Part shown: one piece after another, positions 1 through 33,619 of the stretch | Position numbering within the stretch: the stretch's first letter is position 1 | Layout: every line of letters starts with the position of its first letter | Source of the DNA: Terriglobales bacterium | Lineage (GTDB): Bacteria > Acidobacteriota > Terriglobia > Terriglobales > SCQP01 | Length of the DNA stretch: 33,619 nt | Assembly (NCBI GenBank): GCA_025450725.1 | Contig: JANWLQ010000053.1 | Location: forward strand, 1-33,619 | Reading direction: 5' to 3' | The notes under the pieces: model-generated | Databases searched by the model: none | What the model was told of the DNA's origin: nothing | The model's input: the letters and a program-made list of their open reading frames with translations, nothing else | Translations under genes and position numbers: made by a program

Positions 1-1353
1 CACGTCCTGGGCGGCAAGACTCCGGTCGAATTGCGCGGCACAACGCTGCTGCCGCTGGCGCATGGCAAGGCTGAGGTGCAGATTTTGCGCGGTGCGACGG
101 CCATTCATGTCGAAGTTGACAAAGTGAACCCGGCCCAACGCTTCGGACCCGAGTTCCTGACCTACGTGCTGTGGGCGATCACGCCGGACGGGCGCGCCAA
201 CAATTTGGGCGAAGTGCAGCTCCGCGGCCAGAGCGCGGAGATGAACGTGACCACCACGCTGCAGGAGTTTGGCCTGATCGTGACCGCGGAGCCATATTTT
301 GCCGTCACCCGGCCGAGCGATGTGGTCGTGATGGAAAACTTCGTGACGCCGGAAACGGTCGGCGCCACCGCTGAAGTGGAGGCCAAATACGACCTGCTCG
401 ATCGTGGAACCTACCGCCTGCACGTAGACCCCGCACAGATCACCGAACTGCCGCAGGATCCCAAGGTGCCGCTTGATTTTTATGAAGCTCAAAACGCGGT
501 GCGCATCGCGGGCTGGGTGGGCGCCTCGAACTATGCCAAAACGACCTATGAAAAGGCGCAATCGCAGTTGCAGCAATCGGAAGATTACCTGGCCCGCAAC
601 GCCGGCAAAACCCCCATTGCCACCGTCGCGCGCGAAGCCGTGCAGACCGCGGAGGACGCCCGCTTACTGACGCTGAAACGCCGCGAGCAGGAGCGTGTGG
701 CGAATGAGAAGGCCGCCACCGATGCGGCCGCCGCCGCGGCCCAGGCCGCCGCGCAGGCGGCGCAACAGCAAACCGCCGACGCCGAAGCGGCGCAACGCCA
801 GGCGGAGGCCGCGCGCGCAGCGGCGGCAGAAAACGCGGCGGCGGCGCAGCGCGCCCAGGCACAGGCCGAAGCCGCCACGCAACAGGCACAGCAGCAAACT
901 CTCGCGGCGCAACAGCAAGTCGCCGAGGCGCGCGCCAAACTGTTGGCACAGCTGAACTCAGTACTGCAAACGCGGGACAGCGCCCAAGGCCTAATCATGA
1001 ATATGTCGGACGTGCTGTTTGACCTGAATAAGGCCACGCTAGCACCCGGCGCCCAGGTGAAGCTGGCTAAGATCGCCGGCATCCTGCTCAGCTACCCCGA
1101 TTTGAAAATCCAGGTGAACGGCTATACCGACAGCACCGGCACGGACGCGTACAACCAGCAACTCTCCGAGCAGCGTGCCGCGGCCGTGCGCGACTTCCTG
1201 ACCGCGCAGGGCGTCAGCGCCAACGCCATCGGTTCCCAGGGTTTCGGCAAGAACGACCCGGTGGCCAGCAATGAAACCGCCGCCGGCCGCCAGCAGAACC
1301 GACGGGTCGAGTTGGTCGTCAATGGCGCCGCCATTGGCGGCGGCCAGAAATAA
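1..1353 (+). CDS. OmpA-family outer membrane/peptidoglycan-binding protein, 5'-truncated by the window edge
   Basis: Frame 1 is open from base 1 (HVLGGKTPVEL...). C-terminal OmpA-like domain: 'VLFDLNKATLAPGAQVKLAKIAGILLSYPDLKIQVNGYTDSTGTDAYNQQLSEQRAAAVRDFL...GKNDPVASNETAAGRQQNRRVELVV'. Central Ala/Gln-rich coiled-coil. Confidence 0.9.
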   Translation, partial: HVLGGKTPVELRGTTLLPLAHGKAEVQILRGATAIHVEVDKVNPAQRFGPEFLTYVLWAITPDGRANNLGEVQLRGQSAEMNVTTTLQEFGLIVTAEPYFAVTRPSDVVVMENFVTPETVGATAEVEAKYDLLDRGTYRLHVDPAQITELPQDPKVPLDFYEAQNAVRIAGWVGASNYAKTTYEKAQSQLQQSEDYLARNAGKTPIATVAREAVQTAEDARLLTLKRREQERVANEKAATDAAAAAAQAAAQAAQQQTADAEAAQRQAEAARAAAAENAAAAQRAQAQAEAATQQAQQQTLAAQQQVAEARAKLLAQLNSVLQTRDSAQGLIMNMSDVLFDLNKATLAPGAQVKLAKIAGILLSYPDLKIQVNGYTDSTGTDAYNQQLSEQRAAAVRDFLTAQGVSANAIGSQGFGKNDPVASNETAAGRQQNRRVELVVNGAAIGGGQK

Positions 1354-1366
1354 GTAGAATATTGAC

Positions 1367-1645
1367 GTGACACTACTCGGCCTCATTATTCTGCTCGTAA
1401 TCGCCGGTGTGTGCGGCTCCCTTGGTGCGGGCATCGGGGGATACTCACGCACCGGCTGGATCGGTTCCGTTATACTGGGCTTCATCGGCGCGGTGTTCGG
1501 GATGTGGATCGCGCGGCAGTTGACTCTGCCCCAGGTATTCGTGGTGCAGATTGGCGGGGTGGCGTTCCCGGTTGTTTGGTCGGTGGTGGGGGCGGCGGTG
1601 TTTGTCGCCATCCTGGGACTGTTCCGCGGACGGCGCAGCGACTAG
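1367..1645 (+). CDS. GlsB/YeaQ/YmgE (transglycosylase-associated-like) small membrane protein
   Basis: 92 aa, three hydrophobic segments with 'GxxGxGIGGYSRTGWIGSVILGFIGAVFGMWIAR', typical of this family. Confidence 0.7.
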   Translation: MTLLGLIILLVIAGVCGSLGAGIGGYSRTGWIGSVILGFIGAVFGMWIARQLTLPQVFVVQIGGVAFPVVWSVVGAAVFVAILGLFRGRRSD

Positions 1646-1660
1646 CAACACCGGCAGGAC

Positions 1661-2740
1661 GTGAGCGCATCCATTCTGCTGTTGAAAGTCGCGTTGATAA
1701 CCGGTTCCGGCGGGCTCATCGGCTCCTATTGTGTCAGGATGCTCTGCCAAAAGGGCTGGCGCGTAGTCGGCGTCGACAATGATCTGCGCGCCTGGTTTTT
1801 TGGTCCCCAAGGTTCGACCGCGCCGGTGGTGAAGGAGTTGGTCTCGTCCTTCAGCAGCTACGAGCATCATGCGCTTGACTTGCGCAACCGCGCCGGGGTG
1901 GCCAACCTGGTGCGTGGCACGCGTCCCGGCTTCATCATTCATACGGCGGCGCAGCCGTCGCACGACCGGGCCGCCGGCATTCCGTATGAGGATTTCGACG
2001 TGAATGCGGGCGCCACACTCAACCTGCTGGCGGCCGCGCATGATTTCGCGCCCGAGTCGCCTTTCTGCTTTACCAGCACCAACAAAGTCTATGGCGACCA
2101 ACCCAACCGCCTGGCGCTGGTGGAGACGCCGACGCGTTACGAATACGCCGACGGGCGCGACGGTATCGGCGAAGACATGTCCATCGACCAGTGCCTGCAC
2201 TCGCTTTTCGGCGCCTCGAAGCTCGCCGCCGATGTGCTGTGCCAGGAATATGGCCGCTACTTCGGCATGCCCATCGGCATCTTCCGCGGCGGTTGCCTGA
2301 CCGGCCCGCAGCACGCGGCGGTCGAACTCCATGGCTATTTGAACTACATTGTCCGATGCGCGGTGCGGGGCGAGGCGTACCTGATCCACGGCTACAAGGG
2401 CAAGCAGGTGCGCGATCAGATTCACGCCGCCGACGTGGCCGCGCTGTTTCTGCATTTCCACGGAGCGCCTCGGGCCGGCGAGGTGTACAACCTGGGCGGA
2501 GGGCGCGGCAATAGTCTTTCGATTCTTGAGACCATTGCCGCCCTCGAGGCGCGCGGTTACGCGCTGCGTGCCAGCTACGACGACACCGCCCGGCGCGGCG
2601 ACCACATCTGCTACATTTCCGACCTCGGGAAGCTGCACGCCCATTTCCCCGGCTGGAAATTGGCCTATGGGCGGGAGGCCATTCTCGACGAAATAGTCGC
2701 GTATTTCGAGGCCCGCGCCGATGTTGCCCGAGCCGCCTGA
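1661..2740 (+). CDS. NAD-dependent epimerase/dehydratase, CDP-tyvelose/paratose 2-epimerase-like
   Basis: Rossmann motif 'VALITGSGGLIGSYCVRMLCQKGWRVVGVDND'; 'FTSTNKVYGD'; 'YNLGGGRGNSLSILE'. An alternative TTG start at 1682 is possible. Confidence 0.85.
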   Translation: MSASILLLKVALITGSGGLIGSYCVRMLCQKGWRVVGVDNDLRAWFFGPQGSTAPVVKELVSSFSSYEHHALDLRNRAGVANLVRGTRPGFIIHTAAQPSHDRAAGIPYEDFDVNAGATLNLLAAAHDFAPESPFCFTSTNKVYGDQPNRLALVETPTRYEYADGRDGIGEDMSIDQCLHSLFGASKLAADVLCQEYGRYFGMPIGIFRGGCLTGPQHAAVELHGYLNYIVRCAVRGEAYLIHGYKGKQVRDQIHAADVAALFLHFHGAPRAGEVYNLGGGRGNSLSILETIAALEARGYALRASYDDTARRGDHICYISDLGKLHAHFPGWKLAYGREAILDEIVAYFEARADVARAA

Positions 2741-2816
2741 ATTCGGCCGACCCAGCCAGATCGCCGACAAATTTGTTACCCGCCCCCGCGACGTGCTAAA
2801 TTGATTGTTCCCCCGT

Positions 2817-3659
2817 ATGAAGAAGCCCCTGCAGGAAATCAAGGTCGCGCATTCCCCTGACTCCGACGACGCGTTCATGTTTTACGCGCTGGCGACCAAC
2901 AAAGTCGGAATTCCGGGAGTCAAGTTCACTCATGTTCTCTCCGATATAGAGGATTTGAACCGGCGCGCACTGGCGGGGGAGTTTGAGGTTTCGGCGGTGA
3001 GCTTCCATGCGTATCCCTATTTGCAGGATCGCTACCGCCTGCTGAACCATGGCGGCAGCGTCGGCTACGGTTACGGTCCGATGATCGTCGCCGCGCACCC
3101 GATGAGCACGGAGGAGGCGTTGAGCAAGACCATCGCCATCGCCGGCGAGCGCACCACGTCGGCGCTGGCGCTGCGACTTTGTTCGCCGGAAGTTAAAACC
3201 GTGATCATGCCCTTTGACCACATTATCGATGCGATTGTGGAGGGCCGGGTCGAGGCCGGGCTGCTCATCCACGAAGGCCAGCTCACTTACTCGGCGAGCG
3301 GATTGCACAAAGTGCTCGACCTCGGCCGTTGGTGGCTCGAGGAAACCTCGCTGCCGCTGCCGCTCGGCGGCAATGTGGTACGGCGCGATATTCCCGAGGC
3401 CTTTGCGGTCAAGCTTTCGAAGGTGTTGAAGGCGTCGATTCAGTACGGCCTCGATCACCGGGACGAAGCCCTGGCCTACGCGCACCAGTTCGCGCGCGAT
3501 ATGGACACTCACCTGGCCGATCAATTTGTGGGCATGTACGTGAATGAGCGCACCCTGGCTTACGGCGCCGACGATAAGCGCGCCATCACGGAGTTGCTCA
3601 ACCGCGCGCACCAAGCGGGGATCATTCCCGTCGCGCCCAAGCTCGACTTTCTCGATTAA
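2817..3659 (+). CDS. MqnA/MqnD/periplasmic-binding-like family protein (possible menaquinone futalosine pathway)
   Basis: N-terminus 'IKVAHSPDSDDAFMFYALATNKV' resembles MqnD 'SPCPNDTFIFYAL'; 'GERTTSALALRL', 'LIHEGQLTYS', 'LPLGGNVVRRDI'. ORF track starts at TTG 2805; ATG 2817 preferred. Confidence 0.75.
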   Translation: MKKPLQEIKVAHSPDSDDAFMFYALATNKVGIPGVKFTHVLSDIEDLNRRALAGEFEVSAVSFHAYPYLQDRYRLLNHGGSVGYGYGPMIVAAHPMSTEEALSKTIAIAGERTTSALALRLCSPEVKTVIMPFDHIIDAIVEGRVEAGLLIHEGQLTYSASGLHKVLDLGRWWLEETSLPLPLGGNVVRRDIPEAFAVKLSKVLKASIQYGLDHRDEALAYAHQFARDMDTHLADQFVGMYVNERTLAYGADDKRAITELLNRAHQAGIIPVAPKLDFLD

Positions 3660-3663
3660 CACT

Positions 3664-4374
3664 ATGAACGCGGGCGAACGCCTTATCGTCGCGCTCGACC
3701 TCCCGGCGCTGGCGCCGGCGCTGCGCCTGGTGGACCGGCTCGACGGCCTGGTGTCGTTTTACAAAGTGGGGCTCGAGCTGTTCACCGCCGCCGGTCCCGA
3801 GGCGGTCACCGCGCTCGTCTCCCGCGGACACCGCGTGTTCCTGGATCTGAAGCTCTACGATGTGCCGGAGACGGTGAAGCGGGCGGCCCGCGCCGCCGGC
3901 ACGCTGGGCGCGACCTTTCTTACCGTCCACGAAGCGGGCGCGACGGTGGCCGCGGCAGTTGAGGGAGCGGCTACGACCAGCGTCGGCATTCTGGCCGTGA
4001 CGGTGCTGACCAGCATGGATGCCGGCGATCTCAGCTCGATGGGCATCGCGGGAACTGTGAATGAGGTGGTACTCAAGCGCGCCGCGCGCGCGCAGGCCGC
4101 CGGCGCCGCCGGAGTCATTGCGTCTCCGCTCGAAGCCAGCGCCATTCGAAAACAGGCAGGCGGCGAGTTCCTCATTGTCACGCCGGGCATTCGCCCTGAA
4201 GGCGGCGATCCGGGAGACCAGAAGCGTTTGGCAACGCCCGCAGCCGCGATCGCCGCCGGCGCCGATTATCTGGTGGTGGGCCGGCCGCTGAAAAACGCGC
4301 CCGACCCACGCGCCGCCGCGCAAGCGATCATCGAACAAATGCAATCCTCGTTCGCAAAACGCCCAGCCGGTTGA
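3664..4374 (+). CDS. pyrF: Orotidine 5'-phosphate decarboxylase
   Basis: 'LIVALDLPAL', 'VSFYKVGLELFTAAG', 'VFLDLKLYDVPETV', 'IVTPGIRPEGGDPGDQKRLATPAAAIAAGADYLVVGRPL'. Start moved in to ATG 3664. Confidence 0.95.
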   Translation: MNAGERLIVALDLPALAPALRLVDRLDGLVSFYKVGLELFTAAGPEAVTALVSRGHRVFLDLKLYDVPETVKRAARAAGTLGATFLTVHEAGATVAAAVEGAATTSVGILAVTVLTSMDAGDLSSMGIAGTVNEVVLKRAARAQAAGAAGVIASPLEASAIRKQAGGEFLIVTPGIRPEGGDPGDQKRLATPAAAIAAGADYLVVGRPLKNAPDPRAAAQAIIEQMQSSFAKRPAG

Positions 4375-4390
4375 TTTAGCTTCGTGCGCG

Positions 4391-4433
4391 CTAGTGTAGA
4401 GGGTCAGTCGCGATTTCTGACACACTACGCTAG
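4391..4433. terminator. Imperfect hairpin between convergent pyrF and the MFS gene; candidate bidirectional terminator
   Basis: CTAGTGTAGAGGGTCAG (4391-4407) / loop TCGCGATTT / CTGACACACTACGCTAG (4417-4433): 14 of 17 Watson-Crick plus one G-T pair. Confidence 0.5.
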
Positions 4434-5983
4434 TGGGCGGCGACCATTTTGGTGCTTTTGGGGCGGCGCATCAGTAGCACCAATGGCGTCATGAAGAAGA
4501 AAATGGCGGCCAGGAGGAAGAAGACCTCGACGAAGCTGAGCAGGGTGGACTGCTGCTGCAACATTCCGTACACAGCGCCAAGCGCCTGGTGGCCGGCGGT
4601 CGCGGCATCGGAGCCGCTGCGCATGAAGGCGCCGGTGAGCGCATGCAGCATATTGCGATAAGCCGGATTGGCCGGGGTGAGGTGCGCCACCAGGCGGTTC
4701 TGGTGGAATTGGCCGCGCCGCGCGATCAGCGTCGTCACCGACGAAATCCCGGCGCTGGCGCCGAGGTTGCGCATCAGGTTGAACAAACTGGTGGCGTTGC
4801 CCATCTCGGCGTTGGAAACCGGATCCATCGTCACCGTCGTCAGCGGCACAAAGATGAACGCCATGGCCGCGCCTTGAATCACCTGCGGCCAAAAGATATC
4901 CCAAGTTCCCGAGCTCAAGTTAAAGTGCGAGAACGCCAGCAGGCTCCAGGAGCCGGTCAACAGACCCAAGGCGAGCAGGATGCGGGGATCCCACTTGCGG
5001 CTGAGGAGCAGCCCGGTGATGGGCATGAAAATAATCGCGCCGATGCCGCGCGGGCTGGTCCACAATCCGGCTGAAACCGCGGAGTAGCCGAGCAGAGTTT
5101 GCAGGAAGATCGGCAGCAGCACCAGGCTGCCATAGAGCACGAAGCCCAGCAGCGTCATCAGGAAGACGCCGGTGGCGTAGGTGCGGCTCTTGAATACGCG
5201 CAAGTGCACGATAGGATCCTTGACCCGCAGTTCGCGCACCACGAAGGCGGTCAGCGCGATGAGCGTGATGACGCAGAGCACGACGATGTAGTTCGAACCA
5301 AACCAATCCGCCTCCTGCCCCTTGTCGAGCACGATCTGCAGTGCGCTGATGCCGACGGCCAACATGCCGAAGCCCCAGAAATCGATCTTGCCGCCCTGCG
5401 GCTTGATGTAGGACGGGTCCTTGATGAACGTCCGCGTCATCAGGATGCTGAGAATGCCGATGGGGAGGTTGATGTAGAACACCCAGCGCCAGGAGTAGGC
5501 ATCGGTGAGATAGCCGCCCAGCGTCGGACCCAGGATGGGCGCGACCACGATGCCGAGGCCCCAGAACGCCATCGCCTTGCCGCGCTGCTCGGGGGGAAAC
5601 GTCTCCAGCAAGATGGCCTGGGAAATCGGCTGCAAGGCGCCACCGGCCGCTCCCTGCATGATACGGAATAACACCAGCAGCGGCAGCGTCGGGGCGATGC
5701 CGCAGAGCAGGCTGGCGGCGGTGAAACCGGTGACGGCGGTGATCAACAGGCGTTTGCGTCCGAACTGGTTGGCGAGCCAACCGGTGATCGGCAGCACGAT
5801 GGCGTTGGCCACCAGGTACGACGTCAGCACCCAGGTCGCCTCGTCGATCGTCGCCGATAGGCTGCCGGCAATGTGCGGCAAGCTGACGTTGACCACCGAA
5901 GTGTCGAGCACCTCGAGAAAGGTACTCAACATCACCGTGATCGCGATGATCCACGGATTTATTAGTGGTTCTTCGTTTTCCAC
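4430..5983 (-). CDS. DHA2-family MFS multidrug transporter (EmrB/QacA type)
   Basis: 517 aa, about 14 hydrophobic segments; 'VVNVSLPHIAGSLSATIDEATWVLTSYLVANAIVLPITGWL', 'GAAGGALQPISQAIL', 'GWRWVFYINLPIGI'-like motif. Confidence 0.93.
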   Translation of the reverse strand: MENEEPLINPWIIAITVMLSTFLEVLDTSVVNVSLPHIAGSLSATIDEATWVLTSYLVANAIVLPITGWLANQFGRKRLLITAVTGFTAASLLCGIAPTLPLLVLFRIMQGAAGGALQPISQAILLETFPPEQRGKAMAFWGLGIVVAPILGPTLGGYLTDAYSWRWVFYINLPIGILSILMTRTFIKDPSYIKPQGGKIDFWGFGMLAVGISALQIVLDKGQEADWFGSNYIVVLCVITLIALTAFVVRELRVKDPIVHLRVFKSRTYATGVFLMTLLGFVLYGSLVLLPIFLQTLLGYSAVSAGLWTSPRGIGAIIFMPITGLLLSRKWDPRILLALGLLTGSWSLLAFSHFNLSSGTWDIFWPQVIQGAAMAFIFVPLTTVTMDPVSNAEMGNATSLFNLMRNLGASAGISSVTTLIARRGQFHQNRLVAHLTPANPAYRNMLHALTGAFMRSGSDAATAGHQALGAVYGMLQQQSTLLSFVEVFFLLAAIFFFMTPLVLLMRRPKSTKMVAAH

Positions 5984-5984
5984 G

Positions 5985-7229
5985 CTATTTGGTAAATACG
6001 GTTGCTTCGACCGACATGCCCGGACGCAGCCGGGAGAGATCCTGCCCCGGTGCGAAAACCAGCTTGACCGGGACGCGCTGCACCACCTTGACGTAGTTTC
6101 CGGTGGCGTTCTCGGGCGGCAACAGGCTGAACACGGAGCCGGTGCCCGCGCCCAGCGAGTTCACGGTGGCGTGCAGCGACTGGCCGAAGGCGTCGACCGA
6201 TACATCGGCGCGCTGCCCGGCGTGCATTAACTTCAATTGCGTTTCCTTGAAATTGGCGATCACCCAGACGTCGTTGATGGGCACCACCACGAGCGCGGTT
6301 TCGCCGGGGGCGAAACGCTGGCCCAGTTCGACGTGCTTGTCCCCGACCTGTCCGTCGGAGGGGGCGGTCACGACGGTGAAATCCAGATTGAGCTGCGCTT
6401 CGGCCAAGGCGGCCTGCGCCTGGGCGACCTTCGCTTGCGCCAACTTCTGCTGCGAACGGCTGACCGCCAATTGCTGGGGGGCGCTAGCAGCGGAGCGCAC
6501 GGCGGCCGCGGCCTGGGCGATCTTGCTCTGCGCGACCTGCGCGCCGGCGGTGGCGCTGGCGATGCGCTGCTGGGCGGCGGTGGCGTTGGCCTGGGCTGCC
6601 TGCACCTGCGCCGCCGCGGATTTCGCCGCGGTGGCAATCTGGTCGTACTGCATTTGGCTGACTTCCTGTTTCGCCACCAACTGGCGGTAGCGCTGCTCGT
6701 TGTCGGAGGCATTCTGGGCATTGGCCTGCGCCTGCGATACGGCGGCCTGGGCGGCGGCATAGTCGGCGCGGGCGACATCGAGCTGACGGTTGGCGAGGCT
6801 TTCCGACGCTTGCGCTTCCTGAAGTCCAGCTTGTGCGCCGCTAAGGTTGCCACCGCTCGACGCGGCGGTAATGGGCACGTCGCTGGCCGAAGCCTTAGCC
6901 TGCGCCTGGGCGGCGAGCAAGTTGGCCTGGGCCTGCTGCAACGCCGCGCGGTAGTCGCGGTCGTCCAGCCGGAACAGCACCTGGCCAGTCTTGACGCTTT
7001 GGTTGTCGGTCACATCGACCTCGACCACGGTGCCGGCCACGCGCGGCGCGACCGCCTCGACGTGGCCCTGGATCTGGGCATCGTCGGTGGATTCGCGGTT
7101 GTGGTAGTAAAGGTAAAATGCGACGGCGCCGATCAGCAATACTGCCGCCACCCCGAGGATCACCTTTCCGCGCTTGCGGCGCGGGGCCGCGGTCTGGTTT
7201 TTCTTCTCCGTCTGTTCCATGGTTTCCAT
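5985..7229 (-). CDS. HlyD/EmrA-family membrane fusion protein
   Basis: N-terminal TM; 'ESTDDAQIQGHVEAVAPRVAGTVVEVDVTDNQSVKTGQVLFRLDDRDYRAAL'; Ala/Gln-rich coiled-coil; 'TVVTAPSDGQVGDKHVELGQRFAPGETALVVVP'. Confidence 0.93.
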   Translation of the reverse strand: METMEQTEKKNQTAAPRRKRGKVILGVAAVLLIGAVAFYLYYHNRESTDDAQIQGHVEAVAPRVAGTVVEVDVTDNQSVKTGQVLFRLDDRDYRAALQQAQANLLAAQAQAKASASDVPITAASSGGNLSGAQAGLQEAQASESLANRQLDVARADYAAAQAAVSQAQANAQNASDNEQRYRQLVAKQEVSQMQYDQIATAAKSAAAQVQAAQANATAAQQRIASATAGAQVAQSKIAQAAAAVRSAASAPQQLAVSRSQQKLAQAKVAQAQAALAEAQLNLDFTVVTAPSDGQVGDKHVELGQRFAPGETALVVVPINDVWVIANFKETQLKLMHAGQRADVSVDAFGQSLHATVNSLGAGTGSVFSLLPPENATGNYVKVVQRVPVKLVFAPGQDLSRLRPGMSVEATVFTK

Positions 7230-7248
7230 TGCTGCTGCTCCGTCCTTC

Positions 7249-8664
7249 TTATTGCGGCAAATACTGCTGATATCCGCTCACCGCCACCCCCAGCGCCTGG
7301 GCCAGCATGGCTTTGGCGAGGTTGTAGGCGTAAACGCTGGCGATATACGACTCGTCGGCGTCGGCGACCGATTGCTGCGCCTGCACCACTTCGAGGTTAT
7401 CGGCGACTCCGGCGCGGAAACGATCCTGGGCCAGAGTCAGCTCCTGGTCGGCGAGGCTCTTGGCATCCTGCGCCACTTGCACCTGCGAACGGTTGCTGTC
7501 GAGATCGAGGAGCGCAGAGCGGACCTGCAAGTCAATCTGGGCGCGCAGATCGGCCACCCGGTTGTTGGCGTCGCGCAGATGGGCTTCAGCGCGGATGCGA
7601 TCCGCCTTATACAATCCGCCGGCGAAAATCGGCAGCTGCGCGGTAATGCCGACCGCATAGATGGGGCGATTGGAATCGAGCTCGTGGCCAATATTGCCGT
7701 AATTGCCGTTAAGCGCCAGCGTGGGCAATTGTTGGTCGCGCGCGGCAGCCACCAGAAACTGCGCCGCGCGGGCCTGGGCCTGGGCGCTCCTATAGTCGGC
7801 GCGGGCCGCCAACGCCTGGCTCACCGCGCTCGACAGTTCCGGCGGCGTAAGTGGGGCGTAAGGCACAGGCGACGCCAGAGTGAAGTCCTGCTCGGGCGCC
7901 ATTCCAATCGCGCGCGCCAATTGCAGGCGCTGCTTGGCCAGCGCATTCTGCTGCGCGGTCAGGAGCTGGCGCTGGCGATCGCGCTGCACTTGCGCGCGCA
8001 CCGCGGCCAGGGCGCCGACTGTTCCCGCCTTGAGCATGTCTTGCGCCTGTTGCAAAGCAGTTTCGGCGGCGGTCAGCTCGGCTTGCGCCGCCGTGACCCG
8101 GCTTTGGTCGGCGACGCTGAGCAAATATTGGTTGGCCACCGCGAGCACGACCATTTCACGGGTGGATTGCAAGTCATCGTGCGCGGCGGCTTCGAAGCCG
8201 CGCGCCGCCCGCGTGCTCTGGAGCGCGGACAAATCGACCAGGGGGACATTGGCTGCGGCGCTGGCCTGGAAAACATCAAAGGGCCCAACGATCGGAGAGA
8301 GACCGGGAAAGCTGAAGCCGAAGGCCGCAAGATTGATCTTCTGCCGCACCTCGCCGGCTGAGGCATCCACTCGCGGCAGGAGCGCCGCCAGGGCGGTCAT
8401 ACGCTGCGCCCGCGCCTGCTCGGTCGAGCTGGCGGAGAGCAGCGCCGCCAAGTTGTTGCGCAATCCGCGCTCGATGGCATCATTCAGAGTCAACGTGATG
8501 TTGGTTCCGGTGGCCGGCGCCGGCGCCACACCCCCCTGGAGCGTCGCGGCATTCGCCGGATTCGTGAGCGGCGCCACCGGCCCGGGACGCGTCGCCTGCG
8601 CCGGCGGCAGGCCTTGCGCAGCTCCCACGGCGCCCATTGCCACAATCAAAATCAAACTCTTCAT
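7249..8664 (-). CDS. TolC-family outer membrane efflux protein
   Basis: 'LTLNDAIERGLRNNLAAL', two repeated coiled-coil halves, 'LAQDRFRAGVADNLEVVQAQQSVADADESYIASVYAYNLAKAMLAQALG'. Signal-like start MKSLILIVAMGAVGAAQG at 8664. Confidence 0.92.
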   Translation of the reverse strand: MKSLILIVAMGAVGAAQGLPPAQATRPGPVAPLTNPANAATLQGGVAPAPATGTNITLTLNDAIERGLRNNLAALLSASSTEQARAQRMTALAALLPRVDASAGEVRQKINLAAFGFSFPGLSPIVGPFDVFQASAAANVPLVDLSALQSTRAARGFEAAAHDDLQSTREMVVLAVANQYLLSVADQSRVTAAQAELTAAETALQQAQDMLKAGTVGALAAVRAQVQRDRQRQLLTAQQNALAKQRLQLARAIGMAPEQDFTLASPVPYAPLTPPELSSAVSQALAARADYRSAQAQARAAQFLVAAARDQQLPTLALNGNYGNIGHELDSNRPIYAVGITAQLPIFAGGLYKADRIRAEAHLRDANNRVADLRAQIDLQVRSALLDLDSNRSQVQVAQDAKSLADQELTLAQDRFRAGVADNLEVVQAQQSVADADESYIASVYAYNLAKAMLAQALGVAVSGYQQYLPQ

Positions 8665-9299
8665 GAACGGGTTTCCTCCGAACTCTTCACCCCACTCCAA
8701 AAAAGGTCAAATACAAACTGTTCGGCGTCAAAATCGGCGCTCTGACCGGCGATACCGGCGAATCGCATAGCGAATACCGCTTTGGTCAGCTCCATCAACG
8801 CCATCGCGGTTTCCAAGCTCGGCACGTGGCGCAGTTCGCCGTTGCGCATGCCCTCCTCGAGTACGTCGGCGAGATACCGCGCCGCTTGTTGATATAGCTC
8901 CCGCATCGGCACTTGATGGGGCGCGGGCTGGCCACACATCTGGCCGAATTCGGTCAGGTACATGCGCAAGAACTGTTCGTCGGAGCGCAAAAAATCAAAG
9001 CGCACCTTAAGTGCCACTCGCAACTTGGCCCGTGCGCCGTGAGTCGCCTCGACTTCGCGGCATGTGCGCTCGAACATCTCCTTGAATCGGGCGCTAAGAG
9101 CTTTCCAGAAAATGTCGTCTTTGCTCGAATAGTAGAGGTAGAGGGTGCCCTTGGCTACGCCCGCTTCGGCCGCGATCAGATCCACGGTCGCCGCAGCGAA
9201 GCCGTGCTCGGCAAATACCTTACGGGCCGCCTGGAGAATCTCGGCCTCACGGAATTCGGTTAACGCCTGCCGTCGAGTTTTGCCTTCCACGCCGCTCAT
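8661..9299 (-). CDS. TetR/AcrR-family transcriptional regulator
   Basis: 'EILQAARKVFAEHGFAAATVDLIAAEAGVAKGTLYLYYSSKDDIFWKAL' HTH; first gene of the efflux operon. Confidence 0.95.
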   Translation of the reverse strand: MSGVEGKTRRQALTEFREAEILQAARKVFAEHGFAAATVDLIAAEAGVAKGTLYLYYSSKDDIFWKALSARFKEMFERTCREVEATHGARAKLRVALKVRFDFLRSDEQFLRMYLTEFGQMCGQPAPHQVPMRELYQQAARYLADVLEEGMRNGELRHVPSLETAMALMELTKAVFAMRFAGIAGQSADFDAEQFVFDLFWSGVKSSEETRS

Positions 9300-9308
9300 A
9301 AATTAAGA

Positions 9309-9345
9309 ACTGACACGTCAGTCCATTGACTACACGTTCAGTCTA
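9309..9345 (-). promoter_or_regulatory. Probable TetR operator overlapping the efflux operon promoter start
   Basis: Dyad ACTGAC-AC-GTCAGT at 9309-9322, followed by a related imperfect copy TGACTACACGTTCAGT (9327-9342), directly upstream of the tetR start (9299). Confidence 0.6.
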
Positions 9346-9369
9346 GCGCACGTGGCAGAACTTTGGCAA
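9340..9369 (-). promoter_or_regulatory. Candidate sigma70 promoter of the tetR-tolC-hlyD-MFS operon
   Basis: Minus strand: TTGCCA (9369-9364), 18-nt spacer, TAGACT (9345-9340). Confidence 0.45.
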
Positions 9370-9372
9370 ACT

Positions 9373-9849
9373 TTATTTTTCCAACGCGAGTAAACGTACC
9401 TTGATTTCGATGCCGCCGCAAGCGCCGCCGCTGTAGCCGCCGATGGATCCGTCAGCCGCGATGACGCGATGGCAGGGCACGAGAATCGGAATGGGATTGC
9501 GCTTATTTGCCCCGCCGATCGGGCGAGATCCATTGCAGCCGATGGTGCGCGCCACATCACCGTAGCTGGCCGTCTTGCCGTAGGGGATCTCCCGCACCGC
9601 ATTCCACACCCGCATCTGAAACGGCGTGCCGGCGCGATCGAGCGGGAGGTCGAAATCGCGTCGACGGCGTTTGAAGTATTCCTCGAGTTGGCGGACGAGA
9701 GGGCGTGTTTGGGCTTGCGAGTCGATGATGCCCGCCTCAGCCGGCACGCGCCCATAGTGGATTCTGCGCACGCCGCGCTCGGAGACGATCAGGGTCAGCG
9801 GACCGATGGGTGAATCCAAGACGGAACGGAAGAGCGTTTCGCGGGGCAT
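9373..9849 (-). CDS. ogt: Methylated-DNA--[protein]-cysteine S-methyltransferase
   Basis: Active-site motif 'PIPILVPCHRVIAADGSIGGYSGG' and 'GTPFQMRVWNAVREIPYGKTASYGDVA'. Confidence 0.93.
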   Translation of the reverse strand: MPRETLFRSVLDSPIGPLTLIVSERGVRRIHYGRVPAEAGIIDSQAQTRPLVRQLEEYFKRRRRDFDLPLDRAGTPFQMRVWNAVREIPYGKTASYGDVARTIGCNGSRPIGGANKRNPIPILVPCHRVIAADGSIGGYSGGACGGIEIKVRLLALEK

Positions 9850-9867
9850 GGATAATTTTAGGGCATT

Positions 9868-10569
9868 CTACCGCCGCGGCGCGCGCATGGCATAAAGAGC
9901 GGCGTAGCCACGCCACGGCGCGAGCGGGCGCCAACGGCGGCGCAAGGCCAGCGCCGTCACCGGAGCGCGCAGGGCATACAAGTGTTCGACGCTGCGCCGC
10001 AGGCGGATGTCGTCGGCGGGCAGCGCATCGGTGTAGCCGAGGCCGTGCAACAGTACGGCTTCGGCGGCCTGGAGTCCGACGCCGGGCAAACTCATCAGCC
10101 TCAGGCATGCTTTTTCCGCGCCGAGGGCATGCAACGCATCGGACGTGAGTTCGCCTGCCGCCTCGGCGCGGGTGATGGAGGAAAGATTCGGGTGGCGCTC
10201 GAAAAGCGCGTCCGCCACCGAGGGCGCGCGCAGCAGGCGCAAGCCGTAGAGCTGCCTGCCGAGAGCGGCCAGCACCGGGTCACGTTCAAAGGCCGCGTAA
10301 CAGACGGCGAGATCGTCAGCGCCGCCCAGCAGAGCGTGGACACGCGCGCTCACGTCGGCGTTCGCGGCCATTCCATGGGCCATACCTTCCAGCCGCCACT
10401 CGACCAGAGGGCGCTCGACAACGCCGGCGCTCTTCAACCGCAATCGCCGCGGCGGCCCGCCAAACCAGCGGACCAGCCGATCGTATTCGCGCCCTTTCCA
10501 GAACGCGCCCTCGTCCCGGCAGGAGAGCTCGAAATCATACGGGGGCGGGATGGCGACTCGGCCGAACAC
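9868..10569 (-). CDS. HhH-GPD DNA glycosylase (AlkA-like 3-methyladenine DNA glycosylase)
   Basis: 'LMSLPGVGLQAAEAVLLHGLGYTDALPADDIRLRRSVEHLYAL...LAPWRGYAALYAM'; N-terminal 'PPPYDFELSC'. Confidence 0.85.
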   Translation of the reverse strand: MFGRVAIPPPYDFELSCRDEGAFWKGREYDRLVRWFGGPPRRLRLKSAGVVERPLVEWRLEGMAHGMAANADVSARVHALLGGADDLAVCYAAFERDPVLAALGRQLYGLRLLRAPSVADALFERHPNLSSITRAEAAGELTSDALHALGAEKACLRLMSLPGVGLQAAEAVLLHGLGYTDALPADDIRLRRSVEHLYALRAPVTALALRRRWRPLAPWRGYAALYAMRAPRR

Positions 10570-11521
10570 CTTGGAACAGTACTATAGTCTGGTGCTGATC
10601 GGGGTCGGCGTCGTACTGGCATTGAGTTCGTTCGCGTGGCTAGTCATGCTTGCGCGCGGATGCGAACGTGCTTTCCCCCGATACGGATGGTGGGGATTGG
10701 GGGCCTGCCTGGGGCTCGAAGCCATGCTCGCGCTGAGCGTGCCCGTGGTCGCGACCTACTTCACCGCGCTGATTTGGAGCGCCTATATCGTTGCCGTGGA
10801 TGCGGCGGTGTTTCGGCGCCGGGGGGATTCGCTGCTGCACCATGGCGGCCAGTTTGTGGCCATGGCCGCGCTCTCAGTGGTGAGCTGGATTATATTCGAG
10901 GCCTACAACCTGCGCCTCGCCAATTGGACCTACGTCGGCATCCCGAAAGAATTTTGGCAATTGGCGTTGGGTTCGACCTGGGCCTTTGCCACGATCACGC
11001 CCGGCATTTTGGAAACCGCCGAACTGGTGCACGCCGCCTGGGCGTCAAAACTGCGATGCCGGCCGTGGCGGCCTGGCGGAGGAGGCACAATCATTGCCGT
11101 CGGCGTGGCCTGCCTTGTAATTCCGCTGATCGCGCCGCTCGGCTGGGCACCTTATCTGTTCGCCCTGGTGTGGGCTGGTTTCCTATTCACTCTCGATCCG
11201 GTGCATCGCATGTTGGGCTGGCCGTCACTGCTGGCCGGGCTCGAGCACGGCGAACCCGGCGCGGCGGTGGCGCTGCTGGCGGCCGGCGGCGCGTGTGGAT
11301 TTTTTTGGGAATTCTGGAATTACTGGGCCAGCGCGCGCTGGCAGTATGTTTTCCCGATATTGCATCGGTATCGAATTTTTGCGATGCCTATCCCGGGTTT
11401 CGCGGGTTTTCCGCCGTTTGCGATCGAGTGTTACTGCCTCTATATATTATTGTCGCGCCTGTTGCTTCCGAAGCGGCTGCGTTCCTGTATCCTAAGCACA
11501 TGCCCGGACGCGCCGATTTGA
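10550..11521 (+). CDS. Uncharacterised multi-pass integral membrane protein
   Basis: 323 aa with many hydrophobic helices; no family recognised by eye. Confidence 0.7.
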   Translation: MATRPNTLEQYYSLVLIGVGVVLALSSFAWLVMLARGCERAFPRYGWWGLGACLGLEAMLALSVPVVATYFTALIWSAYIVAVDAAVFRRRGDSLLHHGGQFVAMAALSVVSWIIFEAYNLRLANWTYVGIPKEFWQLALGSTWAFATITPGILETAELVHAAWASKLRCRPWRPGGGGTIIAVGVACLVIPLIAPLGWAPYLFALVWAGFLFTLDPVHRMLGWPSLLAGLEHGEPGAAVALLAAGGACGFFWEFWNYWASARWQYVFPILHRYRIFAMPIPGFAGFPPFAIECYCLYILLSRLLLPKRLRSCILSTCPDAPI

Positions 11522-12579
11522 AGTGGTCGCAGCTCAAGGTGGGCACGCTGGTGGCCGTCGCCGCCATCGTCCTGGTGTTCGCCATATTCGCCATGACGGG
11601 CGATTATTCTTGGTTTCGCCCCAAGCTGCACTTGATCACCTATGTCTCGGACGCCGGCGGGATGCGGCCGGGCGCCGATGTGAATCTCGAAGGCGTGGCG
11701 ATCGGAAATGTGACTCGGATACGTTTGGCGAACCATCCACCCAACCCGAAACAGCCGGTCGAGGTGGAGATGAGCGTTGCCAAGGGCCACGAGCGCTGGC
11801 TGCGCACCGATAGCAAAGTTGAATTGGGCACCGCCGGTCCCCTGGGCGAGACGTTGGTCAACATCGCCGCCGGATCGACGTCGTTTCCGCCGGCCGAGGA
11901 CGGAACCGTGCTGCCGGGCCTCGAGTCAACCGGCATCAACGCGCTGTTGGTGTCTACGCACAGCCTGCTCGACAATGCCAATTTACTCGAACAGCGGATC
12001 GGCGACTTGCTCAATCAGATCCAGGACGGCAAAGGTTCGGTGGGCCAGCTTTTATATTCCACCCAGCTCTATGATCGATTCAACGGCGTGGCCAACAACT
12101 TGCAGACGCTGACCAACAACTTGAATCAGGGCAAGGGCACAGCCGGCAAACTGCTCACCGACCAAGCGCTTTACGACAAGGTGAACACGACCCTCGACAA
12201 CGTCAACCAGTTAATCGGCCAAGTCCAGCACGGCAACGGTTCGGCGGCGAAACTCCTCAACGATCCGGCGCTCTACGATAATGCCAACCAACTGATCGGC
12301 AGTCTCAAGCAAACCGTTGATGCGCTGAATTCAGGCCAGGGCGCGATTGGAGCGCTGTTGACGAACTCGCCCACCAGCTCGAAGCTGAAGGACTCGCTCG
12401 ACCGGCTGGATGCGGTGGTGACCGACTTACAGGCGGGCAAGGGAAGCGCCGGCATGCTGCTGCACGATCCGGCTCTGTACAACAACTTGAACGATGTCAC
12501 AAAGGCCACCCAATCCCTGTTGCAGGCGATCAAGGCGAATCCGAAAAAATACCTGACCATTCATTTGAACATTTTTTAG
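11500..12579 (+). CDS. MCE/MlaD-domain protein with C-terminal degenerate repeats
   Basis: ATG 11500: 'MPGRADLKWSQLKVGTLVAVAAIVLVFAIFAMTGDYSWF', then MCE domain 'SDAGGMRPGADVNLEGVAIGNVTRIRL...KVELGTAGPLGETLVNIAAG'. The longer 10636 ORF is an extension antiphase to the upstream gene. Confidence 0.88.
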   Translation: MPGRADLKWSQLKVGTLVAVAAIVLVFAIFAMTGDYSWFRPKLHLITYVSDAGGMRPGADVNLEGVAIGNVTRIRLANHPPNPKQPVEVEMSVAKGHERWLRTDSKVELGTAGPLGETLVNIAAGSTSFPPAEDGTVLPGLESTGINALLVSTHSLLDNANLLEQRIGDLLNQIQDGKGSVGQLLYSTQLYDRFNGVANNLQTLTNNLNQGKGTAGKLLTDQALYDKVNTTLDNVNQLIGQVQHGNGSAAKLLNDPALYDNANQLIGSLKQTVDALNSGQGAIGALLTNSPTSSKLKDSLDRLDAVVTDLQAGKGSAGMLLHDPALYNNLNDVTKATQSLLQAIKANPKKYLTIHLNIF

Positions 12580-12581
12580 AT

Positions 12582-13283
12582 ATGCGCGTCCTCGTTGTTG
12601 AAGACGAACCCAGGCTGGCGGCTAACCTAGCGCGCGGCCTGCGCGAGAACGCCGGCTATGCCGTGGATGTGGCTCCGGACGGCGAACAGGGGCTGTTTCT
12701 GGCCGATGAAGGTTCGGGCTACGACCTGATCGTGCTCGACCTCATGTTGCCGGGCCTGGGCGGACTTGAGGTCTTGCGCCGTCATCGCGCCCAGGGACGG
12801 CGCACGCCGGTGCTGGTGCTCAGCGCCCGCGACGAGAAAGATTCGGTGGTCGAGCTGCTCAACGCCGGAGCCGACGATTACGTCGCCAAGCCCTTCGACC
12901 TGGGCGAGTTTCTGGCCCGCGCCAAGGCGCTGATCCGCCGGGGCAAGGGGCAGTCGTCGCCGGTGCTGCGGGCCGGCGATTTGGAGGTCAACACGGTCGA
13001 ACGGAGCGTCCGCCGAGGCGGACGTGATATTTCGCTCGCGCCCATGGAGTACCGCGTGCTGGAATACCTCGCGCACCGGCCCCGAGCCGTAATCTCGAAA
13101 ACCGAGCTGCTCGAACACCTTTACGACTACAACTGGGAGAAATTCAGCAACGTGATTGAGGTCTATATTTCCGGCCTGCGGCGCAAGCTGGACGAACCGT
13201 TCGCCGACAAACTCATCCACACCCTGCGCGGCCAGGGATACGTTCTGCGGCCGCCCGAGAATACGGCGGGCCCGGCCAAATAA
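12582..13283 (+). CDS. OmpR/PhoB-family response regulator
   Basis: 'MRVLVVEDEPRLAANLARGL', 'YDLIVLDLMLPGLGG', 'VLSARDEKDSVVELLNAGADDYVAKPFDLGEFLAR'; C-terminal winged helix 'VIEVYISGLRRKLD...HTLRGQGYVL'. Confidence 0.96.
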   Translation: MRVLVVEDEPRLAANLARGLRENAGYAVDVAPDGEQGLFLADEGSGYDLIVLDLMLPGLGGLEVLRRHRAQGRRTPVLVLSARDEKDSVVELLNAGADDYVAKPFDLGEFLARAKALIRRGKGQSSPVLRAGDLEVNTVERSVRRGGRDISLAPMEYRVLEYLAHRPRAVISKTELLEHLYDYNWEKFSNVIEVYISGLRRKLDEPFADKLIHTLRGQGYVLRPPENTAGPAK

Positions 13284-13285
13284 AC

Positions 13286-14692
13286 ATGCGCCGGTCGCTG
13301 ACAATTCGCCTGGTCGCGATCGTGGTGCTATCGCAACTTTTGCTCGCGGCCGGACTGGTGTGGGCCGGCATTATATTCACCCGAGGCCAGCTCCGGCGCG
13401 CCTTTGACAGCGAGCTCCGCGGACGCATGATGAGCGTGGCGGCGCTGGTGCGCTATCCGGAAGCGAGCGGCGCACCGTTGGTCTTCGACGCCAGCCTGCT
13501 ACCCCCGGCCCGCAGCCGGCGCCATCCCGCGTTCTACCAGGTGCGCAGCCGCAGCGGCGCGATCGTCGCTTCCAGCTTTCCGTCTGACGTGACCCTGCCG
13601 GCGCCTTCCGGCGAGGGCCAGCGGCTTTGGCAATTCACTTACAACGGTGTCGCCTACCGCGGCATTGTGACCGCCGATCTACCCGTGCTCGACACGGAAG
13701 AGCCGCAGCCGATGCCCCGGCAGCGGCTGACTGTCTACTATGCGGCGCCGCCCTTCGACATGGATGAGGAGGTCGCCGCCGCCGGCTTCGCCATCGGGGG
13801 CACCAGCCTGGTGCTGCTCGGCCTGGCGGCTCTCTTCACGGGCCTGGCGGTGCGCCGTGAACTTGACCCGCTGCGCGAGCTGGCTCGCCAGGCGGCGGGC
13901 ATATCGCCCCACAACTGGGACTTCAGCCCCGGTCCGCGCACGGCCGCCACGACCGAACTGCTACCCCTGATCCAAGCGCTCAACCTTATGCTCGAGCGCC
14001 TGCACCACAGCTATCAGCAGCAGCGCGACTTCATGGCCGATGCCGCGCACCATCTGAAGACGCCGGTGGCGATCTTGAAGTCGAGCTTGCAGTCGCTGTT
14101 GCAGCGCCCACGCGACGCGGCCGAGTATGAGTCGTCGGCGCAGGCGTCGCTGCTGGATGTCGAACGGCTGGAACAGCTCTTGCAACGCATGCTGCGCCTG
14201 GCGCGCATCGAGCAGGCCGCCGACGACGATCGGCCGCGGCGCGCGCCCGAGGTCGAACTCGAAGCCAACTGTCAGGCGGCGATCGAACGCGTGGGTCCGC
14301 TGGCGCGCTCGCGCCAGGTCGAGGTACGCTCGAGCGGCGAATTTTCGCGCGTCTCAGCTGATGGCGACGACCTGGAACTGGTGTGGCTCAACCTGCTGGA
14401 AAACGCGGTGCAACACAGTCCGCCGGGGGCCACGATCGAACTTCATGGCGAACTGCATGGCACTGTGCGTGAAATCGCCATCCGCGACGCCGGCACCGGA
14501 ATCACCGCCGAAGATCTGCCGCACGTATTTGATCGCTTTCGCCGGGGCCGGGACAGCCGCGTGCCCGGCTTCGGTTTGGGTTTGGCCATCGCCCGCAGCA
14601 TCGTGCGCGCCTATGGCGGCAATATTGCGATTGAGAGCGCTCCCGGCGCGGGCACCACGGTCAGGGTGCGATTGCCGGCGGCAGGAGCGTGA
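13286..14692 (+). CDS. Sensor histidine kinase
   Basis: Two TMs; H-box 'FMADAAHHLKTPVAILKSSL'; N-box 'LVWLNLLENAVQHS'; 'DAGTGITAEDLPHVFDRFRRG'; 'GFGLGLAIARSIVRAYGG'. Confidence 0.96.
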   Translation: MRRSLTIRLVAIVVLSQLLLAAGLVWAGIIFTRGQLRRAFDSELRGRMMSVAALVRYPEASGAPLVFDASLLPPARSRRHPAFYQVRSRSGAIVASSFPSDVTLPAPSGEGQRLWQFTYNGVAYRGIVTADLPVLDTEEPQPMPRQRLTVYYAAPPFDMDEEVAAAGFAIGGTSLVLLGLAALFTGLAVRRELDPLRELARQAAGISPHNWDFSPGPRTAATTELLPLIQALNLMLERLHHSYQQQRDFMADAAHHLKTPVAILKSSLQSLLQRPRDAAEYESSAQASLLDVERLEQLLQRMLRLARIEQAADDDRPRRAPEVELEANCQAAIERVGPLARSRQVEVRSSGEFSRVSADGDDLELVWLNLLENAVQHSPPGATIELHGELHGTVREIAIRDAGTGITAEDLPHVFDRFRRGRDSRVPGFGLGLAIARSIVRAYGGNIAIESAPGAGTTVRVRLPAAGA

Positions 14693-15477
14693 CGCCGCGG
14701 CTATTCCTGCTGCACGGCTTGCTGGGTTCCTCGGCGCAGTGGCGGGCTTGCGCGGGCGAACTCGGCGAACACTTTCCTCTGACCGCGCTCGACCTGCCCG
14801 GCATTAGCCGGGAGCCCGCCATTGCCCCGGCTGATTTTGCCGGTCTGGCCCGCTGGCTCGCCGCACGGATTGCAACGACGCTGGCAACCGGTGGCGAGGA
14901 GAGCTTTGCGATCATTGCCTCCTCATGGGCCGGGGCGGTGACACTGCGCTTGGCGACCGATGTTGCCATTCGCGCCCGATTGCGCCAGCACTTGCGCTCG
15001 ATGGTGCTGATCGCTCCAGTGCATCCGTTCTGGGTTCCGAACCGCCGCCAGCGCTGGTTGCTGCGTCCGCCGGTGACCCGGCTGATCGCTGCGCTCGGCC
15101 GCCACCTTCCGCGCGGTGCCTATCGCGCGCTATTGGAGCCTAGCTTCGGGGACCCCGGCCGGGTTACCGAGGATGCCATAAACGTCTACCGCGACGCCCT
15201 GCAACTGGAATCCACCGGGCGCGGCATCGCCGCTTACGCCCGACAGTACCACGCAGACCTGGCCGATCTCGCGATGAGGCTGGCCGGCATCGAGACGCCC
15301 ACGCTGCTTCTCTGGGGAGAACGCGACCGCGTGGTTCCCGCAACCTCGGCCCTGGCGCTGGCCGGTGCGCTGCCGCGGGCCGAATTGCAGTTGCTGCGTG
15401 GCCTCGGCCACCTTCCTTTTCAAGAGGGCCCCGCCGCCTGCAATCGCGCTATGCTTCCCTTTCTGCTTTCTCACTAA
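14689..15477 (+). CDS. Alpha/beta-fold hydrolase
   Basis: 'LFLLHGLLGSSAQWRACAGEL', 'IIASSWAGAVTLRLA', 'LLLWGERDRVVPATSA', 'LRGLGHLPFQEGP'; GTG start overlaps the kinase stop. Confidence 0.85.
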   Translation: MTPRLFLLHGLLGSSAQWRACAGELGEHFPLTALDLPGISREPAIAPADFAGLARWLAARIATTLATGGEESFAIIASSWAGAVTLRLATDVAIRARLRQHLRSMVLIAPVHPFWVPNRRQRWLLRPPVTRLIAALGRHLPRGAYRALLEPSFGDPGRVTEDAINVYRDALQLESTGRGIAAYARQYHADLADLAMRLAGIETPTLLLWGERDRVVPATSALALAGALPRAELQLLRGLGHLPFQEGPAACNRAMLPFLLSH

Positions 15478-15478
15478 C

Positions 15479-16075
15479 ATGAGCACGGCGTTCACCCACT
15501 TCCAGGCGTTTTTCGCGCATTACGGGCTGGCCGCGGTCTTCGTTCTGATACTGATTGAGAATTTCGGAGTACCGTTGCCGGGTGAGCTGGCGCTGTTGTA
15601 TGCGGGTTACCAGATGCGGGTCGACGGTTTGTTCGGACTTCCGGCGCTGATCGCGACCGGCAGCGCGGCTTCCTTCGCGGGCCAAACCATCGGATACGCC
15701 GCTGGCCGTTGGGGGAGCCCATGGCTGCGGCGGGTATTCACTCTTGCGCCCCGGCGCGTGGCATCGGCCGAGGCGTTCTTCGAACGACACGGCTCAGTGA
15801 CAATCGTTTTCTCCCGTTTCGTTGCCGGTATCCGGGTCCTGGCGGGACCTTTGGCCGGGTTGTGCCACATGTCCTGGCGCCGTTTTCTAACGTTTAACGC
15901 CATTGGCGCGGTGGCCTGGGTCGCAACCCTCGCCAGTGCCGGATGGTTGCTGGGCGCTCACTGGCGCCGGCTCGTGCAATTAGTGGGGCACGCAGACCTG
16001 GCGATCATCGCAGTGGCCGTGGCCGTTATTCTATATAAATGGCACCAGCGGCAAAAGGAAAAGAAGAGAGCATAG
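15479..16075 (+). CDS. DedA-family (VTT/SNARE-associated) membrane protein
   Basis: 'FVLILIENFGVPLPGELALLYAGYQ', 'FFERHGSVTIVFSRFVAGIRVLAGPLAGLCHMSWRRFLTFNAIGAVAWV'; ATG 15479. Confidence 0.92.
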   Translation: MSTAFTHFQAFFAHYGLAAVFVLILIENFGVPLPGELALLYAGYQMRVDGLFGLPALIATGSAASFAGQTIGYAAGRWGSPWLRRVFTLAPRRVASAEAFFERHGSVTIVFSRFVAGIRVLAGPLAGLCHMSWRRFLTFNAIGAVAWVATLASAGWLLGAHWRRLVQLVGHADLAIIAVAVAVILYKWHQRQKEKKRA

Positions 16076-16920
16076 ACGGCATAAGCCGAAAACTGGGCGA
16101 GGCGCGCCTCACGATTATTACCGACCGCACCTATTTTCTTGATGGGGGCGCGGCCTTCGGTGTGGTTCCAAAAACACTCTGGTCCCGGCAAGCTCCAGCC
16201 GACGAGTTGAACCGCGTGCGCTGCAGCTTGAACTCGCTCATCGTCGAACTCCATGGCCGTCTCATCGTGATTGAAACCGGTTGCGGCAATAAGCTTGATG
16301 AAAAGCAGATCGCCAACGCCGGCCTCGACCCGAGGCGTGATTATCTCGAGCGTTTCGCCGCGGCCGGCTTCAGGCCCGGATCCGTGAACCTCGTCGTCAA
16401 TTCACACTTGCACTATGACCACTGCGGCTGGAACACGGTGCGCGGCGCTGACGGCCACGTGGTGGCAACGTTTCCCGAGGCGACCTACCACGTCCAGCGC
16501 GACGAATGGGAGCACGCGCGCCTGCAGCATGAGCGTGACCGGGTTAGTTATCTAACCGACAACTATGATCCCCTCGTCGCTTCCGGCCAAATGCGGCTTC
16601 TTACCGGTGATGGCGAACTGCTCCCCGGCGTTTCGGTCATGCGTCTCGCCGGCCATACGCGCGGCATGCAGGCGATTCTGGTGCGCTCCGGCGGGGAAAC
16701 GGCTTGCTATGTTTCCGATCTGATGCCAACCCATTGGCACCTTAAGCCGACCTGGCTCATGGCATTTGATTTATATCCGCTGGAGACGATCGCCAACAAG
16801 CATAGAATCCTGGAGCAGGCGGCGCGCGAGCGGTGGCTGATCGTGTTCACCCACGATCCGGAGCACGCGTGGGGATACGTTGAGTTGAGCGGCGGCCACT
16901 ACGTCTTCGTTCCCGCCTGA
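16039..16920 (+). CDS. MBL-fold metallo-hydrolase
   Basis: Metal motif 'NSHLHYDHCGWN', 'LAGHTRGMQAILV', 'VSDLMPTHWHL', 'FTHDPEHAWG'. Confidence 0.9.
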   Translation: MAPAAKGKEESIDGISRKLGEARLTIITDRTYFLDGGAAFGVVPKTLWSRQAPADELNRVRCSLNSLIVELHGRLIVIETGCGNKLDEKQIANAGLDPRRDYLERFAAAGFRPGSVNLVVNSHLHYDHCGWNTVRGADGHVVATFPEATYHVQRDEWEHARLQHERDRVSYLTDNYDPLVASGQMRLLTGDGELLPGVSVMRLAGHTRGMQAILVRSGGETACYVSDLMPTHWHLKPTWLMAFDLYPLETIANKHRILEQAARERWLIVFTHDPEHAWGYVELSGGHYVFVPA

Positions 16921-17006
16921 GCGACCGCCTCATTCCACGCTGATTCGAAAGTTCACATCTGCATCACATTGAAATAGAAGTTTGTGAACCCAAAAAGGAG
17001 GGTGCA

Positions 17007-17837
17007 ATGAGTACAGTTCGCAGTATTGACCGCAGGCTCTATGTCCGACGCCAATTGGACCGGGAAGCGCCCGTCAATCGCGTCGGGCTGGCGGGCGCGG
17101 AAGTGCCGCGCCAAATGGAGTGGAACGGCGTATGGACCGGGTACATGACCTTCGCCGGTCTGGCGATTTTATTGACCTCGTTTGTCTTCGGCGTTGGCTT
17201 TTCCTCACTCAATCCGATGCAGGCGAGTTCCTGGTCGGGCGCGGGCGGCGGCGTCGCGGTGTGGTCGGTGATCGTCGTTTTGATCTCGCTATTCTTCGGC
17301 GCCTGGGTGGCAGGGCGCACACCGCGCACCTCGAAACGGCACGGCATGATGCGCGGCATCACACTGTGGGGCATGGTGCTGCTCACGACATTGCTCCTGG
17401 TCGGATGGGTCGCCGGGACCGCCGTGAGCGCCGCCGGTGGCATTGCGGGTTCCGGCCTGGGGACGGCGGTGAACACCACGGCCACCGCGCTGCAGGGCCA
17501 GTTGCAAAGCAGCGGCATCAACGTGACGCAAGCGCAGGCGACGACGATTGCCGGCCAGCTCGCCGCGGGCGACCGCAGCGGAGCGGCCAATACGCTCGCC
17601 ACCGACGCCAACATTTCAACCGCGCGCGCCAACTCGGCGCTGGCGCCGGTTAGCGGCGCGACATCGGGCGTGGCCAGCACAGCCGCCACGGGGGTGAAGC
17701 AGGGCGGCGCCTCGTTGAGCTGGGGCCTGTTCTGGATAGCGCTCATTGGTCTGGGCTGCGCCCTGTTGGGCGGGGCGGTGGGCGGCGGCGGCATGGCATT
17801 GCGCCGGCCAGCGACACCTCGTCCTTCGGCTGCATAA
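17007..17837 (+). CDS. PhnA-like / uncharacterised membrane protein
   Basis: 276 aa with TMs: 'WTGYMTFAGLAILLTSFVFGVGFSSLNP', 'GAWVAGRTPRTSKRHGMMRGITLWGMVLLTTLLLVGWVAGTAVSAAGG'; good RBS AAGGAGG upstream. Confidence 0.7.
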   Translation: MSTVRSIDRRLYVRRQLDREAPVNRVGLAGAEVPRQMEWNGVWTGYMTFAGLAILLTSFVFGVGFSSLNPMQASSWSGAGGGVAVWSVIVVLISLFFGAWVAGRTPRTSKRHGMMRGITLWGMVLLTTLLLVGWVAGTAVSAAGGIAGSGLGTAVNTTATALQGQLQSSGINVTQAQATTIAGQLAAGDRSGAANTLATDANISTARANSALAPVSGATSGVASTAATGVKQGGASLSWGLFWIALIGLGCALLGGAVGGGGMALRRPATPRPSAA

Positions 17838-17844
17838 TATGTGA

Positions 17845-18132
17845 ATGACCTGTGGGCAATGCGGCAAGGCGATCGCGTTGGCATCGGGGCAGAAAGTGTA
17901 CTCGCGGGATGTTTGTCCGCACTGCGAGGGCGATCTGCACACCTGCCATAACTGCAGGCACTTCGACCGCAATGCCCACAACCAATGCCTCGAGGTCATG
18001 GCCGAGTGGGTGCGAACGAAAGACCGTAATAATTACTGCGACTATTTTTCTGGCGCCGACAGGCAGGGAGGAGGCGGACCCGCCGCCGGCGCCGGTATTC
18101 GTGATCAGTTCGATTCCCTCTTCAAAAAATGA
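17845..18132 (+). CDS. Small Cys-rich zinc-ribbon protein
   Basis: Three CxxC pairs: 'MTCGQCGKA...VCPHCEGDLHTCHNCRHFDR', further Cys 'QCLEV', 'NYCDYF'. Confidence 0.7.
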   Translation: MTCGQCGKAIALASGQKVYSRDVCPHCEGDLHTCHNCRHFDRNAHNQCLEVMAEWVRTKDRNNYCDYFSGADRQGGGGPAAGAGIRDQFDSLFKK

Positions 18133-18200
18133 GGCTCGCTTCTCTTCGCTCCGGCCCGCTGGAGGACCCGGTGGCTGCGTGCGTAGTGGTCCCTCGACGC

Positions 18201-20078
18201 GTGACGATCGGCACTGCCGGCCATGTCGACCACGGCAAGAGCGCGTTGGTCGAGGCGCTGACCGGCGTCCACCCCGACCGTTTGGCCGAGGAGCGCCGGC
18301 GAGGCATGACGCTGGACCTGGGATTCGGCCACTGCCGGCTCGAACAAGACGGTGTCGCTTTTGAGTGCGGCGTGGTCGACGTACCCGGACACGAGCGTTT
18401 CGTCCGCACCATGCTGGCCGGCGCGGCGGGCGTGGATGTCGTTCTCTTCGTTCTAGCTGCCGATGCCGGCGTGCAGCCGCAAACCGTCGAACATGCCGCG
18501 ATTCTTCGTCTCCTGGGCCTGAGGAGTGGGGTGGTGGCGGTGAGCAAATGCGACCTCGCGGAGGCTGGCCAGCGCGAAAAGGCGCGGCGCGAGGCGGCCG
18601 CGGTGCTGCCTGACTGGCCGGTGGTAGAGGTCAGCGTGCGCGACGGCAGCGGATTGGAGAAGTTGCGGCAAACGCTATGGCTGGCCGCGTCGCGCGCGCC
18701 CGAACGCGACCGACGCGGACCGGCCCGGCTGCCCATTGACCGTGCATTTTCAATGCCGGGCTTCGGCACGGTCGTGACAGGCACTCTGGCGCAGGGCACT
18801 CTCCATGTTGGCGACGAGTTGGAGGTGGCCGGCGGCGATCGGCGGCTACGCGTTCGCGGATTGCAGGCGCACGGCGAGAGCCTTCCAGAAGCGCACGCAG
18901 GCACCCGCGTCGCCGTCAATGTGGCCGGAGCCGAGGCGGGCGAATTGTCGCGCGGCGATGTACTGGCCGAGCGGGGCGTGTACCGCGCCAGCCTGCAAGT
19001 TGATGTTCTTCTCGACCTGCTTCCCGAGGCGAAGCTGAAAGGGCGCGACCGTGCCTATTTTCATTGGCAGGCCGCCGAGCGAATCGCCACCGTGGTTCGA
19101 TTGGAACGGGACGGGCGCGCCGCCCAGCTTCGATTCCAGCAGCCGGTGGCGGCCGCTTGCGGTGATCGATTCATACTGCGCCAGCTTTCACCTCCGCTTA
19201 CGATGGGCGGCGGCGTGGTGGTGGAGCCACATGCGCCGGCCCACCGGACGGCGAGCTTTGAAACTGTCGCCGCCACGTTGCACAAGCTTGCGGCGGCAGA
19301 TGACGACGAGGCGCTGCTGATCCGCATCGAGCGGGCCGGCAGCGCAGGATTGTTAGTCGCCGATTTGGTCGCGGCGCTCGGCCAAAGAACGGACGACCTC
19401 CGCGCGCGCCTCACAAGGCTCGCCCATCGCGGGGAGGTCGTCACTTCCCGCCGCCCTGAGGGGGTAATGCCCGGTCGCGTCATGGCCGCGGCCGAGGCGC
19501 GGATTCAAGCCGCTCTGGCGGCTTTTCATGCCGCGCAACCGAACGAGACAGGCGCCGCACTGGAATTGTTCGAGCCATTCCTTCCGCCGCACTGGGCGGC
19601 GGTCGCCATCGAGCGGCTCACCGCCTCAGGTGTTGTGCAGGCGGTCGCGGCCGGGCGCATCGCGCTCGCCAGCCACAGCCCGCAGCCCGCAGAGGGCGCA
19701 ACCGCGCTCCGGCGAAAAATCGAGGATCATTTCCGCGCCTCGGGCTTGACGATTGCGACGCTGCCGGCAGCTCTCGCCAATTTCGCAGAGGACTTCGCGC
19801 GCGCTCGCGGCATCGTCGCCTCGCTCGCCCGCGAGGGCGCGTTGATCGAATGCCAACCTGGCCTGTTCGTCCATCGTGAAGCGGTGGAGGCGCTGCACCA
19901 GCGCCTGGCGCAGCAGCGTGCGACGCATCCGCGATTCACGGTGACTGACTTCAAGGATTGGACCGGCCTCACCCGCAAGCACGCCATCCCTCTACTCGAG
20001 TACCTCGACCGAATTCGCGCCACCCGCCGCCAAGGCGACACCCGCGAAATCCTCCTCGTCTCCATCCAACGTCAATGA
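18201..20078 (+). CDS. selB: Selenocysteine-specific translation elongation factor SelB
   Basis: 'VTIGTAGHVDHGKSALVEALTGVHPDRLAEERRRGMTLDLGFGHCRL', 'VDVPGHERFVRTMLAGAAGVDVVLFVLAADAGVQPQTVEHAAILRLLG'; C-terminal winged helices ending 'FTVTDFKDWTGLTRKHAIPLLEYLDRIRATRRQGD'. GTG start at 18201 assumed. Confidence 0.93.
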   Translation: MTIGTAGHVDHGKSALVEALTGVHPDRLAEERRRGMTLDLGFGHCRLEQDGVAFECGVVDVPGHERFVRTMLAGAAGVDVVLFVLAADAGVQPQTVEHAAILRLLGLRSGVVAVSKCDLAEAGQREKARREAAAVLPDWPVVEVSVRDGSGLEKLRQTLWLAASRAPERDRRGPARLPIDRAFSMPGFGTVVTGTLAQGTLHVGDELEVAGGDRRLRVRGLQAHGESLPEAHAGTRVAVNVAGAEAGELSRGDVLAERGVYRASLQVDVLLDLLPEAKLKGRDRAYFHWQAAERIATVVRLERDGRAAQLRFQQPVAAACGDRFILRQLSPPLTMGGGVVVEPHAPAHRTASFETVAATLHKLAAADDDEALLIRIERAGSAGLLVADLVAALGQRTDDLRARLTRLAHRGEVVTSRRPEGVMPGRVMAAAEARIQAALAAFHAAQPNETGAALELFEPFLPPHWAAVAIERLTASGVVQAVAAGRIALASHSPQPAEGATALRRKIEDHFRASGLTIATLPAALANFAEDFARARGIVASLAREGALIECQPGLFVHREAVEALHQRLAQQRATHPRFTVTDFKDWTGLTRKHAIPLLEYLDRIRATRRQGDTREILLVSIQRQ

Positions 20079-20425
20079 GCAGGCGCCCAAGAGGTACCCA
20101 GACTGCGGGCGGCTTCAGCCAGGGCGTTGTCCACAGTCCAGAGGGGCGTCCCACTCGCCAGGCTGGACGCCAGCAGGTGGGAATCTACCCAGCCCAAACC
20201 CATATCGGACAAGCGGCGGGCGCGGACCATGGCCACAACGCCATCATGGGATGCCACCGATAGCCAGGGGATGGCGGCATAGCGTTCGAGAAGCCCTTGG
20301 CTCCGTTTGCCGAGCAGCAATTCTCCGAACACAATGGGATGACCGACGACGTTAAGACGTCTGATTGGATCATCCATCTGATCGGCCCAAGACGGTTCTG
20401 GGGACCCCGGCCTGCGGCCATCTCC
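20072..20425 (-). pseudogene. PIN-domain (VapC-like) toxin remnant
   Basis: Minus frame '...PSWADQMDDPIRRLNVVGHPIVFGELLLGKRSQGLLERYAAIPWLSVASHDGVVAMVRARRLSDMGLGWVDSHLLASSLASGTPLWTVDNALAEAARSLG' matches the VapC core; the N-terminal 'VDTSVW' appears degraded and no antitoxin-like ORF is recognised. Confidence 0.6.
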
Positions 20426-20589
20426 GTGGAGATGGGATCGAAGGTGCGGCGGAATTCGATTCACGACAGCTGGCCGCCCTTCGGAATTACGACCACCCCT
20501 GCACGGCGAGCTGCTCGCGCAGCGTGGCCGCGGTGTCGTGGGCGGACCCATAGCGCACCCCGGCAACCTCCGCTCGCTCAAAACAACCA

Positions 20590-20643
20590 TTGACAAGCCG
20601 CGGCAGGTTGCGGTTAAATATTCATTCGACGAATAATTATTCA
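20590..20643 (+). promoter_or_regulatory. argR promoter with ArgR (ARG box) operator
   Basis: TTGACA (20590-20595) and AT-rich -10 region (TTAAAT 20614-20619). cGAATAATTATTCA at 20630-20643 is one mismatch from TGAATNNNNATTCA, and a half-box (AAATATTCA) lies at 20616-20624. Confidence 0.65.
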
Positions 20644-20645
20644 CT

Positions 20646-21128
20646 GTGAGTAAAACTTTCCGGCACGAACAGATCCGCAAGCTGCTGCGCGCACGTCCGC
20701 TGCGCTCGCAGGCCGAGCTCGCGCTGGCGCTGCACCGCGCCGGCGTGGAGACCACGCAGGTCACGCTTTCGCGCGACCTCAAGGAGTTGGGGTTGGTGAA
20801 GACCCCGGCCGGCTACGTCGGCCTGGGCGGGGTTGAGGCGGTGGCGCCGGCGGGCGAAACCGGGGCTGGCACGACGGCCGCCATCAGCCATAGCGAGCAC
20901 ATCCTGGCCGAGTTCGTGCGCGACCTACGCCGCGCCGGCAATTTGCTGGTGGTCAAGACCGCCGCCGGCGCGGCCGCGACTGTGGGCGCCGCGCTCGACG
21001 CCGCGGGCTGGCCCGAGCTCGCCGGGTCGCTGGCCGGCGACGACACGGTTCTCGTCATTTGTGAAGATGCCCGCCGCCGCGGCCTGGTCGAACGCCGCCT
21101 GCGCGAAGCGCTCGCGCGCAAAGGATAA
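20646..21128 (+). CDS. argR: Arginine repressor ArgR
   Basis: 'RHEQIRKLLRARPLRSQAELALALHRAGVETTQVTLSRDLKELGLVKTPAGYV', C-terminal 'AGDDTVLVICEDARRRGLVERRLREAL'; adjacent arg genes. Confidence 0.93.
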   Translation: MSKTFRHEQIRKLLRARPLRSQAELALALHRAGVETTQVTLSRDLKELGLVKTPAGYVGLGGVEAVAPAGETGAGTTAAISHSEHILAEFVRDLRRAGNLLVVKTAAGAAATVGAALDAAGWPELAGSLAGDDTVLVICEDARRRGLVERRLREALARKG

Positions 21129-21132
21129 ATTT

Positions 21133-22173
21133 GTGAAGACCAATCTGCTCAATCCCACCATTGGCAACCACCATGCGACGCGCGCCACGCTGCCCTATGG
21201 CGGCGTCCCGGCGCCGCGGCTGCCGCGCCTCGCCACCGGCGATCTGATCAACCTCGCCGACCTCAGCCGCAAGGAGTTCCTGGCGCTGCTCGATCTTGCC
21301 GCCGACATCAAGGTCCACCCCGGGCGCTACCGCGACCTGCTGAGCGGATGCGGCCTGGCCATGATTTTCGAAAAGCCATCGCTGCGCACACGGGTGACGT
21401 TTGATGTCGCTATGCAGGAGATGGGCGGGCACGCGGTTTTTCTCGACTTCTCGGAGTCGCCCTTGGGCGAGCGCGAGGACATCGTGGATGTCGCCCGCAA
21501 CCTCGAGTTGTGGATGGACGCCATCGTAGCCCGCACCTTCGGCCACGAATCCATCGAACTGTTGGCCAAGGCCAGTAATGTACCGGTGATCAACGGCCTC
21601 AGCGATTTCAGCCATCCCTGCCAGGCTCTGGCCGATTTCCTCACGCTGCGCGAAACTTTCGAGGAGTATCCGCGCATTAAGCTCGCTTATGTCGGCGATG
21701 GCAACAACACGCTGCACTCGTTGCTTGAAGCAGCGGCGCTGGCGGGTATTGCCATGTCGGTGGCGACGCCGGTCGGCTATGAGGCGGATGCGGGCGTCGT
21801 GCACCGGGTGCAGCAGATGGCAAAGCGCTCGGGCGCCAAGCTCGAGTTCAGCCATAAGCCGCAGGCGGCGCTACGCGGCGCGCACGCGGTTTACACCGAC
21901 ACCTGGGCGAGCATGGGACAGGAGGCGGAGCAGACGCAGCGCGCGCGCGACTTCGCAACGTACCAGGTCAACCAGGCGCTGATGAAGCGCGCCCGTCCCG
22001 GGGCCCGCTTCCTTCACTGCCTGCCCGCGCACCGCGGGCAGGAGGTCGCGGTGGACGTCATTGACTCCGACATTTCCCTTGTTTATCAACAAGCCGAAAA
22101 CCGGCTGCACGCCCAGAAAGCCATTCTGGCCGCGCTCATCCTCGGCAACCATAAAACACGACCCACACCATGA
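21133..22173 (+). CDS. argF: Ornithine carbamoyltransferase
   Basis: 'FEKPSLRTRVTFDVAMQEMGGHAVFLD', 'VPVINGLSDFSHPCQALADFLTLRE', 'YVGDGNNTLHSLLEAAALAG', 'FLHCLPAHRGQEV'. GTG 21133 start. Confidence 0.95.
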   Translation: MKTNLLNPTIGNHHATRATLPYGGVPAPRLPRLATGDLINLADLSRKEFLALLDLAADIKVHPGRYRDLLSGCGLAMIFEKPSLRTRVTFDVAMQEMGGHAVFLDFSESPLGEREDIVDVARNLELWMDAIVARTFGHESIELLAKASNVPVINGLSDFSHPCQALADFLTLRETFEEYPRIKLAYVGDGNNTLHSLLEAAALAGIAMSVATPVGYEADAGVVHRVQQMAKRSGAKLEFSHKPQAALRGAHAVYTDTWASMGQEAEQTQRARDFATYQVNQALMKRARPGARFLHCLPAHRGQEVAVDVIDSDISLVYQQAENRLHAQKAILAALILGNHKTRPTP

Positions 22174-23375
22174 GCCTAAAAATCGCCCTTGCCTATTCCG
22201 GCGGTCTCGACACGTCCATCATCATTCCCTGGTTGAAGGAACATTACCGCGGTGCAAAAATTGTCGCGGTCATTGGCGATGTCGGCCAGGGCGACGACTA
22301 CGACCGCATGCGCCAGAAGGCGCTTACCACCGGCGCCGATGAAGTCGTGGTGGCCGACCTGGTGAGCGAATTCATCACCGGCTACATCTGGCCCACGCTG
22401 CGCGCCGGCTGCGTGTACGACTACAAGTATTTGCTGGGCACGTCGATGGCGCGTCCGATCATCGCGAAAAAGCAGGTGGAGGTGGCCTTGGCGACGGGAT
22501 GCCAGGCGCTGGCCCATGGCTGCACCGGCAAGGGCAACGACCAGGTACGCTTCGAACTCACCTACAAGGCGCTGGCGCCGGAGCTAAAAGTCATCGCGCC
22601 CTGGCGCGAGTGGGATATCCGGTCGCGCGAGGATGCCATCGCCTACGCCCGCGAGCACAATGTGCCGATCGAGCAGACGGTGGCCAAGATCTACAGCCGC
22701 GACCAGAACATTTGGCACATCAGCCACGAAGGCGGCGCACTGGAGGATCCTTCGCTTGAACCGCCGGAGGACATGTGGCTGCTGACGCGCTCGATCACGG
22801 ACGCGCCGGAGAAGCCCGAGTACGTGACGATCGGCTTCGAGCGAGGTACGCCGGTTTCGGTGAACGGCAAGCGACTGCCCGCGGTCGAACTGCTCACACT
22901 GCTCAACCAGCGCGCCGGCGAACACGGCATCGGCCGCATTGACCTGGTCGAAAACCGTTTCGTCGGCATGAAATCGCACGGCGCCTATGAAACCCCCGGC
23001 GGCACGCTGCTGGTCACCGCGCAGCGTGAAATCGAAGCACTCACCGTGGACCGCTCGACGGCGGAGATGAAACAGCAGTTGGGGCTCGAGTACGCGCGCC
23101 TGGTGTACAACGGCCTCTGGTTCACTCCGCTGCGGGAGGCACTCGACGCCTTCATGGATCGCGCCCTGGCGCAGGCCACCGGCGAGGTCCGGCTGAAGCT
23201 GCACAAGGGGCACGCGCTGGTTGCGGGGCGCACGTCGCCGCAGTCGCTTTACTCCGACACGCTGGCTTCGTTCACCATGGGTGAGCTGTACGACCAGAAG
23301 GACGCAGAAGGCTTCATCAACATCGTCGGGCTGCCGATCAAGATGCAGGCACTGCTCGCACGGGAGCGCCAGTGA
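22170..23375 (+). CDS. argG: Argininosuccinate synthase
   Basis: 'KIALAYSGGLDTSIIIPWLKE', 'HGCTGKGNDQVRFELTYKALAPELKVIAPWREW', 'GIGRIDLVENRFVGMKSHGAYETPGG'. Confidence 0.97.
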   Translation: MSLKIALAYSGGLDTSIIIPWLKEHYRGAKIVAVIGDVGQGDDYDRMRQKALTTGADEVVVADLVSEFITGYIWPTLRAGCVYDYKYLLGTSMARPIIAKKQVEVALATGCQALAHGCTGKGNDQVRFELTYKALAPELKVIAPWREWDIRSREDAIAYAREHNVPIEQTVAKIYSRDQNIWHISHEGGALEDPSLEPPEDMWLLTRSITDAPEKPEYVTIGFERGTPVSVNGKRLPAVELLTLLNQRAGEHGIGRIDLVENRFVGMKSHGAYETPGGTLLVTAQREIEALTVDRSTAEMKQQLGLEYARLVYNGLWFTPLREALDAFMDRALAQATGEVRLKLHKGHALVAGRTSPQSLYSDTLASFTMGELYDQKDAEGFINIVGLPIKMQALLARERQ

Positions 23376-24745
23376 AGCTCTGGGGCGGACGCTTCGAGCA
23401 GCCGGCCGACCGCGATTTCGAGCACTTCTCGGCGTCGTTCGATTTCGACCGTCGCCTGGCACAGGCCGACGTGCGGGGCTCGCGTGTCCATGCCGAGGGT
23501 CTGCACCGCGCCGGCGTGCTCAATGATGGTGAAGCCGCGTCGCTGGCCTGGGCCTTCGATCAGCTCGAGGCCGAGTTTGCCGAGCCGCCGGACATGCAAC
23601 CCGACGTGGAGGATGTGCACACCTATGTCTTTGAGCGCCTCGAATCCATGGCCGGGGCGGCGGCGCGGAAGCTGCAAACCGGGCGCAGCCGGAACGAGCA
23701 GGTGGCGCTCGACCTCAAGCTTTTCCTGCGCGATGCCCACGCCGCATTGCAGCAAGGCCTAGGCAGGCTGGTGGCCGCGCTGGCCGGATTCGCTGACGAA
23801 CACGCCGCAGTGCTGATGCCGGGCTACACCCATATGCAGCGCGCCCAGCCGATTTCGCTCGGCCACCACGCGCTGGCCTACGCCGAAATGCTACTCCGCG
23901 ACCGGGAACGTCTGGCCGACGCCGCGCGCCGCATGGACGTCTGCCCGCTGGGCAGCGGCGCGCTCGCCGGTTCCCCCTTTTCAGGCGCCAGGGACCGCGC
24001 CGCCCAGGCGCTCGGCTTCACCGCCCTCACCCAGAACAGTCTCGACGCCACTAGCGACCGCGACTTTGCGGTGGAGACGGTATTCGCGCTGAGCCTGCTC
24101 GGGGTGCATCTTTCACGTTTCGCCGAGGACTGGATCCTGTATGCGTCCTCGGAATTTGGCTGGCTCATTCCCGGCGATGGTTATTCCACCGGCAGCAGCC
24201 TGATGCCGCAGAAGCGAAACCCCGACGCGCTGGAGTTGATCCGCGGCAAGAGCGCGCGCCAGATCGGCCACATCACGCAGTTGCTTGTACTGCTCAAGGG
24301 GCTGCCGCTGGCCTATAACCGCGACCTGCAGGAGGACAAGGAAGCCGTCTTCGATGCTGTCGACACGGCGCTTGCCTGCCTGCAAATCGCGCGCGGCGTG
24401 GTCGCCACCACCGAGGTGGATGCCGCCCGCGCCGCGGCCGCGGTCGCCGATCCGGCGCTGTTGGCCACCGACCTGGCCGACCTTCTGGTGGCCTCCGGAG
24501 TGCCGTTTCACGACGCCCACGGCGCGGTGGGCGCGATTATCACCGCCGCCCAGCGGCAGGGCCGCGACTTCCGCGGCTTTACCCAGGCCGAGATGGACGC
24601 GCTCTCCCCCGGTCTCGACATGGCCCAGGTCGCCGCGCTCTCGGATGAACAATCGGTCGCGCGACGCGATCTGCCCGGCGGCACCGCGGTCGCTCAGGTT
24701 CGCGCCCAGGCGGCGCGGGTGGCTGCATTGGCCGCGGCGATCTAG
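23372..24745 (+). CDS. argH: Argininosuccinate lyase
   Basis: 'KLWGGRFEQPADRDFEHFSASFDFDRRL', 'GRSRNEQVALDLKLFL', 'MPGYTHMQRAQPISLGHHALAYAEML', 'GSSLMPQKRNPDALELIRGKSAR'. Confidence 0.97.
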   Translation: MKLWGGRFEQPADRDFEHFSASFDFDRRLAQADVRGSRVHAEGLHRAGVLNDGEAASLAWAFDQLEAEFAEPPDMQPDVEDVHTYVFERLESMAGAAARKLQTGRSRNEQVALDLKLFLRDAHAALQQGLGRLVAALAGFADEHAAVLMPGYTHMQRAQPISLGHHALAYAEMLLRDRERLADAARRMDVCPLGSGALAGSPFSGARDRAAQALGFTALTQNSLDATSDRDFAVETVFALSLLGVHLSRFAEDWILYASSEFGWLIPGDGYSTGSSLMPQKRNPDALELIRGKSARQIGHITQLLVLLKGLPLAYNRDLQEDKEAVFDAVDTALACLQIARGVVATTEVDAARAAAAVADPALLATDLADLLVASGVPFHDAHGAVGAIITAAQRQGRDFRGFTQAEMDALSPGLDMAQVAALSDEQSVARRDLPGGTAVAQVRAQAARVAALAAAI

Positions 24746-24747
24746 TA

Positions 24748-25749
24748 TTGTCCACAGTATTCAACCCGCCCTGGTGGCTGCGGAACGGGCACGCCAGCAC
24801 CGTCTACTCCTTCCTGCGCTCGCGGCGCATCGATCTCCCGCCCGCGCACGAGGACTGGCTGCGGGTGGAGACCGGTCCGGAGGGGCCGGTCGATCTTCTG
24901 CTGCGCAGCCATTGGCAGCGCGGCGCCGCCCCGGCTCTGCTGTTGGTCCATGGCCTGGAGGGATCGAGCGAAGCGGGCTACATGCTCACCACCGCCGCCG
25001 CCGCACTGGTTCGCGGCTGGCATGTGGTGCGCATGAACGTGCGCGGCTGCGGCGATTCGGAAATCCGCTGCGCAACACTGTACAATTCCGGCGTCAGCGA
25101 CGATGTCGGGCAAGCGCTTGCCTGGCTGGCCTCGCGGCCGCTGGTGAGCGCCGTCGCCATCATCGGTTTCTCTATGGGCGGCAACCTGGTATTGAAGTAC
25201 GCCGGCGAACGCGGTGCCGGTGGCGTGAGCGCCCCGCCTTTGGTTGCGGTCGCCGCAGTTTCCCCCTGCCTCGATCTCGCCGCCTCGGCCGACGCTCTGC
25301 ACCGGAAAGTGAATTATTTTTATGAGCGCCGCTTTCTGGAAAACCTCAAGCGCCGCCTTCGCCGCAACGCCGGTCGCTCTCCAGGCCGCTACCCGGTGGA
25401 ACGCCTGCCGACGATTGGATCCGTGCGCGCATTTGACGATGCGATTACCGCCCCCTTCACCGGCTACCGCGACGCCGACGACTACTACCATCGCGCCAGC
25501 GCCGCCCGGGTGCTGGCGAATATCCGCGTCCCCACCCTGATTCTGCACGCCGAGGATGACCCCTTCATCGTCATTACGCCGGCTTCGCGCGCCGTGCTGG
25601 CGGCGAATCCGGCCATCCAGTTCGCTCCCACTCCGCACGGCGGCCACTGCGCCTTCATCAACGCCCGCGGCGAAGAAGGCGTGTACTGGGCCGAAAACCG
25701 CGTGGTCGAATTCTGCGACCGCGAGTGGCGCCGCCAATGCCTCCAATAA
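24748..25749 (+). CDS. YheT/ABHD1-type alpha/beta hydrolase
   Basis: 'NPPWWLRNGHASTVYSFLRSR', 'LLVHGLEGSSEAGYM', 'RGCGDSE', 'GFSMGGNLVLKYAGE', 'ILHAEDDPFI...PHGGHCAF'. TTG start. Confidence 0.88.
   Translation: MSTVFNPPWWLRNGHASTVYSFLRSRRIDLPPAHEDWLRVETGPEGPVDLLLRSHWQRGAAPALLLVHGLEGSSEAGYMLTTAAAALVRGWHVVRMNVRGCGDSEIRCATLYNSGVSDDVGQALAWLASRPLVSAVAIIGFSMGGNLVLKYAGERGAGGVSAPPLVAVAAVSPCLDLAASADALHRKVNYFYERRFLENLKRRLRRNAGRSPGRYPVERLPTIGSVRAFDDAITAPFTGYRDADDYYHRASAARVLANIRVPTLILHAEDDPFIVITPASRAVLAANPAIQFAPTPHGGHCAFINARGEEGVYWAENRVVEFCDREWRRQCLQ
25385..25726 (+). repeat. Direct repeat copy A (3' part of the YheT-type gene)
   Basis: 342 bp; aligns by eye with 27427-27769 with 14 substitutions and one 1-nt indel (about 96% identity). 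Confidence 0.93.
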
Positions 25750-25759
25750 TGTTTCGGAT

Positions 25760-26327
25760 TGCCGCCCGAAACCGAATCTGCCTTATTGCATTGTCGCCGC
25801 CCGAGAAAGCGCCTTCGCAGCGAACCTGGAGGGATCTCATCGAGCATGCCCCGTTTGCGTCCAGGAGAATCGTAGTCGGCGTTATCTGCAATCGTGCTAA
25901 CGTCGCCCACCACAGGGGGATGAATACGATTGGAGTGCTGCTCTTTTCGTCATAGGTGGCGCTACTTGCATCGCCAGCATCAGGAACGATCGTCAGTGTT
26001 CCGCACCCGTCAGCTCTCGATGTTTTAACCAGACGCTGCCATTGCGGCAACTCTTTTCGGCAGTAAGGGCGATTCCCCGAGACGTAGTGAATTACGACGC
26101 AGCGGTGCGGCTGTATTTCCATTCGGCTCCGGTGTTCCCGGCTATACGCGGTAATGGCCGGGAGCTCGGTTCCAGGTGGCAGCAGTTTCATTCGAATCGG
26201 GCGCTTGCCACACCCGTACCACCGCATAGGCCAATACCACTCCGAGCAGGAGCAAGCGTGAGATCGATCGCAACGTGAACAACTTGGCGGCCTTCATGGT
26301 ACTTATGTTTTTTAATTTGACGTCCAT
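25760..26327 (-). pseudogene. Membrane-anchored redoxin/TlpA-like thioredoxin-fold gene, frameshifted
   Basis: N-terminal TM 'MKAAKLFTLRSISRLLLLGVVLAYAVVRVWQAP' lies in a different frame from the body 'KLLPPGTELPAITAYSREHRSRMEIQPHRCVVIHYVSGNRPYCRKELPQWQRLVK...TPTTILLDANG'; the C-terminus then reads into unrelated sequence. Confidence 0.6.
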
Positions 26328-27115
26328 GTCGTCGCCAACTTGGCTATGTTCTCTACTCTTAGGTATTCAATTTTACTGTTCGCTGGAACAAAGTCCAGGC
26401 CAAGTTGCTCCTTAACTAACGCCATTAGAGGCGGGCCGTCCGGCGCAGCCTCAGAAGAAACATCAAGTCCGATTTCATAGGCTCCGCCCAAGCCAGTATT
26501 GTCAACAATGGGACGATCTACAGCGCTGCCATGAAACGCGTAATACCTCTGATTCAAATAACTCACTAGAGCCGTGACGGAGCCGAATGTTATATGCCCA
26601 GGCGCAAAAACAGTTGTGGGCGTGCTGCCTGCTGTCGTAGCATGAAATTTTGGCCCGCTCTTGCCAATGACCAGCGCATAGGCGGCGCTGTCCCGTTGCT
26701 CGCGATGTACCCGCAGGGCGAATGCGTTTTCGAGAACGGAGCGCAAGAGGCCCGTCATTTCGGAATCGCTTGCAGGCGAGTCAGATTTGATTTCGACCTG
26801 ATAGCGGTCTTGCCCAATCCAGTCGGGTGCATTTTGAATCTGCTCGCCAAACACTCCATACGCTTTAGAGATCAAACCTCGCACTGTGCAGAATCCGCAT
26901 GACAATCGTACCGGGTCTGTCCGTAATGGATCTCTGATGCCGGGCAAACAATCCCCACCTCGCCCGGATCGCGCACACACCCACTTTACCACCGCCGTGC
27001 TTAGGGGCGGCCCCGAGGCATTCTGCGAATAAAGGTCGGCTGAAAACGCCATGAGCAAGATGAGGGTCGCGACCGCCGAACCCCGCAATTTTAATGAATT
27101 CGACATGCATTGCAT
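26312..27115 (-). CDS. TIGR03435-family (acidobacterial paralogous family) protein
   Basis: Signal-like N-terminus, then 'SCGFCTVRGLISKAYGVFGEQIQNAPDWIGQDRYQVEIKSD...MTGLLRSVLENAFALRVHREQRDSAAYALVIGKSGPKF...VDNTGLGGAYEIGLDV...LMALVKEQLGLDF'. Confidence 0.85.
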   Translation of the reverse strand: MQCMSNSLKLRGSAVATLILLMAFSADLYSQNASGPPLSTAVVKWVCARSGRGGDCLPGIRDPLRTDPVRLSCGFCTVRGLISKAYGVFGEQIQNAPDWIGQDRYQVEIKSDSPASDSEMTGLLRSVLENAFALRVHREQRDSAAYALVIGKSGPKFHATTAGSTPTTVFAPGHITFGSVTALVSYLNQRYYAFHGSAVDRPIVDNTGLGGAYEIGLDVSSEAAPDGPPLMALVKEQLGLDFVPANSKIEYLRVENIAKLATTWTSN

Positions 27116-27426
27116 ATTTGGTCCTCATTTCGGTGCGTCGGTTCCCCTGCATTTTGTCTCGGAGCAAATCCAATACAGTTCCGCTCGTAATGTACAGAAT
27201 TCGTGATCAGTTTGTGAGCGCCGATGCGGTTAGCGCGGCCGACTGCGATCGCCATGGCAGGACCCTCAACGCCTTGCCCGCCGCATTTACCTCAAGTGCA
27301 TCACCTGCACGATCAAGGGCTCTAATTGTTACGAGGACCGAGTTCTCAACAAAATAGATTAGAGGAAAGTTGCTGCAAGCAACTTGTAGCACGCTGCTGG
27401 AAAAAGCGCAAGCACAGGGCCGCCGT

Positions 27427-27769
27427 GCCGCTACCCGGTGGAACGCCTACCGACGGTTGGATCCGTGCGCGCATTTGACGATGCGATTGCCGCCCCCTTC
27501 ACTGGCTACCGAGACGCCGACGACTACTACCATCGCGCCGGCGCCGCCCGGGTGCTGGCGAATATCCGCGTCCCCACCCTGATCCTGCATGCCGAGGATG
27601 AACCCTTCATCGTCAATTACGCCGGCTTCGCGCGCCGTGCTGGCGGCGAATCCGGCCGTCCAGTTCGCTCCCACTCCGTACGGCGGCCACTGCGCCTTCA
27701 TCAACACCCGCCGCGAAGAAGGCGTGTACTGCGCCGAAAACCGCGTGGTCGAATTCTGCGACCGCGAGT
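27427..27769 (+). pseudogene. Truncated, frameshifted second copy of the yheT 3' end (direct repeat copy B)
   Basis: 'VERLPTVGSVRAFDDAIAAPFTGYRDADDYYHRAGAARVLANIRVPTLILHAEDEPFIV', then frameshift (GTCATTACG in A versus GTCAATTACG in B), continuing in another frame as 'ITPASRAVLAANPAVQFAPTPYGGHCAFIN'. Confidence 0.92.
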
Positions 27770-27771
27770 CG

Positions 27772-28509
27772 TTAAACGACCGGCGTCGGTGCAAAAGTCC
27801 CAGCGGAGCGGACGAGAATTGCGGATCCGCCGGCCACGAATGCGCTCGCCGGAGAATGGGCCAGTGCCGCTGCGAAACGGCGGCCATATAGCGGTTCCAT
27901 TTCACCCTGCAGGATCGGGCTCTGGCCTTCCCAAACGGTCCAGCGGGGATGCTCGACCTGGTATTCCGAAGCGGAGCCGTCGCGGCGACGAACGTATCCC
28001 CAATAGTGTTCCGTTATGTATGCCGCCAGCGAGTCTGGCGGCGGAATTCGTCCGGCGCCGCAGCGGGTGGCGCCCATGGCGTATCGTTCGCCGCGGTGCC
28101 GCCAGCAGTAGGCGATCATCGAACCGTCGGGCACCGGCATACTCTCCCGCGCCATAGGTACACGCACATAGTTCTCGTTGTAACACCAGCGCGCGGTCCA
28201 CGCGATGGCACGGCGCGGGACCAATTCCTTGACGAAAACGACGCCTCGACGCTCAGTACCGTTCAAGGCGCGGCGCACGTAGAAGCGCAGGTTGACCTCC
28301 TCGAAGTCGCGATGGAATGGGATTGGAATTCCGCGGACGCGGGTGTCGCGAAACTGAAAGCCGACGAGGCTGATATAGACCCGGCCCTGCCATGCATCCA
28401 ACTCAGTCCCGGCGGGGACCAGCGGCTGCAATGCATCCGGATCCGCCTCGAAGTTGAGCATCACCAGATCGCACCAAATGGCGGAAAGGAAAACCGGACG
28501 AGGGCGCAC
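27772..28509 (-). CDS. DUF2071 (YqjF-like) family protein
   Basis: 'FLSAIWCDLVMLNFEADPDALQPLVPAGTELDAWQGRVYISLVGFQFRDTRVRGIPIPFHRDFEEVNLRFYVRR', 'KELVPRRAIAWTARWCYNENYV'. Confidence 0.85.
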   Translation of the reverse strand: MRPRPVFLSAIWCDLVMLNFEADPDALQPLVPAGTELDAWQGRVYISLVGFQFRDTRVRGIPIPFHRDFEEVNLRFYVRRALNGTERRGVVFVKELVPRRAIAWTARWCYNENYVRVPMARESMPVPDGSMIAYCWRHRGERYAMGATRCGAGRIPPPDSLAAYITEHYWGYVRRRDGSASEYQVEHPRWTVWEGQSPILQGEMEPLYGRRFAAALAHSPASAFVAGGSAILVRSAGTFAPTPVV

Positions 28510-28554
28510 GGTTCCATCATACGCGGCGCAATACTCGAAACTTGAAACTGAAAA

Positions 28555-29982
28555 CTAGTTCAACTGCTCCGCCAGCCGGATGAGGGTGCGGGCCAGGGTC
28601 TGATTCGACTGCCGCTCCTGTTCGATCTTGCGGATGGAGTGAATCACGGTCGAGTGGTGCTTGCCGCCGAAGAAGCGCGCGATTTCGGGCAGCGACACAT
28701 CAATCATCTGCCGGGTCAGATACATGGCCACCTGGCGGGGAAAAACGATCTGCTTGGAATTGTTGCGCGCCTTCAGGTCGGCCACGCGCAGGTTGAAGGC
28801 CTCGGCCACCGCCTTGGCAATAATTTCTATGTCGAGCTTGCGCTGTTGCTGGTCGAGAAGGTTGCGCAACGCCTCCTGGGCGCTGGGAATGCTGACCGGC
28901 AATCCCTTAAGGGCGCAGTAGGCGAGGAGGCGCACCATGGCGCCCTCGAGTTCGCGCACGTTGCTCTTGATTTTCGAGGCCACGAAGCTGGCCACCTCGG
29001 CGTTTAGTTCCAGCGTGTCGGGCCGCTTGTCGCGCTCGATCTGCGCCTTTTCCATGAGGATCGCGGTTCGGGTTTCCAGATCCGGCGGCTGCAGGTCGGC
29101 GATCATGCCCATGGCGAAACGGGAACGCACGCGCTCCTCGAGCTGCGAAAGTTCCTTGGGCGGACGGTCGCTTGATATCACCACCTGTTTGCCGGCGCCG
29201 TACAGCGCGTTGAAGGTGTGGAAAAACTCCTCCTGAATGCGTTCCTTGTTGGCGATGAACTGGATGTCGTCAATGAGCAGCACGTCGACCGACCGGAAAC
29301 GATCGCGGAAGGCGATCATGCCGTCATGCCGCAGCGCGCCGATCATTTCATTGGTGAAGACCTCGGCGGTAATGTACTCGATGCGCATGTGCGCGCCGCG
29401 TTCCTTGGCCTTGTGGCCGATCGCGTGCATGAGGTGGGTCTTACCCATTCCCACGCCGCCATAGAGGAATAGTGGGTTGTAGGCCTCGCCGGGCCGTTCG
29501 GCGGCGGCAACGGCAGCCGCCTGGGCAAACTTGTTGGAATCGCCGACGACAAAGTTATCGAAGGTGTAGTCGGGCTTGAGCGAGGAGGTGTCGAAATCGA
29601 AGCGCTTCTGCACCGGGCGGTCCGAGCGCGCACGTTCGGGCAGCGAAGTTCCCGGCAAATGATCATGGGCGGGGGCGGCGGCGGGAGCGGGGGCGACCGC
29701 AGGCGCGGAGACAACCACATCCACGGTTTTCACGGAATCATCGAGGCGCAGGCGGCGGATGGCCGATTCGATCTGGGGCTTGAACTTCTCCGCGCAGGGC
29801 TGCAGCTCGGTCGAGGGCACGCTGATGGTGAGCTTGCCGTTCTCCAAACTTTCCTGACGGGTGGGCCGCAGCCAAAGGTTGAAGCGGTGCGGATTGACCG
29901 TCTTGCGAATCTCCCCCAAAATGTCATCCCAGGGAAACTGAGTTTTCTGGGTCGATTGCGACTTGGGAGTGGGTGAAGCCAT
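28555..29982 (-). CDS. dnaA: Chromosomal replication initiator protein DnaA
   Basis: 'YTFDNFVVGDSNKFAQAAAVAAAERPGEAYNPLFLYGGVGMGKTHLMHAIGH', 'DVLLIDDIQFIANKERIQEEFFHTFNAL', 'FPRQVAMYLTRQMIDVSLPEIARFFGGKHHSTVIHSIRKIE'. Start taken at MASPTPK (29982). Confidence 0.96.
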   Translation of the reverse strand: MASPTPKSQSTQKTQFPWDDILGEIRKTVNPHRFNLWLRPTRQESLENGKLTISVPSTELQPCAEKFKPQIESAIRRLRLDDSVKTVDVVVSAPAVAPAPAAAPAHDHLPGTSLPERARSDRPVQKRFDFDTSSLKPDYTFDNFVVGDSNKFAQAAAVAAAERPGEAYNPLFLYGGVGMGKTHLMHAIGHKAKERGAHMRIEYITAEVFTNEMIGALRHDGMIAFRDRFRSVDVLLIDDIQFIANKERIQEEFFHTFNALYGAGKQVVISSDRPPKELSQLEERVRSRFAMGMIADLQPPDLETRTAILMEKAQIERDKRPDTLELNAEVASFVASKIKSNVRELEGAMVRLLAYCALKGLPVSIPSAQEALRNLLDQQQRKLDIEIIAKAVAEAFNLRVADLKARNNSKQIVFPRQVAMYLTRQMIDVSLPEIARFFGGKHHSTVIHSIRKIEQERQSNQTLARTLIRLAEQLN

Positions 29983-30060
29983 GCGGAGAGTGACCGAACC
30001 GGCTGCTAGCATCTCACACACTCCGGCGTTTGGAACGAAGAGTTGAAAAAAAATTTGCGC

Positions 30061-30066
30061 TATAAT
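30061..30066 (+). promoter_or_regulatory. Candidate -10 box (TATAAT) upstream of rpmH
   Basis: TATAAT in an AT-rich tract in the dnaA-rpmH intergenic gap; no convincing -35 at 16-18 nt spacing. Confidence 0.35.
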
Positions 30067-30124
30067 AATTCTTGTCCGTTGCTCCCTGCCAACCCTGCGC
30101 AGCCGTCGCGGAAGACAGTACACT

Positions 30125-30280
30125 ATGCCCAAGAGAACTTTTCAACCCAACCGCCGCAGCCGCAGCAAAACCCATGGATTCCGCACCCGCATGGAGACCA
30201 AGAATGGACGGGCCGTGCTCTCCCGGCGTCGCGCCAAGGGTCGGAAGCGGGTTGCCGTCACCGCCGGTTACCGCGATTAA
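30125..30280 (+). CDS. rpmH: 50S ribosomal protein L34
   Basis: Translated by hand (below the ORF-track length cutoff): [51 protein letters not shown]. Confidence 0.96.
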
Positions 30281-30656
30281 CCCCAGCTCCGCCAGCACGG
30301 TCGGGGCGGCAGCCTGGCCGCCGTCGCGCCGGCTGCTCCGCCGTGTGGATATCCGCGCCGCCTACGATCATGGAATGCGCCGTTCGTCGCCTCATTTCAC
30401 CCTTTTCGCCGTGCCCAGCGCGGGCCTCGCGCCGCGCTTCGGCATCACCGTTTCCAGCAAGCTGGGGGGGGCGGTCGAGCGCAACCGCATCCGCCGCCGC
30501 ACCCGCGAAATGCTGCGCCGTTATTGCGTGAACCAGGCGCCGGGCACCGGGTTCGACGTGGTCATCAATCCGCGCCCCTCGGTCGCCCATGCCGATTTCC
30601 AATTGCTGGCGGGCGAGTTGGCCGAGTTGGTGCGCCGGGCGACAGTGAAAAGTTGA
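30252..30656 (+). CDS. rnpA: Ribonuclease P protein component
   Basis: '[65 protein letters not shown]' with RNR motif. Start uncertain: TTG 30252, ATG 30204 or ATG 30174 all lie inside rpmH; the frame is open from 30069. Confidence 0.9.
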
Positions 30657-30901
30657 TGAAGCGCCTTCCCCAATCCGCGCTCCTTTTTTTGCTCCACGCC
30701 TACAAGGCCGTGGTCTCGCCCTGGCTGCCGCCGGCGTGCCGGTTCTCGCCCACCTGCAGCGAATACGCCATGGGCGCCATTGAGCGCTTCGGCGCGCTCA
30801 GCGGGAGTTGGATGGCGCTGCGGCGGCTGCTGCGCTGCCATCCCTTTCACGTCGGCGGCTTCGACCCGGTTCCGGGCCACCGCCATCATCATCACGCTTA
30901 A
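30656..30901 (+). CDS. yidD: Membrane protein insertion efficiency factor YidD
   Basis: '[73 protein letters not shown]'. Confidence 0.96.
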
Positions 30902-32676
30902 TGGATTGGAATCCACAAAACGAAGACCCGCATTTTGAACGCCGTCTCTTGATGGCGTTTGCGCTGGCGGTGCTGCTGTTTGTCACGGTTCTGCCCTACC
31001 TTTCGAAAAAAACAGGCCTCCCGCCGGCACCGGTGACGACTCCAGCGGCGACCACGAGCCCGGCACCGCAGGCGCCAACCCCCGCCGCCGCGCCCCCAAA
31101 AATCGCACCCGCGCCAGCTGCGGCCGCTGTTCCACGGCACTCGGCCGCCGCAACCGGCGCCGCAACCGTGAGCGCGGCCCAGGAACAACTGGTGACGATC
31201 AATACACCGGTGTTCCACGTCGTGCTCAGCAACCACGGCGCCAGCGCGCGCACGTGGGTGCTGACTCAATATAAGGACGACGCTGGAAAGCCGCTTGATT
31301 TCGTCGATCCCGGTTTTGCGGCCAAGGCCGGCTTTCCGCTGGATTTTTGGGTATCCGACACCTCGTTGCGGGAGCAGCTTGACCGGGCGCTCTATACAGT
31401 GAAGACGACGACGGCGGCGGATGGCACCCAGACGGTGGACTTCCAATGGTCGGACGGGACACTGGTGGCGCACAAGACGCTGCGCTTCGACCAGAGCTAC
31501 GTCGCGCGCGTCAAGAGCAGTGTCACCCGCAACGGCCAACCGGTTCCGGTGGCGCTTGCCTGGCAGGGCGCGTTCGGCGATCGCGCCGTTCCCGGAGATT
31601 TCAACACCGAGCAGCTTCTGCAATCCACCCCGACCAGCGTTGATCTGTTCTCGGTTAAAAAGGTGCAGAATGGCGCCGTTCACCAGGGTCAGTTCCATTT
31701 CGTCGGCCTGGAAGACCAATTCTTCACCGCTGTCTTCCTGCCCGCCGACGACCCAACGCTGGCCGTCACCACGCTCAAGACCACCTACCGTCCCAAGCTG
31801 GTGGATGCGAGCGGCAACTCCACCAGCGACAAGGACGTGGACACGATCGGGCTGGCCGTCTCCGACGGGGCAACCAACGACACCGCGCTCTTTGTGGGAC
31901 CCAAGAAGATTGATCTGCTCAAGAGCGTGGATCCGGCGCTGCGCGGCCTGGTTGATTTCGGCTGGTTTAGCTTCGTCGCCGACCCGCTGTTTCTGTGGAT
32001 GAACTGGACCTACACCCACTGGATCCACAACTACGGCTGGGTAATTATCTTCATCACCTTCGTCATCACCATGGCGACCTTCCCGTTGAAGATGAAGGCG
32101 CAAAAGAGCCAGGCCATCATGCTGGCGCTGCAGCCCAAGGTAAACGCACTCAACGCCAAAGCGAAGAAGTACGGCATGCGGGATCCGCGCCGGCAGGAAG
32201 CGCAGAGCGAGGTGATGAAGCTGTACAGCGAGCACGGCGCCAATCCGCTGGGCGGATGCCTGCCTATGCTGATCCAGTTGCCGCTCATTTACGCTTTCTG
32301 GCGCGTGCTGGAGTACGCCATCGAGCTGCGCCATGCGCCCTGGATCGGCTACATCCACGATCTGTCGGCCAAGGATCCGTTGTACATTCTGCCGGTGGGC
32401 CTGGTGATCGTGCAGTTCTTCTCGATGCAGTTCATGCCCACCTCGCCGGGGACGGATCCGCGGCAGATGAAGATGATGAAATGGCTCATGCCGGTGTTCA
32501 TGGGCTACATATTTTTTTACCTGCCCAGCGGCGTGAACCTATATTATTTGTTCAGCATGGCCATCGGCATCGGCCAGCAGGTGGTGGCGAACCGCACCTA
32601 CAATGACGCGGCGGTGGCCAAGGTGGCGGCGATCGAAGCGGGAAAAAAGAAGAAAGCCATCAGCAGCAAATCATAA
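30901..32676 (+). CDS. yidC: Membrane protein insertase YidC
   Basis: '[34 protein letters not shown]', P1 beta domain, 'NYGWVIIFITFVITMATFPLKMKAQKSQAIMLALQPKVNAL', 'NPLGGCLPMLIQLPLIYAFWRVLEYAIELR'. Confidence 0.96.
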   Translation: MDWNPQNEDPHFERRLLMAFALAVLLFVTVLPYLSKKTGLPPAPVTTPAATTSPAPQAPTPAAAPPKIAPAPAAAAVPRHSAAATGAATVSAAQEQLVTINTPVFHVVLSNHGASARTWVLTQYKDDAGKPLDFVDPGFAAKAGFPLDFWVSDTSLREQLDRALYTVKTTTAADGTQTVDFQWSDGTLVAHKTLRFDQSYVARVKSSVTRNGQPVPVALAWQGAFGDRAVPGDFNTEQLLQSTPTSVDLFSVKKVQNGAVHQGQFHFVGLEDQFFTAVFLPADDPTLAVTTLKTTYRPKLVDASGNSTSDKDVDTIGLAVSDGATNDTALFVGPKKIDLLKSVDPALRGLVDFGWFSFVADPLFLWMNWTYTHWIHNYGWVIIFITFVITMATFPLKMKAQKSQAIMLALQPKVNALNAKAKKYGMRDPRRQEAQSEVMKLYSEHGANPLGGCLPMLIQLPLIYAFWRVLEYAIELRHAPWIGYIHDLSAKDPLYILPVGLVIVQFFSMQFMPTSPGTDPRQMKMMKWLMPVFMGYIFFYLPSGVNLYYLFSMAIGIGQQVVANRTYNDAAVAKVAAIEAGKKKKAISSKS

Positions 32677-32717
32677 GTCAAGGCTGACAAAATCAAGCGA
32701 CAGACAGGGAGATCATT

Positions 32718-33254
32718 TTGGCGGAAACACTAGAAACGCGAATTGGTGGGCGACTGCGTGAATTTTTGGACCCCTTGCTGCGCGAAGGCGGCTTTCAACT
32801 TTCCTACCGCCTTATCTCCCCCCCGCCCGACCCGGCCGGCGAAACGCCGGAACTGATCGTGGACTTCAGCGGCCCGGACGCCAGCCTGGTGCTGGAGGAC
32901 GACGGCGAGTTGCTGCGCGGCATTGAACACCTGGCGTTTGAGACGCTGCGCCTGGGACCCGACGAACACCACAAGCTCGTTTTCGACTGCCAAAGCCGCC
33001 GTCAATTGCGGGTGCAGGAATTGCGGGCGTTGGCCCAGCTCGCGGCCGAGCGCGTACTCAAGACCGGCGTGCCGTACGAGTTCGCGCCCATGCATTCGCG
33101 CGACCGGCGCACGGTACACATGGCGCTGCAGGCCAACGCCGGGCTGACCAGCGAAAGCGAAGGCATCGGCCGGGACCGCCACATCGTCGTCCGCAAGCAA
33201 GGTGTGGGCGCGCCGGCAAGCCCCGGCGCCCGCAAGGAATACCGCCGGCTGTAA
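32718..33254 (+). CDS. Jag/SpoIIIJ-associated R3H-domain RNA-binding protein
   Basis: Position directly after yidC; 'LAAERVLKTGVPYEFAPMHSRDRRTVHMALQANAGLTSESEGIGRDRHIVV' is an R3H domain. TTG start. Confidence 0.88.
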   Translation: MAETLETRIGGRLREFLDPLLREGGFQLSYRLISPPPDPAGETPELIVDFSGPDASLVLEDDGELLRGIEHLAFETLRLGPDEHHKLVFDCQSRRQLRVQELRALAQLAAERVLKTGVPYEFAPMHSRDRRTVHMALQANAGLTSESEGIGRDRHIVVRKQGVGAPASPGARKEYRRL

Positions 33255-33255
33255 G

Positions 33256-33560
33256 ATGAATTCAGCGCTGGATCGCGCGGTCAAGCACGCCAACGCCTGG
33301 CTCGATGGGCTTGATACCCGTTCCGTCGCGGCGACCTCCGATAAGGCCGCGCTGCGTTCCAAGCTGAACGTCCCGCTCGCCGATGCCGGGCTTGAGGCAG
33401 CGCAGGTCATAGACGAACTGGTCGCCATGACCGAAGGTGGACACCTCGGCTCGGCTTCGGGCCGGTTCTACGGTTGGGTGATTGGGGGCGCCCTGCCTTC
33501 AGCGCTGGCCGCGAAAACGGCGGCGCCGGCTATCGACGAGCAAACCGCCCCCGATCAGAA
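33256..33560 (+). CDS. N-terminal fragment of a PLP-dependent (group II type) decarboxylase, truncated at the contig end
   Basis: 'ALDRAVKHANAWLDGLDTRSVAA...LRSKLNVPLADAGLEAAQVIDELVAMTEGGHLGSASGRFYGWVIGGALPSALAA' matches the family N-terminus; homology fades after about 33515. Confidence 0.7.
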
Positions 33561-33619
33561 CGATCGGGATCGCACGAGCGTCGTGGAGGGAGCGAGAGAG
33601 TGAAAGAGTGTACATATCG
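33561..33619. other. Adapter-like tail (probable Illumina TruSeq adapter-derived assembly artefact)
   Basis: GATCGG...GAGCGTCGTG...AGGGA...AAAGAGTGTA.AT.TCG follows, in order, the adapter AGATCGGAAGAGCGTCGTGTAGGGAAAGAGTGTAGATCTCG, including two exact 10-mers (33576-33585 and 33603-33612). Confidence 0.75.

Follow-up and report, generated by a model that had tools for sequence, protein, structure and literature searches.

Downstream of a yheT-type gene in an uncultured acidobacterium lies what is very probably a decayed partial duplicate of that gene, caught up in an accretion of foreign genes rather than carried by a mobile element. The genome is an uncultured Acidobacteriota assembly of 2.5 Mb, whose closest named relatives are metagenome-assembled Acidobacteriota; all coordinates refer to the window – the whole stretch of 33,619 nucleotides that was analysed. 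In outline, a direct duplication of 342 bp borders a low-GC block on either side, and the right-hand copy abuts a further gene that would also have arrived from elsewhere.

The duplicated segment and the gene that holds it

The yheT-type alpha/beta hydrolase gene (24748–25749, plus strand), a housekeeping gene, is intact: its product matches Abhydrolase_1 and, below the equivalog cut-off, a PRK10985-like model, and is 71–75% identical to its counterparts in four members of the genus. The repeat corresponds to the 3' third of this gene. Its first copy, copy A (25385–25726, plus strand), lies within the gene, 23 bp short of whose own stop codon (25747–25749) the repeat ends; the second, copy B (27427–27769, plus strand), is a yheT pseudogene fragment frameshifted relative to it. 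The two are 95.6% identical (nucleotide match, E = 9e-157), with 14 substitutions and a single extra A (27615 in copy B) between them; on the coordinates of the copies and on these counts our alignment agrees with the initial annotation. The 2.5-Mb assembly contains no third copy.

The junctions, which had been described as sharp, are so by a statistical yardstick as well. When the next 120 bp beyond each edge were aligned, similarity was not significant, shuffled sequences equalling the score in 9% of cases on the left and 12% on the right. A candidate leftward extension of the repeat, through the CTGG and CAAGC that both flanks share if gaps are allowed, did not stand out from shuffles either and was set aside. 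On its right, copy B ends two bases from the stop codon of a DUF2071 gene; measured to the stop codon of the gene holding copy A, it lacks the last 23 bp of yheT, and its reading frame meets no stop until 27891.

Which of the two bears the original end of the gene can be argued from length. The yheT gene ends 11 codons past a conserved EF, compared with 8–14 codons in relatives with undisturbed ends; because this tail is of normal length, while the frame of copy B runs open to 27891, the end attached to copy A is favoured as the native one. The argument is a moderate one, since a chance stop codon within seven codons of the junction is not rare and would be expected in roughly a quarter of cases. 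The first 23 bp of the block between the copies (25727–27426) are probably still yheT.

Polarity of the two copies and decay of copy B

The direction of change was read from 13 relatives – four of the genus and nine of the family – by comparing codons at the 14 differing sites. At nearly all of them the base of copy A is that of the relatives, so that copy A has the ancestral state and copy B is derived at most differing sites. At nine sites none of the 13 relatives has the copy B base, and the copy A base is common or at least present there (weakly so at 25663, where only one of the 13 has it); at three further sites the copy B base is the rarer of the two. Of the remainder, 25542 is a tie and 25669 slightly favours copy B.

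The kind of change is as telling as its direction. Nine of the 14 substitutions are replacements (nonsynonymous), against a neutral expectation of 68–75%, whereas under purifying selection with omega at 0.1 nine or more would arise with P of about 3e-4; some strike residues that are constant across these relatives, among them the Ser of RASAAR and the Trp of YWAE. With a frameshift, a neutral fraction of replacements and invariant residues lost, copy B has the marks of a decayed partial duplicate. Because of this polarity, these lost residues and the neutral replacement fraction, copy B is a non-functional copy that has decayed without selection since the duplication, and copy A was the copy under selection, part of a working yheT. 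The initial annotation had taken the duplication to be real and not recent, and both the ancestral state of copy A and the lack of the block in relatives support it.

The block between the copies

The block (25727–27426) has a GC content of 0.53–0.57, against 0.67 in yheT, and no DNA match to it was found in 20 relatives or elsewhere in its own genome. It had been described as unrelated minus-strand genes, namely a TIGR03435 protein and a redoxin remnant, and profile matches bear out both. The redoxin-like (AhpC-TSA/TlpA-type) pseudogene (25742–26300, minus strand) matches AhpC-TSA at E = 3.6e-4, below the gathering score; its membrane segment and its domain lie in separate frames, which form one frame in relatives, so the frame is apparently broken. 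The TIGR03435/DUF3738 gene (26312–27115, minus strand) is intact, scoring 125 bits against a curated NCBIfam cut-off of 40 for TIGR03435 (DUF3738, E = 1.8e-31), and is followed by 0.3 kb of low-GC DNA before copy B.

The source of this gene was sought among 399 genomes of the class, none of which gave a match at E ≤ 1e-38; the best relative of its protein, 37% identical, is in the genus member G001. No convincing redoxin relative lay beside the TIGR03435 relatives in the loci fetched, which gives no sign of a conserved redoxin–TIGR03435 pair, and in the collection of papers searched none covered both TIGR03435 and Acidobacteria. By its score the gene is a member of its family; it differs from the other TIGR03435 loci examined in that those lack a flanking duplicated fragment of a host gene.

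The genome, small as it is, holds about a dozen TIGR03435 loci (on contigs C82, C98, C152, C175, C160 and others; loci L085–L095), with two in tandem on C98; the same query found none in the genus member G004. Several contigs share short GC-rich intergenic repeats near their TIGR03435 genes, with a motif around GCCCGCGCCAATAAACGCAGC (L093 377–624 and 1363–1464; L086 986–1049). A 71-bp stretch of the window (20412–20482), in a frame (20072–20782) that looks PIN-like by eye, is 79% identical to positions 1986–2056 of L088, taken from another contig of this genome, one with a TIGR03435 gene.

The yheT–dnaA gap across the genus

Elsewhere in the genus the gene order is argF-argG-argH-yheT followed by dnaA on the opposite strand, yheT and dnaA being convergent, and to judge by the members compared this order is ancestral. 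The block is lacking in the relatives, in which yheT stands beside dnaA. In G001 the two genes nearly touch; in G002 their conserved ends lie about 220 bp apart. The gap in G004 has grown to 1.38 kb and holds a ParE-type toxin gene, an adjoining small gene and an unrelated alpha/beta hydrolase. (The toxin, at locus L036 on contig C1, matches ParE_toxin at E = 4e-15, and the small gene may be its antitoxin; the yheT of this genome runs on into the insert, acquiring a longer C-terminal tail.) The G003 contig breaks off after 0.3 kb of the gap, inside a different minus-strand frame; this frame, 3' of yheT at the end of C32 (L035 6086–6325), resembles by eye the end of a PIN-domain (VapC-like) protein.

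In the present genome dnaA (28555–30132, minus strand), syntenic with yheT in G001, G002 and G004, forms the right-hand border of a gap of 2.8 kb that contains the redoxin pseudogene, the TIGR03435 gene, low-GC DNA, copy B and the DUF2071 gene (27772–28509, minus strand; DUF2071, E = 5e-57). This last gene has no match in the other four genus members, G001–G004, some of whose genomes are incomplete, and the closest relative, at 52% identity, comes from a different family; because of both it is probably an arrival too, part of the same accretion. An insertion that ends at 27769, as had been proposed, is thus at odds with the genus, in which the neighbouring gene is missing as well, and the whole of 25750–28510 reads as a mosaic of low-GC block, copy B and DUF2071. 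Because G004 and the present genome carry different genes there, the yheT–dnaA gap appears, from this comparison of gene content, to be a permissive site that has repeatedly received foreign genes in the genus.

Search for a mobile element

Domain searches found only the redoxin-like pseudogene, TIGR03435 and DUF2071 encoded in the insert, with no integrase or transposase – as the initial annotation had it – and no replication or mobility gene. The inverted repeats of the block are 12 nt long and internal, unlike those of a transposon or insertion sequence. Searches for an att-like repeat or a second instance found none; nor did the block match a plasmid, by DNA or protein, or have a viral relative. 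The window has no tRNA, and Rfam gave no credible match in this region. For want of recurrence and of plasmid, viral, tRNA, Rfam or terminal-repeat support, the block was rejected as a mobile element.

Recurrence was sought on both sides of the arrangement. Twelve TIGR03435 loci – eleven fetched from the genome itself, to which its self-comparison was confined, and one from G001 – were each compared with themselves to detect duplicated flanks, and showed only paralogues, tandem repeats and a tRNA-like duplicate; the idea that TIGR03435 genes are recurrently flanked by host-gene fragments was dropped. The tRNA-like case, a near-identical 80-bp pair with 1.9 kb spacing (L093 4758–4837 and 6632–6711) that looks by eye like a duplicated tRNA gene, accounts for the only other high-identity direct repeat among these loci. 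Twenty loci from the genome collection that surround yheT homologues, some of them on contigs already described, showed no second yheT fragment. On present evidence, the duplication and its insert are a single event, and it is highly improbable that a small integrase-less element with a yheT homology arm enters by host recombination and inserts genes at yheT–dnaA in the genus.

How the arrangement may have arisen

The reading we prefer is that the convergent yheT–dnaA gap would have collected a low-GC foreign piece (the redoxin pseudogene with the TIGR03435 gene), copy B and DUF2071, copy B being a second copy of the 3' third of the lineage's own yheT. The pre-insertion sequence has to be inferred from the one genome of the species, and the route is put forward tentatively: most likely, illegitimate joining or template switching, in at least one step, attached a 3' piece of yheT, copied within this genome, to foreign DNA. 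It is favoured because the end of copy A looks native and copy B looks like a joined fragment. A plain tandem duplication of 342 bp, followed by insertion exactly at the joint, would need a coincidence and is not favoured. The pseudogene fragments that partial gene duplication leaves next to horizontally acquired genes – truncated second copies of a gene of the host, in neutral decay, with neighbours that close relatives lack – differ in nothing essential from copy B, whose location happens to be the yheT–dnaA gap.

The initial annotation had left the choice between single-crossover integration of a circular molecule and a duplication followed by insertion; the second, with one or more insertions, fits better, and the first in its simple form runs into the fact that copy B abuts DUF2071. 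A single-crossover (Campbell) integration of a circle of about 2 kb carrying a yheT segment, with DUF2071 arriving before or after, would account for the direct repeat of the homology segment on either side of the insert, for the four junction flanks all being different, for the chromosomal yheT to the left of copy A and for the foreign DNA between the copies. Yet it is copy A that bears a tail of normal length, and copy B, which in this one genome sits against DUF2071, does not continue into the end of yheT, so that copy B would have to have been trimmed later; nor does the insert hold a replication or mobility gene or match a plasmid. We rank such a circle next, as possible but doubtful, and retain it because loss of the copy B tail when DUF2071 arrived could rescue it. 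If it were true, a yheT of the same species without the block would run from GCGAGT through CGTTAAAC to DUF2071, the allele reading ...GCGAGTCGTTAAAC into that gene; one ending in ...GCGAGTGGCGCCGCCAATGCCTCCAATAA would speak against it.

The geometry also recalls prophage e14 in icd of Escherichia coli K-12, with a complete gene on one side, a displaced 3' fragment on the other and an insert between. There the duplicate (icdC) is 165 bp long with 12 differences, e14 has an integrase, and the two icd 3' ends differ almost only silently (PMC11148124). An integrase-type insertion at the 3' end of yheT that supplied a replacement end, and has since lost its integrase, is very unlikely here: the element would span only 1.7 kb without an integrase, it is copy A that is ancestral, copy B lacks the last 23 bp of the gene, and nine replacements in 14 and a frameshift stand in place of silent changes. 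Differences that are mostly non-silent, and nearly all derived in one neutrally decayed copy, are not those of a replacement end. Equally, a fragmented assembly (230 contigs, 75% complete) could in principle have joined another strain's allele as copy B, but this is very unlikely, because copy B decays neutrally, with the derived base at most sites, whereas in a working allele most differences would be silent and the frame would be kept; moreover, both junctions link the repeat to unique sequence.

Implications

The phenomenon is ordinary genome plasticity and nothing points to a new mobile element; beyond its value as an example and as a caution for annotation – copy B should not be annotated as a second yheT – it has no special significance. 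As an example, it offers a polarised case of foreign genes accumulating at a convergent junction in the Acidobacteriota, in which the duplicate of a conserved gene, in neutral decay, is left as a footprint from which age can be gauged.
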